Shown: piece after piece, positions 1-64,000 of the stretch | Numbering within the stretch: the first letter of the stretch is position 1 | Layout: each line of letters starts with the position of its first letter | Source: a virus | Virus record (IMG/VR): IMGVR_UViG_3300009093_000034 | Span: 218,632 to 282,631 of that record | Direction: 5' to 3' (one strand) | DNA length: 64,000 nt | Notes under the pieces: generated by a model | What the model saw: only the letters and a program-made list of their open reading frames with translations | The model's database searches: none | What the model was told of the DNA's origin: nothing | Position numbers and translations under genes: made by a program

Positions 1-882
1 ATTGTCAGTGAGATGTTAGACGGTTTGATCTGGGAAAAAGATGTTTCAGTCTCTACCTTCCACGAAAAGGAAGTCGTCGAGACCATCGTTCGTCTCTACC
101 AAGCTTTCTACTCAGATGTTCTCAAGGACGTTGAGTTCCCTTGGAACGAAGAGGACATCGATGCCTTGAAGAACAAGCTTGGAGACTCTGATGAGACTCG
201 AGCTCAGATTCAAGATCTTAGAACTAGAAAGTGGATCCCACGAGTAGATATTCAGTTATCTAAAGATGTCAATACATTTGACATCAATCCAGATGAGCTC
301 AAGAAAGAACTCTATCTTAAGGACAAGACCGGCTTCACAGTAGGTTTCAGCTACCCAAGGTACGGTGACATCCTTACTCTTCGTGAGTTCATGAAGGAAG
401 CCTACAAGGACACAGATCAACAGTTTGCTTCTTTGAAGAACACCTTGAAGTTCCGTCAAGATGCCGAAGAAAGAATGAGACAAGGCGAGAACATCGTCAT
501 GTCAAGAATTCCAAACGTTCCTGACTTCGAGAAAGACAAGTACATCCAGTATGAGTCTGAGAAGCAAAAGTTCGGTATCCAAGCCATCAAAGCTCTTCAC
601 CTTGTTTACTACGAAGGCCAAGACGTAAGAAACCTTCCTCTCGCAGAAAGGACCACCCTTGTAGCCTCAGATTTCCGTATTGATTATAGAATGACAAAGG
701 CAGTCAACGAGTACTTCTCAAACTGGAAGATCGGGTTGAAGCCTGAGATTGAGATGGCAAACCCATTGAAGGGGGTCGTGGAGTCACGTAAGTACTCCTT
801 TCGACTCGTGGATCTTCTTCAAGCCATTAAGTTATACGACACTACTGAGTATGACTACGACTTTGAGCCGCCACACAGCTAA
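1..882 (+). CDS. possible baseplate hub / tail-assembly protein, left-truncated
   Basis: The reading frame is open to base 1, so the gene probably begins upstream; the first ATG (base 13) has no convincing ribosome site. The visible product is about 290 residues, acidic and soluble, with no signal peptide or membrane segment. The middle (a beta-rich part ending in a VGFSYPRYGD-like stretch, then helices) vaguely recalls T4 gp26-type baseplate hub/chaperone proteins, but this is impression only. The next small gene overlaps its 3' end in the +1 frame. Function otherwise unknown. Confidence 0.6.
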   Translation: MVSEMLDGLIWEKDVSVSTFHEKEVVETIVRLYQAFYSDVLKDVEFPWNEEDIDALKNKLGDSDETRAQIQDLRTRKWIPRVDIQLSKDVNTFDINPDELKKELYLKDKTGFTVGFSYPRYGDILTLREFMKEAYKDTDQQFASLKNTLKFRQDAEERMRQGENIVMSRIPNVPDFEKDKYIQYESEKQKFGIQAIKALHLVYYEGQDVRNLPLAERTTLVASDFRIDYRMTKAVNEYFSNWKIGLKPEIEMANPLKGVVESRKYSFRLVDLLQAIKLYDTTEYDYDFEPPHS

Positions 883-1072
883 TGACGTCAACTCTCTTAT
901 GAAACAACCGTTCCACTTCGTCCTAGGCTTGTACAACACCTTGATCAAGCAGACAGAAGAAGAGAACAAAAAGCAAAAGGAAGCTCAGGCTTCGGCTAAA
1001 TCCCAACAGCCTAAGCTTCCTTACATGCCTTCAAGTGTGAACGTTGGTGGAAAAAAGATTTCTGTTCGGTAA
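851..1072 (+). CDS. small hypothetical protein overlapping upstream gene
   Basis: A 73-residue product with a Gln/Lys/Glu-rich helix at about 35-55 and a basic tail. It overlaps the previous gene by 32 bases in the +1 frame. Only a weak GAG precedes ATG 851; an in-frame ATG at 899 has no ribosome site either. It may be made by translational coupling or as a frameshifted extension of the upstream protein, as in tail-assembly chaperone pairs, but no classical slippery heptamer was recognised. Function unknown. Confidence 0.5.
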   Translation: MTTTLSRHTANDVNSLMKQPFHFVLGLYNTLIKQTEEENKKQKEAQASAKSQQPKLPYMPSSVNVGGKKISVR

Positions 1073-1077
1073 ACTTG

Positions 1078-1089
1078 TGAGATATTGAA
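1078..1089 (+). promoter_or_regulatory. TGAGATATTGAA promoter-like motif
   Basis: This matches 11 of 12 bases of the recurring TGAGATATTGTA motif and lies 18 bases before the GTG start at 1108, in the short gap after the preceding stop. Confidence 0.55.
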
Positions 1090-1107
1090 GTCACGAGGTG
1101 AAGTCGA

Positions 1108-1416
1108 GTGAATCTCACTTTTACGAGTAAGACAGGAGAAAAGATCAGGATTCCTATGGGAGCTCCTGGTCATTCCGAGATGAACAGGATCTTGTGGATC
1201 AGTTTCATCAATGCAGGTTTCAACTTTTTGAGCAGGATCATTGCCTTCTTTGGCGTGGTCTTGACGATTGTTGCGGCCCTTGGTGATCATAACTTTTCTA
1301 CTTCGATTTGGTGGTGTGGTACGGCCATTGTGCTGTGGTTCGCTACCTTCGGTATCGGAAAGTTTCTTGGTTTTCGTTCCATCCGAATCTTGAAAAAGAT
1401 CGGTATCATCAAGTAA
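1108..1416 (+). CDS. small two-helix membrane protein
   Basis: A 102-residue protein starting at GTG 1108 after a GAGGTG ribosome site. Residues about 42-60 and 67-86 are hydrophobic and should span the inner membrane; the C-terminus is basic (KKIGIIK), suggesting it faces the cytoplasm. It follows a promoter-like motif and starts a short run of genes. No family recognised. Confidence 0.65.
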   Translation: MNLTFTSKTGEKIRIPMGAPGHSEMNRILWISFINAGFNFLSRIIAFFGVVLTIVAALGDHNFSTSIWWCGTAIVLWFATFGIGKFLGFRSIRILKKIGIIK

Positions 1417-1425
1417 GGACAATGT

Positions 1426-2346
1426 ATGATCCCTCTACCATATGAGGGGTTTTCGATCTCAGAAGACGCTACTCAAGTTAAGACCCCGGAAGGGGTCTTT
1501 TCTTTGATTCCCGGAAAGAACTTCTATTTTGTCAACCCCAACACCGGCACAAAAACATTTGCCAAGCCTAACGAGCTCCTTGAAAGAGCTAAGAGATTTG
1601 TCGAGACTGGTGGAGTTCTTCCACCAAAGAAAGTTCCGGCTAAGAAATCAGCTCCAAAGAAAAAAGTCCAAAAAGTCAAGGTTCCTACTCCGGCTCAGCT
1701 TGAAAGAGCTCGCCTAAAGAAAGAACGAGAAGACAAGAAGAAGGCCAAAGAGGCCGAGAAAGTTGCCAAGGCTCACAAGCGCGAGATGAGAAAGAAGGCA
1801 GCAGAAGAGAAGAAGATCAAGGTTGCTAAGAGAAAGCATCAGCTTCTTCCAGACTTCGTAGCTGACAGGTTCAGAGAACAGTTGGCCAACAGACGAAAGC
1901 GTGAGTCTGGAGAAAATCCTAAGGCTCACGTTTGGAACGGTTTGTTCATCGACTACGAGAAGACCAATCGAGTCACAGAGCTTGTAGCTAACGCTGCTCT
2001 CGGAGTCTCTGTAATTCACATCGTAGGTCCTCAGAACTGGCGAGATGGTTACTTCTTCTACAATCCCATCACGGAAAAGTACACGAAGTTCATCTTCGAG
2101 ATCCACAAGCCCGGCATTGGAAATGACAAGATCATTTGGCCTACGGATCTTGGTGGAGAACATCTTCTTGGTGCCAAGCACCAAGAACTTCGATTGAAGA
2201 AAGAGATGGCAAGGCTCACAACGAAGAGAACTGCTGCTCCTTCTGAAAATCCTGAAGACTCGGTGAAGAACGTTAGTAAGAGAAAGATCGCCAAGTTGCA
2301 TGAGACTCTTGGAGTTTCTCAGCAAGAGGAAAATGAAGATGAGTGA
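1426..2346 (+). CDS. hypothetical protein with Lys/Glu-rich coiled coil
   Basis: A 306-residue protein starting after AAGGAC. Residues 1-60 form a small beta-rich domain. Residues about 63-145 are an Ala/Lys/Glu/Pro-rich, strongly basic, probably helical linker. A second globular part follows (about 150-260, with Trp-Arg-Asp-Gly and Tyr-rich strands) and then a charged tail. A perfect terminator-like hairpin lies inside its first 25 codons (1480-1499). The basic middle could bind nucleic acid, but that is inference; no family recognised. Confidence 0.65.
   Translation: MIPLPYEGFSISEDATQVKTPEGVFSLIPGKNFYFVNPNTGTKTFAKPNELLERAKRFVETGGVLPPKKVPAKKSAPKKKVQKVKVPTPAQLERARLKKEREDKKKAKEAEKVAKAHKREMRKKAAEEKKIKVAKRKHQLLPDFVADRFREQLANRRKRESGENPKAHVWNGLFIDYEKTNRVTELVANAALGVSVIHIVGPQNWRDGYFFYNPITEKYTKFIFEIHKPGIGNDKIIWPTDLGGEHLLGAKHQELRLKKEMARLTTKRTAAPSENPEDSVKNVSKRKIAKLHETLGVSQQEENEDE
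1480..1503 (+). terminator. terminator-like hairpin inside the 5' end of a coding region
   Basis: AAGACCCC (1480-1487), loop GGAA, GGGGTCTT (1492-1499), followed by TTTCTTT. It has an 8-bp GC-rich stem, tetraloop and U-tract as in intrinsic terminators, but lies 54-78 bases inside the gene starting at 1426. It may attenuate transcription unless ribosomes cover it. Confidence 0.5.
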
Positions 2347-2947
2347 TTGGGCTGCGAAGTTTGAAGACAAAGAGAACCACATCAAAGGTACAAAAGGCTA
2401 CCTCCATAGTGTGATCCGGTGTTTGAAAAAAGAAGCAGAAGACATTCAAGGGAAGCTGACGTTTTCTGAGGATCGTTACAACACTCTCTTTAGTTTGTTT
2501 CCTACAGACTTCTCAAGAAAGCATCACTACATGTACCTCGGAAAGATGCTGATGTTCGTAGCTCTCTACGCTCTTATGGCCTTACTTTTTCCTGGACCTA
2601 ACAACATGGACATTCGAGGGATCACTTGCCTCTTTGGAGGCATGACGATCTTCGTTCATCTTCTTCATATCTACCAGTCGACCAGCCAGATGAAGACACT
2701 TTGGTCTCTTCTTAAGGCAAAAGAAAAGTATCTTGATGACATGAAGAAACTTGATAAAGGAAACGAAGCTTTCCTCAACGAGATCAAGATATTTAAGGAA
2801 AAGGAAATCAAGAACATCCTGGCTTGGACCGACTTTTACTCTCGGTACAATAACTTTGTAAGTGATCTTGAAGAGACTCAGATCTGGAATGAAGTCGATC
2901 TGAAAGACGAGTACAAGAAGGCAAAAGATGCGGGTGTTCATTTTTGA
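2339..2947 (+). CDS. two-helix membrane protein with coiled-coil flanks
   Basis: Start chosen at ATG 2339, which has AGAGGA 8 bases upstream and overlaps the previous stop in ATGAGTGA; a longer in-frame ATG at 2300 lacks a ribosome site. The 202-residue product has two hydrophobic helices (roughly 60-77 and 86-105) between charged helical regions, giving a hairpin topology with both ends in the cytoplasm. It overlaps the next gene by 20 bases. No family recognised. Confidence 0.65.
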   Translation: MSDWAAKFEDKENHIKGTKGYLHSVIRCLKKEAEDIQGKLTFSEDRYNTLFSLFPTDFSRKHHYMYLGKMLMFVALYALMALLFPGPNNMDIRGITCLFGGMTIFVHLLHIYQSTSQMKTLWSLLKAKEKYLDDMKKLDKGNEAFLNEIKIFKEKEIKNILAWTDFYSRYNNFVSDLEETQIWNEVDLKDEYKKAKDAGVHF

Positions 2948-3293
2948 GGACATGGAAGATAGACTCAAGTTCTTCAAAAAGATCTTAGTCGACCATGATC
3001 TTCAACACACAGACCAGATTGAGAAAGCAAAGAAGATCCTTCTTAATGAGAAGTGGGACTTTGTTTTTCTTGATCACGATATGGAAGAAAGGTTCATGGA
3101 CTCTAAGACCACTCAGAACAATGGCTATCAGCTGGCCAAGTGGATCGTAGAGAACAAGATCAAGATCGAACAGATCATCATTCATTCCATGAACTCTGTC
3201 GGAGCTGGAAACATTCGTGAGGCTTTGAGAGAGTCTTACCCGACAGTGAACTATGTTCCGTTCAATGTTCTTCGACAAAGCTTAAGAGGTTAA
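2928..3293 (+). CDS. cyclic-phosphate processing receiver-like (cREC) protein
   Basis: A 121-residue single-domain protein with a receiver-like fold: acidic pocket FEDMEDR near residues 6-12, a second acidic strand LDHD at 48-51, then IHSMN at 85-89 followed by GAGN. The LDHD and IHSMN motifs are typical of the cREC family, a receiver-domain offshoot predicted to process cyclic phosphate ends of RNA or nucleotides rather than take part in two-component signalling. An RNA ligase lies three genes downstream, which fits an RNA-repair role. The activity is a family prediction, not something seen here. Confidence 0.7.
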   Translation: MRVFIFEDMEDRLKFFKKILVDHDLQHTDQIEKAKKILLNEKWDFVFLDHDMEERFMDSKTTQNNGYQLAKWIVENKIKIEQIIIHSMNSVGAGNIREALRESYPTVNYVPFNVLRQSLRG

Positions 3294-3297
3294 AACC

Positions 3298-3618
3298 ATG
3301 ATCAAGAGATCATTTACTGGCGCGAGAAGCATCGTCATCAAGAATGGCCAAGTCATCATCGACGGAAAGAAGATCGAACTGGAAGATGTTCCCGAGATCA
3401 CTTTGGAAATCTCGGGTGACGCTCTGAGAATCGACGCCGACAATGTTCAGGAGATCACTGTCAACGGAAACGTGACAGAAGATGTCAAGACCATGAGTGG
3501 AAACATTCGAGTTCAGGGTTCAGTCGGCGGAAACGTCAAGAGCATGAGTGGAGACATTCATTGCGGTGACGTTGCCGGAAAGGTTGAGACCATGAGCGGA
3601 GATATTACAAGGAAGTAG
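3298..3618 (+). CDS. beta-repeat protein with MSGDI repeats
   Basis: A 106-residue protein whose C-terminal half has three imperfect repeats built around MSGNI/MSGDI (near 62, 81 and 99), separated by GNV or GKV turns. This spacing suggests a short right-handed beta-helix or stacked beta-solenoid, as in DUF4097 or bactofilin-like proteins. It sits between the cREC gene and the RNA ligase. Role unknown; it could be a small oligomerising scaffold. Confidence 0.65.
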   Translation: MIKRSFTGARSIVIKNGQVIIDGKKIELEDVPEITLEISGDALRIDADNVQEITVNGNVTEDVKTMSGNIRVQGSVGGNVKSMSGDIHCGDVAGKVETMSGDITRK

Positions 3619-3628
3619 GAGGATCAAA

Positions 3629-3799
3629 ATGCCAGATAACGAAGAAAAAATCATGTGGTCAGCTGGCATGAGTGTCCGAGACTACAAAACCGACACTATG
3701 GTTCACTGGGTCCTACAGGAAGAAGCTGAAAAGAAAATTCGGGAGCTTCAAGCCGAGCTCAACAAGCTGGCCGAAACCATCTACCAAAAGAAGGGATAA
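3629..3799 (+). CDS. small helical protein
   Basis: A 56-residue ORF with a strong GGAGGA ribosome site 6 bases before ATG 3629. It ends two bases before the RNA ligase start. The C-terminal half is an amphipathic helix rich in Glu, Lys and Leu and likely a coiled coil. Its position directly ahead of the ligase implies co-translation. Function unknown. Confidence 0.65.
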   Translation: MPDNEEKIMWSAGMSVRDYKTDTMVHWVLQEEAEKKIRELQAELNKLAETIYQKKG

Positions 3800-3801
3800 C
3801 T

Positions 3802-4896
3802 ATGGCTGACATTAAAAGAAAACTTGCCACCATCCGGACCATCAAGTCCGTTGAACCCATTGAAGGCGCTGACTCCATTGTCAAACTGACCTTCGAGAGC
3901 ATGAACTGGGTCTGCGTCACCAACAAAGACTCCAACCCTGTTCCTGGCCAACGCCGAGTGTACTTTGAGATCGATTCGGTTTTGCCGGATCTTCCGATCT
4001 TCGAGTTCATGAAGCCCTACCGCTTCCGCGTCAAGACCATCAAGCTCCGAGGTCAAGTCTCTCAGGGCCTCTCAATTCCTCTTGAAGAAATCTTCGATTC
4101 TTTTAAGGACGAATACTTCGGAGCCATTTCTGACTATGCTAATGAGGGTGATGACCTCACCGATCTGATCGGAGTGGTTAAGTATGAGATCCCTGAAGAC
4201 GTGAACATCGGTGGAGATACCAAGGGATCTTTCCCTGGTTTCATCACCAAGACTGACGAAGAGCGTGCTCAGAACATCGACCATATCGAAGATGTTCTTG
4301 CTACTCAGGATCTTTCAACCTCGGTCAAGGTCGACGGTTCTTCTGCTACTTTCTACCTCTACGAAGGTGAGTTCGGTGTTTGTTCCAGAAACCTGGAGCT
4401 CAAGGACACCGAGACCAATACTCTTTGGAAGCTTGCTCGTAAGTACAAGCTCAAGGAGAGGATGGAAGCCTTTGCTCTTGGGACTCCTCAGGCAACCGAA
4501 GAACTTCAGAACTTTGCTCTTCAAGGCGAGGTAGCAGGACCTGGCATCCAGAACAACCGAGCAAAACTTCTCGAGGTCGGTCTCTACATCTTCACAGCTC
4601 AGGACATCGACAACACTTCTCGTCTTGATCCTGAAGAACTGAACAGGTTGATTGACCTTCTGAACCAGTATGAACCTGATGCTCCGAAGATCATGAAGGT
4701 ACCTTTCCTTGGAGTTTATCCTGCTGGAACCTTCAAGACCATCAAGGATCTTGAGGACTTCTCTAAGGGTCCTACTGCTTTGGACGGAACTTCTGACAAG
4801 AACGTTCAGAGAGAAGGTGTGGTTTTCCGTAGTGTTGATGGGAACATCTCGTTCAAGTACATCAACCCTCAGTACCTGCTCAAACACGATCTATAA
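3802..4896 (+). CDS. RNA ligase, DRB0094 (DraRnl/Rnl5) type
   Basis: A 364-residue ATP-dependent RNA ligase that would seal nicks or breaks in RNA through a lysyl-AMP intermediate. The N-terminal 100 residues match the OB-like domain typical of the Deinococcus DRB0094 family (SVEPIEGAD, then a YRFRVKTIKLRGQVSQGL-type stretch). The nucleotidyltransferase domain follows: motif I KVDG with the predicted nucleophile Lys176, a later EGVVF (motif IV) and FKYIN (motif V) close to the end. Length is normal for the family. With the upstream cREC gene it could repair RNA cut by host anticodon nucleases; this is inference. Confidence 0.85.
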   Translation: MADIKRKLATIRTIKSVEPIEGADSIVKLTFESMNWVCVTNKDSNPVPGQRRVYFEIDSVLPDLPIFEFMKPYRFRVKTIKLRGQVSQGLSIPLEEIFDSFKDEYFGAISDYANEGDDLTDLIGVVKYEIPEDVNIGGDTKGSFPGFITKTDEERAQNIDHIEDVLATQDLSTSVKVDGSSATFYLYEGEFGVCSRNLELKDTETNTLWKLARKYKLKERMEAFALGTPQATEELQNFALQGEVAGPGIQNNRAKLLEVGLYIFTAQDIDNTSRLDPEELNRLIDLLNQYEPDAPKIMKVPFLGVYPAGTFKTIKDLEDFSKGPTALDGTSDKNVQREGVVFRSVDGNISFKYINPQYLLKHDL

Positions 4897-4898
4897 CT

Positions 4899-5165
4899 AT
4901 GGTCTACGTTGATCAAAGTAAGATCAAGTACGGTTGGATGATCATGAGTCACATGATCTCCGATAACGAGGCCGAGCTTCATGCCTTTGCGCAAAAGCTC
5001 GGCCTTAAACGTTCTTGGTTTCATAGGGACCACTACGACATCTCTCAATCTAAGAAACAAGAAGCTCTTGCTCTAGGAGCTCAAGACGTTACCATCCGAT
5101 GGGCTGTGAAGTTCATGATGGAGAAACGTCGAGGAAAAAGAAATGGATCTCAGAATCAGAATTGA
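4899..5165 (+). CDS. DUF4031-family protein
   Basis: An 88-residue protein starting MVYVDQ, with SHMISD near 25-30, ELHAFA near 34-39 and HYDIS near 53-57. This pattern matches the small DUF4031 family found in actinobacteria and phages, whose biochemical role is not established. It begins 2 bases after the RNA ligase and overlaps the next gene by 23 bases, so the three are probably co-expressed. Confidence 0.7.
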   Translation: MVYVDQSKIKYGWMIMSHMISDNEAELHAFAQKLGLKRSWFHRDHYDISQSKKQEALALGAQDVTIRWAVKFMMEKRRGKRNGSQNQN

Positions 5166-5415
5166 CGGAGAGCTATTTGATCTACTAAAAGATCGGCTTC
5201 TTCAGTTTCATAAAAAAAGTCCTACTTGGAAGCAAGGTGAACTCAGTTTTTGGATCTTCGGAGATCATTGGGGAGAACTCTCTATGATCATTCCAGCAGA
5301 AGGAAATCATTGGACTCCTAAAGACGTGGCACTTGCTGTTCCTCTTTTCAATAAACTTTTAGACGAGAACCATCTTATAGAACATTTGAAAGGTCAACAA
5401 GTCTTTCTAGGATAA
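5143..5415 (+). CDS. hypothetical protein
   Basis: A 90-residue soluble protein with a GAGGAAAAAG ribosome site before ATG 5143. Trp-rich centre (WIFGDHWGELS), no membrane segment, no recognised family. It overlaps the end of the DUF4031 gene and is followed one base later by the next gene. Confidence 0.6.
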   Translation: MDLRIRIDGELFDLLKDRLLQFHKKSPTWKQGELSFWIFGDHWGELSMIIPAEGNHWTPKDVALAVPLFNKLLDENHLIEHLKGQQVFLG

Positions 5416-5416
5416 T

Positions 5417-5701
5417 ATGGAAACAACAATAAAACTAAACGACGATGATAGTTTGATCATCAAGAACTCTTCTGGAGAAGAACTTAAGATCTCTATCTCT
5501 AAAGACTACCATCATTTTTATGTTGTCTATGGTAACGAATTTCATGAACTTGCTCCTGGCTATACTCACTCAGGAAAAGTTGTACGAGAAGAGACAAAAC
5601 CTATGAAATGGGTTCCAAGTGACGACGAATGGTGTGGTAGCGCCCCTAACCCAGAAGGTTATGGTAGAGATCGATATAGAGATGGTATGTGCTATGAATG
5701 A
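5417..5701 (+). CDS. hypothetical acidic protein
   Basis: A 94-residue protein with beta-rich N-terminus (alternating polar and hydrophobic residues) and a Pro/Gly/Tyr-rich C-terminus. No ribosome site stronger than AGGA. No family recognised; start follows the previous stop by one base. Confidence 0.55.
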   Translation: METTIKLNDDDSLIIKNSSGEELKISISKDYHHFYVVYGNEFHELAPGYTHSGKVVREETKPMKWVPSDDEWCGSAPNPEGYGRDRYRDGMCYE

Positions 5702-5728
5702 TTATACTACCTTTCAAAGGAAGGAAGT

Positions 5729-5980
5729 ATGATCTTTATCTTAGAAGAAGCTTTCATGAATGGCACCGTCACAATGGCAACTCTAATAACAGGAGTTGAA
5801 GCTGAGTCTTTTGATGATGCTGTGATTAAGGTTCGAAAAGTCCCTAATCTTCTATCTTTAGAAGCAGAAGGTAAAGTTGCCTGGTATCAAAAAGATGGAG
5901 AAGTGGGATACACCATTCAAGGCGGAGATTTTCCTACGGTTGGTAGGATGACGAATAAAGTCTTGAACATGTTGGAGTAG
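5729..5980 (+). CDS. hypothetical protein
   Basis: An 83-residue protein with a strong AAGGAAGGAAG ribosome site before ATG 5729. Mixed alpha/beta composition with a VEAESFDDAVIKVRK helix in the middle; no membrane segment. Family not recognised. Confidence 0.6.
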   Translation: MIFILEEAFMNGTVTMATLITGVEAESFDDAVIKVRKVPNLLSLEAEGKVAWYQKDGEVGYTIQGGDFPTVGRMTNKVLNMLE

Positions 5981-5983
5981 TAA

Positions 5984-6463
5984 ATGCCTGAAGCAGACGA
6001 TCAACACAATGAGCATGAAAAAGAGATGTTAGAACGACAGGAAAATCTGGATAAACTATATGCACAATCTAGATCTCTTAAAGAAGGGATGTCTGTAGTT
6101 CAGCTTAGAGACTTCTTGAACAGATGCATTGATAATGGACTATCAGAGAACCGAGTAACCATCGATACCGAAGCTGCCACTTTTACCTGTCATCTTGTAG
6201 ATGTTCAAGCAGCTAGTGTCATGCTAGATTGGGGCCAAGGTGACATGGTCACTCTTCATCCTGAGTACAGGAATGGCGAGATGCTTCACGTTCCAGATCA
6301 AGCTCTTACAGAAACTGACATTGATGGGATCATTGAACTTCTTGATGACTGCATCTTAGTTAAGACCACCCATCGTGGCGGTGAAGAGTGTGGAGAAGAC
6401 GAACCTTACATCAACAAAGATAGAGCAAAGAAACTCATCAAAGAGTTCTTGGAGCTACCATGA
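5984..6463 (+). CDS. hypothetical acidic protein
   Basis: A 159-residue, strongly acidic protein (many Asp and Glu), N-terminal helix with coiled-coil character, and a segment with His-Arg-Gly-Gly and a single Cys near residue 130. GGAG precedes the start. It overlaps the next small membrane-protein gene by 4 bases. Family not recognised. Confidence 0.6.
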   Translation: MPEADDQHNEHEKEMLERQENLDKLYAQSRSLKEGMSVVQLRDFLNRCIDNGLSENRVTIDTEAATFTCHLVDVQAASVMLDWGQGDMVTLHPEYRNGEMLHVPDQALTETDIDGIIELLDDCILVKTTHRGGEECGEDEPYINKDRAKKLIKEFLELP

Positions 6464-6600
6464 AAGTTTTCTTTCAAGTCTTGGGTTTAATAGTTTTGAT
6501 CGTGTTCCTTTGCTTGTTTTTCGGAAACATCGACCACCCTGAGAGAATTGGGGAATGGTTTGGAAAGATCGTTAACGGATTTAAGGAGAGTGTAAAATGA
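6460..6600 (+). CDS. small single-pass membrane protein
   Basis: A 46-residue ORF in ATGA-type overlaps with both neighbours. Residues about 5-22 (VLGLIVLIVFLCLFF core) form one membrane helix; the rest is amphipathic. Size and spacing fit a real gene. Function unknown. Confidence 0.6.
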   Translation: MKVFFQVLGLIVLIVFLCLFFGNIDHPERIGEWFGKIVNGFKESVK

Positions 6601-6866
6601 GTGATTGGGCTATCAATGTACTGAACGGTCTTTGGTTAGGTGCCGTTCTTCTTCTTATTGGTATCGTAGGTCATAACTTAGATCTAGATGCTACCAGAAA
6701 ACATGAAGAAGAGCAAACCAAGATTAGTCTTCAACACCACTGGTTGGACCTTCAGCAGGCCAGACTTGAGTATGACAAGCAAAATCATATCACCTTCGTC
6801 ATGGATCAATATCCATTCGGAACTCAAGTTGTTACTCAAGGACAGTCTGTTAGCGTAACTCGTTGA
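6597..6866 (+). CDS. N-anchored small protein
   Basis: An 89-residue protein with an N-terminal membrane helix (about 6-27), then a Gln/His-rich helical region probably on the cytoplasmic or periplasmic face. AAGGAG lies upstream. It overlaps the previous gene by 4 bases and is followed by a promoter-like motif. Function unknown. Confidence 0.6.
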   Translation: MSDWAINVLNGLWLGAVLLLIGIVGHNLDLDATRKHEEEQTKISLQHHWLDLQQARLEYDKQNHITFVMDQYPFGTQVVTQGQSVSVTR

Positions 6867-6875
6867 GATATTATA
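6864..6875 (+). promoter_or_regulatory. TGAGATATTATA promoter-like motif
   Basis: This differs by one base from the TGAGATATTGTA consensus. It overlaps the stop of the preceding gene and ends only 6 bases before the ATG at 6882, so a transcript from it could have almost no leader. Confidence 0.5.
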
Positions 6876-6881
6876 CCAGAA

Positions 6882-7157
6882 ATGAAAGACTGGAAAGAGC
6901 TGGGTCTCAAAGGACCTCCGGATGATCCTGAGGTTTTGGCTATCCTAGCTAAAAACAAAGAGATCACCAAGAGACAGAACGAACTCATTCAAGAAGCCCA
7001 TGCCTTAACTAAAGCAGTTAAGCCTCCCTGTGAATGGTGCAGGTTTGATGGAGAGTTCAGGTGCGAGGCTTGTTCTTCCAATAACTATGAAGGGTTCAAC
7101 ATCAGAGATTATCCGTCCTATGACGTGGAGTTTGTCCCTGACGCGTATGAAGAGTAA
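6882..7157 (+). CDS. small zinc-binding-type protein
   Basis: A 91-residue protein with an N-terminal helix and two Cys pairs (CEWC near 49-52 and CEAC near 62-65) that could hold one zinc ion. There is no visible ribosome site between the promoter-like motif and ATG 6882. Family not recognised. Confidence 0.6.
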   Translation: MKDWKELGLKGPPDDPEVLAILAKNKEITKRQNELIQEAHALTKAVKPPCEWCRFDGEFRCEACSSNNYEGFNIRDYPSYDVEFVPDAYEE

Positions 7158-7161
7158 CGCT

Positions 7162-7545
7162 GTGAAAGACATTGAAGAGATGATCTCAAACTTTAGGATC
7201 AATGATCCTTTTTGGTTGAGATACAGAGAAGGCGATTGTGCCTTCTTTGCCATGGCTCTTCATGATATCATAGGTCTTCATGAATCTACCATTGTCTCTC
7301 TTTGGGTAGACATTGGAACGGCGAAGTCTCCTTGTTGGCTTCATGATACCGTTCATTGGAATGGATTTCTTTGGGACGTTGACGGTCCAGCTACAATAGC
7401 TGAGAAACTCAAGTCCTGGGAAAAACGAGAAGAAGGCCGTGGGTTCTATTGGAAACAAGGAACCGGGATCGAAAAAGAATATGAGATCAAGCTTGAAGAC
7501 GTCCGTCTTCTGAAGCACCAGATCTTAGGGAAGATTTACGCATGA
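7162..7545 (+). CDS. putative Cys-His-Asp papain/transglutaminase-like protein
   Basis: Start chosen at GTG 7162, 7 bases after GAAGAG and just past the previous stop; ATG 7147 is an alternative. The product of about 127 residues has GDCAFFAMAL early, then a VHWNGFLWDVDG stretch later. The order Cys near the start of a helix, then His, then Asp in a W-D-x-D-G strand is the layout of small papain-fold or transglutaminase-like enzymes in phages. Whether it is a protease, amidase or inactive is not clear from sequence. Confidence 0.5.
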   Translation: MKDIEEMISNFRINDPFWLRYREGDCAFFAMALHDIIGLHESTIVSLWVDIGTAKSPCWLHDTVHWNGFLWDVDGPATIAEKLKSWEKREEGRGFYWKQGTGIEKEYEIKLEDVRLLKHQILGKIYA

Positions 7546-8051
7546 AAGAAAGTAAAGTGATTGAACTCATCTGCACGGATCACAGAGGTAATTACACAGC
7601 AGAAGGAAAAGCCTTAGTTACTGTTTTTAAGGAGAAGTTCCCTGAGAATGTCGGAGAAACTTCAGGCTTTTTTATTAGGGACTCACAAAGAGTTTGGGTT
7701 CCTCTGGATTACCTTGGCTCTAACAATGCGTATCTTCACAAAAATAGGACCGTAAGTTATTACACCTACGAGAAAGTTGAAACTCCTCAATCATTCTTAG
7801 GATTTAAGACAAAGCCTAAGATTGAGATTGAATGGGTGGGTTCCGAGGTGGTCTTGGAGATCATTGACGACAAGCTCGTGGTCCATAATACCGTGCTAGC
7901 TAAGAAATTCATGAATCTTCTTAGTGCTGCTTTGATCGAAGAACGAGAAAAAGAAATTCAAGAACAAAAACAGAAAGAGAAAGATGACAAGGAAAAAGAA
8001 GAGACTAGACTAAAGCTCCTAGAAGCTTTAGATATCGATGCAGGAGAGTAA
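7542..8051 (+). CDS. hypothetical protein with C-terminal coiled coil
   Basis: A 169-residue protein: beta-rich first 120 residues (ending in an EVVLEIIDDKLVV-like strand), then a long Glu/Lys/Gln helix at about 128-158 that is probably a coiled coil. ATGA overlap with the upstream gene. No family recognised. Confidence 0.6.
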   Translation: MKESKVIELICTDHRGNYTAEGKALVTVFKEKFPENVGETSGFFIRDSQRVWVPLDYLGSNNAYLHKNRTVSYYTYEKVETPQSFLGFKTKPKIEIEWVGSEVVLEIIDDKLVVHNTVLAKKFMNLLSAALIEEREKEIQEQKQKEKDDKEKEETRLKLLEALDIDAGE

Positions 8052-8052
8052 C

Positions 8053-8625
8053 ATGTACATTGATTGGTTTCCTTTCGTCGGAGCGATGATCTCATTCACT
8101 GGAATCTTGATCATCGTCGGTGTTGCTATCTCTTCTTGTTTTTACAAGAAGGGAACGACCAAGTGGATCTTCTCTATCGGTAAGAAAGAGATCAAAGGTC
8201 TTATCACCTCTTCTTTAGCTATCACTGGACTTATCTTTCTCAACCTTCTTCTTTGCAAGAATTGGGCTCCTGAGTTCTACAAACCAGGTGATACCTTCTA
8301 CTATACCCCTTCTTTCATTGATGTGAAAGACCCTTTCATTGATGCTAAGAAGAAGGTTCCTACCAGGAGTTTCACTGTCAAGGAAGTTAAGGATGGTTAT
8401 GTTCTTTACGAAGAGATCTTCTACGATGAGTGGTGGGCATTTGGTGATGATCGTTTCTTTGATCTGAGAAGCGAGCCCATTGACAGATTCCACTATCACA
8501 TTGAGAACATGTCTAGGATCCCTTATGGTCCAGTTCCCAGCAAAGAAGAGATGCAGAAGAAGGTTGACCTTAGGAACAAGGCCATCGACGAGTACCTGCG
8601 TTTGTTTGAAAAAGGTAAAAAGTAG
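8053..8625 (+). CDS. two-helix membrane protein
   Basis: Start at ATG 8053 with AGGAGA 5 bases upstream; the longer in-frame ATG at 8038 has no ribosome site. The 190-residue product has membrane helices at about 6-30 and 51-72 and a C-terminal soluble domain of roughly 110 residues rich in Asp, Phe and Tyr, probably periplasmic. Function unknown. Confidence 0.6.
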   Translation: MYIDWFPFVGAMISFTGILIIVGVAISSCFYKKGTTKWIFSIGKKEIKGLITSSLAITGLIFLNLLLCKNWAPEFYKPGDTFYYTPSFIDVKDPFIDAKKKVPTRSFTVKEVKDGYVLYEEIFYDEWWAFGDDRFFDLRSEPIDRFHYHIENMSRIPYGPVPSKEEMQKKVDLRNKAIDEYLRLFEKGKK

Positions 8626-8660
8626 ACCATAAAGGTCTAGAAAAATAAAGGAGAGTATCC

Positions 8661-8987
8661 GTGGAAGATACCAAGACCCTACCTTCTGACGAAAGTTCGA
8701 AGGAGTTCAAAGAAGCTTTGGCTGCAGCAGTAGCTGAAGGTTCTGAGAACATGACCCCAAAGAAAAAGACGACAGGCCGAAAGAAGGCTGCTGAGAAAAC
8801 TGAAGTCGAAACCAAGACTGAGTTGACCCCCTTCCAGAAGTACTGGAAGAATCTCGGTTCCAAGAACGAACCTCGAGTTTTCCCAGATCACTATCGGTTT
8901 CATCTGACCAAGAAAGAGCGTAAGGGAAAGACTTACGAACAGATCCAGGAACTTCGAAAGGAACTTTTCAGTCTGTCCAAGATGTAA
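8661..8987 (+). CDS. hypothetical Ala/Lys-rich protein
   Basis: A 108-residue protein from GTG 8661 with AAGGAG 6 bases upstream. Acidic N-terminus, a basic Lys-Lys-Lys/Arg-Lys-Lys stretch at about 34-45, then a compact helical C-terminal part. The basic patch suggests nucleic-acid contact, but this is inference. Last gene before a 70-base gap holding a promoter-like motif. Confidence 0.6.
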   Translation: MEDTKTLPSDESSKEFKEALAAAVAEGSENMTPKKKTTGRKKAAEKTEVETKTELTPFQKYWKNLGSKNEPRVFPDHYRFHLTKKERKGKTYEQIQELRKELFSLSKM

Positions 8988-9027
8988 CCAAAAAAGTTAA
9001 ATTTATTTTTACTCTTGTCATCCCTTG

Positions 9028-9039
9028 TGAGATATTGTA
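9028..9039 (+). promoter_or_regulatory. TGAGATATTGTA promoter motif
   Basis: An exact copy of the recurring 12-mer in the 70-base gap before the SprT-like gene, followed by an AAGGAG ribosome site and ATG 9058. No TTGACA-type -35 box at normal spacing. Confidence 0.7.
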
Positions 9040-9057
9040 TCCGCAAGGAGATGGCAA

Positions 9058-9750
9058 ATGACCAGTTCCCAGTTCTTGACTGAGATTAAGGCTTACGCTA
9101 AAGAAGCGAACAACCTCTATTTCGACGGAGAATTGGACTTGAACAAGATTCACTTCGTGGTCTCCACGAGGATGTTCAGGACTCTGGGACTTGCTAACCA
9201 TCGCTTCAACAAGCGCCTCAATCGTGTGGTTTACTCCATTAAGATGGCGAGTCTGTTGTCTGGAACCGACACCCACAACTGGCACAACGTTCTGGTCCAT
9301 GAGATGGTTCACATCTGGCAGTACATGAATGGTTATTTCGACCATCACGGAAACTCCTTCTTGATGAAGGCTGCTCAGATTGGCCGAATTGATCCTGACA
9401 TGCACATCGAGAGACTTTGTCATCTGAATGACCACAAGAACAGGTCGGTCTTGGCCAAGGTTCTTGCTGTGAAGGCTGCTCGTTCTTCTGCTGCTACTAA
9501 GAAGACCCAGTACCTGGTTTCCAAGAATGGCAAGTTCTTCTTCATCACCTGTATCAAGGTGAAGGGAATTGCTACTCTTCAGAAGAAAGGATACTCTGTT
9601 TTCAGGCTCAAGAAGCAGATCACCAGGGTTCAGAACACCAGAAACCTGGAGAAACTCCTTGAAGAACGTCGGTACTACAGCAAAGAGATTCTTCTTAAGA
9701 ACTTTCCTGAACTTCCGAGCTTGATGGTCAAGCTCAACCCCACAAAGTAA
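9058..9750 (+). CDS. SprT-like zinc metalloprotease
   Basis: A 230-residue protein with HEMVH at residues 81-85 (zinc ligands His81 and His85, catalytic Glu82) and HHGNSF at 96-101, the third His typical of SprT/Spartan-like proteases. Members of this family cut DNA-bound or crosslinked proteins or are tied to stress responses; the phage substrate is unknown. The C-terminal 80 residues are basic (KKGYSVFRLKK) and could bind DNA. It has its own promoter motif and a terminator right after it, so it is a single-gene transcription unit. Codon use is more GC-rich than its neighbours, suggesting high expression. Confidence 0.8.
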   Translation: MTSSQFLTEIKAYAKEANNLYFDGELDLNKIHFVVSTRMFRTLGLANHRFNKRLNRVVYSIKMASLLSGTDTHNWHNVLVHEMVHIWQYMNGYFDHHGNSFLMKAAQIGRIDPDMHIERLCHLNDHKNRSVLAKVLAVKAARSSAATKKTQYLVSKNGKFFFITCIKVKGIATLQKKGYSVFRLKKQITRVQNTRNLEKLLEERRYYSKEILLKNFPELPSLMVKLNPTK

Positions 9751-9756
9751 GATTTG

Positions 9757-9786
9757 AAGGACCGCACTAAGCGGTCCTTTTTCTTT
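9757..9786 (+). terminator. intrinsic terminator after SprT-like gene
   Basis: AAGGACCGC (9757-9765), loop ACTAA, GCGGTCCTT (9771-9779), then TTTTCTTTTT. A 9-bp stem and U-tract placed just after the stop. Confidence 0.9.
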
Positions 9787-9800
9787 TTATACTACTGCTC

Positions 9801-10787
9801 ATGGCAGTAACAATCATCATTGAAGGCCCGAATCTATCGGGAAAGAGTACCTTATCCAAGGCTCTGTCAGAACGACTTGGAATTCCAGTCGTCCACAACT
9901 CTAAGCCTGAAGACGGCTTCAGAGACAATCTCAAGTTCTCCATGGAGAACAAAGAGAACATCATTCTAGATCGACACCACCTCGGAGAAGTCGTTTACCC
10001 TGCATTGAAGAGGGACGGACGACAGCCCCTTGAGCTATGGGAACAACATATGATCGAGAGAGTTCTTGAATCCAAGGGAACGATCTTGATTCTTTGTAGT
10101 GCAGACCTTCAGTTTCGACTACAAAAGTTCGATGAGAGAGGTGAAGACTTTGTCACCAAGAATGAGCTTAAAGATGAAGGAGATCTCTTCGAAGATGCCT
10201 TCAATCGAAGCCTTCTCTCCAACAAGTTTGACTATCGTCTTCCTTTTACCGATGAAGATAAGACTGAACGATTTCTTGATTTTATAGAAGAAAGATACAA
10301 CTATCTTCTTGAAATCTCTGAAGAGTTTGAAGAGTATGAACACCAAGGTTATCTTCCTTCAGATCCTTACTCTGAGCCCACGGCAGTTATTATCGGAGAT
10401 AGCTATGGTGACAAAACATCTGTTGGATCTGGAACAAAGAGAGCTTTTGTATCTCCTATTGGATCAAGCAGACACCTTGCTCAAGCTCTAGCTATGATTC
10501 ATCGTCCAACAGATAAACTTTACATCACCAATGCTTGGAAGTACATTGATAACAGAGAAGTAAGTCGTCAAACTCTTGTTGAAGAACTTTATTTTGTTGG
10601 AGCTTCCAAATGTCCTATTATTGTTCTTGGTTATGAAGCCAAGAAAGCTTTGGATGGAATCAATACAGATGGTCTCTTTTCCCATTATACTTTTGTAAAC
10701 CATCCTCAGTTTGAGTTTAGGTTCAAGAACAAAGAGATCGGGAGATACGCTAAGGCTCTCGACATTGCATTGGGAGTCAACAGGTGA
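9801..10787 (+). CDS. dNMP-kinase-like / UDG-like fusion protein
   Basis: A 328-residue two-domain protein. Residues 1-190 are a P-loop nucleotide kinase of thymidylate-kinase type: Walker A GPNLSGKS (9-16), an ILDRHHLGEVVY segment, and RGE in the lid. Residues about 195-328 resemble the uracil-DNA glycosylase superfamily: VIIGDSYG at the start, YITNAWK in the middle, PIIVLGYEAKKAL and a late NHPQ. Such glycosylase-like domains could act on modified bases or be structural. It begins the base-modification island and overlaps the dCMP hydroxymethylase gene by 4 bases, so it may phosphorylate a modified dNMP. No ribosome site precedes ATG 9801; TATACT lies 7 bases upstream. Confidence 0.6.
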   Translation: MAVTIIIEGPNLSGKSTLSKALSERLGIPVVHNSKPEDGFRDNLKFSMENKENIILDRHHLGEVVYPALKRDGRQPLELWEQHMIERVLESKGTILILCSADLQFRLQKFDERGEDFVTKNELKDEGDLFEDAFNRSLLSNKFDYRLPFTDEDKTERFLDFIEERYNYLLEISEEFEEYEHQGYLPSDPYSEPTAVIIGDSYGDKTSVGSGTKRAFVSPIGSSRHLAQALAMIHRPTDKLYITNAWKYIDNREVSRQTLVEELYFVGASKCPIIVLGYEAKKALDGINTDGLFSHYTFVNHPQFEFRFKNKEIGRYAKALDIALGVNR

Positions 10788-12082
10788 GTCAACAAAACAA
10801 CAACGGAGTAGCCCAGTCTTTATTCATGGCTCTCAAGTATCTATACGATGAAGGAAAGTTTGTTCCGGATAAGACAGGAGTCAAGACTGTTGAGATCGTC
10901 AACGGAAGTATCTCTCTAGATCCGCAGTTTCCTTACTTAGACCTGGGAATTTTCAAGGCCAAGGAAGAATACATCAAAAAAGAACTTGAGTGGTATCTCT
11001 CTCAAAAGTTAAACATCCATCCTATAATGGATGATGTAAAGATTTGGAATGAAGTCTGTGGTAGAAATGGAGAGATCAACTCCAACTATGGTTGGGCAGT
11101 TTTTAGTCCAGAAAACTGGGATCAATTTGGGTATGTTCTCAGTTGCTTAAAGAAAGATAAGTGGTCTCGTAGAGCTGTTATGCAATACAACAGACCTGTC
11201 ATGGTAGTAGACTATAACAGAGATGGAATGTCTGATTATCTTTGTACTCTTTCTGTTCAAGTGTTGATCAGAGATAGCAAACTTTACTACATCGTCACTC
11301 AACGATCTTGTGATTTTAGAACAGGTCTTCCTAACGACTTTGCTTGGCACGCTTGGGTTTACAAGTCTCTTTTCAACTTGTTGAAAGAGGAGTATCCAGA
11401 TCTTGAATATTCAGAAGATGGTATCCAAATGAACTTTGGGTCTGTTCATCTCTACGAGAGAAATTTTGGACTCTTCCAAAAGTGGGAAGAATATCTTCAA
11501 GAACAGTCTAAGATCGAACAAGATAAGTTAACAAACTCGATAGCCATTGTTCCTAGAAAAAAGTGGTATCCCGCTATGTACTTCACAAAGGTACGAGACG
11601 TTCAAAGTCCATTGAGAGCCCATGATACCGATGCGGGTATGGACTTCTATGTTCCTAAATTCTCCGATGATTTCATCAGAGACTTTGAAGTAAAGAATCC
11701 CAAGATCAAAGTGATCGACAAGATCAACATTGAACTTAAGCCTCATGAAAGAGTCTTGATCCCAAGTGGAATCAAGGCACACGTTCCTGAGAACCACATG
11801 CTCATGACCGAGAACAAATCTGGTGTCGCTTCTAAGCTAGGACTTGACGTTATGGCTAAGATCGTTGACGAACCTTACAATGGAGAGATACATCTTTCAT
11901 TGGCCAACACTTCCAACGAAACCGTACTGATTACAGAAGGACAGAAGTTGGTTCAGTTGATCGCTGTTCCGGTTTCTTATGTTGTCCCTACAGAGATCAC
12001 AAACGAAGAGTACCAAAGCCTTCCTCGATGGCAAGAAACTTCCAGAGGTGAAGGTGGGTTTGGCTCAACAGGAACAAAGTAA
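10784..12082 (+). CDS. dCMP hydroxymethylase fused to dUTPase
   Basis: A 432-residue fusion. Residues 1-240 match T4 gp42 dCMP hydroxymethylase: FVPDKTGVKT (26-35), GEINSNYGW (96-104), SRR (128-130), DYNRDGMSDYLCT with nucleophile Cys154, and LPNDFAW with Asp185. In T4 gp42 the equivalent Asp179 gives dCMP rather than dUMP preference, so 5-hydroxymethyl-dCMP is the expected product. Residues about 265-432 are a trimeric-type dUTPase: DTDAGMDFY (281-289), PSGI, NKSGVASKLGL, a VDEPYNGEI motif and a C-terminal GGFGSTG. The fusion couples hmC supply with dUTP removal. GTG start overlaps the kinase stop. Confidence 0.85.
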   Translation: MSQQNNNGVAQSLFMALKYLYDEGKFVPDKTGVKTVEIVNGSISLDPQFPYLDLGIFKAKEEYIKKELEWYLSQKLNIHPIMDDVKIWNEVCGRNGEINSNYGWAVFSPENWDQFGYVLSCLKKDKWSRRAVMQYNRPVMVVDYNRDGMSDYLCTLSVQVLIRDSKLYYIVTQRSCDFRTGLPNDFAWHAWVYKSLFNLLKEEYPDLEYSEDGIQMNFGSVHLYERNFGLFQKWEEYLQEQSKIEQDKLTNSIAIVPRKKWYPAMYFTKVRDVQSPLRAHDTDAGMDFYVPKFSDDFIRDFEVKNPKIKVIDKINIELKPHERVLIPSGIKAHVPENHMLMTENKSGVASKLGLDVMAKIVDEPYNGEIHLSLANTSNETVLITEGQKLVQLIAVPVSYVVPTEITNEEYQSLPRWQETSRGEGGFGSTGTK

Positions 12083-12471
12083 TGGTATTGACACTGCCTC
12101 ATGGCGAGTTAACCTATGGATGGAAAACACCTAGAGAGCTTAGACTAGAAGAAGATGATGAAAACTATCTTCCTCCAGGAATTGAGAAAATCCTTGAGTT
12201 AGATGAGTTGTTAGTTGATGACGCGTTTAGAAATAAAGGAATAGGAGGTCTACTTGTAAAGTGGTTTTTTGCTACTCCTGAAGCAGAAGAAGCTGATGCC
12301 TTCTTTCTCGATGTCTCTCCTTCTTATCTAGAAGATGAAGGACTAACGGAAGCTGAAGCTGAGCTTTACTTGAGACACTTTTACTCTAAGTTTGGTTTTA
12401 AGTCTAAGACTCCACACTCAAGAATGTGGGTCTTTAAGAAACCTCTTCCTATTGAGGACTATCCTTTATGA
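12082..12471 (+). CDS. GNAT-family N-acetyltransferase
   Basis: A 129-residue protein with LELDELLVDDAFRNKGIG leading into an acetyl-CoA-binding motif A (RNKGIGGLL near 52-60) and a C-terminal FYSKFGFKSK strand-helix typical of GNAT enzymes. It lies in a row of nucleotide-modification genes (1-base overlap upstream, 4-base overlap downstream). GNAT enzymes occur in known DNA hypermodification clusters, so an acyl transfer to a modified base or its precursor is possible but unproven. Confidence 0.7.
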   Translation: MVLTLPHGELTYGWKTPRELRLEEDDENYLPPGIEKILELDELLVDDAFRNKGIGGLLVKWFFATPEAEEADAFFLDVSPSYLEDEGLTEAEAELYLRHFYSKFGFKSKTPHSRMWVFKKPLPIEDYPL

Positions 12472-12929
12472 GCGAGTTTCTAAATGACCTCTTCTTCATG
12501 AAGTGGGCAGAAGACGTTTCAGAAGCTTCCACATGTGCCAAGATCAAGGTCGGGTCTGTCATCACCAAGAACAAAAGAGTCGTTTCTCTTGGTTACAATG
12601 GCGTCCCTTCTGGAGTCGACCATTGTTGTAATCACTTCTCTGGAGATCTTTCTAGAGAAGTCTTAGGGGAAGATGAGTTCTTGAAACTCCACTCTGAGTT
12701 CTCAAATAACTTTGAACTTCATGCTGAGTCTAACGCCATCATTGATGCCTTGAACAGACAACAAGATCTTACAGGTACCACGTTATACTGTACTTACTCT
12801 CCTTGTTCTCACTGTAGCAAGTTGATCATTCAAACAGGGATCAAGAGAGTTGTCTTCAAAAAGTTCTACTCAGTCGAGCCTGTTCAATGGCTTAGCCAAT
12901 TCATATCTGTAACTCACCTTCCAGACTAA
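12468..12929 (+). CDS. dCMP deaminase
   Basis: A 153-residue zinc deaminase. HAE at 85-87 (zinc His, catalytic Glu) and PCSHC at 112-116 (zinc Cys) are the signature; the N-terminal AKIKVGSVITKNKRVVSLGYNG is typical of deoxycytidylate deaminases. It converts dCMP to dUMP for dTMP synthesis, competing with the hydroxymethylase for dCMP. An extra Cys-Cys-His segment near 53-56 may bind a second zinc as in T4-type enzymes. Confidence 0.85.
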   Translation: MSEFLNDLFFMKWAEDVSEASTCAKIKVGSVITKNKRVVSLGYNGVPSGVDHCCNHFSGDLSREVLGEDEFLKLHSEFSNNFELHAESNAIIDALNRQQDLTGTTLYCTYSPCSHCSKLIIQTGIKRVVFKKFYSVEPVQWLSQFISVTHLPD

Positions 12930-12937
12930 GGATCTTC

Positions 12938-14107
12938 ATGACCACCACAAAGTACTATGACGAGTTTCTTCGCTATCACGCTATGGCCAAGAAACAGCAA
13001 GAGCTGTGCAACCTTGGAACTACTCCCTACTCCCAATCAGGAGTGAACGATGATCTCATGGAGAACGTGTTTCTCTATGACGTCGTAGAGAGAAAGTACG
13101 CAGGGTTCTCGGCTATCATCAACGATTGTTTTTATGGATCAAGTCCAGAACATCCTTACTTTCAGAAGATGCAGTTTATTCCTCCTTCACATGATAGAGT
13201 TAGAACGATCTTTCTCTGGGACGACGCCAGAAAGAAACTCAGCACTCAAGCTTGGTTCTATGTTTTTCTTGTTCATCGTTTGACAGGAAGTGGCATCAAC
13301 TACGCTAAGAATCCTTCAGGCTATCACAACACCATCCTTCCTGCTTTGTCTCAGGCCACGACAATTCCTGACATGACCGACATCATCAGAGGCTACAAGG
13401 GAGGACCTTTCTACACCTCTGTCGGATATCAGTTTCCATCGTTCCCTAAGCCTCTTGGAATTCAAGCTCGAGCTCTTTATAAGAGAGGTGGAGATTATTT
13501 CCTTTGTGAGTACCTACCAGAGTTGGTCCAAAAAGTTTACGAGTATCTCGAGAAAGCCCATTGGTCTGGAAAGAAGGTTACCTTTAGAGAACTTGGAACT
13601 CTCATGTTCGATTGGAACAAGTCAAAAGGTCTCAAAGCCTTCAAGTTCCAATACTCAGCTTTCTTAGCTGACATCGCAGACTGGTTCCCTGAGTTCATGG
13701 ATAGAGAATCTCCTTTCTACTATGGAAGCAACGCAGTCCAGTGTCTCTCTTATCTTGTTCAAGGTGGAAGTAAGTCTGAGACTGTCTTTGACAAGTTGAT
13801 GGAGAAGATCTACCAAGACACAGGCTCAGTTCCTTACAACGCAGAGGACGTTTGTTGTGACTTCATCAGATACGTTGAGAACTATATCCGTCCAGGTGCT
13901 GATTACGGACATCTAGATATGGATAAAATTTGGTCTAGTTCAAAGATCTTGGATCATCCTTTTGGCCGACAAAAGGCCATGTTGGATCTAAGGCTTGTTC
14001 AATCATTTAACAATCTCTCCTTCCACCCAACTGGAGATACTATTCTCTCAAACAGTGGTTTCTCTGTTGACCAATACAGAGAAGCAATCAAGAAAGGACA
14101 CTTCTAA
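12938..14107 (+). CDS. HhH base-modification protein (aGPT-Pplase-like)
   Basis: A 389-residue protein with no membrane segment. It shows features of the diverged DNA-glycosylase-fold proteins named alpha-glutamyl/putrescinyl-thymidine pyrophosphorylases: Arg-Thr-Ile-Phe and aromatic-rich helices early, a VGYQFPSFPKP stretch near 165-175, and a late EDVCCDFIRYVENY helix comparable to the family's LCEFDKY motif. Those proteins flip a hydroxymethylated base and help add groups to it. Neighbours on both sides (dCMP deaminase, PLP enzyme) fit a base-modification role. The assignment rests on motif resemblance and context, so it is moderate. Confidence 0.5.
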   Translation: MTTTKYYDEFLRYHAMAKKQQELCNLGTTPYSQSGVNDDLMENVFLYDVVERKYAGFSAIINDCFYGSSPEHPYFQKMQFIPPSHDRVRTIFLWDDARKKLSTQAWFYVFLVHRLTGSGINYAKNPSGYHNTILPALSQATTIPDMTDIIRGYKGGPFYTSVGYQFPSFPKPLGIQARALYKRGGDYFLCEYLPELVQKVYEYLEKAHWSGKKVTFRELGTLMFDWNKSKGLKAFKFQYSAFLADIADWFPEFMDRESPFYYGSNAVQCLSYLVQGGSKSETVFDKLMEKIYQDTGSVPYNAEDVCCDFIRYVENYIRPGADYGHLDMDKIWSSSKILDHPFGRQKAMLDLRLVQSFNNLSFHPTGDTILSNSGFSVDQYREAIKKGHF

Positions 14108-14994
14108 TGTCACATGACACTCACGTAGTAGACGGCATCAATAAAGATGCTTTTTATCTAGATGATGAGAAGACACTTGTCAAAGCCCAAGAAACCATAG
14201 ATTACTACAAAGAACTTGCTAAGGGTTGGAAGACTTATCTCCCAGATCCTGTTGTCATGACCCATGACAACGTGAGAGTAGTTAGAGATGACTTCATCAT
14301 CGGAACTAAGGCTAGAGCTGCTGACTTGGTCCTTTCTAGGATTCAAGAGGAAGAAGTGGTTTATTGTCAACCTCGAGTTGGTTTGGCTGGAGTCTCTGTC
14401 ATTGAAGCATCTAAGATTCATGGAAAAAGGGTAACTCTGTTCATGCCTTCTTCTAAGAAGATCTCCTACCACCAAGCTTGTACCATTGAGCGTGGAGCAA
14501 ACCCAATCTTCAAGAGAATCGCTGCCATGCCCAACTTGAATAGAGAAGCAGATATTTACGCCAAAGAAAATGGAGCTTACTTCATTCCTCTCGGACTAAA
14601 GCATCCTCTTGCTACAGCTGCCATCATGCTTACCGCTCTCCAAATTCCAGAACCTGAAGAGGTCTATGTTGCAACCTCCACAGGAGTTTTAACCAGAGCT
14701 CTTCAGATCGCTTGGCCAAACGCCAAGTTCATCAGCGTAGCTGTAGCTAGAAACATGAAAGCTGGAGAACTTGGTCGAGCTCAAGTTATCTCAGAAGCTT
14801 TGGACTTCCAGACCCCTGAGAAGAAAGAGAATCTTCCTCCGTTTCCTTCTGTGTCGACCTACGATGCCAAAGTTTGGAAGTACATTCCAAAAGACGGAAA
14901 GGTTGACAGACTCTTTTGGAACGTAGGCCAAGAACCCATCTTGTTTGACCAAACAATTATTGATAGAACTTTATCTTACCGAGACTGGAAGTAA
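14107..14994 (+). CDS. PLP-dependent enzyme, fold type II (PALP family)
   Basis: A 295-residue protein with the layout of the tryptophan-synthase-beta / ACC-deaminase superfamily: GTKAR at 66-70 with Lys68 as the likely Schiff-base lysine, and a STGVL turn at 191-195 that would bind the PLP phosphate. It overlaps the HhH protein by one base. In phages with hypermodified bases, PLP enzymes attach or trim amino-acid-derived groups on hydroxymethyl bases; here the substrate could be a decorated hydroxymethylcytosine. Substrate is inference; fold call is fairly firm. Confidence 0.65.
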   Translation: MSHDTHVVDGINKDAFYLDDEKTLVKAQETIDYYKELAKGWKTYLPDPVVMTHDNVRVVRDDFIIGTKARAADLVLSRIQEEEVVYCQPRVGLAGVSVIEASKIHGKRVTLFMPSSKKISYHQACTIERGANPIFKRIAAMPNLNREADIYAKENGAYFIPLGLKHPLATAAIMLTALQIPEPEEVYVATSTGVLTRALQIAWPNAKFISVAVARNMKAGELGRAQVISEALDFQTPEKKENLPPFPSVSTYDAKVWKYIPKDGKVDRLFWNVGQEPILFDQTIIDRTLSYRDWK

Positions 14995-15003
14995 GATATT
15001 AAA
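14992..15003 (+). promoter_or_regulatory. weak promoter-like motif TAAGATATTAAA
   Basis: This matches 9 of 12 positions of the phage motif, overlaps the stop of the PLP-enzyme gene and precedes AAAGGAA and ATG 15013. Weak. Confidence 0.3.
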
Positions 15004-15012
15004 GGAACGAAT

Positions 15013-16056
15013 ATGTCATCACTTTTACTAACACCATTTGCCCCAATGTCCAACAGGATTGGATCTCACCGAGCTGCTCAAGGCATGATCTATGCCGATC
15101 AGATTCGACGTCTAGTTGATAGAGATCTTGAGATCGAAACTTCTGAAGAGATGAAGGATCTGTCTCAGTATGACAAGATCTATGTCTATCACGGAAACGA
15201 TTGGGGTGGAACCTTGAACCTCTTTGGAGGACTCAAGGAGTACACGGCTACTGACAGGTTTGAGAGACTTACCCACTACAAGGGAATTGTCTACTCTCTT
15301 CAGATCCCTTTCCCTGACTACGCCGGGATGATCAAGGACAGATTAGACAAAGCAACTGCCAAGGGCGACAAGGTCCAGGATGGTTGGTTGTCTGCCGACT
15401 ACGACAACCTTCGTAAGATCCAGACAACCTCGGTTGTGTTGGACATGAAGTTCTTTGAGACCACAGATAACTTGGTCATTGGAGACAGCCACGCTATCTC
15501 CTTGTATCGTCCTGGTTGGAACGTGAACTCTGTTCCCTTCAAGACTCTTCATGGGGCTCTTGATCTAGGACTCAAGAGCTTTTGTGCCCCAGAATCGAGT
15601 AAGTATCTTGTCCTAGACGATCTTGACATCTACTTCGGAAACATCGATATCCGTCACCATCTTCTTAGGCAACCAAATCCTGAAGAAGCCACGAGGAGTT
15701 TAGTAGCTCAGTACTTTGAGCAAGCCAATGAACTTCCTGTTCGTCAGGCCAACATTTACGAACCTCTTCCTATCAACCCTGATTCTAGAAAGGTCCCTCA
15801 GACTGGCTGGTACAAAGGTACCCCATTTTTTGGAACGTGGGAAGAGAGAAACAAGATCAGAGACATCTTCATCGAAGAAGCTAAGGCTCAGACCATCAAG
15901 TATGGCCCTAAGGTTCAGTTGAAGAAATGGGCTTCTTACCTTCAGAACGAGAAGGGAGAGCTTGATGAGAAGTTCATGGAAGTTCCACAATCGGTCCACC
16001 TTTCAAGAGCAGCTTATCCTTACTGGCAAATTCCTGTAGATCTTCCTCCTTTCTAA
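15013..16056 (+). CDS. SGNH-hydrolase-like protein in base-modification island
   Basis: A 347-residue protein. Block I GDSH at 157-160 (candidate nucleophile Ser159), then FGNIDIRHH at 208-216 comparable to the FGEIDCRxH block seen in some SGNH-like proteins, and a late SVHLS near 330 that could provide the catalytic His. The N-terminal 150 residues form a separate alpha/beta part with VYHGNDWGG. No signal peptide, so it acts in the cytoplasm. Its place as last gene of the island suggests acyl transfer to, or removal from, a modified base; a sugar-modifying role is an alternative. Function uncertain. Confidence 0.5.
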   Translation: MSSLLLTPFAPMSNRIGSHRAAQGMIYADQIRRLVDRDLEIETSEEMKDLSQYDKIYVYHGNDWGGTLNLFGGLKEYTATDRFERLTHYKGIVYSLQIPFPDYAGMIKDRLDKATAKGDKVQDGWLSADYDNLRKIQTTSVVLDMKFFETTDNLVIGDSHAISLYRPGWNVNSVPFKTLHGALDLGLKSFCAPESSKYLVLDDLDIYFGNIDIRHHLLRQPNPEEATRSLVAQYFEQANELPVRQANIYEPLPINPDSRKVPQTGWYKGTPFFGTWEERNKIRDIFIEEAKAQTIKYGPKVQLKKWASYLQNEKGELDEKFMEVPQSVHLSRAAYPYWQIPVDLPPF

Positions 16057-16081
16057 ATTTTTTAGAAAAACTATAAACTCG

Positions 16082-16093
16082 TGAGATATTGTA
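16082..16093 (+). promoter_or_regulatory. TGAGATATTGTA promoter motif
   Basis: An exact 12-mer in the gap after 16056, preceded by an AT-rich inverted repeat (TTCTAAA/TTTAGAA, 16051-16067) and followed by AAAGGAGG and ATG 16119. Confidence 0.7.
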
Positions 16094-16118
16094 CCAGCCC
16101 AAAGGAGGTTGGCACAGT

Positions 16119-16634
16119 ATGACGGCTCAATGGATTCTTCTAACAGCTCTCATGCATGGCCAACCTTCACTCCCTCAAGTGGCCATGGTTCAGTACAGTT
16201 ACGAACCGATGGTTTACTTGATCGCTGATGCTTTTCTGGTTCCCAGAGACATCGCGATGAGCGTGGGTTACAACGAGAGCACCTTCCGTCCTTGGAAGAT
16301 CACTAAGAGTGGAAAGGACCATAAAGGTCGTTCCCGTGGTCTTTACCAGATCGACAAGAGCAACGAAAAAGAACTTGTTGAAAAGTCTGGTCTGAACCAT
16401 AAGTTTCGTTGGAACAACGCTTACGATTCGGCCTATGTCGGGATCGCTTACTTATCCAGACTTCACAAGCAGTTTGGAAACTGGATCTTGGCTGTCGCTG
16501 CTTACAACGCGGGACCCGGCGCCATCACTAAAGCTCTCAAGACTGGAAAGCGCTGGCCCAAAGAAACTCAGGTCTACGTAAAGAGAATCTTCGGTGATGA
16601 TCTTGCTCTTGCCTTTCTGAGATATTATAGTTGA
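16119..16634 (+). CDS. SLT-type lytic transglycosylase
   Basis: Start at ATG 16119 with AAAGGAGG upstream. The 171-residue product has the transglycosylase order: catalytic Glu53 in YNESTF, GRSRGLYQID, then AVAAYNAGPGAI and TQVYVKRI near the end. It cleaves the beta-1,4 bonds of peptidoglycan. The N-terminus is hydrophobic (WILLTALMHG) and may direct export, but it lacks a clear basic start or cleavage site. It could act in lysis or cell-wall penetration. It has its own promoter motif. Confidence 0.85.
   Translation: MTAQWILLTALMHGQPSLPQVAMVQYSYEPMVYLIADAFLVPRDIAMSVGYNESTFRPWKITKSGKDHKGRSRGLYQIDKSNEKELVEKSGLNHKFRWNNAYDSAYVGIAYLSRLHKQFGNWILAVAAYNAGPGAITKALKTGKRWPKETQVYVKRIFGDDLALAFLRYYS
16618..16629 (+). 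promoter_or_regulatory. TGAGATATTATA promoter-like motif
   Basis: One mismatch to the consensus; it lies inside the last codons of the transglycosylase gene and 15 bases before ATG 16645, with GAGGAG between. Confidence 0.5.
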
Positions 16635-16644
16635 GGAGACACAG

Positions 16645-16770
16645 ATGAAAGCCAGGTACATCGTTCTTTACGGACTTTTTGCACTTGAGATTCTCATGTT
16701 TCTCTTTGGGTTCAAGCTTGAACTTGGTCTCTTTCCTTTGAAATTTCATTTTGCTCTAGGACCCTTCTAG
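16645..16770 (+). CDS. small membrane protein
   Basis: A 41-residue ORF with GAGGAGA 8 bases before ATG 16645. Residues about 5-30 are hydrophobic (LFALEILMFLFGF core), giving one membrane helix. Located right after the lytic transglycosylase, it could be a lysis accessory such as a small holin-like peptide; this is a guess from position and size. Confidence 0.55.
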   Translation: MKARYIVLYGLFALEILMFLFGFKLELGLFPLKFHFALGPF

Positions 16771-16792
16771 AGAAATCTACTGATAAACCACC

Positions 16793-17116
16793 ATGAAGAT
16801 TATACCATGCCCGCATAAAGCGGGAGACGTTGTTGTTTTACTTCCTCCTTCCAATGTTTCTATCTACCCTAACTGGCTCTTGCCATATGTAGGGAAAGTA
16901 ACCTTTGTTGCTGCGATAGCAGAGAACAGTCAAAGAAACGCCTTCATGTCAGAAGACCTAACAACCGGAACTTACTCGGCTGTAAGAGTCCCGTACTCTG
17001 ATGAGTGGATGAACCCGTTCAGGTTTGTTCCTTATGATCCTCCTAAGAAAGAGGAAAGGATCTTGGAGTACATCGAGAACTTTGACGCTGAAAAGATCTA
17101 CGACTATGCACACTAA
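16793..17116 (+). CDS. hypothetical protein
   Basis: A 107-residue protein with an SH3-like pattern of strands (HKAGDVVVLLPP, GKVTFVAAIAE, YSAVRVPYS) and a helical acidic C-terminus. No clear ribosome site. Family not recognised. Confidence 0.55.
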   Translation: MKIIPCPHKAGDVVVLLPPSNVSIYPNWLLPYVGKVTFVAAIAENSQRNAFMSEDLTTGTYSAVRVPYSDEWMNPFRFVPYDPPKKEERILEYIENFDAEKIYDYAH

Positions 17117-17354
17117 CCATAGAAGACACTTTGTTGCCACTTACTACGGCGGTCAACGTCGGATGGTTTGGGACAGAACCTTAATAGACAAAGATCTCGA
17201 TATCTCCCTTCATGCATTTGTTGGGAACGATTTTACTGACGGACACAGAGGAGAAGCTAGAGCTCACAAAGGAGCTAAAAAATTTCTTAACTCTCGTCAT
17301 AGAGCAAAATCTAAAGAAAAGATCCAGGAGATTTTGATTCAAGAAGGAGTTTAA
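17106..17354 (+). CDS. small basic hypothetical protein
   Basis: Start chosen at ATG 17106, which overlaps the end of the preceding gene by 11 bases; a longer frame upstream would run through that gene. The 82-residue product is rich in His, Arg and Lys, with a basic helix at the C-terminus. Possible nucleic-acid binder; no family recognised. Confidence 0.55.
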   Translation: MHTNHRRHFVATYYGGQRRMVWDRTLIDKDLDISLHAFVGNDFTDGHRGEARAHKGAKKFLNSRHRAKSKEKIQEILIQEGV

Positions 17355-17355
17355 T

Positions 17356-17691
17356 GTGCCAGACCTTAGTCAGACCCACTTTGCTAAACGCTTTCAAGAA
17401 CGGTACCATGAAAGGTTCACTTTTCAAACCAAAACAGAACTTCTTAGGAAGATGAAAGATCCTACGACCAAAACTTGGCCTAAGGCTCAGAAGGTCTATG
17501 GAGACGGAAAACTTCACACTCAGCATGTTTTCATGTTCGAATGGAACGAAGAAAAAACGATTCTTGTAGTAGATGATCTGGGACATTTTGTCTCTATCTA
17601 TCCTTATGAACCCTGGAAGAAGGGTGAACGTCAAGCTCGTAGAGAGGCAGGAACATGGCAACCCCCAGACGGAAGCATCGAACTATTGTAG
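17356..17691 (+). CDS. hypothetical protein
   Basis: A 111-residue protein from GTG 17356 with AAGGAG upstream; the overlapping ATG at 17354 is out of frame. HFAKRFQERYHERF helix at the start, then beta strands (HVFMFEWNEEKTILVVDD). The helix-then-strands layout recalls small RelE/BrnT-like toxins but no catalytic motif was identified. Unknown. Confidence 0.55.
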   Translation: MPDLSQTHFAKRFQERYHERFTFQTKTELLRKMKDPTTKTWPKAQKVYGDGKLHTQHVFMFEWNEEKTILVVDDLGHFVSIYPYEPWKKGERQARREAGTWQPPDGSIELL

Positions 17692-17891
17692 TCGGAGGTA
17701 AGACCTACCGATACTTGATAGGGCGGTCCAACGTTTCTATCCGAAACGAAGACAACACTCGGTTTGATGTTGTGGACTTCTCGTGGCTCATGCATACCAG
17801 TTGGTCCAACATCGAAAGAGCTCAGTGGAAAAGATACTTCCACATCACACCGAGAGATATAGCTTTGTTCATCTCAGCTTACCAAAAGTAA
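17655..17891 (+). CDS. small basic hypothetical protein
   Basis: A 78-residue protein overlapping the previous gene by 37 bases, with GAGGCAGGAAC before ATG 17655. Basic N-terminus and Trp-rich centre. Unknown. Confidence 0.5.
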   Translation: MATPRRKHRTIVVGGKTYRYLIGRSNVSIRNEDNTRFDVVDFSWLMHTSWSNIERAQWKRYFHITPRDIALFISAYQK

Positions 17892-17905
17892 GTTATACTA
17901 GTATC

Positions 17906-18151
17906 ATGTTTTCACTCGGATGGTCCTACGAAGCAAGGTCTATTACATTTTCTTTAGACAAGAATGTTACGATACACGAATCTGTCAAACAAGAGTTCGA
18001 AGTTTTCATAGAGAGTATCTTTGTCAACATGTATGGGAAAGCCATGACAGAGACCTTACGACATCAAACAACGAATCAGATAGAGTCTAAGTTATTGTAC
18101 CTGAAAAGTCAAAACCTAGTGACTATTGATGATCTTCAACTAGCTCACTAA
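17906..18151 (+). CDS. hypothetical helical protein
   Basis: Start chosen at ATG 17906 (81 residues); the frame extends upstream but would overlap the previous gene. No ribosome site is visible; TATACT lies 6 bases before the ATG, so the message may be leaderless. Mostly helical, soluble, no recognised family. Confidence 0.5.
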   Translation: MFSLGWSYEARSITFSLDKNVTIHESVKQEFEVFIESIFVNMYGKAMTETLRHQTTNQIESKLLYLKSQNLVTIDDLQLAH

Positions 18152-18200
18152 CTACAACATCGGTAGGAATCTCACGGAGAGATTCTGAAAGGACAACATC

Positions 18201-19274
18201 GTGGATAAGGAATTCACACTAGCAGTTTTTATCTGCCGGGCTCAGCCTTTTCATAAGGCTCATTACGCTGCTCTTCTCCATGCAGCAAAATATGCTACTC
18301 GTTTACTCATCCTAGTAGGAAGTGCAACTAGTGGTCGTAGCACAAGAAATTCTTGGACATATGAAGAACGCGTTCGCTTCATTAAAGAATACATCATGTC
18401 TAAGGATGAGAGACTCGATTACTCTCACAAGATCGAAATCCGCCCTATCGCAGATAGTGCCTATGATTTCCATGATTGGCTATTCAGAGCCAAGAAAATC
18501 ATCCAAGAAACCCAATTCGTAGATCTCCCTCAGGGACAACACAAGATAGCCATCATCCGTCACTACAAAGACGACACGAGCTACTATCTCAACTACTTCC
18601 CAGAATACCAGACCATAGAAACTCCCACGTACGATGATGGGTTTGGAGCTACACAGATCCGTGAAGCTTACTTTAGCATAGAGTATGGCGTTGACGGATT
18701 TATGTCAAGAATAGCTCTTGAAAAAGAATATCCTTATCTTAAGACGTGGCGAGAAGCCAACAAAGAAATTTTCCTCCAACTTCAGCGAGAGTTCGCCTTT
18801 GTCAAGGCTTACAAGAAGAGCTGGGAAGGAACTCCCTATCCTGTCAACTTCAGTACCTGCGATGCAGTCTGTGTCTGCTTGGGTCATGTTCTCTTGATCA
18901 AGAGAGGAAGGAATCCTGGAAAAGACCAGCTAGCTTTGCCTGGTGGTTTTTTGAACTTGGATGAGACCTTTCAGCAAGGCGCTATTCGTGAGCTCCGTGA
19001 AGAAACTCACATTGGCCTTTCTGTTCAAACTCTAGAAACTACCATCGCCAATCAACACATCTTCGACCATCCTCTTCGTGATCCTCGTGGTCGTTTCATC
19101 ACCAATGCTTTTCTCTTTGACCTTAAGAAAGAAAAGAGTCTTCCTGAGATAAAAGCAGACGATGATGCTTCGGAAGCCCTTTGGCTTCCTCTTCAGGATC
19201 TTGAGAAGAGAGAAAATGAATTTTTCGCTGACCACGCTCAGATCATCAAGTGGTTCAGGAACAGGATGCGCTAA
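18201..19274 (+). CDS. nadM: bifunctional NMN/NaMN adenylyltransferase-Nudix protein
   Basis: A 357-residue two-domain enzyme. Residues 1-180: nucleotidyltransferase with AQPFHKAH (HxGH-like, His18 and His21) and SGRSTRNSWTYEER (ISSxRN-like). It would join AMP to nicotinamide or nicotinate mononucleotide. Residues about 215-357: Nudix domain with GGFLNLDETFQQGAIRELREE, which matches the Nudix box except that the usual Gly after EE is His. The architecture equals the NadM-Nudix proteins of bacteria and large phages. With the nicotinamidase just downstream and NadE and PncB further on, it completes a Preiss-Handler route. Start is GTG 18201. Confidence 0.85.
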   Translation: MDKEFTLAVFICRAQPFHKAHYAALLHAAKYATRLLILVGSATSGRSTRNSWTYEERVRFIKEYIMSKDERLDYSHKIEIRPIADSAYDFHDWLFRAKKIIQETQFVDLPQGQHKIAIIRHYKDDTSYYLNYFPEYQTIETPTYDDGFGATQIREAYFSIEYGVDGFMSRIALEKEYPYLKTWREANKEIFLQLQREFAFVKAYKKSWEGTPYPVNFSTCDAVCVCLGHVLLIKRGRNPGKDQLALPGGFLNLDETFQQGAIRELREETHIGLSVQTLETTIANQHIFDHPLRDPRGRFITNAFLFDLKKEKSLPEIKADDDASEALWLPLQDLEKRENEFFADHAQIIKWFRNRMR

Positions 19275-19520
19275 ATGCCAAAACTAGTTCAAGAGCCTTT
19301 GATCACATACAAGTGTCAGTGTGGAGCAACTTCTTCAGCAGAGCCTGAAGAGTTCAAAGCCAAGAACACTATGCCACCAACTTGGGTCATCAAGTGCGCT
19401 TATTGTAACCTTGACGTAGTTTGTTCCCCTAGCGCTATGATCAGTCGTCAAGTTGGATCAATGTCAGATCGTGAAGTTCACGGTTACCTAGTCGATAGAC
19501 TTAGTTTACTTAGAAAATAG
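19275..19520 (+). CDS. small zinc-ribbon-like protein
   Basis: An 81-residue protein that begins directly after the nadM stop. CQC near 14-16 and CAYC near 41-44 could form one zinc site. Unknown function; lies between two NAD-pathway genes. Confidence 0.6.
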   Translation: MPKLVQEPLITYKCQCGATSSAEPEEFKAKNTMPPTWVIKCAYCNLDVVCSPSAMISRQVGSMSDREVHGYLVDRLSLLRK

Positions 19521-19564
19521 ATCACGTTGTGATCTTAGAAATTTAGGTCCTCAATGGAGAGGAC
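19519..19564 (+). promoter_or_regulatory. two hairpins in leader of nicotinamidase gene
   Basis: AGATCAC-GTT-GTGATCT (19519-19535) and GTCCTC-AATGGA-GAGGAC (19547-19564) lie in series before the AAAGGAG ribosome site. Neither is followed by a U-tract. They could stabilise the mRNA or modulate translation. Confidence 0.35.
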
Positions 19565-19579
19565 TGAAAGGAGAAAAGA

Positions 19580-20383
19580 ATGATTCGCACAGCACTCGTA
19601 ATCATCGATCCTCAGAACGACTTCGTTTTGACCGATCAAGATGGTGCTGCTCTTCCTGTTCCAGGAGCTAAGGCAGACATGGACCGCCTCAGCGACTTTA
19701 TCAGGAAGAACATCACCAAGTTCAATGAGATTCAGGTCACCCTGGACTCTCACCACCAGTTCCAGATCTTCCATCCTATGTATTGGACGGATGGAAAGGG
19801 TAAGCAGCCGAAGCCTTTCGATAGGATCACGGCCGACGACATTGAGAAGGGAGTTTGGACCACCAAGGTTCCTTCCCACCGTCAGAGAGCTCTTGAGTAC
19901 GTCAAGGCTCTGGAGACCGGAGGACGTTATGTCCTCATCATCTGGCCTTACCACTGTCTGATCGGCAGTTGGGGCGGACAGATCTACGAGCCTCTCTTCA
20001 AGACCCTTCTTGATTGGGAGACCACCAACATCGGTATGTTCGGAAAGGTGACCAAGGGTTCCAATCTGTTCACCGAGCACTACTCGGCTGTCAAGGCTGA
20101 AGTTCCGGATCCTCAGGATCCCACAACTCAGTTGAACCAGGACTTCATCGACATTCTGGCAAACCCGGACATCGATCAGGTTCTCGTCGCTGGTGAAGCT
20201 TTGGACTTCTGTCTTTACAACTCGGCTCTCGACGTGGCCAACGCCCTTGGTGTTGATCAGGCCAAGAAGATCAAGGTTCTTGAGGACTGCACAAGTCCCA
20301 TCTACCCTGATGCTGTGGCTCGTGTCAAGGCAGATCTCGGAGCCAAGGGTGTTCAGTTCATCACCACGGCTACCGCGTTCTAA
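19580..20383 (+). CDS. pncA: nicotinamidase (cysteine hydrolase)
   Basis: A 267-residue enzyme of the isochorismatase-like family that hydrolyses nicotinamide to nicotinate. Asp10 in IIDPQNDF, metal ligands in TLDSHH (Asp56, His58), catalytic-type Lys159 in VTKGSN and nucleophile Cys211 in EALDFC are all present. WPYHCLIGSWGG (122-133) resembles the WPVHC segment of true nicotinamidases. It supplies nicotinate to the PncB found at 43142. Strong AAAGGAG ribosome site and GC-rich codon use suggest high expression. Confidence 0.85.
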   Translation: MIRTALVIIDPQNDFVLTDQDGAALPVPGAKADMDRLSDFIRKNITKFNEIQVTLDSHHQFQIFHPMYWTDGKGKQPKPFDRITADDIEKGVWTTKVPSHRQRALEYVKALETGGRYVLIIWPYHCLIGSWGGQIYEPLFKTLLDWETTNIGMFGKVTKGSNLFTEHYSAVKAEVPDPQDPTTQLNQDFIDILANPDIDQVLVAGEALDFCLYNSALDVANALGVDQAKKIKVLEDCTSPIYPDAVARVKADLGAKGVQFITTATAF

Positions 20384-20397
20384 AAGGAAGGTTCAAC

Positions 20398-21144
20398 ATG
20401 CCTATTTTCAACACTGTTGACGATACTGTCAACGCAAAGATCGGCGGCTCGAACTTCGGATTCTCTCACATCAAGGTGGAGCGTCTGAAGGCCAACGAGT
20501 ACACCTTGGTCACCATTGCCATTGACATCTCGGGTTCGATCTCTGGGTATCAGTCCCAGTTGGCTCAGATGCTCAACACGATTGTCGACGCTTGCCGACC
20601 TCCGAAGAACCCTCGAGGAGACAATCTGCTGCTTCGCGTGATCGTGTTCAACGACTACGTCAAGGAAGTTCACGGCTTCTTGCCTGTGACTTCCATCCAG
20701 CAGTACGACGACTCCGATCTTCACACCGGAGGCGGAACAGCTCTCATCGACTCTTTGTACTCGGCCATCGCCAGTACCAAGACCTACGGTGAAGACCTGG
20801 TTGACCAGGACTACGACGTCAACGCCGTTACCTTCGTTGCTACCGACGGACAGGACAATGCTTCGAGCTACACCTTGGCTAAGGTCAAGGCTGAACTTGA
20901 GGCTGTTGCTACCGAAGAAAAGCTCGACAGCTACCAGACGGTTTTGATTGGTCTTGGTTCCAACCTTGATCACTACTTGACCAGAGTGAAGGATGATGGA
21001 GGACTGTCTCAGGTGGTTCTCCTTGGAGACGTCACGACTGGAAAGCTTGGAAAGCTTGCTGGTTTCATCAGCAAGTCCATCTCGAGTTCGTCACAGAGCC
21101 TCGGCACTGGAGCTCCTGCCCCGGCTGCTTCGATGGTGTTCTAA
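20398..21144 (+). CDS. von Willebrand factor A domain protein
   Basis: A 248-residue protein with a complete MIDAS: DISGS at 43-47, GGGTAL near 115 and ATDGQD near 142. It should bind a divalent metal and a protein partner. The C-terminus is Ser/Gly/Ala/Pro-rich. A PP2C-like phosphatase (26512) and a protein kinase (27675) are encoded a few kb away; bacterial TerY-P systems combine exactly these three. GC-rich codons and an AAGGAAGG ribosome site suggest strong expression. Confidence 0.8.
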   Translation: MPIFNTVDDTVNAKIGGSNFGFSHIKVERLKANEYTLVTIAIDISGSISGYQSQLAQMLNTIVDACRPPKNPRGDNLLLRVIVFNDYVKEVHGFLPVTSIQQYDDSDLHTGGGTALIDSLYSAIASTKTYGEDLVDQDYDVNAVTFVATDGQDNASSYTLAKVKAELEAVATEEKLDSYQTVLIGLGSNLDHYLTRVKDDGGLSQVVLLGDVTTGKLGKLAGFISKSISSSSQSLGTGAPAPAASMVF

Positions 21145-21160
21145 GAGTTCTTTGAAGTCT

Positions 21161-21182
21161 TTCCCCTGTGAAAACAGGGGAA
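21161..21182 (+). other. stable hairpin with GAAA tetraloop
   Basis: TTCCCCTGT-GAAA-ACAGGGGAA, a 9-bp stem with a GNRA loop, lies between the vWA gene and the next gene. It has no U-tract, so it is more likely an mRNA-stabilising or processing element than a terminator. Confidence 0.6.
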
Positions 21183-21200
21183 CTTCTTGAGGGAATTAAA

Positions 21201-21602
21201 ATGACACGATTTGAAGAGCTATCTAAGCAGATCGAAGATCTTCTTGAAAAGAGAGATCAAGACTTGGAAAAACTCCATAAAGATAGTCCTAACCACTCGT
21301 TTGACGACTATCGAAAAACGATTTCTCCTTACATCAAGTTGCTCAAACCATTGAGCATGGAAAAGAGATTCGAACAGACTCCTCATTTCACAGAACTTCC
21401 TGACTACGGCGATCACATGACCTTTGAACAATTCAAGGCCGCATGTGACGCTGGCGGTTTTGTTGACGACGATGGAAGTGGTTTCTATGCCACAGCTACC
21501 AACGAAGCAGATATTCCAATCTACCCTAGCGATTTTAAGTACTCGTTCGGGGAGAAGTGGATCAGAAAAGATTTTACTCATGTTGTTTGGTACAACAAGT
21601 AG
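21201..21602 (+). CDS. hypothetical protein
   Basis: Start at ATG 21201 after GAGGGA. 133 residues, highly charged helical N-terminus (coiled-coil-like, about 5-30) and a C-terminal domain rich in Tyr, Phe and Asp. It follows the GNRA hairpin. Family not recognised. Confidence 0.6.
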   Translation: MTRFEELSKQIEDLLEKRDQDLEKLHKDSPNHSFDDYRKTISPYIKLLKPLSMEKRFEQTPHFTELPDYGDHMTFEQFKAACDAGGFVDDDGSGFYATATNEADIPIYPSDFKYSFGEKWIRKDFTHVVWYNK

Positions 21603-21610
21603 GAAAGAAA

Positions 21611-21862
21611 ATGATTGTGATCAAGCTTACAGAAGATGAAGCTGCTCGGTTAGTTTACTCTTTAGAAGATGGAACTGCCAAGCGTATGGAAGGCGGACAC
21701 TTGACGAACATGGATGTTGTCGTGCCTTTTGCTCAAAAGATCTCTGAGCTAACTGGAAGACATCAAGATCTAAAATACTTAGACCAACTTAAGAAACATG
21801 AAAATGGATTCATGTTTGCATTTGGTGGTCCAAGAAATTTAGACATCCAGAAAACGGAATAA
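21611..21862 (+). CDS. hypothetical protein
   Basis: Start at ATG 21611 with AGGAAAG upstream; 83 residues. Alternating strand and helix pattern, no membrane segment, no recognised family. Confidence 0.6.
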   Translation: MIVIKLTEDEAARLVYSLEDGTAKRMEGGHLTNMDVVVPFAQKISELTGRHQDLKYLDQLKKHENGFMFAFGGPRNLDIQKTE

Positions 21863-21866
21863 TAAA

Positions 21867-22043
21867 ATGAAGATTCAATACCTAGCTTGGCTCTCCTCTG
21901 AAGGTGAGAGACGACATAAGAATGAGAAAGGTGTTCTTTGGGCCGGAATGGTTCGTAACCTTCCTGAACAGTACAAGCATCTTCTTGATGCCAAAGACAC
22001 ACGTCAGTATGCTATTGTTTGGGACTTAGATCATGTTCAGTAA
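21867..22043 (+). CDS. small hypothetical protein
   Basis: A 58-residue ORF starting 4 bases after the previous stop and overlapping the next start by 11 bases. Basic centre (GERRHKNEKG) and hydrophobic ends; soluble. Unknown function. Confidence 0.5.
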   Translation: MKIQYLAWLSSEGERRHKNEKGVLWAGMVRNLPEQYKHLLDAKDTRQYAIVWDLDHVQ

Positions 22044-22314
22044 AGGTACCAAGGTCAAGCTCAAGCCTTTTTGGCATGCCAATTCTCCTGAGATGTCTAA
22101 GTGGATGAAAGACCATGAGCATGATGTCTTCACAGTCAAGAACAGCTGGAGTCTTTTGATCCAACTTGAAGGTGTTGATTTTAGCATCTCAGCCATTTTG
22201 TTGGACGAGGTTCACATAGAAGAACCTAAGGTCAAAGACATTTACGAAAATAGTCTCTATCCCCATGCTCTCTTGGATAGAGACTACTTAGAAAGGAGAC
22301 AAGCAAATGGGTAA
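22033..22314 (+). CDS. hypothetical protein
   Basis: A 93-residue protein with a beta-rich N-terminus (KGTKVKLKPF, SWSLLIQLEGVDFSI) that may be SH3-like, and an acidic helical C-terminus. Overlaps neighbours on both sides. Unknown. Confidence 0.55.
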   Translation: MFSKGTKVKLKPFWHANSPEMSKWMKDHEHDVFTVKNSWSLLIQLEGVDFSISAILLDEVHIEEPKVKDIYENSLYPHALLDRDYLERRQANG

Positions 22315-22786
22315 AGAAGTACCTGTTGGCTATTCTAAAGCCGAGACCTACGAGCACAAAGCTCTGGTTCTCAAGTACCTCAATCGTGTGATTCAGGATC
22401 TTATCGCCAGAGCAGAGGTCCATGACGATTCCAAGTTGGAAGAACCTGAACTCTCTGCTTTCGATAAGGCAGCTAGAGATTATCCTTTAGGTACTTTGAC
22501 CTATGGATCTCCAGAATACCAAGAATCTGTGAGACTTCTTGGCCCTGCTCTTGAACATCACTATGCCGTCAATCGTCATCACCCTCAGCATTTCCCAGAC
22601 GGAGTTCGAGGAATGAACTTGGTGGACTTGATCGAAATGATCTGCGATTGGAAAGCTTCGACTTTCCGTCAGCCAGGCGGAAATCTTTTGAAGTCCATCC
22701 ACATGAACGCTACTCCTGATAAGTTCAACTACACTCAAGAGTTGTCTCAGATCTTTGAGAACACAGCAGACTTCTTGGAGGACTAA
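22307..22786 (+). CDS. DUF5662-like protein
   Basis: A 159-residue helical protein with AEVHDDSKLEEPE near 37-49, YGSPEYQES, EHHYAVNRHHPQHF and LIEMICDWKAS. This spacing of HD, HH and DWKA motifs matches the DUF5662 family found in phages and bacteria, which looks like a metal-binding HD-type helical bundle. Biochemical role not established. AGGAGA ribosome site. Confidence 0.65.
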   Translation: MGKEVPVGYSKAETYEHKALVLKYLNRVIQDLIARAEVHDDSKLEEPELSAFDKAARDYPLGTLTYGSPEYQESVRLLGPALEHHYAVNRHHPQHFPDGVRGMNLVDLIEMICDWKASTFRQPGGNLLKSIHMNATPDKFNYTQELSQIFENTADFLED

Positions 22787-23056
22787 ATGGAACTTCAAGC
22801 CGAGTTTGATTACACACTTAGAAAATTGAACCACCTCGTTAGTAAGGTTAAAAACCACAATGAGTTTGAGTTCGAGGTTGCTATCTTCAGAGATGGACCT
22901 TACTACACGATCATTATCGGTGGAAATGGTCAGATGAACTTTGGAGACATGAGCAAGGCTTGTTTCCAAAAACTTAGAGATGAAGGCTATCTTGAGGAAG
23001 ATTCTTATGGTGGTGGAAAGAATCGAAGCTACTACAAGTTTCTTAAAAAGTCATGA
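22787..23056 (+). CDS. hypothetical protein
   Basis: An 89-residue protein directly after the DUF5662 stop, with GGAGG upstream. Mixed alpha/beta, ending in a Gly-rich turn and Lys/Tyr-rich tail. Overlaps the next start by 4 bases. Unknown. Confidence 0.6.
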   Translation: MELQAEFDYTLRKLNHLVSKVKNHNEFEFEVAIFRDGPYYTIIIGGNGQMNFGDMSKACFQKLRDEGYLEEDSYGGGKNRSYYKFLKKS

Positions 23057-23376
23057 CATTTCACGAAAAGTACTTGAAGCTGATAAGGTACAGTGAAGAT
23101 GTAGCTCAGCTGGATCTTCATTATCCTAAGTTGACTAGGGGGTTACTAGACATTGAGTCTATCTACTCAGACGAAGTGTATTATTGTCATTTGAATTGTT
23201 GTTCAGAGTTCTTAAAAAGAATAATTTCCGGTCCAGGAGAAAAACCTAAGAACATCAGCAAAGAACAAATGACCAAACTCTATAAAGAGTGTTGTAGGCC
23301 CTTCAAGATTATTCTCCAACAGAAATTTTCCTTTGAGATGCAAAATCTGGGTTTACTCGTATTCGAGAATTTATAA
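23053..23376 (+). CDS. hypothetical protein, tandem paralog A
   Basis: A 107-residue helical protein. It shares LLD-x2-S-x-YSDEVY in the middle and F-x2-IL-x2-KF-x2-EMQ-x2-G at the end with the next gene product, so the two arose by tandem duplication. Cys-rich centre (LNCCSEF, ECCRPF) absent in the paralog. Function unknown. Confidence 0.6.
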   Translation: MTFHEKYLKLIRYSEDVAQLDLHYPKLTRGLLDIESIYSDEVYYCHLNCCSEFLKRIISGPGEKPKNISKEQMTKLYKECCRPFKIILQQKFSFEMQNLGLLVFENL

Positions 23377-23377
23377 A

Positions 23378-23680
23378 ATGACACACGAAAATTTTACCTA
23401 TTTGAGATTAAACTCAGATATTGTACACGCCCTGTTCTCAGAGTTTTCTCAAAAGACTGAAGAGTTGTTGGACTGTGATTCGTTCTACTCTGATGAGGTT
23501 TACCAGGCCTTTGAAAGAGAGACACATCATCGGTACTCATATTCTAGCCTGAAGTACATGGAAGGCGGTTCTGATGAAGAGTGTGAACTCTATCGGAAAA
23601 GAATGCTCTTAGCTAGAGAAAACTTTGAGAATATCCTCAGAAAAAAGTTTGCATGGGAAATGCAAACAATAGGAGTTTGA
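23378..23680 (+). CDS. hypothetical protein, tandem paralog B
   Basis: Start at ATG 23378 just after the preceding stop. 100 residues, paralog of the upstream gene (shared YSDEVY and KFAWEMQTIG region). An 11/12 copy of the promoter motif (TCAGATATTGTA, 23414-23425) lies inside it. Function unknown. Confidence 0.6.
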   Translation: MTHENFTYLRLNSDIVHALFSEFSQKTEELLDCDSFYSDEVYQAFERETHHRYSYSSLKYMEGGSDEECELYRKRMLLARENFENILRKKFAWEMQTIGV

Positions 23681-23682
23681 AC

Positions 23683-24612
23683 ATGCGCAAGTTTTTGGTG
23701 CTGGTAGGAATCTTGTTCCTTCTGGCTTCGGTTGACGCTTTCGCCAAGGGCGGATTTAGTTCTGGAGGTGGACGTTCGTTCTCTTCCTCTTCTTCCATCC
23801 GTCTCAGCAGCCCGTCAAGGTCTCTCAGTAGCCCTTCCCTCAAGTTGGGAAGTAGCCCCAGTCGTCCGTCTCTGATCAAGTCCCCGAGTCTTTCGGGTTC
23901 GACCGGATCGAGTGGTTTGTCAAGCACAGGCTCTTTGAAGCTCAGTGGTAATGGTTTCACTAAGACCACGAACCCTTTCACTGCAAGGCCTGCTACTTCG
24001 ACCACCTCGACTCTGTCGTTGAACGGTGGACGCTCTACCACTTCGACCATCCCTCTGGTTGGTTATCCCAGGTCTCTCTATACTCCTTCAGTTTCTGTGG
24101 GTGTAGGGATCGGCGTTCCTCCTCCGTATTACTACGGACACACTCGTGGCGGTTTGGTCATTGTTCCTACCCTCTACGATACCCAGTACGCCTACTTTCC
24201 TCACTACTACGGTTACGGAACTGCCCTCCCCGTCGTGAACACTTACGACAATAACGGTTACCAGGAAGCTGTGTTCAATTTCGACAATGTCGGTACCATC
24301 AAGGTTGCCGCTTACCAGCCTGTTGATTCTCTTCAGCAGACCGACAAGGGAGTGATCATCACTCTCAAGGGAACCCCGTACACCTTCGAAGCTAAGAAGG
24401 CCAACTGGCTGTTCTTCTACGCCGATACCCAGACCGTTAAGGTTGCCAACGGTATCGTGTCCTCCTCTGGTCTCGATTGGGGAGCAGCGATCTTCGGAGG
24501 AATCCTTTTGATTCTGGTGTTGATCGTGGTCCTCTCTGTTGTTGGTTACTTCATTAAGGAGTGGCTTCAGAACAGAGAGTACGACAACCGTACGACCTTC
24601 GGAAGGTGGTAA
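23683..24612 (+). CDS. exported Ser-rich protein with C-terminal membrane anchor
   Basis: Start at ATG 23683 with AGGAG 7 bases upstream. 309 residues: signal peptide (about 1-22, cut after VDAFA), a Gly/Ser tract (GGFSSGGGRSFSSSSS), then a Ser/Thr/Pro-rich low-complexity stretch to about 125, a Tyr-rich globular domain (130-250) and a membrane helix at about 265-290 with a short cytoplasmic tail. It should reside in the inner membrane facing the periplasm. Could act in superinfection exclusion or envelope remodelling; no family assigned. GC-rich codons. Confidence 0.7.
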   Translation: MRKFLVLVGILFLLASVDAFAKGGFSSGGGRSFSSSSSIRLSSPSRSLSSPSLKLGSSPSRPSLIKSPSLSGSTGSSGLSSTGSLKLSGNGFTKTTNPFTARPATSTTSTLSLNGGRSTTSTIPLVGYPRSLYTPSVSVGVGIGVPPPYYYGHTRGGLVIVPTLYDTQYAYFPHYYGYGTALPVVNTYDNNGYQEAVFNFDNVGTIKVAAYQPVDSLQQTDKGVIITLKGTPYTFEAKKANWLFFYADTQTVKVANGIVSSSGLDWGAAIFGGILLILVLIVVLSVVGYFIKEWLQNREYDNRTTFGRW

Positions 24613-24614
24613 CC

Positions 24615-24866
24615 GTGGACAACAACACTCAGAAGTACTTCATCGCTTCCTACCTTTCCTACGCGAACATCGACGACTATGGTGACTTCACCTATACGTT
24701 GACCACGCAGGAAGTTTGGGCTGATACCCCTGAAGAGGTTGTTGGTCTCCTTGAGACCCATCACAACTTTGCTCGGGTTCGTCCCATCGACTACAACAAC
24801 ATCCAGGTCTTGGAGATCTCTCCGAAGACCGCTGAGGAGATCATCGCTCGAAGCCCGATGATCTAA
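24615..24866 (+). CDS. hypothetical protein
   Basis: Start at GTG 24615 just after the upstream stop, with AAGGTGG before it. 83 residues, alpha/beta, codon use GC-rich like its upstream neighbour. Tyr-rich N-terminus; no membrane segment. Unknown. Confidence 0.6.
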   Translation: MDNNTQKYFIASYLSYANIDDYGDFTYTLTTQEVWADTPEEVVGLLETHHNFARVRPIDYNNIQVLEISPKTAEEIIARSPMI

Positions 24867-24873
24867 GAACAAC

Positions 24874-25320
24874 ATGAGACTAAGACAGTTTGACTACACG
24901 AGCCTTGAAACCTTCTATGAGTTTGGACAAAAATACTTCAAGTCTCGTGTAGGCTCTGTTGCCGTTTTTAACAAGACCAAAAGAATCCTCCCTAGTTATA
25001 GGGAGTGGGTTCCTGATCCTTTTACCTGTGCTATGCTGGGCAAGAAGTATCAGGAACCTACTCATCTTAATTGCAATGAAGTTGATGAGAACGGGAATTG
25101 GGGTAAAGATTTATCCATTCCTTTCTCAGAGATCGAATCCCTCGAGTGGGAAGAAGTTCTACGAGAGCAAGAGAGTTGGGCCAAAGAGGAAGCTCTTTGG
25201 AGAAAGAAAAACCCTCCTCAACTAGAACTTAACTTAGACAACCCAAACCATGAACCAGACATAGAGTACATTTGTTTGTCATACGTCCCCTTCTATTCCA
25301 CAAAGGAACTCTCAGCATGA
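24874..25320 (+). CDS. hypothetical protein
   Basis: 148-residue soluble protein, acidic C-terminal half with Trp/Glu-rich helix (EWEEVLREQESWAKEEA). Overlaps the lipoprotein gene by 4 bases. No recognised family. Confidence 0.6.
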   Translation: MRLRQFDYTSLETFYEFGQKYFKSRVGSVAVFNKTKRILPSYREWVPDPFTCAMLGKKYQEPTHLNCNEVDENGNWGKDLSIPFSEIESLEWEEVLREQESWAKEEALWRKKNPPQLELNLDNPNHEPDIEYICLSYVPFYSTKELSA

Positions 25321-25661
25321 AATTTATCGTCTTAGCCCTTTTTCTTGTCTTAACTTCTTGCGGAGGACACCCTCCAGTTTCGACCTTAAGTCCCCAACAA
25401 AAACTTCAACTCTTGGATAGACGATGGTGGGGAGATGGCTTCGGACAGTCTTATGACTACACCTTTAGTGAAAGATTGTCTCTTCTGACTCCTCCTGTGA
25501 TCTTCTACAAAGAAGCGCCCATCGTGAGCAGAGGAGTCTCGGATTATACTAAGGTCTATCTTCAAGACGCCAACGGTGCAATCCTTACGATGAGCTTTCC
25601 GTTAGAAGATGCGTGGTTGAAAGCCTTCAAGGTTGGCGACGTGATTGTAAAGGAAAAGTGA
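25317..25661 (+). CDS. small lipoprotein
   Basis: Start at ATG 25317 (ATGA overlap). 114 residues with a lipoprotein signal: MKF, hydrophobic core, lipobox LTSC with Cys15 as the lipidated residue. The mature part is about 100 residues of mixed strands and helices, placed at the inner or outer membrane of a Gram-negative host. It could be an outer-membrane spanin-like or exclusion lipoprotein; neither is shown by sequence. Confidence 0.7.
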   Translation: MKFIVLALFLVLTSCGGHPPVSTLSPQQKLQLLDRRWWGDGFGQSYDYTFSERLSLLTPPVIFYKEAPIVSRGVSDYTKVYLQDANGAILTMSFPLEDAWLKAFKVGDVIVKEK

Positions 25662-26515
25662 AAGTGCTTAAGTACAACGTCAATGACCGGGTGGTCATCA
25701 AGTCTTTAGAAGAAATTCAAAAGTGTGAAGAGTACTCTAATGCTAATGCAGCTGGAGAAGAAGTAGAAAGATTCATATCCGACATGGAACCATTTTGTGG
25801 TTGTGTGTTAACTATTTCATCAAAAGGATTTGAATCAGATCAAGCTCCATCCTACTCTGTTTTAGAACCTGGAGCAAGTAGATGGCATTGGCAAGATTGG
25901 ATGATCTCCCGTCTTGCTGAACATGTTGAACCAGACAAACCTTGGCCTAGGATCAAGACCATGATCATTGACCAAGGTAGAGACGACCAAGATCATCTTC
26001 GTCAAGATGAAGGAGTCTATCGTATTCGATACGATATTTCCTACATCGCTATCGCTCCTTCCAAAGACGGAGCCATCTTGATTGGAAGCCCCGTTCACAT
26101 TGAAAGTTCAGGTGATGGTGAGTACACTCTATGGGGTATCATGAGGGTGGGAACAAGACATCCTTACCCTGTCAATGACGTCCGTCACTTTAACAGTCAC
26201 TCGGATTTGAAAAAAGCTCTGGAAGGCGTCGAGGTCATCCTTGACAAGGCCTACGCAAGAAAGAAAATTGACCTTCTCCAAGCAGAGATCACGAAGCTAG
26301 AGGAAGACTACAAGCTCTACTCTATCGGAGACGATACTAGAGAAGGTCTTTTTGCTGGATATATCTCAAGTGCTGAAGAACTCTCTAAGTTCCCAGGAAT
26401 AGAGAACAGTTGGATCGAAGCCTCAATCTCTTTCAAAGGCGGAGTCAATGGTCTGAGAGATGTCAAGATCGGAGATCGTTTCAAGTTCTGGGACAAGGCA
26501 TGGCATCCACTATGA
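25658..26515 (+). CDS. hypothetical protein
   Basis: Start chosen at GTG 25658 (GTGA overlap, AAAGGA upstream); GTG 25664 is an alternative. About 285 residues, soluble, with a Trp-rich segment (SRWHWQDWMISRLAEH), a His/Asp-containing centre and a helical region near 200-230 (coiled-coil-like). It directly precedes the PP2C-like phosphatase gene with a 4-base overlap, so the two may work together. Family not recognised. Confidence 0.6.
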   Translation: MKVLKYNVNDRVVIKSLEEIQKCEEYSNANAAGEEVERFISDMEPFCGCVLTISSKGFESDQAPSYSVLEPGASRWHWQDWMISRLAEHVEPDKPWPRIKTMIIDQGRDDQDHLRQDEGVYRIRYDISYIAIAPSKDGAILIGSPVHIESSGDGEYTLWGIMRVGTRHPYPVNDVRHFNSHSDLKKALEGVEVILDKAYARKKIDLLQAEITKLEEDYKLYSIGDDTREGLFAGYISSAEELSKFPGIENSWIEASISFKGGVNGLRDVKIGDRFKFWDKAWHPL

Positions 26516-27396
26516 TTGACTATGTGATGAAACAAAAACCCAAGGCCTTCATCTGCCAAGACTACATCGTTGTCGACATCTTTGACTTCGGTGCAAAGTT
26601 TCAGATCCCTTTCATTGCCGTTACAGACGGTTGTACAGGTGGCCAAAGGACAGAGACTGGAAGCCAGTTGCTCTGTCACATCTCAAGGATCGAAACCCTC
26701 AAGTATCTTGAGGAGTGGGACCTTGGACGTCCTGACACTGGTTTTGGTCGATCAGACCTTCTTGAGATCTTGAACAGGATTCAAAACAAGTTGACAGCGA
26801 TCTCGACAGAGTTGAGCTTCAACTATGATCAGTTGCTTGCTACTCTTCAATTTCTGTTCATCATTGACAACCATGTCTATGGTATCAGGTCTGGGGACGG
26901 TGTGATGTTCACCTTCGATAAGAAGAAGATCATCAGAACCTCAGTGATCGAGTACACTCCTAACATGCCAAACTACTTGGCTTATAGAACCAACCCTGTT
27001 GCTTGGAGAGATCTTAGAACCACGGTTCATGGAGATCCTTACAGACCTTGTTTCAAAACCGTAACAACGTATGAGAGCACAGCTACCGAACCTACTACGA
27101 CAGAAGACAGACAAGACTACTTTGAGATCACTTTCATTGATGAAGAGTTAAGCCCTGATTTAACCCATATCGGACTTGCTTCCGATGGCGTTGAGTCCTA
27201 CATGAACGAGAGTTCGAATCAAGGAATTCCTGTTTGGGGTTTGATCAAAGAACTCTCTGAGATCAAGAACCCTGAAGGAAACTTCTTGGTCCGAAGATTT
27301 CAGAAGATGGACAAGGGCTATCACTCAGCTGGCTTTGAGAACAAAGACGACGTAGCTATTGCCATGATCGATCTAGAAGCTTACAGAAGACTTTGA
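26512..27396 (+). CDS. PP2C-like Ser/Thr phosphatase
   Basis: Start at ATG 26512 (overlaps previous stop). 294 residues with the PP2C order of acidic motifs: CQDYIVVD near 16-23, AVTDGCTGG near 40-48, GIRSGDGVMF in the centre, GLASDGVES later and KDDVAIAMID near the end, which would hold two metal ions. It removes phosphate from Ser/Thr residues. A protein kinase is encoded one gene downstream and a vWA protein at 20398, a set that resembles TerY-P triads. Confidence 0.75.
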   Translation: MIDYVMKQKPKAFICQDYIVVDIFDFGAKFQIPFIAVTDGCTGGQRTETGSQLLCHISRIETLKYLEEWDLGRPDTGFGRSDLLEILNRIQNKLTAISTELSFNYDQLLATLQFLFIIDNHVYGIRSGDGVMFTFDKKKIIRTSVIEYTPNMPNYLAYRTNPVAWRDLRTTVHGDPYRPCFKTVTTYESTATEPTTTEDRQDYFEITFIDEELSPDLTHIGLASDGVESYMNESSNQGIPVWGLIKELSEIKNPEGNFLVRRFQKMDKGYHSAGFENKDDVAIAMIDLEAYRRL

Positions 27397-27397
27397 C

Positions 27398-27682
27398 ATG
27401 GAACAAACTTGCGATACTTGTTTCTTTTGTAGGGACATAATTGTAGGATCCAGTTGTTTTGGAAGATGGCCAGCTAGAGAGATCACAAGTTGTATTGTAG
27501 GTCGTGAAGGCGATCGTTTTCCAAAACCTGTTCCCGTTTCTAAATCAAACACTTGTCACAAGTGGGCTTCCAAGAACGAAAAATTCAAGATTCAAAAATT
27601 GCTAGATGGTAGAGGAATTTGGACACCAGCAGAAAAATGGGTCCCACCTTATAATCCAGAGAGGTCTAAGTACTATGACTAA
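27398..27682 (+). CDS. Cys-rich hypothetical protein
   Basis: 94-residue protein with CDTCFFC at residues 5-11, two further Cys (CF, CIV) and CHKW near 53, suggesting one or two zinc sites. Sits between the phosphatase and kinase genes; overlaps the kinase start by 8 bases. Unknown. Confidence 0.6.
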   Translation: MEQTCDTCFFCRDIIVGSSCFGRWPAREITSCIVGREGDRFPKPVPVSKSNTCHKWASKNEKFKIQKLLDGRGIWTPAEKWVPPYNPERSKYYD

Positions 27683-29357
27683 AACAGTTGTCTACCAAAA
27701 CAAGAACATCGTTCTCTCTGATAGCAACTACCTCTCTGCAGGTGGAGAAGGAGAGATCTATCTCAAAGGTGGAGTGATCTTCAAGATCTACACCAAGCCT
27801 GTGAATCCTCAGCTTCTTGACAAGATCAAAGAACTCTCGGTTTTGGATCGGCCGAACATCATCAGGCCTCTAGAGTTAATCTTTGATCCAAACACAAATC
27901 AACCTGTTGGTTACACCATGGCCTACGCAGATAACAGCGTTGGTCTTCCTCTTCTCTTCACCACTTCCTTCTTAGACCGGACCAACATCAGTCTTAAGTC
28001 AATCCAAGAGTTGATCGAAGAGATGGCCAAGACCTTGGCCTTCATCCACTCGAAACAGGTCTTGGTGGTCGACCATAACGAGAACAACATTCTAGTCTCC
28101 AAGGGAAAGAAGTACACACAACCTTACTTCATCGATGTTGATAGTTGGCAGACTTCCAGGTTTCCTGCTACTGCCATCATGCCATCGATCAAGGACTTCA
28201 GAGCTTCAAAGTTTAGTGAGTTCACCGATTGGTACTCTCACGCCGTTCTCTCGTTTCAACTCTTGACAGGCATCCACCCTTACAAGGGAAAGCATGACGT
28301 CTTCAAGAACATTGAAGAACGAAGAAAGAACTTGGTCTCTGTGTTCCATAAGGATGTCCGTCTCCCAGCTTCGGTAAGAGACTTTGCCAACATCCCTCCT
28401 GCTTACCGATCATTGTATGAAGATATCTTCGACAAGGGTCTTGAGGTTCTTCCTCCAGCCATGGTCGCTACTCCTACTGTCAGAATCAAGAGAAAGTACT
28501 CGAACGTTCACTTCATCGTTGAGAAGATCCTTGAGACCAAGGAACCTATCGTCTACAGCGAGTGGATCAACGGGACTCTTGTGGCTGCCACAGAACATTA
28601 CGTCTATGTTAACAAGGTTGAGTACAACAGACCTACACCTGATGCCAAGGTTTTCTTTGGAGACGAGGGAGGTCTTTACTTTGCCTTTATGGAAAATGGA
28701 GACCTGACCATTCAGCCGGTGAAGAAAGGTGAAAATGTCAAGGACATCTATATCAAGCCTACGAAGCTCTTCACCATTGGTGGACGATTGTACGCTCTTG
28801 ATATTGGACGGCTCTATGAGTTCTCTCTTCGTGAGAAGATGAATGTCTTAATCACTGTGATGTCTCCTATGATCAACACCTTGTCTACCAAGGTTTACGA
28901 TCAAGTGGTTCACACAGAGATGTTCGGAGAGAAGTACTTCTACTGTTTGCCTGCAACCAAGACCTTCGTTCCTTTTCACGCTAAGGGTTTGAAAGAATAC
29001 AAGATCTGGGATGCTCAAATGAGAGGAACAAGACTCCAGATCATCGCTACTACGAAGACTGGTGATCCTGTCATCATCACTTATCAGCTCAGCAAGACCT
29101 GGGACAAAGGGCTCTTGATGAACCAAGAGCCTCTCCCGGCTATTCGAGAGTTGAACTCGATCACCATTGCTAATGGGATGGTAGTTGATTACGATGCAGA
29201 TGACGATCAAGTGAAGATCACAAGTGCAGACCTTACTCAAGAGAAGATCATCAAAGATGCTGGTCTTCCTCAAGGTGCTCAATTGGTTTCTGGTTCGACA
29301 AGCGTATACTACCAAGTAGACAACGAGGTCAGAAAGATCTCGATGAAACAACCATGA
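27675..29357 (+). CDS. protein kinase with C-terminal propeller-like region
   Basis: Start at ATG 27675; the frame upstream overlaps the previous gene. 560 residues. N-terminal 280: protein-kinase fold with Gly-rich SAGGEGEIY, IFKIY (VAIK-like Lys), catalytic loop VVDHNENNILV (HxD-like Asp with Asn) and FIDVDSW in place of DFG, then a Trp-Tyr-Ser-His helix. C-terminal 280: repeated strand motifs ending in aromatic residues (GTLVAATEHYVYV, GGLYFAFMENGDLTI, GGRLYALDIGRLYEF) suggesting a beta-propeller for partner binding. With the PP2C and vWA genes it may form a phospho-signalling module. Confidence 0.75.
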   Translation: MTKTVVYQNKNIVLSDSNYLSAGGEGEIYLKGGVIFKIYTKPVNPQLLDKIKELSVLDRPNIIRPLELIFDPNTNQPVGYTMAYADNSVGLPLLFTTSFLDRTNISLKSIQELIEEMAKTLAFIHSKQVLVVDHNENNILVSKGKKYTQPYFIDVDSWQTSRFPATAIMPSIKDFRASKFSEFTDWYSHAVLSFQLLTGIHPYKGKHDVFKNIEERRKNLVSVFHKDVRLPASVRDFANIPPAYRSLYEDIFDKGLEVLPPAMVATPTVRIKRKYSNVHFIVEKILETKEPIVYSEWINGTLVAATEHYVYVNKVEYNRPTPDAKVFFGDEGGLYFAFMENGDLTIQPVKKGENVKDIYIKPTKLFTIGGRLYALDIGRLYEFSLREKMNVLITVMSPMINTLSTKVYDQVVHTEMFGEKYFYCLPATKTFVPFHAKGLKEYKIWDAQMRGTRLQIIATTKTGDPVIITYQLSKTWDKGLLMNQEPLPAIRELNSITIANGMVVDYDADDDQVKITSADLTQEKIIKDAGLPQGAQLVSGSTSVYYQVDNEVRKISMKQP

Positions 29358-29458
29358 AAATCGTGAATAAGAAAAAGTCAAAACAAAAAGTTGAATTTCA
29401 AGAGATCGCTGAAGGCGTTTACCGAGTCATTCGAAAACGACCAAGGAAAAGAAAATGA
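29354..29458 (+). CDS. very small basic protein
   Basis: 34-residue ORF overlapping both neighbours by 4 bases (ATGA). Very basic (14 Lys/Arg). The tight coupling supports expression. Possible nucleic-acid-binding peptide; unknown. Confidence 0.45.
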   Translation: MKIVNKKKSKQKVEFQEIAEGVYRVIRKRPRKRK

Positions 29459-29823
29459 AAGCATCGTTTTTTACAGCAAAGGTTTTGGGGGCAGTAATTG
29501 TAGATATTGCCAGAATCGAAGAAGCTGTTAAACAACATCGTGATCTTCATGGCAGATATCTAGCTATCAGGCACGCTAAGATCGCAGATGATCCCATGTG
29601 GGATAGTTCATCTCACCAAAAGTCCACGAGTTATTCTGAGGTCTTAGAGTCTTTGATAAAGAAGAAAAATCTTCTAGAAGGAACTGACCAAGAAAAGATC
29701 TCCATCAGTGAAAATGAGTACGACGAGATCTTTACTCAAGAGTATCCTCTTCTTCATACTGAAGACTTCGTAAAACACATTGAAGCAATTGAAGGAAAGT
29801 TGGAAAAAACTAAAAGGTCTTGA
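29455..29823 (+). CDS. hypothetical helical protein
   Basis: 122-residue protein, mostly helical, slightly acidic, with an N-terminal hydrophobic stretch too short and polar for a membrane helix. Its stop overlaps the next promoter motif. Unknown. Confidence 0.6.
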   Translation: MKASFFTAKVLGAVIVDIARIEEAVKQHRDLHGRYLAIRHAKIADDPMWDSSSHQKSTSYSEVLESLIKKKNLLEGTDQEKISISENEYDEIFTQEYPLLHTEDFVKHIEAIEGKLEKTKRS

Positions 29824-29832
29824 GATATTGTA
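29821..29832 (+). promoter_or_regulatory. TGAGATATTGTA promoter motif
   Basis: An exact 12-mer overlapping the preceding stop codon, followed by GCAAGGAG and ATG 29853. Confidence 0.7.
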
Positions 29833-29852
29833 CTCCGCAAGGAGTACCGAAA

Positions 29853-30653
29853 ATGGGCCAAACGAGCTATGGACGTGTAAAGGCTGAGATGGACATCGGA
29901 ACCTCGATGCCCTCCGGTCGCATGATCAAGGAAGGAACTCTCGGAGAGATTGTGTCTTTCGACGACAACAGTCTTACTGTCAAGTTCAAGGGTCATGGTC
30001 CTCTTCATTCTTTCGATCGCGGAAGCTATATGCTTCGCTATGCTCCTCGGCTCGCTTCTCACGGCACTCTCGACGCGGTCGAGATCATCACCATATTCGG
30101 TATTTCGGACAAAGCATGGGAACGTCTTCCCAGCCTCTACAAGCATCTTCGCTTGAGCCGTACAACGGCTTCCAAGAGAGGTTTCTACGACCGTCTGGTG
30201 GAGTACAACAAGCCGATCAGTGACCATATCCATGGTGCTCTGACGGATGCAGGTTTTGCCAATGGCGAGCCTGCTAAGAACACACCTGAAGCGAACCCTG
30301 ATGCTGCTTTTTGGTGGGCTTTGTACAACACCTGGTGCAACATTGTCTACTCCCCCAACCACATGTCCATCCATCCCAACCATCACTCGACGGCTTTCGA
30401 TCGTAACGAAGCCCTGATCGCCGAGATTGAGTATCTCATCGATTCGATGGAGCTGATTGGCAAGACCAAGAAGTTCATTCGTAAGATGATCGATACTGAT
30501 TTCTACGAGAACGGGGTTCACGATCCTCGAGACCAGAAGAACCGCCTTGTGGCCTTGATTCAGGCTTACCTGAAGATCGAGATCAATCAGGCTCACAAGT
30601 TCCTCAAGGATCACTTCCCTGAGATCGACGCTAAGATCGGCGGAGAGTGGTGA
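29853..30653 (+). CDS. hypothetical protein, strongly expressed type
   Basis: Start at ATG 29853 with AAGGAG 7 bases upstream. 266 residues: a small beta-rich N-terminal part (about 15-60, EGTLGEIVSFDDNSLTVKFKGHG), then helices with an aromatic/His cluster (WWALYNTWCNIVYSPNHMSIHPNHH, about 150-175). The N-terminal part looks like an SH3-type barrel. GC-rich codons and an own promoter motif suggest high expression. No family recognised. Confidence 0.65.
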   Translation: MGQTSYGRVKAEMDIGTSMPSGRMIKEGTLGEIVSFDDNSLTVKFKGHGPLHSFDRGSYMLRYAPRLASHGTLDAVEIITIFGISDKAWERLPSLYKHLRLSRTTASKRGFYDRLVEYNKPISDHIHGALTDAGFANGEPAKNTPEANPDAAFWWALYNTWCNIVYSPNHMSIHPNHHSTAFDRNEALIAEIEYLIDSMELIGKTKKFIRKMIDTDFYENGVHDPRDQKNRLVALIQAYLKIEINQAHKFLKDHFPEIDAKIGGEW

Positions 30654-30718
30654 AAGTCCTTTTGATCGTTGTGATCCTCTTGATTCTTTCTCCGATCCAC
30701 ATTCACATTTCGTTCTAA
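30650..30718 (+). CDS. tiny hydrophobic peptide
   Basis: 22-residue ORF from GTG 30650 overlapping the previous stop (GTGA), with GGAGAG upstream. Almost entirely Leu, Ile, Val, so a single membrane helix. Plausible but too short to be sure. Confidence 0.4.
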   Translation: MKVLLIVVILLILSPIHIHISF

Positions 30719-30731
30719 GAGGTTTTTCATT

Positions 30732-30863
30732 ATGGCCAAACAACCGAAACGTGAAAGACTTTGGAACTTTGTAGAAGATCTTTCTAACTTTCTTTATTCG
30801 TTTGGAGATCTCCTTCCTGCTATTATCCAGTGGATCGTCTCTATCTTTGAAAACTTTTCGTAA
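30732..30863 (+). CDS. small amphipathic/membrane-associated protein
   Basis: 43-residue ORF at ATG 30732 after AAGAGG. Basic start, then Phe/Leu/Ile-rich stretch (16-43) that could lie in or on the membrane. Unknown. Confidence 0.5.
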   Translation: MAKQPKRERLWNFVEDLSNFLYSFGDLLPAIIQWIVSIFENFS

Positions 30864-30874
30864 AGGCTAACACC

Positions 30875-31267
30875 ATGGATTCCAGAATCGAAGAACTGAT
30901 TGATTATTGTTTTTCTCTTGGTCAAGGTGGTTGGAACAACACCGAAGACAAAACCTATTACATGACTCAGGCTCTGGCAAAAGCCAAGGAGTTGAAACTG
31001 AATCCTCTTCCTGGTCCAGCTTTCGCGGCCTCGAGTCCTGAGTACGAACCCGACTATGCTTTTACTCGTGAAGAGCAGATCGGAAAGTTCGCGGTAGATG
31101 CTACCGACTTGGAAGAGCTTCCCATGGGGGAGTGGAAAAAAGTTCTCGAAGCTTATGAGCATTTTGGACGAGTGAAGGCTCTTCAGGTCGCCTACGGCCT
31201 CAAAGAGTGGACCTACAAAGAAACAGTTCGAGCTGTAGACAGGATCATCTATCGAGGTAAGGTATGA
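30875..31267 (+). CDS. hypothetical protein
   Basis: 130-residue helical protein with a Pro/Ala linker near 45-57 separating two helical parts. AAAGGC upstream; 4-base overlap with the next gene. Unknown. Confidence 0.6.
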   Translation: MDSRIEELIDYCFSLGQGGWNNTEDKTYYMTQALAKAKELKLNPLPGPAFAASSPEYEPDYAFTREEQIGKFAVDATDLEELPMGEWKKVLEAYEHFGRVKALQVAYGLKEWTYKETVRAVDRIIYRGKV

Positions 31268-31788
31268 GAAAGACCATTCTTGTTTGGGTGACCAGAGACT
31301 CTTCCTGGAACATGGCCTCAGATCCTGAAAGGATCGAGATCAAGATTGATCAAGACTTGAGCTTCATGCACAAGGGAGATCAGTTTGAACTCTCCTCAGA
31401 ACTTCGAAGTCGTCTGATCTCTGAGAACCCTAAACACGTCAAGTGGATCAAGAGTTCTGAGTTCAAAAATTGGAGTCTTGTGATCCAGGCTCTTTATTAC
31501 ATGGAGAGTGATGTTTGGATCATCGCTCTTGGAGAGGTTCTTCAAGAGACCGGTCCTGTGTACCCTCCTCAGTGCAAGAGAAACAGAACTACGATCGAAG
31601 AAGAGATCGAGAAAATTCAAGATGTTCTTAACTCTTCTGAATACAGTAGATTGATGTCTTGGTACACTTACAAAGATCGTTTCTCTTTCACCATTCGAGA
31701 GTACTGTAAGTTTACCAACTCTGAACCTGATGAAGCCATCTACTTCTTGATGAAGTACTTTCCTGATACCTTCGACAAAAAGATGTGA
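31264..31788 (+). CDS. hypothetical protein
   Basis: 174-residue soluble protein; beta-rich first half starting with a strand-like hydrophobic stretch (TILVWVTRDSSW), helical second half with ETGPVYPPQ linker. AGGTAAGG ribosome site. Unknown. Confidence 0.6.
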   Translation: MRKTILVWVTRDSSWNMASDPERIEIKIDQDLSFMHKGDQFELSSELRSRLISENPKHVKWIKSSEFKNWSLVIQALYYMESDVWIIALGEVLQETGPVYPPQCKRNRTTIEEEIEKIQDVLNSSEYSRLMSWYTYKDRFSFTIREYCKFTNSEPDEAIYFLMKYFPDTFDKKM

Positions 31789-31795
31789 GGACTCT

Positions 31796-32110
31796 ATGAA
31801 CAATACCGTTTTTGGAAAAAAGATCGATTTCAAAGAAGCTCTCAAAAAAATGGAAATGTCTGAGCTTCAGCCTGAACCTGAGATCAAAGATCATCCGATG
31901 GAAGTTACTGCTACAATCGAATATGATCCATCTTGGACATGTTTGGTCTATTCAGGTGATGATGAAATCGAAAAAGAACTAACAAAATTAGGATTTGTTC
32001 CTGGAAGTCTGACCAACATCGAAGATCTTCAGATCCTTTTAGATAAAGGTTACGATATAGGTCTTCTTCCAGAAGATAAAAATGGTCACATGATGTTCAT
32101 GGTGACTTGA
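31796..32110 (+). CDS. hypothetical protein, tandem paralog A
   Basis: 104-residue protein. Its C-terminal half (ELTKLGFVPGSL, LLDKGYDIGLLP, then MVT at the end) matches the next gene product, showing tandem duplication. The N-terminal third differs and is acidic. Unknown function. Confidence 0.6.
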   Translation: MNNTVFGKKIDFKEALKKMEMSELQPEPEIKDHPMEVTATIEYDPSWTCLVYSGDDEIEKELTKLGFVPGSLTNIEDLQILLDKGYDIGLLPEDKNGHMMFMVT

Positions 32111-32117
32111 GGTAATC

Positions 32118-32441
32118 ATGAAAAAGATCCAACTTGAAGGTTTCAAAATCACACCTGAAGAGATCATCAAAAGCTTTCCTTCTTTAGAGAAAAAAGAGGA
32201 AAGAGTACTTTTAGTGAACGCTCCTAGGACTAGTCTTTTCATGAAGGGTGTTATCCATGAGTATCATGGAGGGATCACCAAAGAACTGACAGCACTGGGG
32301 TTTGCTCCTGGTTCTATCGTAGATCTTCGTGAACTTCCACGTCTGCTTCAGAGTGGATATCGGGTGGCTCTTTTTCCTGACCCTGAAAAAGACCTTGTTT
32401 ACATTGGGGTCACTCAGCACACTTCTTTTGGTGCAAGGTAA
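32118..32441 (+). CDS. hypothetical protein, tandem paralog B
   Basis: 107-residue paralog of the preceding gene (ELTALGFAPGSI, LLQSGYRVALFP, IGVT). GAGGT ribosome site. Last gene before a strong terminator. Confidence 0.6.
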   Translation: MKKIQLEGFKITPEEIIKSFPSLEKKEERVLLVNAPRTSLFMKGVIHEYHGGITKELTALGFAPGSIVDLRELPRLLQSGYRVALFPDPEKDLVYIGVTQHTSFGAR

Positions 32442-32450
32442 CTTACATTG

Positions 32451-32484
32451 AAAAGCTCCGATCTTCGGAGCTTTTTTCTTTTTA
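32451..32484 (+). terminator. intrinsic terminator
   Basis: AAAAGCTCCGA (32451-32461), loop TCT, TCGGAGCTTTT (32465-32475), then TTCTTTTT. 11-bp stem with U-tract; a promoter motif follows 3 bases later. Confidence 0.9.
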
Positions 32485-32486
32485 TA

Positions 32487-32498
32487 TGAGATATTGTA
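32487..32498 (+). promoter_or_regulatory. TGAGATATTGTA promoter motif
   Basis: An exact 12-mer directly after the terminator, followed by CAAGGAGG and ATG 32521; the terminator-promoter junction separates two transcription units. Confidence 0.75.
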
Positions 32499-32520
32499 AA
32501 AGACCCAAGGAGGCCTTTGA

Positions 32521-32844
32521 ATGAACAAGATCGAGTTTGATGCCTGGACCAGAGAAACCAAGTTTTCCGAGAATGCTTGGGTTTTGGATACCATTCGGTA
32601 CGCAAACACCGGAGATCTTCTGTTCTACAAGGGTGGTACCGACGGCGTCTACGTTTGGATTCAGATCGACGGTGTGGTTTCTGTAGGAACCTACGCTTAC
32701 GCTATCCCCCATATCGGAGAGGCTTTGTTCATTCCGAAACATACTAATCAGGTAGCGAACACCCAAGAGGAAGCGTTCATCAAGATCGCTGAACGTCTTG
32801 GAGTTCAGATGCTGATTGACTTGGCTTCTTCTCGTGCTCTTTAG
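32521..32844 (+). CDS. hypothetical protein
   Basis: 107-residue alpha/beta protein with a Trp/Tyr-rich beta centre (GGTDGVYVWIQIDG) and C-terminal helix. Own promoter motif and strong AAGGAGG site suggest high expression. Unknown. Confidence 0.65.
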   Translation: MNKIEFDAWTRETKFSENAWVLDTIRYANTGDLLFYKGGTDGVYVWIQIDGVVSVGTYAYAIPHIGEALFIPKHTNQVANTQEEAFIKIAERLGVQMLIDLASSRAL

Positions 32845-32852
32845 GAGTTAAT

Positions 32853-33248
32853 ATGAAACTTGATGTCTGGGCTTCTTTGGGAGCTCTCAGTCTTCTCATC
32901 ATCGGAGCCATCGGTGGTCTAACCATTCTTGGTGCTGGTTCTGTCACTACTTACTACCAACTCCAGTTTACTTTCTGGGGATGCGTGTTGGGAACTCTCC
33001 CTGCTCTGGTGTACTTCATCATTTATCAGTGGAAACTTAGGGATAGAGACATCATTGAAGGTGCTTGTCACCTTCTTTCTCTCATGCTCTATTCTCCTCT
33101 TCTGGTTGTATTTGGGATTTTGATCTATCAGATTCCTAAGATGTGGGAAGGTCACCTCAATCTTTGGGTTCTGCCTTTGGCTGTAGGAATCGGGAACATC
33201 GCTTTCTGGTTCTCTAGCATGAGAAAGAAGGCTATCCACCGTGCTTAA
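32853..33248 (+). CDS. four-helix membrane protein
   Basis: 131 residues with four hydrophobic segments (about 8-28, 36-55, 66-90, 100-120) and a basic tail (RKKAIHRA). TAGGAG ribosome site. Inner-membrane protein of unknown role; could affect exclusion or ion flow. Confidence 0.65.
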   Translation: MKLDVWASLGALSLLIIGAIGGLTILGAGSVTTYYQLQFTFWGCVLGTLPALVYFIIYQWKLRDRDIIEGACHLLSLMLYSPLLVVFGILIYQIPKMWEGHLNLWVLPLAVGIGNIAFWFSSMRKKAIHRA

Positions 33249-33957
33249 CTACAAGATCAACGGAAAAGACATCTACGACTTCGACAACAAGAAGATCTAT
33301 CTCTTGAAGTCTGAACCTTCCGACGAAGACCAGCAGATCGAAGACTTGATTAAACTGGCGGAAACCGACGAGACCAGGAACATGCCTGAAAACATCTTCC
33401 TTCTCAAAGACAACAACCAGTATTGGACCTCGCTGAAGGTTCAAAACGAGATCAACAAGAAAGTCAAAGTTCTTGAGGATCTTGTCAGGAAAGAGTGGAA
33501 GAAGCAAGAAAAGATCCTCAAGAAGATCGACGAGACTCGAGTCAAGGATTGCGAGTACTGGATCGAATACAACCCTCAGCATGACTACAAGGTCATGTGT
33601 GACTTCTTCAGGGAGAGATGCTTTGATGCTGGTTCGTTCTATCCTAACACCATGCAAAGAGCTCTTCGATTCTCGAAGTACTACTACAAGAAAGAGAGCT
33701 TCATTTCAGGATTGACTGAACTTCTTCCTTTCATCAGGCCCATTCAGGGTTACAAGCAGTTCCAGTGCAAGTCCGATGAGTACCAAGGGATCTATCACTT
33801 TGGTACCAACGACGAAGGAAAGACCTGGAAGATTCTCAGACAAAGGTACCATCGAGATTGGGTAGAAGAGAAATCTTACACTCTTGACGAGATGATTCAG
33901 TGGCTAGAAGACCACGAAGTTAAGGGTCGAACCTACTACGACGAGAACGAGGACTAA
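33241..33957 (+). CDS. hypothetical protein with central coiled coil
   Basis: 238 residues from GTG 33241, overlapping the membrane-protein stop by 8 bases. Acidic N-terminal part, a Lys/Glu helix at about 68-100 (coiled-coil type), then an aromatic-rich C-terminal domain. Unknown. Confidence 0.6.
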   Translation: MLNYKINGKDIYDFDNKKIYLLKSEPSDEDQQIEDLIKLAETDETRNMPENIFLLKDNNQYWTSLKVQNEINKKVKVLEDLVRKEWKKQEKILKKIDETRVKDCEYWIEYNPQHDYKVMCDFFRERCFDAGSFYPNTMQRALRFSKYYYKKESFISGLTELLPFIRPIQGYKQFQCKSDEYQGIYHFGTNDEGKTWKILRQRYHRDWVEEKSYTLDEMIQWLEDHEVKGRTYYDENED

Positions 33958-33958
33958 C

Positions 33959-34297
33959 ATGGACAAGAAAGAAATTTTCAAGAACGAGATCAAACTCGGT
34001 CTTAAAATGTTGGCTGAACCTCTAAGTGCTGATGGTATCAATTACCTGGCTGAAAGGTTGTCCAAAGTTGACACTGAAGTCAACGAGGCCAACAATCCTG
34101 CTGCTCAGAGTTTGATCAATCTCCTTGAAGGAGTTGACCACTCGGTTAACGTTCTGGAGATCGTAGCCAATTGGATGATCAATACTCCTGAAGCTACCGT
34201 TTACCAAGTAAACGAGATGGGAAAAAAGATTGGCCAAACTATCGACATCATGAAAGATTGGCGTCGAATCATCGAGATGACTAAGAGGTTGATGTGA
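33959..34297 (+). CDS. hypothetical helical protein
   Basis: 112-residue, all-helical protein with GAGGA ribosome site; overlaps the next GTG start by 4 bases. Unknown. Confidence 0.6.
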   Translation: MDKKEIFKNEIKLGLKMLAEPLSADGINYLAERLSKVDTEVNEANNPAAQSLINLLEGVDHSVNVLEIVANWMINTPEATVYQVNEMGKKIGQTIDIMKDWRRIIEMTKRLM

Positions 34298-34758
34298 ACG
34301 AAGAACGAAAACTTCTCAGTGATCTTCTGTTGGCCCTCAACTCGGCTTTTCACTCTCAAGGTTGGGATCCTCAGGATCTTATTGAGGTCCGAAAAGCCCA
34401 AGAGTTCTTGTGGCCTCCTAAGAAGCCTGAACTTAAGATCGAAGATCCTAAGAACTTTGGCTTCTTCTACAGCTCAACCTACCCTTACCTCTTCATGGCT
34501 GAAATCATAGAAGAGAAAGAATTGGTCGACATGGCTGGAACTGAGGTGGTCCTGGAGAGTGGTGAACATCGACACTCCAGTAGGGTTGCTTTCAGAACCA
34601 CCGCTAAAGCAGCCGAGGTGATCCTCAAAGATCTTCTTGATCTCAAGTTCAAGAAGGAAAGCAAGATGGCCGATGTGAGCTACGAGATGGACAAGAAGTT
34701 GACTGAGATTCTCAACGACTATCGAATCAACTTGACTGCTGAGGACTTGAAGAAATGA
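34294..34758 (+). CDS. hypothetical protein
   Basis: 154 residues from GTG 34294. Helical ends with a central beta part (GFFYSSTYPYLFMAEI and a Glu/His-rich stretch). Overlaps both neighbours by 4 bases. Unknown. Confidence 0.6.
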   Translation: MNEERKLLSDLLLALNSAFHSQGWDPQDLIEVRKAQEFLWPPKKPELKIEDPKNFGFFYSSTYPYLFMAEIIEEKELVDMAGTEVVLESGEHRHSSRVAFRTTAKAAEVILKDLLDLKFKKESKMADVSYEMDKKLTEILNDYRINLTAEDLKK

Positions 34759-35102
34759 AAGTCTGGCAACTCAATCAGATGGTTGACCTTGGCTACAAGA
34801 CTCTCTTCGTCTGCCTTTCTCAAGAAAAGGCTTACAAGGTCATGGAAGACCATAATAAAGAAGTCGACCGTCTCAGTGCTCTTGTAGATCCCTGGAATGA
34901 AGAGCTTCAACGACTCAATCCTTGGGCCGATCCAGTTCTCAGTGAGAAGATGAAGCTTCTCACCGAAGAAGAACTTTCTACTCCTGAGTACGATGAGATC
35001 TTCAAACCCTACGACGAAAAATGGGCTCTCTACAAGGAGCTCTTCAAGACTTACGTCCTCGGACCTATCAACATGGTAGCAGAGGTAGAGGTGATCGAAT
35101 GA
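34755..35102 (+). CDS. hypothetical protein
   Basis: 115-residue protein with KVWQLNQMVDLGYKTLFVCLSQEKAYKVMEDH-like start (strand-helix), then a helical part with a Leu/Asn/Trp/Pro segment. Unknown; overlaps next gene by 4 bases. Confidence 0.6.
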   Translation: MKVWQLNQMVDLGYKTLFVCLSQEKAYKVMEDHNKEVDRLSALVDPWNEELQRLNPWADPVLSEKMKLLTEEELSTPEYDEIFKPYDEKWALYKELFKTYVLGPINMVAEVEVIE

Positions 35103-35482
35103 CTGAAAAAATCCTTATGCTTCCTTTGGGAGCTGAAGTCGTTGTTACTGACGACGGCATTCGATCTCGAGGTCGTGTCTGTATTCTTGGAGACGACGGA
35201 GAGATGGATGAGAAAAGCGTTTGGTACTCTCCCTCTGGCTTTAACAATGTTGAAGTCATCAACGGGACGGCTACAACTTCTCACAAACCCATTCCTGAAG
35301 TTTCAGGTACTAGAACGATTCAACAGATCGTTACTGATATCGAGGCTGCTAAGGTTCACCTGGCAGAAGATCGAGACAAGCTCCGAGATCTTCTCTATGA
35401 GATCGAGGACTTGATGGCAGACAAAGACGAAGACATCGCCAAGCTGGATGAAGTAGTCGACTCTCTTTCGAGGTACGTATAA
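35099..35482 (+). CDS. hypothetical protein
   Basis: Start at ATG 35099 (ATGA overlap). 127 residues: beta-rich N-terminal domain of about 70 residues (GAEVVVTDDGIRSRGRVCILGDDGEMD, SH3-like) and a C-terminal coiled coil (85-125). Unknown. Confidence 0.6.
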   Translation: MTEKILMLPLGAEVVVTDDGIRSRGRVCILGDDGEMDEKSVWYSPSGFNNVEVINGTATTSHKPIPEVSGTRTIQQIVTDIEAAKVHLAEDRDKLRDLLYEIEDLMADKDEDIAKLDEVVDSLSRYV

Positions 35483-35667
35483 TGTCTCAAGGAATAGAGA
35501 CCAGGGAAACAAGAGCTCAAAATGTATTGACTCGAACTGTGGATATCTTAGAAAGCTCTGGTTTTAGCAATGATTCAAAAAGAGACGCTCTAGAATATCT
35601 TCGAGATTGCTTGAACACTCCGGTAATTCTTAACGATGTTCTAGACTCTTTTCTAAAGGAGAAGTGA
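35482..35667 (+). CDS. small hypothetical protein
   Basis: 61-residue helical protein, TAATG junction with previous gene, GAGGT upstream. Unknown. Confidence 0.55.
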   Translation: MSQGIETRETRAQNVLTRTVDILESSGFSNDSKRDALEYLRDCLNTPVILNDVLDSFLKEK

Positions 35668-35668
35668 T

Positions 35669-35893
35669 ATGACCATTGGACAATTTAGACTTCTTACCAA
35701 AGACGCCGATGACGATACTCCTCTTTTGATCCCAGGTAGCGATCATAGCTACCGAGATGCAGAAGCTACTAAAACCACAGCTCTTCGTGAAAAGTACGGT
35801 TACAACAGCTATGGTTGGACTGAAGACTACGGCGAAGACATGACTCCTGAAGCTGAGTACGGAAAACGAACAGACGTTATCGTTTTAACCTAA
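35669..35893 (+). CDS. small hypothetical protein
   Basis: 74-residue acidic protein with AAAGGAG ribosome site; starts IGQFRLLTKDADDDTPLLIPG, a common pattern in small phage beta proteins, and ends in a beta strand (TDVIVLT). Unknown. Confidence 0.55.
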   Translation: MTIGQFRLLTKDADDDTPLLIPGSDHSYRDAEATKTTALREKYGYNSYGWTEDYGEDMTPEAEYGKRTDVIVLT

Positions 35894-35899
35894 AACACC

Positions 35900-36076
35900 A
35901 TGAAAGAAAACAAGAAAGCTCACCACTGTGAGTACTGCAATCACTATGCTACTCAACAAGATCCTAACAATCCGGTTACTTATGGAGAAGATCCTTTTAA
36001 CTCTGAGATCCATGATGATCACACTAAGTATTGGCTCTGCTCCGTGTGTATTGGTAACCGAAGAGAGGAAGTATGA
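35900..36076 (+). CDS. small zinc-finger-like protein
   Basis: 58-residue ORF with CEYC at residues 10-13 and CSVC at 47-50, a likely four-Cys zinc site. Overlaps the next gene by 4 bases. Unknown. Confidence 0.6.
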   Translation: MKENKKAHHCEYCNHYATQQDPNNPVTYGEDPFNSEIHDDHTKYWLCSVCIGNRREEV

Positions 36077-36396
36077 AAAAACTTTTTATCGTAGGTTTGA
36101 TCCTACTATCATCTCATCTTTTCGCTGGTCCTAGTTTCACTGCTTCCAGTGATGGATTCGTTGTGGTCCAAGAAAAGATTCTTCAGATCAACTACAACAA
36201 CTCAGGTCTCATGATCTATGAGAATGTTTTGGCCTTGGTTCGATTCAAGGAAAAGATCAAGGAACTTGAAAGTCAAGGTCTTGTCAAGTACGGTCCTGAG
36301 ATCACCCCGGAGTTGGGACATCCCTTCTTTGAACAGGTGATGATTCAGCCGAAATATTTCCATCCTGAAGATCTGAAAAGAGTGATACCCAATTGA
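36073..36396 (+). CDS. exported small protein, tandem paralog A
   Basis: 107 residues with an N-terminal signal peptide (MKKLFIV..., cleavage after HLFA). The C-terminal region KYGPEITP...EQVMIQPK matches the next gene product. Periplasmic; function unknown. GAGAGGAAG ribosome site. Confidence 0.65.
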   Translation: MKKLFIVGLILLSSHLFAGPSFTASSDGFVVVQEKILQINYNNSGLMIYENVLALVRFKEKIKELESQGLVKYGPEITPELGHPFFEQVMIQPKYFHPEDLKRVIPN

Positions 36397-36716
36397 AGAA
36401 ACTATTGATCATCCTTGGCTTTCTTGTTGTAACGTCAACCTTGTGGGCCAAAAGTACTAACGACGATGACTCCAACACCCCATCTGGAGGATTGACCCTT
36501 AAGATGGATGGCATTGAGGACTATGTGATCCTGATTGCTTTGGTGAGTCCATCTTATGATGCTACGGCTCAACGGGAAGCTGTGATCAATCTCGAAGGAC
36601 AAGTTAGGTCTCGTCTTAAGCTTGGATGGTTACCTTATGGACCATTGGTAATCCCAAGCTACTATCACAACTACTACGAACAAGTCATGATCAAACCAAA
36701 GACCAAGGGAAAGTAA
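36393..36716 (+). CDS. exported small protein, tandem paralog B
   Basis: 107 residues from a TTG start (TTGA overlap). Signal peptide MKKLLIIL... (cleavage after TLWA). Ends with PYGPLVIP...EQVMIKPK, shared with the upstream paralog. Periplasmic; unknown function. Confidence 0.65.
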   Translation: MKKLLIILGFLVVTSTLWAKSTNDDDSNTPSGGLTLKMDGIEDYVILIALVSPSYDATAQREAVINLEGQVRSRLKLGWLPYGPLVIPSYYHNYYEQVMIKPKTKGK

Positions 36717-36718
36717 CC

Positions 36719-36874
36719 GTGGAAACTTTTGTTTGTCCTACTTGTCAACAAACTCTTGGTTGGGTCCTTGAGGCCACAATTGCTGAAGAAGGAAAGGAAC
36801 ACAAACCTGAGTGCGTTTACTGTGCTGGTAAGTATCCTGATGGAACCGCTGTCACCGGAGGAAAGAAAAAATGA
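36719..36874 (+). CDS. small zinc-finger-like protein
   Basis: 51 residues from GTG 36719, with AAGGGA upstream. CPTC at 6-9 and CVYC at 32-35 form a probable zinc site; basic tail. Overlaps next gene by 4 bases. Confidence 0.6.
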   Translation: METFVCPTCQQTLGWVLEATIAEEGKEHKPECVYCAGKYPDGTAVTGGKKK

Positions 36875-37080
36875 GTCCTGTTGAACTCTGCAAACACATG
36901 ATAGTTTACTCTGCTCTTTCCTCACCCAAAACTAAATCTATGTTTTGGCACGATGTTCGTAAGAACCTTCTTCTCTTCTTCTCTGAAGAGACCATAGTTG
37001 AAGCTGAAAAACAAATGGGAGTCTCAGATTACACCAAAGTCAACTTTCCCATGAGAATGGAATCATCGGAGACTACATGA
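36871..37080 (+). CDS. small hypothetical protein
   Basis: 69-residue helical protein with GGAGG ribosome site; 4-base overlaps on both sides. Unknown. Confidence 0.55.
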   Translation: MSPVELCKHMIVYSALSSPKTKSMFWHDVRKNLLLFFSEETIVEAEKQMGVSDYTKVNFPMRMESSETT

Positions 37081-37910
37081 AGTTCTTTCTTTTCCTGTTC
37101 ATCACAACCTTTTCTTGGTCACAAGAGTTCGTGATCAAGAATGAGCCTCTTCCTGAGAACACGATCTATCTGACCTTCGACGATGGTCCAGGTCCGATGA
37201 CTGAACATCTGGTCTCTATCTTAGAGTCTAGAGGAGTTCGAGCGACCTTCTTCATTAACTCCTACGACACCAAAGCAACCAAAGAGACGATCGCTACATC
37301 TAACCGTCTTCTTCAGTACAAAGATCTTCTTCTTAAGGAGATCGCCGATGGAGACGTTCTAGGTAACCACACCTTCTCCCATAGAGACCTTGCGTGGTTA
37401 AGTCCTGAACAGATCAAGTGGCAACTTGAGAAGAACCAACAGAATCTCAACGAAGCTATCGGACCTTACACCTTCACCTTGATGAGACCTCCTTTTGGTT
37501 CTCCTTGGGAAGGTCTTGGAAAAGTGTACACTGAGGAACAAGTTCAAAAAGTTTCTCAGATATTGAAAGATGAGAAGTTGATCCCTATCAACTGGAACGT
37601 GGATAGCTCAGACTCGTCTGACTGGGTGAAAGGAGAAGGAGCTAGAGCTTCAGACCCTAACACAGTGGATTTTGAGTACACCAGAGAATTTCTAAAGAAG
37701 TCCAAACGAGAGATCGAGAGACTTTGGCCTAAGATTCAGAACAAAGAAAGTTTGATCATCCTGTTTCATGATACTCATCCTACTTCGATTGATATCCTTC
37801 CCGGCTTCATCGACTACTGCTTGAGCCTTGGCTACAAGTTTGATACTCTAGACAACTACGTAAAGTGGAGAAACAACCATGAAGATAGCACTCTCACAGC
37901 TCAACGTTAA
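37077..37910 (+). CDS. exported polysaccharide deacetylase (NodB domain)
   Basis: 277 residues. A hydrophobic N-terminus (FFLFLFITTFSWS) acts as signal peptide. NodB motifs: TFDDGP with Asp35/Asp36, GNHTFSH with zinc His98 and His102, RPPFG, an NWNVDSSD strand and LFHD. It would remove acetyl groups from peptidoglycan, capsule or another cell polysaccharide in the periplasm. The last 11 residues overlap the NAD synthetase gene by 32 bases. GGAG ribosome site. Confidence 0.8.
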   Translation: MKFFLFLFITTFSWSQEFVIKNEPLPENTIYLTFDDGPGPMTEHLVSILESRGVRATFFINSYDTKATKETIATSNRLLQYKDLLLKEIADGDVLGNHTFSHRDLAWLSPEQIKWQLEKNQQNLNEAIGPYTFTLMRPPFGSPWEGLGKVYTEEQVQKVSQILKDEKLIPINWNVDSSDSSDWVKGEGARASDPNTVDFEYTREFLKKSKREIERLWPKIQNKESLIILFHDTHPTSIDILPGFIDYCLSLGYKFDTLDNYVKWRNNHEDSTLTAQR

Positions 37911-39762
37911 AGCCGGTCAGGTTGCTACCAATCTGGCCCACATGAAAGCTCAGATCAAGAAGTATGATGAGAAGGATTACGACTTCATCGTCTTCCCTGA
38001 GCTCTGTGTTGGTGGCTACATGGTTGGAGACTTGTTCTTTGATCCTGATTTCATCAACATTCTTGAGGAAGCCAGCATCAATTTGATCACGTTCGTCTCG
38101 GATCTTAGGATCAACGTGATCTTTGGAAACGTCTGTAGGACCGGTTATGGTCTTAGAGGTGAAAAGGACGAGAATGGAAAAGGTGCTCTTATGAACAGCG
38201 CTTTCATCATCTCGCCCTCGAACATCAAGGGAGACCCTGCTTTTGTCGGAATGCAGGGAAAACAACTTCTTCCTAACTATCGTGTCTTTGACGACAAAAG
38301 ATACTTCACCTCGGATGACACATCGACTCCCTTCACCATCGAGACCAGACATGGAGACGCTGTTAAGATTGGTCTTGAGATCTGTGAAGATATGTGGGAT
38401 GACTCGTACAAGAAGAAACCCACCAAGAGTCTGATCGAACAGGGTGCTGAGTTGATCTTCAACATCAGCGCTTCGCCCTTCACCAAAGGAAAGAGTGGAG
38501 CTCGTGATGCTGTGATCATTGGCCATCTTCCTCTTAACTGGGACGGGTTTTTCTTCTACACAAATTGCACTGGTGCCCAGAACAACGGAAAGAACATCGT
38601 TACCTTCGATGGTGACAGTGCTATCTTTAGCAAAGATGGTCGTCTGGACCGTGCTTATCAAGGTCAAGAAGTTCTTGAGTTTGATACTGAAAAGACTAAC
38701 AAGTTCGCAGGTGTTCCTGATGGAATGTTGACTACTTCGAGCAAGTACTTCCATATCTTCCATGCTATCGTTCAAGGTATTCGTCACATGGATGACATCA
38801 TGGGAAATAACAGGTTCCCATACATCGTCGGTGTGAGTGGAGGAATTGATAGTGCTGTAGTTCTTAGTCTTCTTGCTTTGGCTGTTGGCCCTGGAAGAAT
38901 CCTGGCCTACAACCTCCCTACCAAGTACAACAGCAAACAGACCAAGGGCTTCGCTAAGTCTCTGTGCGATCATCTTGGCATCACTCTCAAAACTCTTCCT
39001 ATCGGAGCTCTTGCTGGAGAACAACTCAAGTTCTTCAAGAAACATAAGATCCATCCGAAGCCTCTCAACATTGAGAACATCCAGGCCAAGATCCGAGGGA
39101 CCACTGTCCTTTCGAACATCGCTGGCATCGAAGACGGTGTGATGACCAACAACGGAAACAAGGTCGAGATCGCTCTTGGTTACGCCACTCTTTACGGAGA
39201 CGTTAATGGAAGTATCGCCCCTATCGGAGACTTGACTAAGGTCGAAGTTTGGGGATTAGCCAACTGGCTCAACGATTACTTCGAGAGCAACTGGGACGGA
39301 AATAGACCGATCCCCAAAGAGTTGATCTGGAACCCGGCAGATCCTTTGGATACGGATGTCTTCTTGCCTTCGGCAGAACTCAAAGAGAATCAGAAGGATC
39401 CCATGAAGTGGGGTTATCACGATGCCCTTCTCTCGTACGTGATGAAGTACAACAGAGGTTCGGTCAACGAACTGGCTGATTTGGTCATTTCGGGAAACTT
39501 CATAGAATTTTACGGAAGACTATCGGCTGCTACCGAAGGAGATCTTACTCCTAAGCAGATCGAGATCACTGCTCCTAAGGGAATGCAGAACATCTTGAAT
39601 GATCTTCGTTGGTTCTTCAATCTTTTCTACAGAAGTACCTTCAAGAGGATCCAGTCGCCTCCGATCATCTTGATCAGCAGAACCTCGTTCGGCTTTGACT
39701 ACAGAGAATCTCAGTTGGGAAGACCTGACTACATTCTCCAAAGTGAAAAGTATCTCGGATAA
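37879..39762 (+). CDS. nadE: glutamine-dependent NAD synthetase
   Basis: 627 residues, two domains. N-terminal 270: nitrilase-type glutaminase with FPELCVGGY (catalytic Glu), GKQLLPNYRVFDDKRYF (Lys) and GLEICEDMWDD (Cys). C-terminal: NAD synthase with ATP-binding SGGIDSA near 315-321 and later conserved NGNK and APIGDLTK segments. It amidates nicotinate adenine dinucleotide to NAD+, the last step of the Preiss-Handler route whose other enzymes are also in this window. Length is normal. Last gene before a promoter motif. Confidence 0.9.
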   Translation: MKIALSQLNVKAGQVATNLAHMKAQIKKYDEKDYDFIVFPELCVGGYMVGDLFFDPDFINILEEASINLITFVSDLRINVIFGNVCRTGYGLRGEKDENGKGALMNSAFIISPSNIKGDPAFVGMQGKQLLPNYRVFDDKRYFTSDDTSTPFTIETRHGDAVKIGLEICEDMWDDSYKKKPTKSLIEQGAELIFNISASPFTKGKSGARDAVIIGHLPLNWDGFFFYTNCTGAQNNGKNIVTFDGDSAIFSKDGRLDRAYQGQEVLEFDTEKTNKFAGVPDGMLTTSSKYFHIFHAIVQGIRHMDDIMGNNRFPYIVGVSGGIDSAVVLSLLALAVGPGRILAYNLPTKYNSKQTKGFAKSLCDHLGITLKTLPIGALAGEQLKFFKKHKIHPKPLNIENIQAKIRGTTVLSNIAGIEDGVMTNNGNKVEIALGYATLYGDVNGSIAPIGDLTKVEVWGLANWLNDYFESNWDGNRPIPKELIWNPADPLDTDVFLPSAELKENQKDPMKWGYHDALLSYVMKYNRGSVNELADLVISGNFIEFYGRLSAATEGDLTPKQIEITAPKGMQNILNDLRWFFNLFYRSTFKRIQSPPIILISRTSFGFDYRESQLGRPDYILQSEKYLG

Positions 39763-39785
39763 TTTCTAACTCTTTCCTAAGATCG

Positions 39786-39797
39786 TGAGATATTGTA
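39786..39797 (+). promoter_or_regulatory. TGAGATATTGTA promoter motif
   Basis: An exact 12-mer in the gap after nadE, followed by AAGGAG and ATG 39825. Confidence 0.7.
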
Positions 39798-39824
39798 GTA
39801 GTCTAAAACCAAGGAGTTTAAGAG

Positions 39825-40163
39825 ATGAATATCACCGATCTGGAAAAGAACGTTCTGGAAGCTGCTAAGGACCACTTCAACTACACGGTTGTGTATTTCA
39901 AGGGTGACAAGGCTGCTGCTGAAAACGCCAACATCCAAGACAATGCCGGCTGGTTTGGTGTTGAAAACGTCAAGGGTGATCCCAAGCAGATTCGTGGTGC
40001 TATCGCTTCCCTCGTCAAGAAGGACCTGGTGATGGTTGACAGCCACACTGAAGGTCGCTGGGTCAGAAAGGGTCGCACGATGACCATGAAGCTCGTGGAT
40101 GTTTGGGGAGATATCATCCCCACCGAAAAAGGCATTCGTTATATCTTCGCAGAGATGATGTAA
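39825..40163 (+). CDS. winged-helix-like small protein
   Basis: 112 residues with a helix-strand pattern resembling a winged helix: two helices (DLEKNVLEAAKDHF and PKQIRGAIASLVKK), then a beta hairpin with basic residues (GRWVRKGRTMTMK) and TEKGIRYIF. Could bind DNA and regulate genes. Own promoter motif and GC-rich codons. Moderate call. Confidence 0.5.
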   Translation: MNITDLEKNVLEAAKDHFNYTVVYFKGDKAAAENANIQDNAGWFGVENVKGDPKQIRGAIASLVKKDLVMVDSHTEGRWVRKGRTMTMKLVDVWGDIIPTEKGIRYIFAEMM

Positions 40164-40465
40164 TGGCCAAGTTTGTCGGTATCAAGTGTGACGCCTGTTC
40201 TTGGAAGGACATGAGCGTCCCACGAGCTCAGTACCCTGAGTACTTGGACAGGTGTTGCCCTGAGTGTGGCTCGCCTCTATTGACTCTCGCTGACTGGAAC
40301 CTTATCCTCCTGATGGAGGCTACTGACAAAAACCCTGGTCCTGTCTTGGATGCCAAGGCAGAAGACATCATCAACAAGAACCTCGAGATGAACGGATGTG
40401 GACTGTGGGGTCTCAAGATCAATGGTCTTACTTTGGATGAAGCTCTTAAGGCGGTCGAAAAATGA
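40163..40465 (+). CDS. zinc-ribbon-like protein
   Basis: Start at ATG 40163. 100 residues with CDAC near 9-12 and CCPECGSP near 30-37, a zinc ribbon, then a helical C-terminal part. Unknown function; 4-base overlap with next gene. Confidence 0.6.
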   Translation: MAKFVGIKCDACSWKDMSVPRAQYPEYLDRCCPECGSPLLTLADWNLILLMEATDKNPGPVLDAKAEDIINKNLEMNGCGLWGLKINGLTLDEALKAVEK

Positions 40466-40662
40466 ACGAACGTTTTGAGAAGATGATCCAGAAGTACATG
40501 AAAGCGTGGTGGGAACAGCACGCTGACTCTAGTCAGGAAGAAGCTGAAGAAGCCGAAGCTGACATGAGAGATCGTGAGCTCGAAAAGATCGAACGCGAAA
40601 GACTCGAAAACGGATGGGGAGATGATCCCTGTCTTGACGATGTCATGGAGAGAGAAAGGTGA
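40462..40662 (+). CDS. small acidic protein
   Basis: 66 residues, Glu/Arg-rich helix over most of its length (coiled-coil-like). Overlaps neighbours by 4 bases. Unknown. Confidence 0.55.
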   Translation: MNERFEKMIQKYMKAWWEQHADSSQEEAEEAEADMRDRELEKIERERLENGWGDDPCLDDVMERER

Positions 40663-40886
40663 GCATCGTCCGAGACAATATGTTATCTCGAAAAGGTTAC
40701 TCAGGCTATTGCGGAGCAGACAAGTGCTCTCTGCATTGGCCTCGAACCTATTTTGATCCCAAGGTTCGACAGTTGAGATGCCCTTGTGGGTTTCAAACTG
40801 ACTTTGAACCTGAGTTCATCGACAAATACGTCGAGTTCCAGGGTGAAGATCTTCCTGTGAAATTCAAAGCTGTAGAGTGGTTGTAA
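40659..40886 (+). CDS. small zinc-finger-like protein
   Basis: 75 residues from GTG 40659 (GTGA overlap); ATG 40680 is a shorter alternative. Contains Cys residues around 20-26 and RCPCGF near 44, possibly one zinc site. Unknown. Confidence 0.55.
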   Translation: MSIVRDNMLSRKGYSGYCGADKCSLHWPRTYFDPKVRQLRCPCGFQTDFEPEFIDKYVEFQGEDLPVKFKAVEWL

Positions 40887-40887
40887 C

Positions 40888-41406
40888 ATGACCGAAGCCT
40901 TAGCCAACAAAGTCTATGATGTTCTCGTCAATCTCGGTGGAGCTCAAGAAAGCAGCCGAGATAGTTTCGTTTTTGACCATACTACTGACAGAAACGTTAC
41001 TGAATGGAGATTTCAGGGAAAGCTTGGCTTTGGTGGAAAGTTCAGATCCAGGCGTTTCACAGTAGATTGCTACCAAGAAGACGAAGCGACAGTTGAAAGG
41101 TTCTACGGAAAGAATCTCATTCCTGACATTAACGAAGAACTTCAAAAGCTTCGTTGGCAAACTCGTCAAGTTAAGTCCTTCTGGGCTCTTAAGAAAGCCT
41201 TTCGTTGGAATCGAAGCATCTTCAACTTCGGAAAGAAACACGACACCTCTCCTCAGTACGAGGTTCACTGGTTGAACAGAGCCAGTGAGATCATCAAGAC
41301 CGATGTCTGTACAAACCCCGATCTTCCTTACGTGGATCTTGACAAAGAAGATCCTAAGGAACGTTACTTCGGGGTCTTGAAGTTCATCTTGGAGGATGAA
41401 GAATGA
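40888..41406 (+). CDS. hypothetical protein
   Basis: 172-residue soluble alpha/beta protein, Arg/Lys-rich in the middle (GKFRSRRF, RWNRSIFNFGKKH). Could touch nucleic acid. No family recognised. Confidence 0.6.
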   Translation: MTEALANKVYDVLVNLGGAQESSRDSFVFDHTTDRNVTEWRFQGKLGFGGKFRSRRFTVDCYQEDEATVERFYGKNLIPDINEELQKLRWQTRQVKSFWALKKAFRWNRSIFNFGKKHDTSPQYEVHWLNRASEIIKTDVCTNPDLPYVDLDKEDPKERYFGVLKFILEDEE

Positions 41407-41624
41407 AAACTTTTCTCGTCCTTCTAATCAATCTAGGCATAGTGGCTGTGTCTGTAGCCATACTTAGATTTCTCGTATTCCCAGCTATCGTTACCCAAGA
41501 ACTCATTGTTTCTATACACGGTAACAACGGTGTTTTCATCGTAGTGGGAATCTGTTTAGTGTGGTCAGTGATCACCACAGCTGTCATTTACTTTGTAACT
41601 AAACGTCTCGTCGGAAGATCTTGA
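41403..41624 (+). CDS. small two-helix membrane protein
   Basis: 73 residues with membrane helices at about 4-25 and 42-64 and a basic C-terminus. GGAGG ribosome site. Unknown. Confidence 0.6.
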   Translation: MKTFLVLLINLGIVAVSVAILRFLVFPAIVTQELIVSIHGNNGVFIVVGICLVWSVITTAVIYFVTKRLVGRS

Positions 41625-41625
41625 C

Positions 41626-41949
41626 GTGAGCTACGACAGAATCTTGATGGCGTTTCCAGTAACTCGTTACGCTGTCTTCTCTGCTAAGACAGAGTCTGAT
41701 CGTCCTGAGAGTGTTTCTCACGAGATCCCAATTCCTGGAGAAGCAAGGTTCGCCTATGAAGGTGAACAAGTGGTCATGACAGACGCAACCTGGGAAGACA
41801 TCCTTTTGTTCTTCGATAAAGTGATCGCTAAGAAGGTCGTTGAGTACAACCTTACAGAATGGCATCGAGTATACTTAGAAGGCATTGAGTTAGACCTTCC
41901 AGGTGGAGCTGATGACATTCCAACTTATAACATAGAAGCAGGCAGTTAA
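41626..41949 (+). CDS. hypothetical protein
   Basis: 107 residues from GTG 41626, one base after the previous stop. Acidic, mixed alpha/beta, no membrane segment. Unknown. Confidence 0.55.
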   Translation: MSYDRILMAFPVTRYAVFSAKTESDRPESVSHEIPIPGEARFAYEGEQVVMTDATWEDILLFFDKVIAKKVVEYNLTEWHRVYLEGIELDLPGGADDIPTYNIEAGS

Positions 41950-42315
41950 ATGAACAATACTTTCAAGATCATCGCTAGAACTCTTTTGTGGATCTTTGGC
42001 TTTGTGGTATCCTACGTTTATGGAGGATGGATAGTTTCGTGTGTTCTACACACTGGATTCATCCAAAATGCCATCTCCGACAATGTTATTATTGGAATAG
42101 GACTACTTCTCTTTGGATCTGCTTTTGGGATAGTAATATCTCTCGTAGCAGGAATAGTCGTTTGGTTAGTAGTATCATTCATCGTATGGTGTCTTACTTC
42201 ATTGGTCGGTGCAATCGTTCATCATATATTAACCGGAACGTTTCGTATTAACAAAGCAGATTTCGATGCTATCTTTGAGTGGCCGGAAACTGTATACAAC
42301 AGGTGGATCAAGTAA
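41950..42315 (+). CDS. membrane protein, tandem paralog A
   Basis: 121 residues with three hydrophobic segments (about 8-30, 42-65, 68-92). The C-terminus (TGTFRINKADFDAIFEWPE) resembles the region after the helices in the next gene product (TGDF...AFEKILKWPK), so the two are paralogs. Inner membrane; unknown. Confidence 0.6.
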   Translation: MNNTFKIIARTLLWIFGFVVSYVYGGWIVSCVLHTGFIQNAISDNVIIGIGLLLFGSAFGIVISLVAGIVVWLVVSFIVWCLTSLVGAIVHHILTGTFRINKADFDAIFEWPETVYNRWIK

Positions 42316-42927
42316 ATGAACATTCTCAAAAGATTTCTATCAGTAATTGCTACTCTTGCAGTTGCTGTATCTTTCATCTGGTGGTGGGACGGTATCATCT
42401 GTTCTTCTCTTATGAAGAAAGATATTCCATGGTTTCTCATCGTTCCAGCTCACATCTTTTTGGATGCGATCATGTTTATCTTAAGTTGTGTGATGATCGC
42501 CCTTTGTTGGGTTGCAACAAGCGCCATTGTATGGGTTGTGATCTACGGACCCTACACCTGTTACAAGTACATCAAAACAGGTGATTTCGACAATGACCCT
42601 GAGTATGCATTTGAGAAGATTCTCAAGTGGCCTAAGTTTCTTGTAGAAGACCTTGAAAAATGGCACGAGGACAAGTGGGACAAGATTTGGAAAGACAAGA
42701 AAGATGGTATCGAATCTAAGATCAAGCAATTTCTTATAGCTTACTCTGGGGTTCGACGAGTCAAGTACACCTTCAAAAAGGAAGGTGTTGATCTTCTTGC
42801 TGCTTATCAAGATAGAGCCGTTGAAGATTCCAGATTCTTGATGCCTTTCAGCTACTTCTCTAAGGAAGAAAAGAAAGCATTGAAAAAGTTCTGTGGTTTT
42901 CACTCTTACGAGTTCATTCACTACTAA
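42316..42927 (+). CDS. membrane protein with soluble domain, tandem paralog B
   Basis: 203 residues. N-terminal half has three hydrophobic helices like its upstream paralog; the C-terminal half is a soluble Lys/Asp/Trp-rich domain, probably cytoplasmic. Unknown. Confidence 0.6.
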   Translation: MNILKRFLSVIATLAVAVSFIWWWDGIICSSLMKKDIPWFLIVPAHIFLDAIMFILSCVMIALCWVATSAIVWVVIYGPYTCYKYIKTGDFDNDPEYAFEKILKWPKFLVEDLEKWHEDKWDKIWKDKKDGIESKIKQFLIAYSGVRRVKYTFKKEGVDLLAAYQDRAVEDSRFLMPFSYFSKEEKKALKKFCGFHSYEFIHY

Positions 42928-42937
42928 GGAGAAAGTC

Positions 42938-43138
42938 ATGGTTGCTATTATTTGTTATGGTCTTATTTCCTCTCTTTGTGAGGTCTCTGCTACCATGATG
43001 ATCTGTATGTTCGGTCTTCACATGGACGCTGGACGTTCATTCATTACAGGAATCTCGATAACTCTTCCTATCCAAATGTTTTCAGCAATTCTGTTTGATT
43101 ATCTTCACCGTATCCAGAAGTTACTAGAGAAGGACTAA
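42938..43138 (+). CDS. small membrane protein
   Basis: Start at ATG 42938 with AAGGAGA upstream. 66 residues; two hydrophobic stretches (2-25 and 33-55). Ends 4 bases before pncB. Unknown. Confidence 0.6.
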   Translation: MVAIICYGLISSLCEVSATMMICMFGLHMDAGRSFITGISITLPIQMFSAILFDYLHRIQKLLEKD

Positions 43139-43141
43139 CAA

Positions 43142-44338
43142 ATGAAACTTAACCCTATCGTAGAACATTTCGGAGACAGTCAGGACTGGTACAAGTACAC
43201 CATGGGAAACGCGATCCTTCGCAAGTTCCCTGACGTTTGGGTCAAGTGGAAGTTCAAGTGCCGGAACCCTGGAATCATCTGGACCAAAGAGATGGTTCAA
43301 GAGATCAACGAACAGCTTGACCATCTCTGTACTCTGTCTCCTGATGAACAGGAAGTTGCCTTCGTACGAGGTATCAAGTACATCTCAAAGGGCTACGCTG
43401 ACTTCTTGATGATGCTGCGCTTACCTCGTCACCTCATCCGAGTTCGTCTTGATGGAACTGATCTCGAGATCAGTTGTGAAGGACCTTGGTTCATCACCAC
43501 CTACTTTGAGATTCCCACTTTGGCGATTGTCAATGAGGTGTATTTCCAGTTCACCGTTCCTGAAGAGAAGAAGGCTGAGATCCTCAAGGGAGCTGATGAG
43601 CGTCTGACTGAGAAGATCGAGCAGGCCAAGTTCCATCCAGGTTTCACCTTTACTGACTTCGGTACACGCCGAAGGTTCAGCAAGGCTTGGCAGGAACACG
43701 TCATCCAGCGTCTGAAGGCTGAGCTTCCTGGAACCTTCAATGGAACCTCGAACCCTTACTTCGCTATGAAGTACGACCTCACTCCTATCGGAACCGTGGC
43801 CCACGAGTGGTACATGGTTGGTCAGGGCATTGAAGGTGTTACATTGGCCAACAGCCAGAAGTACATGCTTCAGGCGTGGTCGGATGTTTACCGAGGAGAC
43901 TTGGGAACAGCTCTGACTGACACCTTGGGGAACGATAAGTTCATCGAGGATTTTGACAAGTACTTCGCCCTTCTCTACAGTGGACTTCGCCACGACTCGG
44001 GAGACCCCTATGATTGGGGTGAACTTATGATCGACCATTACCTCGATCTGGGCATTGATCCCAAGACCAAGACCTTGGTCTTTTCGGATGGTCTCACGAT
44101 CCTCAAGGCCATTGATCTTTGGAAGCACTTCAAAGATCGTGTTAGGGTCTCGACCTCGGGCATTGGTACTAGCTTGACCAACGATATTCCTGAATGTGTT
44201 CCCTTGAACATCGTCATGAAGATCATCATGGTCAATGGAAACCCCGTAGCCAAGGTCAGCAACAACCCAAGCAAAGGAATGTGCGAGGACCCTGAGTTCG
44301 AAGCCTACCTTAAGAAAGTCATCAAGCTGAAGGTCTAA
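43142..44338 (+). CDS. pncB: nicotinate phosphoribosyltransferase
   Basis: 398 residues matching E. coli-type PncB along its length: DWYKYTMGNAI at 16-26, SCEGPW (100-105), DFGTRRRFS near 180-188, GTSN, PIGTVAHEW with the phosphorylatable His, LANSQ, LRHDSGDP, KTLVFSD and a GIGTSLTNDIP turn. It condenses nicotinate with PRPP to form nicotinate mononucleotide, the second step of the Preiss-Handler route. The PncB-type GTxAHEW and RHDSGDP context argues against the nicotinamide-specific NAMPT. AAGGAC ribosome site. Confidence 0.9.
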   Translation: MKLNPIVEHFGDSQDWYKYTMGNAILRKFPDVWVKWKFKCRNPGIIWTKEMVQEINEQLDHLCTLSPDEQEVAFVRGIKYISKGYADFLMMLRLPRHLIRVRLDGTDLEISCEGPWFITTYFEIPTLAIVNEVYFQFTVPEEKKAEILKGADERLTEKIEQAKFHPGFTFTDFGTRRRFSKAWQEHVIQRLKAELPGTFNGTSNPYFAMKYDLTPIGTVAHEWYMVGQGIEGVTLANSQKYMLQAWSDVYRGDLGTALTDTLGNDKFIEDFDKYFALLYSGLRHDSGDPYDWGELMIDHYLDLGIDPKTKTLVFSDGLTILKAIDLWKHFKDRVRVSTSGIGTSLTNDIPECVPLNIVMKIIMVNGNPVAKVSNNPSKGMCEDPEFEAYLKKVIKLKV

Positions 44339-44340
44339 TT

Positions 44341-44877
44341 ATGTTTGAGATTGAAAAACAAGATCAAGACCAGGAAAATAAACGAAGAGCTGCTATACAA
44401 AGTAGCGAGGCCACTTGGGACTTGTATCTCAAAAAGTATCTTCCTTTCATCAAAGAAGGAGTTTCTTTCTATAGAGACCGGTACTCTGACTTCAGAAAGA
44501 TCACTCTTTGGAAATCTAAACATCATGAGATCACCTTAACGATCAGACATCTTCAGGCGAAAGATTATAGAACCTATGAGTATGTTGAGGTCAATGTTAA
44601 AGGAAAGAAAGAATCTTGTGAGGTTTGGATCGAAAAAGGTCATGGGGTCTTGTACGACTGGCAAAGAGATAACTTAAAGCCCTTAAAAGTTGATGATAGT
44701 GCTTTTAACACTTCTTGGGCCAAAATGGGTGGAACAGAAAACCTTGTAGACTTTGAGTCTGTGTTTCAAGAAGCTTTCCCTGTGATTCGACAAGAACACA
44801 TGGAGTTCTTAGAGAAACAAACTGACAAGGCTGAGAAGGAAAAGGCTAGAGTTAACTTGAACTTGGAATTTCAATGA
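44341..44877 (+). CDS. hypothetical protein
   Basis: 178 residues, charged and helical with a central beta part; Lys/Asp/Glu-rich ends. Starts 2 bases after pncB. Unknown. Confidence 0.6.
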   Translation: MFEIEKQDQDQENKRRAAIQSSEATWDLYLKKYLPFIKEGVSFYRDRYSDFRKITLWKSKHHEITLTIRHLQAKDYRTYEYVEVNVKGKKESCEVWIEKGHGVLYDWQRDNLKPLKVDDSAFNTSWAKMGGTENLVDFESVFQEAFPVIRQEHMEFLEKQTDKAEKEKARVNLNLEFQ

Positions 44878-45158
44878 TCCTGCCTGTCAAGTACAACGAT
44901 CTTTCTATTGAAGGAAAACGTCAGGTTAGAACTGAGTATACTAAACTTCAGAAAGGTCTATGTCTTCACTGCCATGCTCCCTTAGACTCAGATGTAGACG
45001 AGATCACCAAAGAAGCTTGGCCGGTTAATAAGAAGTTGTTTCCTAGAGACTTCTTCAAATGGCCTGTTCACCTACATCATAGTCACGACTCTGGACTGAC
45101 CTTAGGGGCAGTCCATTCTTATTGCAACGCTGTCCTTTGGCAGTATCATGGAGAATAA
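44874..45158 (+). CDS. HNH-like phage nuclease-type protein
   Basis: 94 residues. CLHC near 31-34, VHLHHSHDSGLTLGAVHSYCN near 64-84: a Cys pair, His-rich strand and HxHD centre matching a compact phage HNH-like family resembling endonuclease VII. Predicted metal-dependent nuclease, or an inactive binder. ATGA overlap with the upstream gene. Confidence 0.6.
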   Translation: MILPVKYNDLSIEGKRQVRTEYTKLQKGLCLHCHAPLDSDVDEITKEAWPVNKKLFPRDFFKWPVHLHHSHDSGLTLGAVHSYCNAVLWQYHGE

Positions 45159-45572
45159 ATGGAAAATCCCACAATTTACACTTGGCTTAACCGAGATAGT
45201 GCTCCTATCGGAAGAACTGGAAGATTCAGCAACTCATTGAAAGATCTTGCTAACGGAGGAGGAACAGAAGGAACTCTGATAAGGGTTCTTGAGACTGATG
45301 CTGCTTTTAGCATGGATCACTCTGCCTTTTGTTTCTTTGTTCCAAACAAGGAACCTGAGTATCGACCTTTTATCTCTGAAGAAAGAGATCTCTTCAGAGG
45401 AAAATGGGTTACTGACAGAGATGTAGAAAACAACTCAAATAAAGAGGAGTATCTCATCACAGGTATTGAAGATACAGGTGTTTCTCTTTCAAATGGAAGC
45501 TTCTATGATTTTGAAAACCTATTGGAGTTGTTCATCTTTCTTGATGGATCGTTATGCGGAGAATTGGAATGA
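45159..45572 (+). CDS. hypothetical protein, tandem paralog A
   Basis: 137 residues; shares PIGRTGRF-, FVP-x3-EPE-x-RP, DTGV and a Gly-Ser/Thr-Phe-Tyr-Asp plus LDGS ending with the next gene, showing duplication. GGAG ribosome site. Unknown. Confidence 0.6.
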   Translation: MENPTIYTWLNRDSAPIGRTGRFSNSLKDLANGGGTEGTLIRVLETDAAFSMDHSAFCFFVPNKEPEYRPFISEERDLFRGKWVTDRDVENNSNKEEYLITGIEDTGVSLSNGSFYDFENLLELFIFLDGSLCGELE

Positions 45573-45967
45573 AAGGTGACAAAGTATTTTTCTTTGGAAA
45601 TGCTGAAGAAGCAATTCCTTACATCGGAAAGATGGGTTACTTCGGTGACTCAGCCGATAGATTAAACACCAAAGGTTGTTTGATCAAGGTTCAAAATTAT
45701 GGAGAGTTTCGTTTTCAACGACTTGTTAATGCAAGTGGTTGGAGATACTTCGTTCCTATGGTTGAACCGGAGTTCAGACCTTACACCAAGAAAGAAGCAA
45801 TTCCTAGAATCATTCGAGGTGTCTTGAACAAAGAGAGTGGAGACTATTACTCCATTGGTGTCATCAATGACACTGGAGTTCTTATCAACGGTACTTTCTA
45901 CGACTATGCAGAACTCTTTGATGAGTTTACTCACCTGGACGGAAGCACGTTAGGAATTGAAGATTGA
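45569..45967 (+). CDS. hypothetical protein, tandem paralog B
   Basis: Start at ATG 45569 (ATGA overlap). 132 residues; paralog of the previous gene (YFVPMVEPEFRPY, NDTGVLINGTFYDY, LDGSTLG). Unknown. Confidence 0.6.
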   Translation: MKGDKVFFFGNAEEAIPYIGKMGYFGDSADRLNTKGCLIKVQNYGEFRFQRLVNASGWRYFVPMVEPEFRPYTKKEAIPRIIRGVLNKESGDYYSIGVINDTGVLINGTFYDYAELFDEFTHLDGSTLGIED

Positions 45968-46167
45968 AGATCTCCATCGTAAGAAACGGTCAAACATTCT
46001 CTAGAACAATTCCTGATTCATCAACCAGAGATGAACAAGAGTTAGCTTTGCTCAGTCTTAGACAACATGTTTACAACGGTTCAGAGCTGTCACCTAAAGC
46101 TCTAGAGTCCTTAGAGGCTCAAAAGAAAGAGAAAGTAAGATCATGGGGTTGGGATCAACCCTACTAA
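45964..46167 (+). CDS. small hypothetical protein
   Basis: 67 residues from a TTG start (TTGA overlap with upstream stop), with AGGA upstream. Basic-acidic mix, helical. Unknown. Confidence 0.5.
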   Translation: MKISIVRNGQTFSRTIPDSSTRDEQELALLSLRQHVYNGSELSPKALESLEAQKKEKVRSWGWDQPY

Positions 46168-46176
46168 GGAGAGATC

Positions 46177-46302
46177 ATGAAGAGTTTCGCTAAGAACATC
46201 CTTCTCCCTATGGGAATTGGGATTCTTCTTTTGGCTATTTGGTTCCTGTGCTGTGCGATCGGAGACCCTAACTCTGGTCTCTATGTTCATCCTCACGCAT
46301 GA
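46177..46302 (+). CDS. small membrane protein
   Basis: 41 residues with AAGGAGA before ATG 46177; one membrane helix (about 9-27, GIGILLLAIWFLCC core). Overlaps next gene by 4 bases. Unknown. Confidence 0.6.
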   Translation: MKSFAKNILLPMGIGILLLAIWFLCCAIGDPNSGLYVHPHA

Positions 46303-46673
46303 AACTAGCTGTCGTAGGATCTCGTGACTTCTCAGCTTATGGCCTCCTCAGAGACGAACTTAACAAGATCGAAGAGATCACTGAGATCGTCTCTGGGGGT
46401 GCTAGAGGTGCAGACTCTCTAGCTGAATTTTATGCTAAGAAACATGGAATCAAACCAGTGGTTTTTGAAGCTAATTGGATTGCTTTTGGAAAACCAGCTG
46501 GAAATATCAGAAACACAAGCATCGTGAATTACTGTGATCAACTCATAGCCTTTTGGGACGGTCACTCAAGTGGTACGAAAGACTCGATCAACAAAGCAAA
46601 GGCACAAGGAAAACTTCTCAAGATAGTCTACTACGTAGAGATTGCTCAAACAAACCTCTATCCTGAGACATAG
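46299..46673 (+). CDS. SLOG-family protein (DUF2493-like)
   Basis: 124 residues with a Rossmann-like start MKLAVVGSRDFS, then SGGARGADSLAEFYA near 31-45 and GNIRNTSIV near 68-76. This is the SLOG/DprA-like fold of the DUF2493 (YspA) type, which binds nucleotides or NAD-derived ligands. Its neighbour is a NADAR protein, a pairing that suggests handling of ADP-ribose or NAD-derived signals. Family firm, ligand unknown. Confidence 0.75.
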   Translation: MKLAVVGSRDFSAYGLLRDELNKIEEITEIVSGGARGADSLAEFYAKKHGIKPVVFEANWIAFGKPAGNIRNTSIVNYCDQLIAFWDGHSSGTKDSINKAKAQGKLLKIVYYVEIAQTNLYPET

Positions 46674-46680
46674 AACAAAA

Positions 46681-47145
46681 ATGGACAACAACGAACCAAT
46701 CTTATTTTGGAAAACACACGAAGATGGGAGACCTTTACCGTACGGAGGATTTTCCAATTTCTCTCGTCATCCTTTTACGGTGGACGGCATAAAGTATAGA
46801 ACAAGCGAACATTATTTTCAAGCTATGAAGTTCCCTGTTGGAGAACATAGAGATGCTGTCATTAATGCTGAAAAGCCAAATGATGCAGCTCTCATAGGTA
46901 GAGATCGTTCTCGTCCGTTACGATCTGATTGGGAAACTGTCAAACTTGATGTGATGCGTAAGGCTCTTCGTTATAAGTTTGATGCTTACCCTGATCTACA
47001 AAGACTTCTTCTTTCTACAGACAAACGAGAACTTGTTGAAGCTTCTCCTATGGATGATTTTTGGGGAATTAAGTCGTTGACTCTTCCAGGAAACGGCAAG
47101 AATTGGTTAGGAAAACTTCTTATGGAGCTTAGAGATGAGTTGTAA
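46681..47145 (+). CDS. NADAR-family protein (ADP-ribose N-glycosidase type)
   Basis: Start at ATG 46681. 154 residues with GGFSNFSRHPF (22-32), YRTSEHYFQAMKF (39-51), the central W...M.KALRYKF segment and ASPMDDFWGIKS (about 121-132), the NADAR signature. Studied members remove ADP-ribose from ADP-ribosylated guanine, reversing DarT-like toxins. In a phage that also rebuilds NAD+, it is a plausible counter-defence enzyme. No ribosome site stronger than AGAAC is visible. Confidence 0.8.
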   Translation: MDNNEPILFWKTHEDGRPLPYGGFSNFSRHPFTVDGIKYRTSEHYFQAMKFPVGEHRDAVINAEKPNDAALIGRDRSRPLRSDWETVKLDVMRKALRYKFDAYPDLQRLLLSTDKRELVEASPMDDFWGIKSLTLPGNGKNWLGKLLMELRDEL

Positions 47146-47386
47146 TTGTTCTTGCTGTTGTGATTGTTATGAACTTCGCACGTGGACTGAGTGGAGAAGA
47201 CTTGGTTTTACTGTGAAGCTACACCAAAGAGCTTCTGAGTTTAGAAGCGGAGTGGCGTTATTTGGTCGTCACCAGGTTAAGATTTGGTGGAAGATGCTTA
47301 ATGACGGTACATGGGTTCGTCACTATTTAGGTGACGATGATGACCATAAAGCCCATAGCTGCACAGATTGTGATGAAAGAAAGTAA
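47135..47386 (+). CDS. Cys-rich protein, paralog A
   Basis: 83 residues starting with a Cys-rich peptide (Cys at 3, 5, 7-9 and 11) and a late CTDC, so likely metal binding. The W-x-EWR-x2-GFTV-x3-Q segment matches the next gene product. Overlaps NADAR by 11 bases. Confidence 0.55.
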   Translation: MSCNCSCCCDCYELRTWTEWRRLGFTVKLHQRASEFRSGVALFGRHQVKIWWKMLNDGTWVRHYLGDDDDHKAHSCTDCDERK

Positions 47387-47396
47387 AGAAGGATAC

Positions 47397-47603
47397 ATGA
47401 ACCAACTTTTGACCTTCAATGAGTGGCGCCAACACGGATACACTGTCATAGTTGGACAAAGTTCTGTTGGAAGAAATGATCAAGGTCAAGCAGTGTTCAA
47501 CTCAGAGCAAGTAACTCCTTGGAGAGATCCGAAGCTGGGAATCCCTTTTGAAGAAAATATGGATCTCGTATCCATGTATATACCCGAGCACGAGTTATAT
47601 TAG
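47397..47603 (+). CDS. small hypothetical protein, paralog B
   Basis: Start at ATG 47397 with AAGAAGG upstream. 68 residues; shares FNEWRQHGYTV with the preceding gene. Lacks the Cys-rich start. Unknown. Confidence 0.55.
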   Translation: MNQLLTFNEWRQHGYTVIVGQSSVGRNDQGQAVFNSEQVTPWRDPKLGIPFEENMDLVSMYIPEHELY

Positions 47604-47612
47604 GAATAAATC

Positions 47613-48041
47613 ATGGTAGCGTTCATCTCAGGTCATCGTGACCTAACAGATCAAGAGTTCTCACAATACTACAAACCTTTGATTGACAAAGCTGTAGAAG
47701 CTGGAGATCACTTTGTGATCTGTGACTACAATGGTTCAGACACCATAGCTCAGATGTATCTTCGATACGGCCATGGTTACAGCAAAGTCACCATCTACCA
47801 CATGTTTGAATCTCCTAGAAAGAAGGTCGATTCTTTTTGGCCCAGCGTGGGTGGATTCAAGACGGACGAGGAACGAGACACTCAATGTACTCTTGACTCT
47901 GACTATGACATCGCCTGGTCAAGAAAACCAGGTTCAGGTACTGATCAAAACATCAAGAGGCGAGACGCTATTGATAGATCAAAGATCTTTGAGAGGGCTC
48001 AAGAATGGACTCAAAGTCTTCAACAGAAAGAAAACACGTAA
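47613..48041 (+). CDS. SLOG-like protein
   Basis: 142 residues with FISGHRDLT at 4-12 and DYNGSDTIAQMYL near 41-53, the same order of motifs as in DUF2493-like SLOG proteins but more diverged. A second SLOG-like gene within 1.5 kb of the first, with NADAR between. Ligand unknown. Confidence 0.55.
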   Translation: MVAFISGHRDLTDQEFSQYYKPLIDKAVEAGDHFVICDYNGSDTIAQMYLRYGHGYSKVTIYHMFESPRKKVDSFWPSVGGFKTDEERDTQCTLDSDYDIAWSRKPGSGTDQNIKRRDAIDRSKIFERAQEWTQSLQQKENT

Positions 48042-48190
48042 CTTGGACGGCCACTCTATCGTATGAGTGGTTGTGTGAGTGTGGGTGGATCTCTTCAACT
48101 CATACTGCTGTAAGAAACCCTTTCAGGTTCTTCAGCTATTGTCCAGGTTGTGGAGCTCATATTCAGAAATTTGAAAAGAGGAAGTCATGA
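48005..48190 (+). CDS. small zinc-ribbon protein
   Basis: 61 residues overlapping the previous gene by 37 bases. CECGW near 24-28 and CPGCG near 46-50 form a classic zinc ribbon. GAGGG upstream. Unknown. Confidence 0.55.
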   Translation: MDSKSSTERKHVTWTATLSYEWLCECGWISSTHTAVRNPFRFFSYCPGCGAHIQKFEKRKS

Positions 48191-48561
48191 CTAGAGTATG
48201 GATCGTTTATGACGAGTACAGAGAACCTAGGATGCATCCGACGCTTGAGTCTGCAAATAGATTCTCAGAGTTTCAAGAAGTCATGGGTCATGGAAAACCT
48301 GAGGCCATAGAAACAGGTTTAACTGAGTTCTATCCTCCTCATGACGTTTGGTTCAAGTGGATGGAAAGAAACCCAGAGGTCTTTGAGCACATGGATTCTG
48401 AGTTTGCTAAAAGCGTCTCTGAGACTCTTGATCCTATTTATAAGGATAAGTCTTTTGGATGGATCGCTTTCTTCAGTGTGCCTTACGTAGCAGACAGAAC
48501 TAAACTCCTAGAGTCTTGCAAAAGACACCTGGAAGAACTTAAGAGAGAAAAGAACCTATGA
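48187..48561 (+). CDS. hypothetical protein
   Basis: 124 residues, helical with a Trp/Phe-rich middle. GAGGAAG ribosome site; 4-base overlaps on both sides. Unknown. Confidence 0.6.
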   Translation: MTRVWIVYDEYREPRMHPTLESANRFSEFQEVMGHGKPEAIETGLTEFYPPHDVWFKWMERNPEVFEHMDSEFAKSVSETLDPIYKDKSFGWIAFFSVPYVADRTKLLESCKRHLEELKREKNL

Positions 48562-48863
48562 CCAACATCTTCGATTGGAAATACATCAAAAGGTCTTGGA
48601 AAGATCCTTATCTTAGATTCAGTATGATCTTTTATTCTTTTTGGATCTTAGTTTTTGCTGTCCTACCTTTCTTTCTAATCAAGGATAACATCAACATTCT
48701 TGCTGGTTATATTCTATGTCCACTTATGGTAGTTCTTAACTACCTGATCATTAGAGTCTCAATTCGAGTACACTGGTTTCGTAAGTTATCGGATCTGAGA
48801 ATCAATCGAAAGATGAGAGATAAGTTAAAAGACTTTTTCTCTGTAAGGAAAGATCATGGATAA
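48558..48863 (+). CDS. two-helix membrane protein
   Basis: 101 residues; hydrophobic helices at about 22-42 and 48-68, basic C-terminus. Similar layout to the next gene (YIKRSWK / YFKKSWK before the first helix), so probably a paralog. Unknown. Confidence 0.6.
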   Translation: MTNIFDWKYIKRSWKDPYLRFSMIFYSFWILVFAVLPFFLIKDNINILAGYILCPLMVVLNYLIIRVSIRVHWFRKLSDLRINRKMRDKLKDFFSVRKDHG

Positions 48864-49170
48864 ATTTTTGAAGTACTTCAAAAAGTCATGGAAGATCAAA
48901 GAGATGAAGAACAAGATAGTTTTGGCAACCTGTTGGGTTGTCGGAGTTATGATGTTTCTTCTTTTAGCATTTTTTCTTCCAGAGAACGATCCGAAGAAAC
49001 ACGCGTTATCAATTGAGATCTTATCTATATTATGTCCTGTTCTTGCTTTTCCAATTCCCTTTGCAGCCTTTTTGGGCATCAAAGGATCATGGGTTGATAG
49101 AAGAGATTTTCTTCAAACTCAATGGAAAGAAGATCACAGAAACTATGTCAATAATGGTTCTGGGATTTAA
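48856..49170 (+). CDS. two-helix membrane protein
   Basis: 104 residues; helices at about 22-42 and 52-72. Shares K-SWK before helix 1 with the upstream gene. Its TAA overlaps the stop of the convergent minus-strand gene (TTAA at 49167-49170), with no terminator between. Confidence 0.6.
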   Translation: MDKFLKYFKKSWKIKEMKNKIVLATCWVVGVMMFLLLAFFLPENDPKKHALSIEILSILCPVLAFPIPFAAFLGIKGSWVDRRDFLQTQWKEDHRNYVNNGSGI

Positions 49171-49661
49171 GAACCAGTCTTCTTAGCAGCGGCAGCTGCT
49201 GTTGCGATCTCAAGCAACTGATTCAAGGCAGTAAGACCTTGAAGGATCTCTTTAGGAGCCTTCTGGAAGGTCGCATCTCCACTTCCACCTTCTCCACCAC
49301 CTTGACCTAACTCTCCTCTTTCAACTCTAGCCTTGGCTTTCTCAACAGCAATAGAAGAGAACGGCTGGATGATCCTTGTGGTCATGTCATTGTTAATTCT
49401 TTGTTGATCCATGTAGAGATCTGCTCTTTGTTGGAAAGAAGCCTCTGGCAAAACTTCCCTTACTGAGTCTTGAAGCTCCTCTTCAAAAGAGTGTCTCTTT
49501 GAGACCAACTTCAAACTATCTGAGACAAAGTCTCCAATAGACTGTTCAACGGCATCCAATGGATCAATGATCTTTACTGCATTAACTTCAGTAGAATTTG
49601 GTGCAGACAATGAGTCGTGAAAATCGTGCAAGACCTCTATATCGTTAGACAATTCATTCAC
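49167..49661 (-). CDS. hypothetical protein of structural block
   Basis: 164 residues from a GTG start, preceded on the minus strand by AAGAGG. Helical, with a Gly-rich linker (GQGGGEGGSGD) near 120-130 and an Ala-rich C-terminal helix. Overlaps the upstream minus gene by 8 bases. Unknown; position suggests a virion or assembly role. Confidence 0.6.
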   Translation of the reverse strand: MNELSNDIEVLHDFHDSLSAPNSTEVNAVKIIDPLDAVEQSIGDFVSDSLKLVSKRHSFEEELQDSVREVLPEASFQQRADLYMDQQRINNDMTTRIIQPFSSIAVEKAKARVERGELGQGGGEGGSGDATFQKAPKEILQGLTALNQLLEIATAAAAAKKTGS

Positions 49662-50079
49662 CTCTTAACTGTCGAGCCCTGATTCTTTCTGCTATGTACT
49701 GCAGAAAGCTCTGGAAGCTCTGGATTTGAATCCCTAGTTGGATGGTTGGAAGGTCATCAACTCCCATCAACTCTTTGATCTCAGACCAATTTTTTCCCTC
49801 TATCGTTTTGTAGTAGTATGAGATAGCCAACTGAATGGTCTCTTTGAACTCCTCTTTAGAAGGGAAGGAGATAGTCAATCCACTGAAGATGCTCACTAGA
49901 TCTACGAATCTATCGAACCCGACAAGATCATAGACCTCTATCAACGCAAGCAAAGCTTCGTTCTTGTCTGCTCGTTTGAAGAGCAACAATCGAAGAATGT
50001 CAGCGATCACCTCTTTCGTAGGGTCTGTTTTTAAGGTGCTCTCTAACTTTTTTTGAAACTCTTCTGATGATGCAGACAA
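49654..50079 (-). CDS. hypothetical protein of structural block
   Basis: 141 residues from a TTG start with a strong AGAGGAG site 10 bases upstream on the minus strand. All-helical, soluble. Could be an assembly chaperone, by size and position only. Confidence 0.6.
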   Translation of the reverse strand: MSASSEEFQKKLESTLKTDPTKEVIADILRLLLFKRADKNEALLALIEVYDLVGFDRFVDLVSIFSGLTISFPSKEEFKETIQLAISYYYKTIEGKNWSEIKELMGVDDLPTIQLGIQIQSFQSFLQYIAERIRARQLRGE

Positions 50080-50129
50080 CTATGTTCTCCTCTCTAGTTA
50101 GTTAACAAAGTAAAAACTCGCCTATATCT

Positions 50130-50141
50130 TGAGATATTGTA
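50130..50141 (+). promoter_or_regulatory. TGAGATATTGTA promoter motif
   Basis: An exact 12-mer in the 82-base divergent gap between the minus-strand gene at 50079 and the plus-strand gene at 50162; followed by TTAGGAGG and a TTG start. Confidence 0.75.
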
Positions 50142-50161
50142 TTACGATTTAGGAGGCTGTA

Positions 50162-50476
50162 TTGAATATTCACATCAAGGTTCAGGGAGATGTTGCCAAG
50201 ATCAACTCTCTTGAGCTGGAACGTCTGGTTCAGTTTCTTCGCAGTGCCCAAGACGGCACCAAGGTTTCACTTGATAACCTGGAACTTCAGGCTTTCGGTG
50301 ATCGTAATGTTACGGATGATGACGTTCAGTTGATCTGCCGTCGCTTCCCCAACCAAAAGATCGATGCGATCAAGGCTCTTCGTGAACTCTACCAAGAGAA
50401 GACCGGAGAAAGTCTGGGTCTCAAGGAAGCCAAGGACTGGGTCGAAAAGTACCTGGACAACCCGTCCCGCTGGTAA
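50162..50476 (+). CDS. protein with ribosomal L7/L12 C-terminal-like domain
   Basis: 104 residues from TTG 50162 with AGGAGG upstream. Residues 65-100 (KIDAIKALRELYQEKTGESLGLKEAKDWVE region) match the C-terminal domain of ribosomal protein bL12, the part that contacts elongation factors; the first 60 residues are a different, beta-containing part without the L12 dimerisation helix. It may bind host translation factors or simply use this fold. Own promoter motif and terminator; GC-rich codons suggest high expression. Confidence 0.7.
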   Translation: MNIHIKVQGDVAKINSLELERLVQFLRSAQDGTKVSLDNLELQAFGDRNVTDDDVQLICRRFPNQKIDAIKALRELYQEKTGESLGLKEAKDWVEKYLDNPSRW

Positions 50477-50488
50477 CTTTTTCTCACC

Positions 50489-50520
50489 AAAGAGCCTACT
50501 TTGTAGGCTCTTTTTCTTTT
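50489..50520 (+). terminator. intrinsic terminator
   Basis: AAAGAGCCTAC (50489-50499), loop TTT, GTAGGCTCTTT (50503-50513), then TTCTTTT. 11-bp stem with U-tract. Confidence 0.9.
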
Positions 50521-50523
50521 TTA

Positions 50524-50535
50524 TGAGATATTGTA
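50524..50535 (+). promoter_or_regulatory. TGAGATATTGTA promoter motif
   Basis: An exact 12-mer directly after the terminator, followed by AAAGGAG and ATG 50565. Confidence 0.75.
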
Positions 50536-50564
50536 TCAGTCAAACAGATCCAAAGGAGATAAGA

Positions 50565-50864
50565 ATGGCTGACAATGTCGACGGAATCAAGGAAGGAACC
50601 CCGGTCACGATGCACAGTGGATCAGATTGCTATCCTGGCGTGGTGATCGCAGTTACGGCCAAGAGCGTGACGGTCCAGCATGTTCAGCACGGCAACAACA
50701 AGGAACAGTGGCCTTCCCAAGACTATGACATCTTCCTGGATAAGCCCCATGCGGGTTATGCTCCGGTCATCTACCGGAGGAACAAGTACGGAAACTACAT
50801 GACCCGAAGCTACTCCAGCTTGGGAATCGGTAAGGCCAAGTTCTACCAAGACCCCAGTTTCTAA
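50565..50864 (+). CDS. hypothetical SH3-like small protein
   Basis: Start at ATG 50565 with AAAGGAG 8 bases upstream. 99 residues; alternating strands (GTPVTMHSGSDCYPGVVIAVT, KSVTVQHVQHG) and a Tyr-rich end, like a small beta barrel. Single-gene unit between its own promoter motif and a terminator. Confidence 0.65.
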   Translation: MADNVDGIKEGTPVTMHSGSDCYPGVVIAVTAKSVTVQHVQHGNNKEQWPSQDYDIFLDKPHAGYAPVIYRRNKYGNYMTRSYSSLGIGKAKFYQDPSF

Positions 50865-50869
50865 AAGGA

Positions 50870-50893
50870 AAAAGGTCCCGAAAGGGACCTTTT
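50870..50893. terminator. bidirectional terminator
   Basis: AAAAGGTCCC (50870-50879), loop GAAA, GGGACCTTTT (50884-50893). A-tract on one side and T-tract on the other serve both the plus-strand gene ending at 50864 and the minus-strand gene ending at 50895. Confidence 0.85.
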
Positions 50894-50894
50894 C

Positions 50895-51209
50895 CTATTC
50901 TGATGCAAGTAAGTTTAACTCCCGATCATATTGATCGGCTTCTAACCTAAGGGCCTTCGAGACAGTTCTCAAGAAGGTCTTTTTTGTTTCCACAGCTTTT
51001 ATCTCGTAGAACTCATCAAGTTTTGCTTCTGCCACTCTCACAGCAGAAGAGAGTGCAAACTCTTTTTGAGCATCCAAACAGAGACACTTGAAAGTAAACT
51101 CATTCGTTGTTTCATCAACTTCTGGAACAAGTCTATCTGCGCAATAAGCGCAGTACTGACCTTGTTCAGGACCTGATTCAACGATAAAGTACTTCGTTCC
51201 TATCTTCAC
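50895..51209 (-). CDS. hypothetical protein with Cys pairs
   Basis: 104 residues from GTG 51209, overlapping the tail-spike stop by 4 bases. CAYC near 20-23 and CLC near 42-44 suggest zinc binding; the rest is helical. Last gene of the minus-strand structural run before the terminator. Perhaps a tail-spike chaperone, by position only. Confidence 0.6.
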   Translation of the reverse strand: MKIGTKYFIVESGPEQGQYCAYCADRLVPEVDETTNEFTFKCLCLDAQKEFALSSAVRVAEAKLDEFYEIKAVETKKTFLRTVSKALRLEADQYDRELNLLASE

Positions 51210-54200
51210 TTGAGTTTCCTAGTTCTCTTGATTCCAAGTTCCAAGTCTGAGATCCTTTCATCAAGTTCTTGAACTGCTAGGAGCAGAGTTCCTAACACGT
51301 TGCTCATGTCCATAGAGTTCTTCTTTGGAGTGGAGAGTAAGGAGTTGGTGTCTTCAGCGATGAAACCGATCTTTGGAGTCTCAAGATCATTTTTGTAAGT
51401 ATAAGAGACAACCTTGATCGTGTTGATCAATTCGGTTGCATTGATTTTAGCCTTCTCAATGTTGGTCTTGAACTCTCTACTAGATATGGTGTTGAAGTTA
51501 TCTGCTGTGAAGATATGAGCTAGAACACTTCCATCAGCTGCTCCAGCAGTAGCTCCGATCTTCAAGTTTCCAGAACCGTTGGAAGTAAGACTGATCTTGC
51601 TTCCTAAAGTTAGGGAAACGTCATCTGCGTCAGCAGCTCCGAGAATAATGAGTTCGTCAGTTCCACCGAAAGAAATTCTGACCTTTCTATCTCCTGCTAA
51701 ATTATTCAACTCAACAGTTCCACCTACTCTCATCAAACCATCTGTGATGGAAGAACCATCAACGTATGGGATGTACATCAATGTAGGATCTAGAGTGGTA
51801 CTAGGAACAGTTCCTCCCATGATCGTGTTGATACCTACGTGAAGGTTGTCTACACGGTCAACGTTGAAGGTGTCAGTAGGAGAGATGGTGTTGTGAGCTC
51901 CGACCTTAAAACCATGAAGAGCTACAGAGGTACTGAAGTTTTGGTTGATGTGGACGTCAGCATAAGCCTTAGGGATCAAGGAATTAGCTACAGCTCCAGA
52001 AGGCAAGGTGTTAGCAAAGGCTCCTGAACCGTCTGTAAGATTAGCGATCCTGATGTCTCCAGTATCACCAGTCCAAGTAGCTTGAACGGAACTATCAGAG
52101 AACTTTACGGCTTTGAAAAGACCGACGAATGAACTGATTCTAGAATCAGAGTCTCCTAGAAGTGTGTTTCCATCTACTTGAAGAGCATCAGTTGTGACAC
52201 TCGTCGTGATGTAGTTAACAACAGCTGTTGAGTTAACAGGGTTTGGACTTCCGGTATCAAGAACACTCAAGGTGATGGAACCAATGTCAACATCGAACTC
52301 TGAGTACTTAGCGAACAAAGCGGTCTTGTAGATGATGACCTTGTATCGTTGTCCAGAAGCTACAGCAGTAAGAGCGGACCCGTTCCAGTAGGTGATCGTA
52401 GAAGTTGGAGTCAAGTGAAGAAGCCAAGTTGAGCCTGTGTTAGACACGGACCAAGCATAGGTTCCTGGTGTCGCTTCTGCCCAGTTCTCGGATAGAGCTG
52501 TGACTTCAAAGAAGAGCTTGACTAGAATGTTATCGATGTTTGGAAGCTCGATCACTCCTTGAGGACCTGAGATCATCAAGTTAGAAACGTCAATGTTAGC
52601 GTAAGGAAGAGTTCCTACAACTCTTTGGACATCTGTAGAGTGAAGAGCAGATTGGTTACCGTAAGGTTGAGCTTTGATCTCATAGTGGTTTCCGAAAACC
52701 GGGTGAGTCAAGAGTGGGACGATGAAGTTTGAAGCATTACCCGGATCTACAATCTCAGGAGATCCGTACCTCGCAACAAGGTCCTCGAATAGTTGAGGAT
52801 AAGAAGTTTGAGGGTAAGACGTAGTACCGTCCATCAACAACCAACTGTACTCTGCGACGTCTACTCCGACAGGGAGAGTCTTCATGGCTCCGATTGGGTA
52901 GTCACCTTGTCTTTGATAGCTTCTGATACCGTTGATGTCAACCAACAATTGGTTAGGAGCCATTGCTGTTCCGATGAAGATCAAAGGCTCATTAGGGGGA
53001 ATGCTAGCAGGTCTTGGTGTGAGGTTTCCTTGGTGTTCGAGATAGTACTCAACTCCTGGAGTGAACCAGTTGTCAAGGAAGGTCATCAAACCCTTACGGA
53101 GGAAGATTCCTGTGGTTCCAGGGTTGATTGGTGTAGGAGAACCTTGACCAAGGTAAAAACCAAGAAGGTTTGTTCTGTCAGGAACTGATCTATCACCAAG
53201 GATAGCAGAACCTAGTGGAGAAGTAGCGTAAGCTCCTTGCTCAATCATGTGAGAACCATTTTCAAACAAGAAGTCAAGAGCAGAGTCCCAAGCTACGTAG
53301 ATTGGACCAAAGGCTTGAGTAGCTTCAAGAAGGATGTCTACAGAGGTCTGAACTCCAATCGAGGTGTTCGTGATCTGAGAGATGACGTTGACTTGAGCTC
53401 CTGTGTAGCCAGAAACTGTGCTCAAGTTGGTGAAGGCATGAACTATTGCAGTTGCCACGTCTCCAGAGAAAGGGGTAAGTGGGTCAACTGAGTTGGACCA
53501 AGGAGAACCCCAAGCTGGAGGTGGAGTTGATCCAGTGTAAAGACTTGAGTAAGTAACGTTTCCACCAGGAACAGAATTGATGATCGCGTTTAGTTCAGCG
53601 ATGTCTGTTGCTGATGGAGTTGGACCTGGACCCATGATAGTGATGTGAACAGCGTTTTGAGTCCAAATAGCGATCCACTTGTTGTAACCAGGGTCTGATC
53701 CTTGAGGCCATTCAACGTTAGGTCTGTTGGCTCTGAAGTTGTACTGGAAAGTCGATCCTGCGTAGTTATCTTGGATAGCGAAAACCTTAGGATAAGTTCC
53801 TCCCATAGGAGAAACAGGGAAACTGACTTGCTCGCCAAAGATCGTCTCGTACTGAGTCTGGTCGATAGGACCACGACCGTCACCTTCAGGTTGAATCTCA
53901 ATCACTACGGTTCCATCAACAGGAGTACTGGAGATGAAACCAACTTGGATGATCTCAGATCCGTTTAGAGAAGCAGCAACGATGTCTGTGGTAAAGCCAC
54001 CTGGAACGTTAGAGACGTAGACTAGTTTTCCTCTGTCTCCATTGACGAAACCAGGAGTGTACTCAGAAGAGGTTCCTGTGGCAACCCAAACAAATTGTCC
54101 GAAAGGTTGAACGTGAAACTTTGCACCAGCGGCAGCTGGTTCTAGAGCGATTCCGAGAGTCTTTAGGTGTCGAGCAGTTCTGGTAAGAACTGCTACTCCG

Positions 54201-54409
54201 TCATCATCTGTAACAGATGGGTCAGTAACTTTGGTTGGGCCAGAAACGTCAGCAGGGATAGCAATGGAGACAGCTTGTCCTCTCTTGATATCTTCACCTG
54301 CGATGTAGATGCTAAGAGGTTGCATCCATTGGTTATCACCACCGGCAGAGTATCGCCATTGCTTAGTTCTTTCAGAGATCCATACTAGACCGTCTTTCTT
54401 TGCTGCCAT
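51206..54409 (-). CDS. tail spike/fibre with collar domain and S74 chaperone
   Basis: 1067 residues. N-terminal virion-anchoring part (1-200), a long beta-rich middle, a phage tail collar-like segment (WLLMDGTTSYPQTSYPQLF region near 515-540), further beta-rich, Asn/Ser-rich shaft, and a C-terminal intramolecular chaperone/peptidase S74: SSREFKTNI starting at residue 976 with the likely Ser-Lys dyad (Ser976/977, Lys981), then IGFIAED and a coiled coil. S74 domains trimerise fibres and cleave themselves off. It probably binds the host surface. ATG with AAGGAAC upstream. Confidence 0.8.
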   Translation of the reverse strand: MAAKKDGLVWISERTKQWRYSAGGDNQWMQPLSIYIAGEDIKRGQAVSIAIPADVSGPTKVTDPSVTDDDGVAVLTRTARHLKTLGIALEPAAAGAKFHVQPFGQFVWVATGTSSEYTPGFVNGDRGKLVYVSNVPGGFTTDIVAASLNGSEIIQVGFISSTPVDGTVVIEIQPEGDGRGPIDQTQYETIFGEQVSFPVSPMGGTYPKVFAIQDNYAGSTFQYNFRANRPNVEWPQGSDPGYNKWIAIWTQNAVHITIMGPGPTPSATDIAELNAIINSVPGGNVTYSSLYTGSTPPPAWGSPWSNSVDPLTPFSGDVATAIVHAFTNLSTVSGYTGAQVNVISQITNTSIGVQTSVDILLEATQAFGPIYVAWDSALDFLFENGSHMIEQGAYATSPLGSAILGDRSVPDRTNLLGFYLGQGSPTPINPGTTGIFLRKGLMTFLDNWFTPGVEYYLEHQGNLTPRPASIPPNEPLIFIGTAMAPNQLLVDINGIRSYQRQGDYPIGAMKTLPVGVDVAEYSWLLMDGTTSYPQTSYPQLFEDLVARYGSPEIVDPGNASNFIVPLLTHPVFGNHYEIKAQPYGNQSALHSTDVQRVVGTLPYANIDVSNLMISGPQGVIELPNIDNILVKLFFEVTALSENWAEATPGTYAWSVSNTGSTWLLHLTPTSTITYWNGSALTAVASGQRYKVIIYKTALFAKYSEFDVDIGSITLSVLDTGSPNPVNSTAVVNYITTSVTTDALQVDGNTLLGDSDSRISSFVGLFKAVKFSDSSVQATWTGDTGDIRIANLTDGSGAFANTLPSGAVANSLIPKAYADVHINQNFSTSVALHGFKVGAHNTISPTDTFNVDRVDNLHVGINTIMGGTVPSTTLDPTLMYIPYVDGSSITDGLMRVGGTVELNNLAGDRKVRISFGGTDELIILGAADADDVSLTLGSKISLTSNGSGNLKIGATAGAADGSVLAHIFTADNFNTISSREFKTNIEKAKINATELINTIKVVSYTYKNDLETPKIGFIAEDTNSLLSTPKKNSMDMSNVLGTLLLAVQELDERISDLELGIKRTRKLK

Positions 54410-54438
54410 AGGTTAGTTCCTTTCTTAATTAGTCGGGC

Positions 54439-56364
54439 TTAGTAGCTCTCAGTTAGGACTGGAACTCTCACGGTGTCAAACAAGTATCTCCATGTGCCAT
54501 CGGCAGAAAGGTAAACGTCTTCTCTTAAGTGGTCTGTTGCTGGAGCGTATTGACCTCCTGCTTGAGGAAGTTCATTTCCGTAGTTTGAGTAGTCTTCTGG
54601 GATGTTGGTGTTTGAGTGAGAAGCCCACTTAGCATTGGCATCAGAAGCTCCTGGGGAGTTGTTGAAACCAACGTGCAATTGATGAAGAGTACCGTAAGCA
54701 TAGGTTGAGTTAGAACCAGTAACTCCACCGACAGAAGCCTTGTTAGCTGCCAAGAAGTTAAAGGCAGATTCTAGGTTGTACATGAGACCAAGAAGTTGAG
54801 CTTCGATCTCTCTCAAAGAAAGAGGTTTGGTTCTAGGAGCCCAGAAACCCGAGGTCTGAAGTGTCATAGCTGCGACTGGAACGAGGTCTTCGATCTGAAC
54901 ACCAGTGGTCGTGGTGATCGCATCAGCAACTGTCTTAATTCTGTCTGCTACGTAGTAGAACACACCTTCAGGAGTGTTGATGAATGAAGTTCCACCTTGG
55001 TTAAGAGGATCTCCTGTCTTAGATGAAGGCAAGGTGTAAGAGTTCTCTGTTGGAAGTCTCGTGTCTGTCAAGGTCTTCTTCGAAGAGGTACTAGAAGCTG
55101 GGAAGGAGTAAGTTCCTGTAACGTCTTCTGTAACTGGAAGAGAGCTAGGATCTTGAGGTCGGCCTGAGATCAATTCCTTGAGGGTGAGAACGATCTCATC
55201 GATGGTTGGTGAGAAGAGTCGGCCTGAGAAATAACCGTTTCCTTCATCTGGAACAGAAGGAAGACCATTTCTTGTGGAGTCCGTAGGATCGTACCAACCG
55301 ACTGGGATCAAGTCAGCGGCAGAAGGGTATGGAGCCGATCTTGCCTTAACAGGGAAAGCTGCAGCAAGGTCTGTTGGGTCAGGAGCTGCAACCAAGTTGT
55401 TCAAAGGAGGAAGCTTTGGAAGATAAGGTTCTTCAGCTGCCGTGTCATCAGGAGCTGTGTCCTCGTACTTAGTGTAGCTACCTTGACCGATGATCAAGTT
55501 CTCATACTGAACCTGAGTCTCTGGGGTTTGGTCTTGACCAAAGGAAGCTGGATCAACGTAGTCAGCAAAATAAGAACATCTGAGCCAGATGACGGCGTCG
55601 GCAAGAGCTAGGTTAGCCGTAGGATCTAGGAAGTCTGCAGTAGCAGCAAGATCTTGACCTGGAGTGGTTGTGGTGTCGACGCCGGTTGCCCAAGCAACCA
55701 AGCTTGTGATGTCTGAGGCTCCAATGTTAACTCGAACCTGAGTGAAAGGAACAAGTTGAGAACCTGGAAGAGAAGCCTGTAAAGTTCCGTCAACACTTGT
55801 CAAGATCAAACCGGCTGTGTTAGCTTGGGTGGTTCCGTCTTGAGCAACTGAGATAGAAGAAGCGAAATAGTCAGTAGGATCTAGAGAAGACTGAAGGGAA
55901 GAAGCATAGAGGTAAGTGTTGGTGATGTTACCTTGGCTTCCTCCAAAGTAGCTGTCCTCTTGAAGCTCGTAGCTTGCACCGTCTTCATACTTTTTGAAAG
56001 AACCAGTCTTAGGTCCTGAAGGTCCGTTCAATGTGTAAGAGATGGTTTGAAACTTAGCTAGAGGGCTGTAGTTAGGTCTGGTAAGGAAGATTCCGTACTT
56101 TTTTCTTGTGGAGAAGTTACTCGAGTAATCTGGATCTGTAGCCAACTTATACGCGATGTTGGAGCTAGCAACGTCATAAGACGCTGGGTTGTAGACCAAG
56201 ATGTCGTGAGGAAGAATGAAACCTGTGTTTTGAGCCCACGGGGTGGGAGGAGAGCTCGCGTATTGCGAGTACATCAAGTCTGCAAGCTTGATTGCCACTA
56301 GGTACGGTCCTGTTCCTAGTGGGTTAAATGGTATCTTCCAGGGTGGGGTTAGAACACTGCTCAC
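54439..56364 (-). CDS. structural protein, probably tail or baseplate
   Basis: 641 residues from GTG 56364 with GAGAGGA upstream. Pro/Ser/Thr/Tyr-rich, beta-type composition without membrane segments, typical of phage appendage proteins. It lies between the giant tail protein and the spike, so a connector or baseplate-fibre role is likely; no family recognised. Confidence 0.6.
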   Translation of the reverse strand: MSSVLTPPWKIPFNPLGTGPYLVAIKLADLMYSQYASSPPTPWAQNTGFILPHDILVYNPASYDVASSNIAYKLATDPDYSSNFSTRKKYGIFLTRPNYSPLAKFQTISYTLNGPSGPKTGSFKKYEDGASYELQEDSYFGGSQGNITNTYLYASSLQSSLDPTDYFASSISVAQDGTTQANTAGLILTSVDGTLQASLPGSQLVPFTQVRVNIGASDITSLVAWATGVDTTTTPGQDLAATADFLDPTANLALADAVIWLRCSYFADYVDPASFGQDQTPETQVQYENLIIGQGSYTKYEDTAPDDTAAEEPYLPKLPPLNNLVAAPDPTDLAAAFPVKARSAPYPSAADLIPVGWYDPTDSTRNGLPSVPDEGNGYFSGRLFSPTIDEIVLTLKELISGRPQDPSSLPVTEDVTGTYSFPASSTSSKKTLTDTRLPTENSYTLPSSKTGDPLNQGGTSFINTPEGVFYYVADRIKTVADAITTTTGVQIEDLVPVAAMTLQTSGFWAPRTKPLSLREIEAQLLGLMYNLESAFNFLAANKASVGGVTGSNSTYAYGTLHQLHVGFNNSPGASDANAKWASHSNTNIPEDYSNYGNELPQAGGQYAPATDHLREDVYLSADGTWRYLFDTVRVPVLTESY

Positions 56365-56384
56365 TCTATTCCTCTCTTTACTTG

Positions 56385-59300
56385 TTAATTAGTGCTTGGA
56401 ATAGTGAACTGACCTTCCTTAATGAACAAGTTGAAAGAGAGATGGTGCCTGGTTGTGTTGTAGATGATAGGTGGGAAGGTTCCGTACGCTAACATCTGTC
56501 CAGCCTTATTGAACACTCCAACCTCTGTGATGGAAACAGTTGCAGATTCTTGAGACTTAGGATCCAACGTGTTTCTCTTGGTGTTGATCATGTACTTAGC
56601 ATCCACGGAAGCAGGAAGAATAGAGATGGTGTCAATGTCGCTGGCATCTGTGTAAACATCTGGAAGATTGAAGAAGTATCTTAATCCGTAGACCTGGCTG
56701 ACAGCGTTGGTGATGTTTCTGTTAGCAGTCAAGATAACGTTCAACTCTCCATTGATTGAGTCAAAGGCTTGAGCTTGAGGGAAGCTAACAACACCTGGAG
56801 TTGTGTCGTTGATTGTGTAACCTAGCGTGCTCTTTACATAAGCTAGGTCAGAAGCAACTTCTGAGTAAACGTGAATTCCCTTGAAAGAGCTCTTCTTCTT
56901 TTGATAAATCTTTACCAATTGACTCCACTGTTGGTTCTCATAGATGTCTTGGATCTGAAGATACTGCCAAAGTGGGTTAGAGTCGGTGTCTTGAACGTCG
57001 AAGAATGCCGTGGTGAACCAATCTTGGTTGAACAAGTAAACTGGTTGTTGAGGTTGGAAAGCCTCTGTGACCAGGACGATCGGAACGCTTGTCGTTGTTC
57101 CAGGTGGATAAGCGTAGATCAAGTTTCCTTGGTCATCAGCAAGATAAACTGGAGACTGGTTAGCGTTGACAAAGTTACCTGTCGTAAAGAGAGTAGGATC
57201 ATCCAAAGGATAGGTGCTGTTCTCATAAGAAACTCTATCTGGAGGGAAGGTCACGATCTGAGACTTTGTAACTTGAGCCCATAGAGAAGAGTTCTTGAAG
57301 TTGCTAGGAGACAAGGTGATCGATGCTGCAGTCAAGAGGTTCAACTGAACAGAGTCTCCTACTTGAGAAGAAGAACTGAGTCTTGTTGAGAGCATGACCG
57401 ACACTGCTGTTGCTGTGTTGGTAACTCCTGAGATGCTGATGTTCGATGGAATCGTTATAGAAACGTTTCCAATGACCGTTCCCAAGTTGTTCAGAACTTC
57501 TGAGTACAAGAGGTACAAAGGAGCTTGGATAGGAATAGGATCACTGCTTCCATCAAGAACCAAGGTTCCTGTCGAGGTAGTTAGGTTAACCCAATCTCCT
57601 CTGGTGTTCTTCACATAGATAGGAGTTGTGTGTCCTGAACCTAACCACATGAAGGCATCAGGGTCAGTAACCCAAGGAAGAGTAGGATCTGATGGATCTT
57701 GTCCTATGTAACTTCCTAGACCACCGCCTGTTCCACCAACTCCGTTCTTAGGGAAGAAGGCACCTGTGATGAGAAGGTCTAGAGTAACGTACCATCTTCC
57801 AGTGTCAGAATCTTGAAGAACGAGAGGCGAACCAGCGTTAGACTGGAACTGAGCTTGAAGATCTTCTTGAGGAGCCAAACTGTATGTCTGGTGCACAGAC
57901 TCGAACCCTGGGTTAGTACCAGTGGAAGGAACTGGTGCAGGAACAAGAGCCCCAGAGTACTGAGGGATCTGGTAGAAGACTTGTCCGTTATCAACCAAAG
58001 CTGCCAAACCGAGGTTTCCTGAGGTGGTCTCTTGTTCATAGTGAGGAATTCCAACCAAAGGAACGGCCACAGGAGTTTGTGGTAAGAAGGTCATTCTGAT
58101 AGCTTGTTGGTCTGGGTTGGCTGAAGGAGTCAATCCTTCTGTCAAGATCAAGTAAGGAGGATCATCTGTTTGAAGGTTGTGGATCTCGGCGATTTGGACC
58201 GTGTTGAGATCTCCACCTCCATGAACGGCAGGAACTGCTCCTTGAATCTCTTGGAAGTCTGCTCCAGACTCCAACCAAGAAGCGTAGGTCTCATAGATTG
58301 GGGTGTAAGACAAGACTCTTGGGTTTGAGACACCTGTGATAACTCCAGCTTGTTGTACAAGGTCAAAGTCTGTAACAGAGAGTTCAGCAAAAGAGTTGTC
58401 AATGTAGTTTCCAAGACCATCACACAACCAAATGTTTTGGAGAGCGCTGTTCTGGTTTCCAACCAAAGCTCCAGTCGGATCTATCTTGTAGAGATTAGCG
58501 TTCTCTGAAGGAAGAGGATATCCATTTTGGTGGATATAGAACGGAGAGTCTGGGTTGGTCAAGGACAAGTTGGTTCTTGGCAAGTAGATTCTGTTAGCGT
58601 AGGTCTTGCTATCTACAGGAAGAACAAACTGGATTGGGAACTGTCCAGAGACGGGGTCTGAGAAGGACTGAAGCTTGTCTAGAGGGATTCCAGACCATTC
58701 TTTATCGATAGGTCTAATTGTGTTGAAGGCAATGAGAAGGATCTTAGAGAGCTCTCCAGGTGCAAAAGCGTCGGTCGTGATCAAGCTCTCTGACAAAGTG
58801 ATTCTTGTGCTTGAGATGTTCACAGCGTAGTGATCTCCAACCACGAACTCTGTTCCACCTGTGACTGAGGTACCTGCGAAGAAGCTGTGACTCAAGGTGT
58901 CAATCAAGATGATCTCACCCATGAAGACAGCAGATGAAACGATGTTTCCAGAGGTGGCCAAAGTTCTGCTTTGAGGGTCGGTGTCTGTGAGAGGGTTGAA
59001 GACGTACAAGGTTCCGGTATTACCGTAGTAGTACCACGTTCCTAGAGAATAAACCATCCCCAAGATGGTCAACGTCGTGTTGACAGCATCAATGGATGAT
59101 CCTGTCCAAGTAGCTCCGCCGTCTGTGGAGGTCAAGAGCTGCTTAGTAGCATCTGTAGTGACACCAGAAGCAACCAAGTTGATACCGTCGGTGGCAAGAG
59201 CGTTGATCTGTCTGTTTGTAGCTCCAAGCTCATCAGTGATGACACCAAAGATTGGAGGAGTGATCAAGTCAGTCGTGAGAAGAATGGCTGCGTTAGATGA

Positions 59301-62300
59301 TGGAACGTTACCAGCGATGGTCCACTTTCCATTCAAGAAGATCACCTCTGTGAAACTAACACTGGTCCAAGAGAAACCTCCTGGAGCTCCAGGTGGCAAG
59401 AAGGAAGAAAGATCATAGACGTTGAAGACCAGAGCTGAGGAAGATCCTTCAGTGTAGTCAAAGTACATGATCTGTCCACCGTCTCCAACAAGCATGACTC
59501 TCGTGGTCCATAGTCCAGAGGTTTGGACTGAGCTTTTTCCAAGAGAGTTGATGGCTTGTCCTGGAGTCCAACTTCCTGTCAAGAGGATCTCATTGACAGT
59601 TGGAGTTCCACTACCTGCGACCGAGGTCACAGAGTAGAGTCGGCCTGCTTGAGTAGAAACGATCCATGAGAGAGTAGCTTCTGAGTAGATAAGTCCAGTA
59701 ACAGCTGTACTTTCGTCTGAAGCCAAGATTCCTGTTACCCAAACTCCTGGAGTAGCTTGAGATGGATCAACTCCACCTGCCAAGATAGCGAACTCACCAG
59801 TTGCGTTACCTAGGAAGTAAGTTCCTTGGTAGTCATCAATGATGGTTGGAGCCGTAAGAGGAAGATCACTTGTTGCTGTGGTGAAGATCGTTCCTTTCTG
59901 GAACATGAACTGTTGAATCGTGTCACCAGAACTAAGCAACTGAGATGCCAAGGTAAAGGCGTGTTGGTCTGAGGTAGAGGTTGAAAGAGGAAGAAGAGTG
60001 TTCAAAGTTGAAGGGTCTGAACCGTCATAAACGATCTGAGCTGCAACCAAGAGAAGGTTCTTGAAGTAAACTCTCTCAAAGGAACCGTCGTAAAATCTAT
60101 CGTAACCGTACGCTGCTGAGTTGATCAAGTCTCCAACGATAGGAGGACCATCACTGTTAGCAAGCAACGTCAAGAGAGACGTTCTGAACTGGTCAACTCT
60201 TGTAGGATCGGAGCTGATCGGAACCAATTTCGTTGGAGCAGGATCAGAAGGATTAACTCTTTCCATGACACCGACCAAGTCAGTGTATTGGTTGGTGTAC
60301 AAGGTCTCTTCAGAAGGAAGATAAGCATTTCTGAAAAGAACCTCTTGAGCAGTTTTGACCTGGTCGAATAAGGAAACTTGAGAGATGTCGAAAGGAACAC
60401 CAGAAGCAGGAATGATGGTTGTTGAGTTATCATCAATCTTAGAGATCGTTCCGGCTAGAGGTAGAAGGTTCTTGAAGTACTTAGGTTCCTTGAAGTCCAA
60501 GGTGTGCTTGATGTCAGAAGCGTCAGTCAAGACGTAAGAGACGTTTCCAAGTTGATCTTTCTCTTGAAGAACCGGACCTGATGAAAGGTCAAAGGTTGTT
60601 CCGTGGTTGTCAACACCCTGAGCTGGAAGAACTAGAGGGATCAAGAAGTCACCAGAACCTTGAGCGATCAAGGTGTGAGGAAGATCAAAGATGGTTGAGA
60701 ACTCATCAAGAGCATTAGCTCTCATGGCTACCAATGCTTGAAGGATAGCTCCAAGCGTTACCTCAGTGTAGTTGATAGGAATGTTGAAGAGATCTGTTTG
60801 GTGAGCCCAAGTTGCTTTCCAAGAAGGAGAAACTTCACCATGTTCTTGGGAGTAGATGATCCAGTCGTATTTATTGACCTCTGTTCCAGGAGGAAGACCT
60901 GATGGAGTTCCAGAGACATCTCCGTTTGCAATGAAGTAGTAAGTATCTCCTGCTGCGACCATGTCTGGAATGTTAGATCCTGAAGGAACTTCAATAACTG
61001 AAGAGAAGTTGAACGTGGTTAAATCTGGAGGAGATAGAACGTTGTAGATTCCAAGAGGCTTCCACTTCTTGTAAGTCCAAGCAGAACCAGACCAGATGAT
61101 CCAATCTCCAGCGAAGTAAATGATGCTGTCAATCTCAACAGAGTTGCTGAGAGAGTAGTATTGGTTGATTGCTGTTCCATCGTCTGGGAAGATCGGTCCA
61201 GAGGTTCCAATCAAGAGGTTCCATGTTCCAAGAGAAACAAATGGAGTGAAGGATCCTGTCTTGTAGGTGATGTCTTGGTAGATGTGTTGGTCTGCAACGT
61301 TAACTTCATTTGGAAGTGGGATCGTGACGTCAATCGTTCTTTCTTGGAAAGTTGGAGTGATTGCTCTAACGGTGTTGGAGTTGGAGTTAGGATCCGTGAG
61401 TTTAGTAAACTCATACTCCCCAATCAAGGTCTCAAAAAGAGGAATTTCAAGGCTGCTGTTCGAGGTAGAACCTCCACCACCAGAACTTCCACCAATCAAA
61501 GCCTTTGGAGAGGCATACATACCTCTGTTTAGGATGTTTCCATCAATAGGTTGGTTTATGTCGAAGTGAGAAGCTCCATACATTGGAGGTCTAACCGTGT
61601 CAGAAGAAGAAACGAACAAACTTGATCTGCTGAAACTTCCAAATCCACCAGAACCAATCTTAACAGAAGCTGGGATTGAATCGATGGCGTAGATCTCAGG
61701 GAAGACAATGAAAGAGGCCTGGATGTTAGGGTCCGAGAAGGTCTGGCCAGGGAAGATGCTTGAGTAACCGCTGTTGTCAGTGGACAAGTTGATCTGGGCT
61801 CCAACAGAAACAACCTCAGACGCTTTTTGAGCATTCACAAGGTCTGTGTAAAGGTGATCCAACCATGGAAGATCCATCAAACACAGATAGATACCAGCAG
61901 ACTTTAAGTTCAAGCTGTTCTTGTGGTAAAGCATTCTGTTGATGCCCACGTCAAGGAACAACTCTCTTTGGTACTGAACCGTAGCGTAAGGACGATCCAA
62001 GTAATCTGTGGTCATCAAAGGATGGATGAGACTTCTAGGGTCGTAAAGGTTGAGGTCTTTGAAACCATCAACGTAATCCAAGCTTGGAGTCTTCCAATCT
62101 TGACCTGCCCAAAGGAACACAAAGGCATTGTTGATCAGGTTAGGGAAAGCTGAGAGGAAATCAGACTTAAATTGGAAAGGAGGAACTTTTCCGTTAGGAA
62201 ACTCTCCTAGGACGAAAGCAGTGAAGTTGTAGGTTCCATCAGGATAGGCAGACAACTCATTTTGGAGTCCACCAAGAACGATCACGTTGTCTTGGATGGT

Positions 62301-64000
62301 CTGAATGTAAACTCCAGTTCCTCCAAGAACAATGGACTGAATCTCTGTACCAGGCTTGAAGTTATTTGCGATGTTTTGATTCAGAGCATCAATAAGAGTG
62401 ATGGTTCCGCTGGAGAAGTAACCAGAGAATGGAACTTGAGAGATAGTGAGAGGCGCGGTCTCAAATGCTGTAGCAACTCTGGTCTTCCAATCAAGGAAGG
62501 TCTCAGGCGTGAAAGGATCTGGGATCGTTCCACTGATCAAGTTGTCTAGGCTTTGAGTCATCAAATATCCTAGATTAAAATCAAGTAATCTAGCACCTGT
62601 GATGGAGGTCATCGGAGACCAAGCACCGGTCGTACCATTGATGTTGTAGAAGCTAAGTTGGAAACCTCTTTGAACCGGAGTTTTAACACTGATAATAGGG
62701 TCTCCGATGCAAATCTTCTGGTAGTTATCTTCTCCGGTGACCGGGTTAACAGCTGGGATTGCACCAAACATGAAAGTAGCAGAGTTCTTGATATTTGGGT
62801 TGATCTGAAGCGCACCTTGAATGGCGATGGTGGCATCTACTGAAACAGCAAGACCATCAGAGTTCTCAACGTACTCATAGAAGGTGATCAAGACTCCCCT
62901 AGAAGCCGTGACCTCATTGATGGTGGATCCTAAGTACTCGTTGAACTCAAAAGATAATCTACCTGTGACCTTTTGGATGATCTGAGCAAACTCTGTGGTC
63001 AAAACTCCTGTATTAGGAGGAAGGAAACTGTCTGCCACAACTCCGTTTAAGGTGAACAAGGTGTTCAAGGAAGACGTGGTAACGAAGTCTCCGATTGGGA
63101 TAACTTGAGGGTAAAAGTCAACAATATCAGAAGGCGCAAGAGTAAAACCACCGATGATCTTTCCAGATGGTGTAAGCTGAGCAAAGCCTGGACTAGAGTC
63201 ACTGATCGTTCTATAGATCGTGTAAGATCTGACAGAAGGCTCAATGTAGTTGTCGATGTTCACAGCTCTTACACCTTGAGTGGTGTTCTCAATGATGCTA
63301 AAACCGCTTGAATCAAATCTGATGTAAGGAGTGTACTCGTCTGTGGTGATCGAGGTATCTTCTATGTCAGAGAATAGATAGACTCCTCCCTTAGGGAATT
63401 GCGCTACTTGAGAAGATGCATCGAACTCGTTGAGAGTTGGAAGCTCATAAACGATATCAGAAAGTCCTGGTTCGACAATTCCTGAGAACATGACCTTTTG
63501 GGTTTGGGTGTAGTGTTTGTCACTATCACCGTAAAAGTCAATTGCTCTGAAGACCTTTCCTTGGATAGGATTGGTAGGATCATTGAGTTGGTAGGTTGAG
63601 ACTGGGAAAACAGAGCCGATCGTGTAAAGACCTGAGAACAAGCCTTTGTACCCTGCATGAGATCCAAAGAACTTTCTCTTGTAAGCGATGCTTCTGATAT
63701 CTCTGATCTTCCACTTGAGTTCTTCTCTCAAGTCTTCCATGCTTCCTGCAGAAAGAGAAGCTGCCCATTTCTCAGAGAACTTGTAGTCTGGAGAGTAACC
63801 AAGCAAGGTTGCAATGGCAACAAAGCTGTCGTCAATCTCAACTTGAGTCAGAAGTTGTGTGTAGTCTGGATGGTCTGGATAAAGATTGTCTAGATATCTA
63901 TAAGGTTCGTGTAGGAACAAGTCCAACTCTGGTTGAGTGACACCTTCAACGTCCATGGAGTAGAAGGTTGGCATTGGACTGGTCGTTGGAGGTACCAATG
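56385..64000 (-). CDS. giant tail/baseplate protein, partial at right edge
   Basis: At least 2538 residues; the frame runs to the window edge and the only start seen (TTG) is probably internal. The N-terminal part (AIATLLGYSPDYKFSEKWA, then RDIRSIAYKRKFFGSHAGYKGLF) resembles the helical start of P2 gpI-like tail/baseplate proteins. Residues about 1370-1710 contain repeated strand-turn units including an Asp-box STDGGATW (near 59,120), suggesting a sialidase-type beta-propeller. The C-terminus is beta-rich. It probably forms baseplate wedge or a very long tail appendage. Confidence 0.7.
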   Translation of the reverse strand, partial: LVPPTTSPMPTFYSMDVEGVTQPELDLFLHEPYRYLDNLYPDHPDYTQLLTQVEIDDSFVAIATLLGYSPDYKFSEKWAASLSAGSMEDLREELKWKIRDIRSIAYKRKFFGSHAGYKGLFSGLYTIGSVFPVSTYQLNDPTNPIQGKVFRAIDFYGDSDKHYTQTQKVMFSGIVEPGLSDIVYELPTLNEFDASSQVAQFPKGGVYLFSDIEDTSITTDEYTPYIRFDSSGFSIIENTTQGVRAVNIDNYIEPSVRSYTIYRTISDSSPGFAQLTPSGKIIGGFTLAPSDIVDFYPQVIPIGDFVTTSSLNTLFTLNGVVADSFLPPNTGVLTTEFAQIIQKVTGRLSFEFNEYLGSTINEVTASRGVLITFYEYVENSDGLAVSVDATIAIQGALQINPNIKNSATFMFGAIPAVNPVTGEDNYQKICIGDPIISVKTPVQRGFQLSFYNINGTTGAWSPMTSITGARLLDFNLGYLMTQSLDNLISGTIPDPFTPETFLDWKTRVATAFETAPLTISQVPFSGYFSSGTITLIDALNQNIANNFKPGTEIQSIVLGGTGVYIQTIQDNVIVLGGLQNELSAYPDGTYNFTAFVLGEFPNGKVPPFQFKSDFLSAFPNLINNAFVFLWAGQDWKTPSLDYVDGFKDLNLYDPRSLIHPLMTTDYLDRPYATVQYQRELFLDVGINRMLYHKNSLNLKSAGIYLCLMDLPWLDHLYTDLVNAQKASEVVSVGAQINLSTDNSGYSSIFPGQTFSDPNIQASFIVFPEIYAIDSIPASVKIGSGGFGSFSRSSLFVSSSDTVRPPMYGASHFDINQPIDGNILNRGMYASPKALIGGSSGGGGSTSNSSLEIPLFETLIGEYEFTKLTDPNSNSNTVRAITPTFQERTIDVTIPLPNEVNVADQHIYQDITYKTGSFTPFVSLGTWNLLIGTSGPIFPDDGTAINQYYSLSNSVEIDSIIYFAGDWIIWSGSAWTYKKWKPLGIYNVLSPPDLTTFNFSSVIEVPSGSNIPDMVAAGDTYYFIANGDVSGTPSGLPPGTEVNKYDWIIYSQEHGEVSPSWKATWAHQTDLFNIPINYTEVTLGAILQALVAMRANALDEFSTIFDLPHTLIAQGSGDFLIPLVLPAQGVDNHGTTFDLSSGPVLQEKDQLGNVSYVLTDASDIKHTLDFKEPKYFKNLLPLAGTISKIDDNSTTIIPASGVPFDISQVSLFDQVKTAQEVLFRNAYLPSEETLYTNQYTDLVGVMERVNPSDPAPTKLVPISSDPTRVDQFRTSLLTLLANSDGPPIVGDLINSAAYGYDRFYDGSFERVYFKNLLLVAAQIVYDGSDPSTLNTLLPLSTSTSDQHAFTLASQLLSSGDTIQQFMFQKGTIFTTATSDLPLTAPTIIDDYQGTYFLGNATGEFAILAGGVDPSQATPGVWVTGILASDESTAVTGLIYSEATLSWIVSTQAGRLYSVTSVAGSGTPTVNEILLTGSWTPGQAINSLGKSSVQTSGLWTTRVMLVGDGGQIMYFDYTEGSSSALVFNVYDLSSFLPPGAPGGFSWTSVSFTEVIFLNGKWTIAGNVPSSNAAILLTTDLITPPIFGVITDELGATNRQINALATDGINLVASGVTTDATKQLLTSTDGGATWTGSSIDAVNTTLTILGMVYSLGTWYYYGNTGTLYVFNPLTDTDPQSRTLATSGNIVSSAVFMGEIILIDTLSHSFFAGTSVTGGTEFVVGDHYAVNISSTRITLSESLITTDAFAPGELSKILLIAFNTIRPIDKEWSGIPLDKLQSFSDPVSGQFPIQFVLPVDSKTYANRIYLPRTNLSLTNPDSPFYIHQNGYPLPSENANLYKIDPTGALVGNQNSALQNIWLCDGLGNYIDNSFAELSVTDFDLVQQAGVITGVSNPRVLSYTPIYETYASWLESGADFQEIQGAVPAVHGGGDLNTVQIAEIHNLQTDDPPYLILTEGLTPSANPDQQAIRMTFLPQTPVAVPLVGIPHYEQETTSGNLGLAALVDNGQVFYQIPQYSGALVPAPVPSTGTNPGFESVHQTYSLAPQEDLQAQFQSNAGSPLVLQDSDTGRWYVTLDLLITGAFFPKNGVGGTGGGLGSYIGQDPSDPTLPWVTDPDAFMWLGSGHTTPIYVKNTRGDWVNLTTSTGTLVLDGSSDPIPIQAPLYLLYSEVLNNLGTVIGNVSITIPSNISISGVTNTATAVSVMLSTRLSSSSQVGDSVQLNLLTAASITLSPSNFKNSSLWAQVTKSQIVTFPPDRVSYENSTYPLDDPTLFTTGNFVNANQSPVYLADDQGNLIYAYPPGTTTSVPIVLVTEAFQPQQPVYLFNQDWFTTAFFDVQDTDSNPLWQYLQIQDIYENQQWSQLVKIYQKKKSSFKGIHVYSEVASDLAYVKSTLGYTINDTTPGVVSFPQAQAFDSINGELNVILTANRNITNAVSQVYGLRYFFNLPDVYTDASDIDTISILPASVDAKYMINTKRNTLDPKSQESATVSITEVGVFNKAGQMLAYGTFPPIIYNTTRHHLSFNLFIKEGQFTIPSTN

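Follow-up and report, generated by a model that had tools for sequence, protein, structure and literature searches.

A recurrent phage gene module pairs a T4-type dCMP hydroxymethylase with predicted M6-like tailoring enzymes and may direct amino-acid-type decoration of 5-hydroxymethylcytosine

We analyzed a 64,000-nt window, meaning the whole stretch of DNA under study, which corresponds to C1:218632-282631 of record G000, the 305,833-base virus record IMGVR_UViG_3300009093_000034 (record completeness not stated). Between window positions 9801 and 16056 lie seven open reading frames, all on the plus strand and separated by only -4 to +18 bases, a spacing that makes the set operon-like. A first-pass annotation had placed seven genes in a row here, and each of them was recovered:

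9801..10787, +, P-loop nucleotide kinase with a C-terminal UDG-like domain (phrog_761, 9e-13; PF03167, E 0.088, weak)
10784..12082, +, dCMP 5-hydroxymethylase and dUTPase fusion (PDB 1b49, 1.4e-50; PF00692, 1.7e-14)
12082..12471, +, GNAT acetyltransferase (PF13508, 3.1e-06)
12468..12929, +, dCMP deaminase (PF00383, 9.8e-25; phrog_174, 3.6e-45)
12938..14107, +, module protein 12938, helical, predicted DNA-hmC tailoring enzyme (AlphaFold and BFVD fold resemblance)
14107..14994, +, PLP fold-II enzyme, homologue of M6 gp052 (phrog_7093, 7e-34; hhalign)
15013..16056, +, SGNH-fold protein 15013, predicted, with an N-terminal extension (phrog_13881, 7.5e-51; AlphaFold)

Directly upstream of the operon, at window positions 9058-9750, is a gene for a SprT-like metalloprotease (PF10263, 2e-12).

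Five of these genes, encoding the hydroxymethylase, the dCMP deaminase, 12938, the PLP enzyme and 15013, recur as a module in many environmental virus contigs, often together with a further family, C3, and in differing gene orders. An IMG/VR search with 12938 returned 57 relatives with their loci, and a scan with the PLP alignment confirmed at least 575 relatives, of which the best 80 were studied for linkage. Among the 28 PLP-anchored loci from those 80 that had at least 5 kb of upstream and at least 2.5 kb of downstream sequence, all 28 contain 12938 and 27 contain 15013, while 22 have a TS-family gene, 18 a dCMP deaminase gene and 16 C3 (counts not deduplicated by contig); co-occurrence at 28/28, 27/28 and 22/28 indicates that the linkage is not due to chance. 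Loci anchored on 12938 under the same flank criterion, likewise not deduplicated, gave 15013 in 21 of 23, a TS-family gene in 20 and the PLP gene in 19. In three contigs (G004, G016, G017) there is no hydroxymethylase near the module, and the gene lies elsewhere on the contig with the motif NDYAW. Several other module contigs, for example the 165-kb G001, yielded no TS-family gene and may be incomplete. Within the contigs that lack a hydroxymethylase, a search run without a positive control found no TET route, and a C5-methylase was found in one only (G002). At one locus (L005 10339-11010), a gene with the LOG-type motifs GGGPGIMAA and PGGLGTMDE, as read from the sequence, sits between C3 and the PLP gene. 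The module looks common among environmental phages, and literature searches of incomplete coverage returned no description of it.

The case for a T4-type dCMP hydroxymethylase, and hence for a predicted hmC-forming step, is strong at the level of sequence. In the 10784 product, residues about 17-235 form the hydroxymethylase and residues about 310-432 the dUTPase. Against PDB sequences, the N-terminal domain matched T4 gp42 (1b49) at 1.4e-50 and E. coli TS at 3.8e-11. Both features that mark the T4 type are present: the conserved catalytic Cys154 (codon at 11243-11245) and, at the T4 Asp179 position, Asp185 (codon at 11336-11338), whose motif NDFAW aligns with NDYAW in 1b49 (T4 entries 6l18 and 6a9a read NNYAW there). 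The dCMP-selecting Asp that the first-pass annotation had read in this enzyme is therefore in place, and it is invariant in the 64 module hydroxymethylases. In the TS-family alignment from module loci it occurs in 64 of 65 proteins (not deduplicated); the one exception, reading GLPFNIASY, scores as a separate canonical TS (PF00303, 1.4e-101). The relevant comparison is Pseudomonas phage M6, in which thymidine is hypermodified to 5-NedU (PMC6449724). Thirty-eight TS-like proteins from M6-type loci read GANAVH, where the scripted alignment column falls on Ala, one position off Asn; on our own reading of the GAN motifs, these proteins probably carry Asn at the substrate site. The Asn-bearing, dUMP-type TS expected of thymidine hypermodification is not what we found: the window enzyme and each of the 64 module hydroxymethylases have Asp at this position. 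The record also encodes a ThyX-type thymidylate synthase on the minus strand (C1:16591-17184; PF02511, 7.6e-57), so dTMP need not derive from the 10784 product.

The kinase/UDG and GNAT genes stand outside the conserved module. Both had been counted in the modification set in the first-pass annotation, but no relatives of either were found in the module loci. Relatives of the 9801 kinase in phages AXL_3 and DSL-LC01 adjoin a TS-family gene and a dCMP deaminase gene; the TS-family neighbors have Asp in both phages, and that of AXL_3 is closest to CMP 5-hydroxymethylase. Location beside Asp-type hydroxymethylases favors a nucleotide kinase role, and it is more likely that the 9801 protein acts on nucleotides, with hydroxymethyl-dCMP kinase as our best guess. 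Neither a T4 gp1-type dNMP kinase nor a phrog_671 pyrophosphohydrolase was found in the record.

The PLP fold-II enzyme (14107) provides the link to known hypermodification systems. By hhalign it is homologous to M6 gp052 over most of the protein (E 5.2e-10, probability 96.6, 220 columns), and in phage M6 gp052 follows an ADDT gene (PF18724, 1.4e-46). Lys68 and an STG loop are invariant in 21 PLP sequences, and Lys68, which aligns with the Lys of M6 FSKIRG, is probably the Schiff-base lysine. When the PLP profile was compared with 2,938 proteins, the weaker matches all fell within M6-type loci. The proposed tie between this enzyme and hypermodification is borne out to the extent that it groups with the M6 enzyme by profile homology. 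Relatives also occur inside a gene annotated as a DNA methyltransferase in Erythrobacter phage ZS04 (L060 2326-4764) and, in Microcystis phage Mae-JY30 (L059 8995-9705), inside one annotated as a DNA modification methylase that neighbors ParB/sulfiredoxin genes, perhaps representing another base-modification route.

Protein 12938 is harder to place. It has no Pfam (E≤1) or PHROG family, no significant match among PDB sequences or PDB folds, and, like C3, no match in the INPHARED phage set. Its AlphaFold model (pLDDT 86.8) has as its top BFVD match a 53%-identical protein labeled in that database as "Amino acid:DNA transferase domain-containing," and ranks 4, 6 and 7 are AADT, Pplase1 and the phiW-14 HMUDK_hel protein, at probabilities of 0.98 to 1.00, weak E values (0.014 to 0.08) and TM scores of about 0.4. 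None of 25 family members matched PF18724 (ADDT) or PF18723 (HMUDK_hel) at E≤1, and its profile, when scored directly against these two families, stayed at background level. C3 offers an indirect, sequence-based link: 12938 and C3 give a weak reciprocal profile match, C3 being the best match of 12938 among 54 families, and the C3 profile matches 12938 best and the HMUDK family next, end to end and above the other 50 families built, so that C3 appears to bridge the two. For scale, the profile match between HMUDK_hel and ADDT is itself only a weak one. Given the weak BFVD E values, the background-level profile scores and the indirectness of the C3 link, we regard 12938 as showing a predicted fold resemblance to the AADT/5-hmdU-DNA-kinase type and place it in neither Pfam family. 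The initial description of an HhH protein of aGPT-Pplase type agrees with this putative AADT/HMUDK_hel resemblance and finds no support in the Pfam ADDT or HMUDK_hel models. C3 is absent from the record, and no base-activating enzyme acting in DNA was firmly identified there.

The 15013 protein had been called SGNH-like, and its AlphaFold model (pLDDT 83.7) agrees: among PDB structures the closest folds are PAF acetylhydrolases (E 3.8e-04, probability 1.00), and these head the list together with isoamyl acetate esterase and further SGNH enzymes (TM to target up to 0.55). Ser159 (GDSH) and His329 (SVH) are invariant in the family. Block III has the form GNID or GSID, and no Asp is conserved three residues ahead of His329, so the sequences appear to depart from the classical GxND and DxxH spacing; we predict an SGNH-fold protein. 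We found relatives in 43 phage records, of which 38 are from Aeromonas. Two Aeromonas T4-like phages that were tested, 44RR2.8t and 25, resemble the present system in having a 15013 homologue and an Asp-type hydroxymethylase, the latter alongside a canonical TS, and differ in that the phage collection yielded no 12938 or PLP relative for them. In 44RR2.8t, unlike here, the homologue forms a fusion with an HMUDK_hel-like region (L061 4408-8388; PF18723, 9.2e-04, below cut-off); a sodium:solute symporter gene precedes the fusion. At another locus, a C5-cytosine methylase-like gene (L047 13249-14448; PF00145, 5.4e-09) adjoins the 15013 homologue.

We lean modestly toward a reading in which the operon makes 5-hydroxymethylcytosine and, after replication, decorates it with an amino-acid-derived group. 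Its first step, in which the hydroxymethylase would turn dCMP into 5-hm-dCMP, is strongly supported by sequence; the dCMP deaminase and dUTPase would supply the separate ThyX with dUMP made from ordinary dCMP and dUTP. The analysis shows the gene identities, the residue that selects the substrate, the linkage of the module, the PLP homology and a predicted SGNH fold; beyond this, we infer the incorporation of hmC, its decoration and the amino-acid nature of the group. The 9801 kinase would take hm-dCMP towards hm-dCTP, which the polymerase would insert. On DNA, 12938 (with C3 where present) would activate the hydroxymethyl group and/or attach an amino acid, the PLP enzyme would remodel the attached amino acid at the alpha carbon, and the SGNH protein would transfer or remove an acyl or ester group. 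Such an amino-acid-derived 5hmC would protect phage DNA against restriction.

The alternative that we take most seriously, while judging it unlikely, accepts a decorated hmC and differs in the group, which would not derive from an amino acid but be, for example, a phosphate, an acyl or some other group; the PLP enzyme would then supply a small-molecule precursor and not act on DNA. Esterases and acyltransferases are common among SGNH folds, 12938 falls outside Pfam ADDT, and its BFVD matches include the DNA-kinase family besides transferases, all of which suit such a group; the PLP enzyme, however, is specifically homologous to the M6 gene that adjoins an ADDT gene. Plain hmC, with the remaining operon genes engaged in unrelated metabolism, is clearly improbable: the nucleotide genes would by themselves be enough for hmC, but 12938, the PLP enzyme and 15013 keep company with the hydroxymethylase in many contigs and in varied orders, and PLP relatives are located in M6-type hypermodification loci.

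Decoration of thymine or uracil, as in M6, ViI and phiW-14, would fit the homology of the PLP enzyme to its M6 counterpart and the AADT-like fold of 12938, yet we give it very little weight, since the hydroxymethylase is closest to T4 gp42 and has the Asp found in all 64 module hydroxymethylases where homologues from thymidine systems have Asn, and the record carries a separate ThyX. M6 itself resembles the present system in its homologous PLP enzyme, whose gene in M6 neighbors one for an amino-acid:DNA transferase, and in a nearby TS-family enzyme and dCMP deaminase; it differs in the Asn of M6-type TS-like enzymes, in encoding genuine ADDT and HMUDK_hel proteins as well as a radical SAM enzyme, and in that no 15013 relative was seen in it. 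For Delftia phage phiW-14 (putrescinylthymine), in which a pyrophosphorylated hydroxymethyl intermediate has been reported (PMC5977210), the likeness is the BFVD fold match of 12938 to its HMUDK_hel protein, whereas its system acts on hydroxymethyluracil and 12938 has no sequence-level match to it. Least probable of all is an ordinary sugar-hmC made by 15013 as a glucosyltransferase. A match to the T4 beta-glucosyltransferase family hints at this (PF09198, E 0.099), but its 12.8 bits fall far short of the cut-off of 27, it recurs in just 1 of 26 relatives, and the invariant GDSH and SVH motifs and predicted SGNH fold oppose it; on the fold, we rejected 15013 as a glycosyltransferase. The T4 hmC pathway is alike in its same-family dCMP hydroxymethylase with Cys and Asp179 and unlike in its glucosylation, no alpha- or beta-glucosyltransferase being recognized in the operon, which has the PLP, 12938 and SGNH proteins instead.

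On the broader proposal of a widespread phage pathway, in which a T4-type dCMP hydroxymethylase, M6-like tailoring enzymes and an SGNH protein would together yield amino-acid-derived 5-hydroxymethylcytosine, we are evenly divided. The phage hmC decorations that we met in the literature are sugars; if the proposal is true, the module would extend amino-acid-type tailoring to cytosine, supply new DNA-labeling enzymes and allow restriction evasion to be predicted for phages that carry it.

Elsewhere in the window, positions 18201-19274 encode an NMN adenylyltransferase/Nudix protein and positions 37879-39762 a protein whose relatives are annotated as NAD synthetase, a possible phage NAD salvage set.
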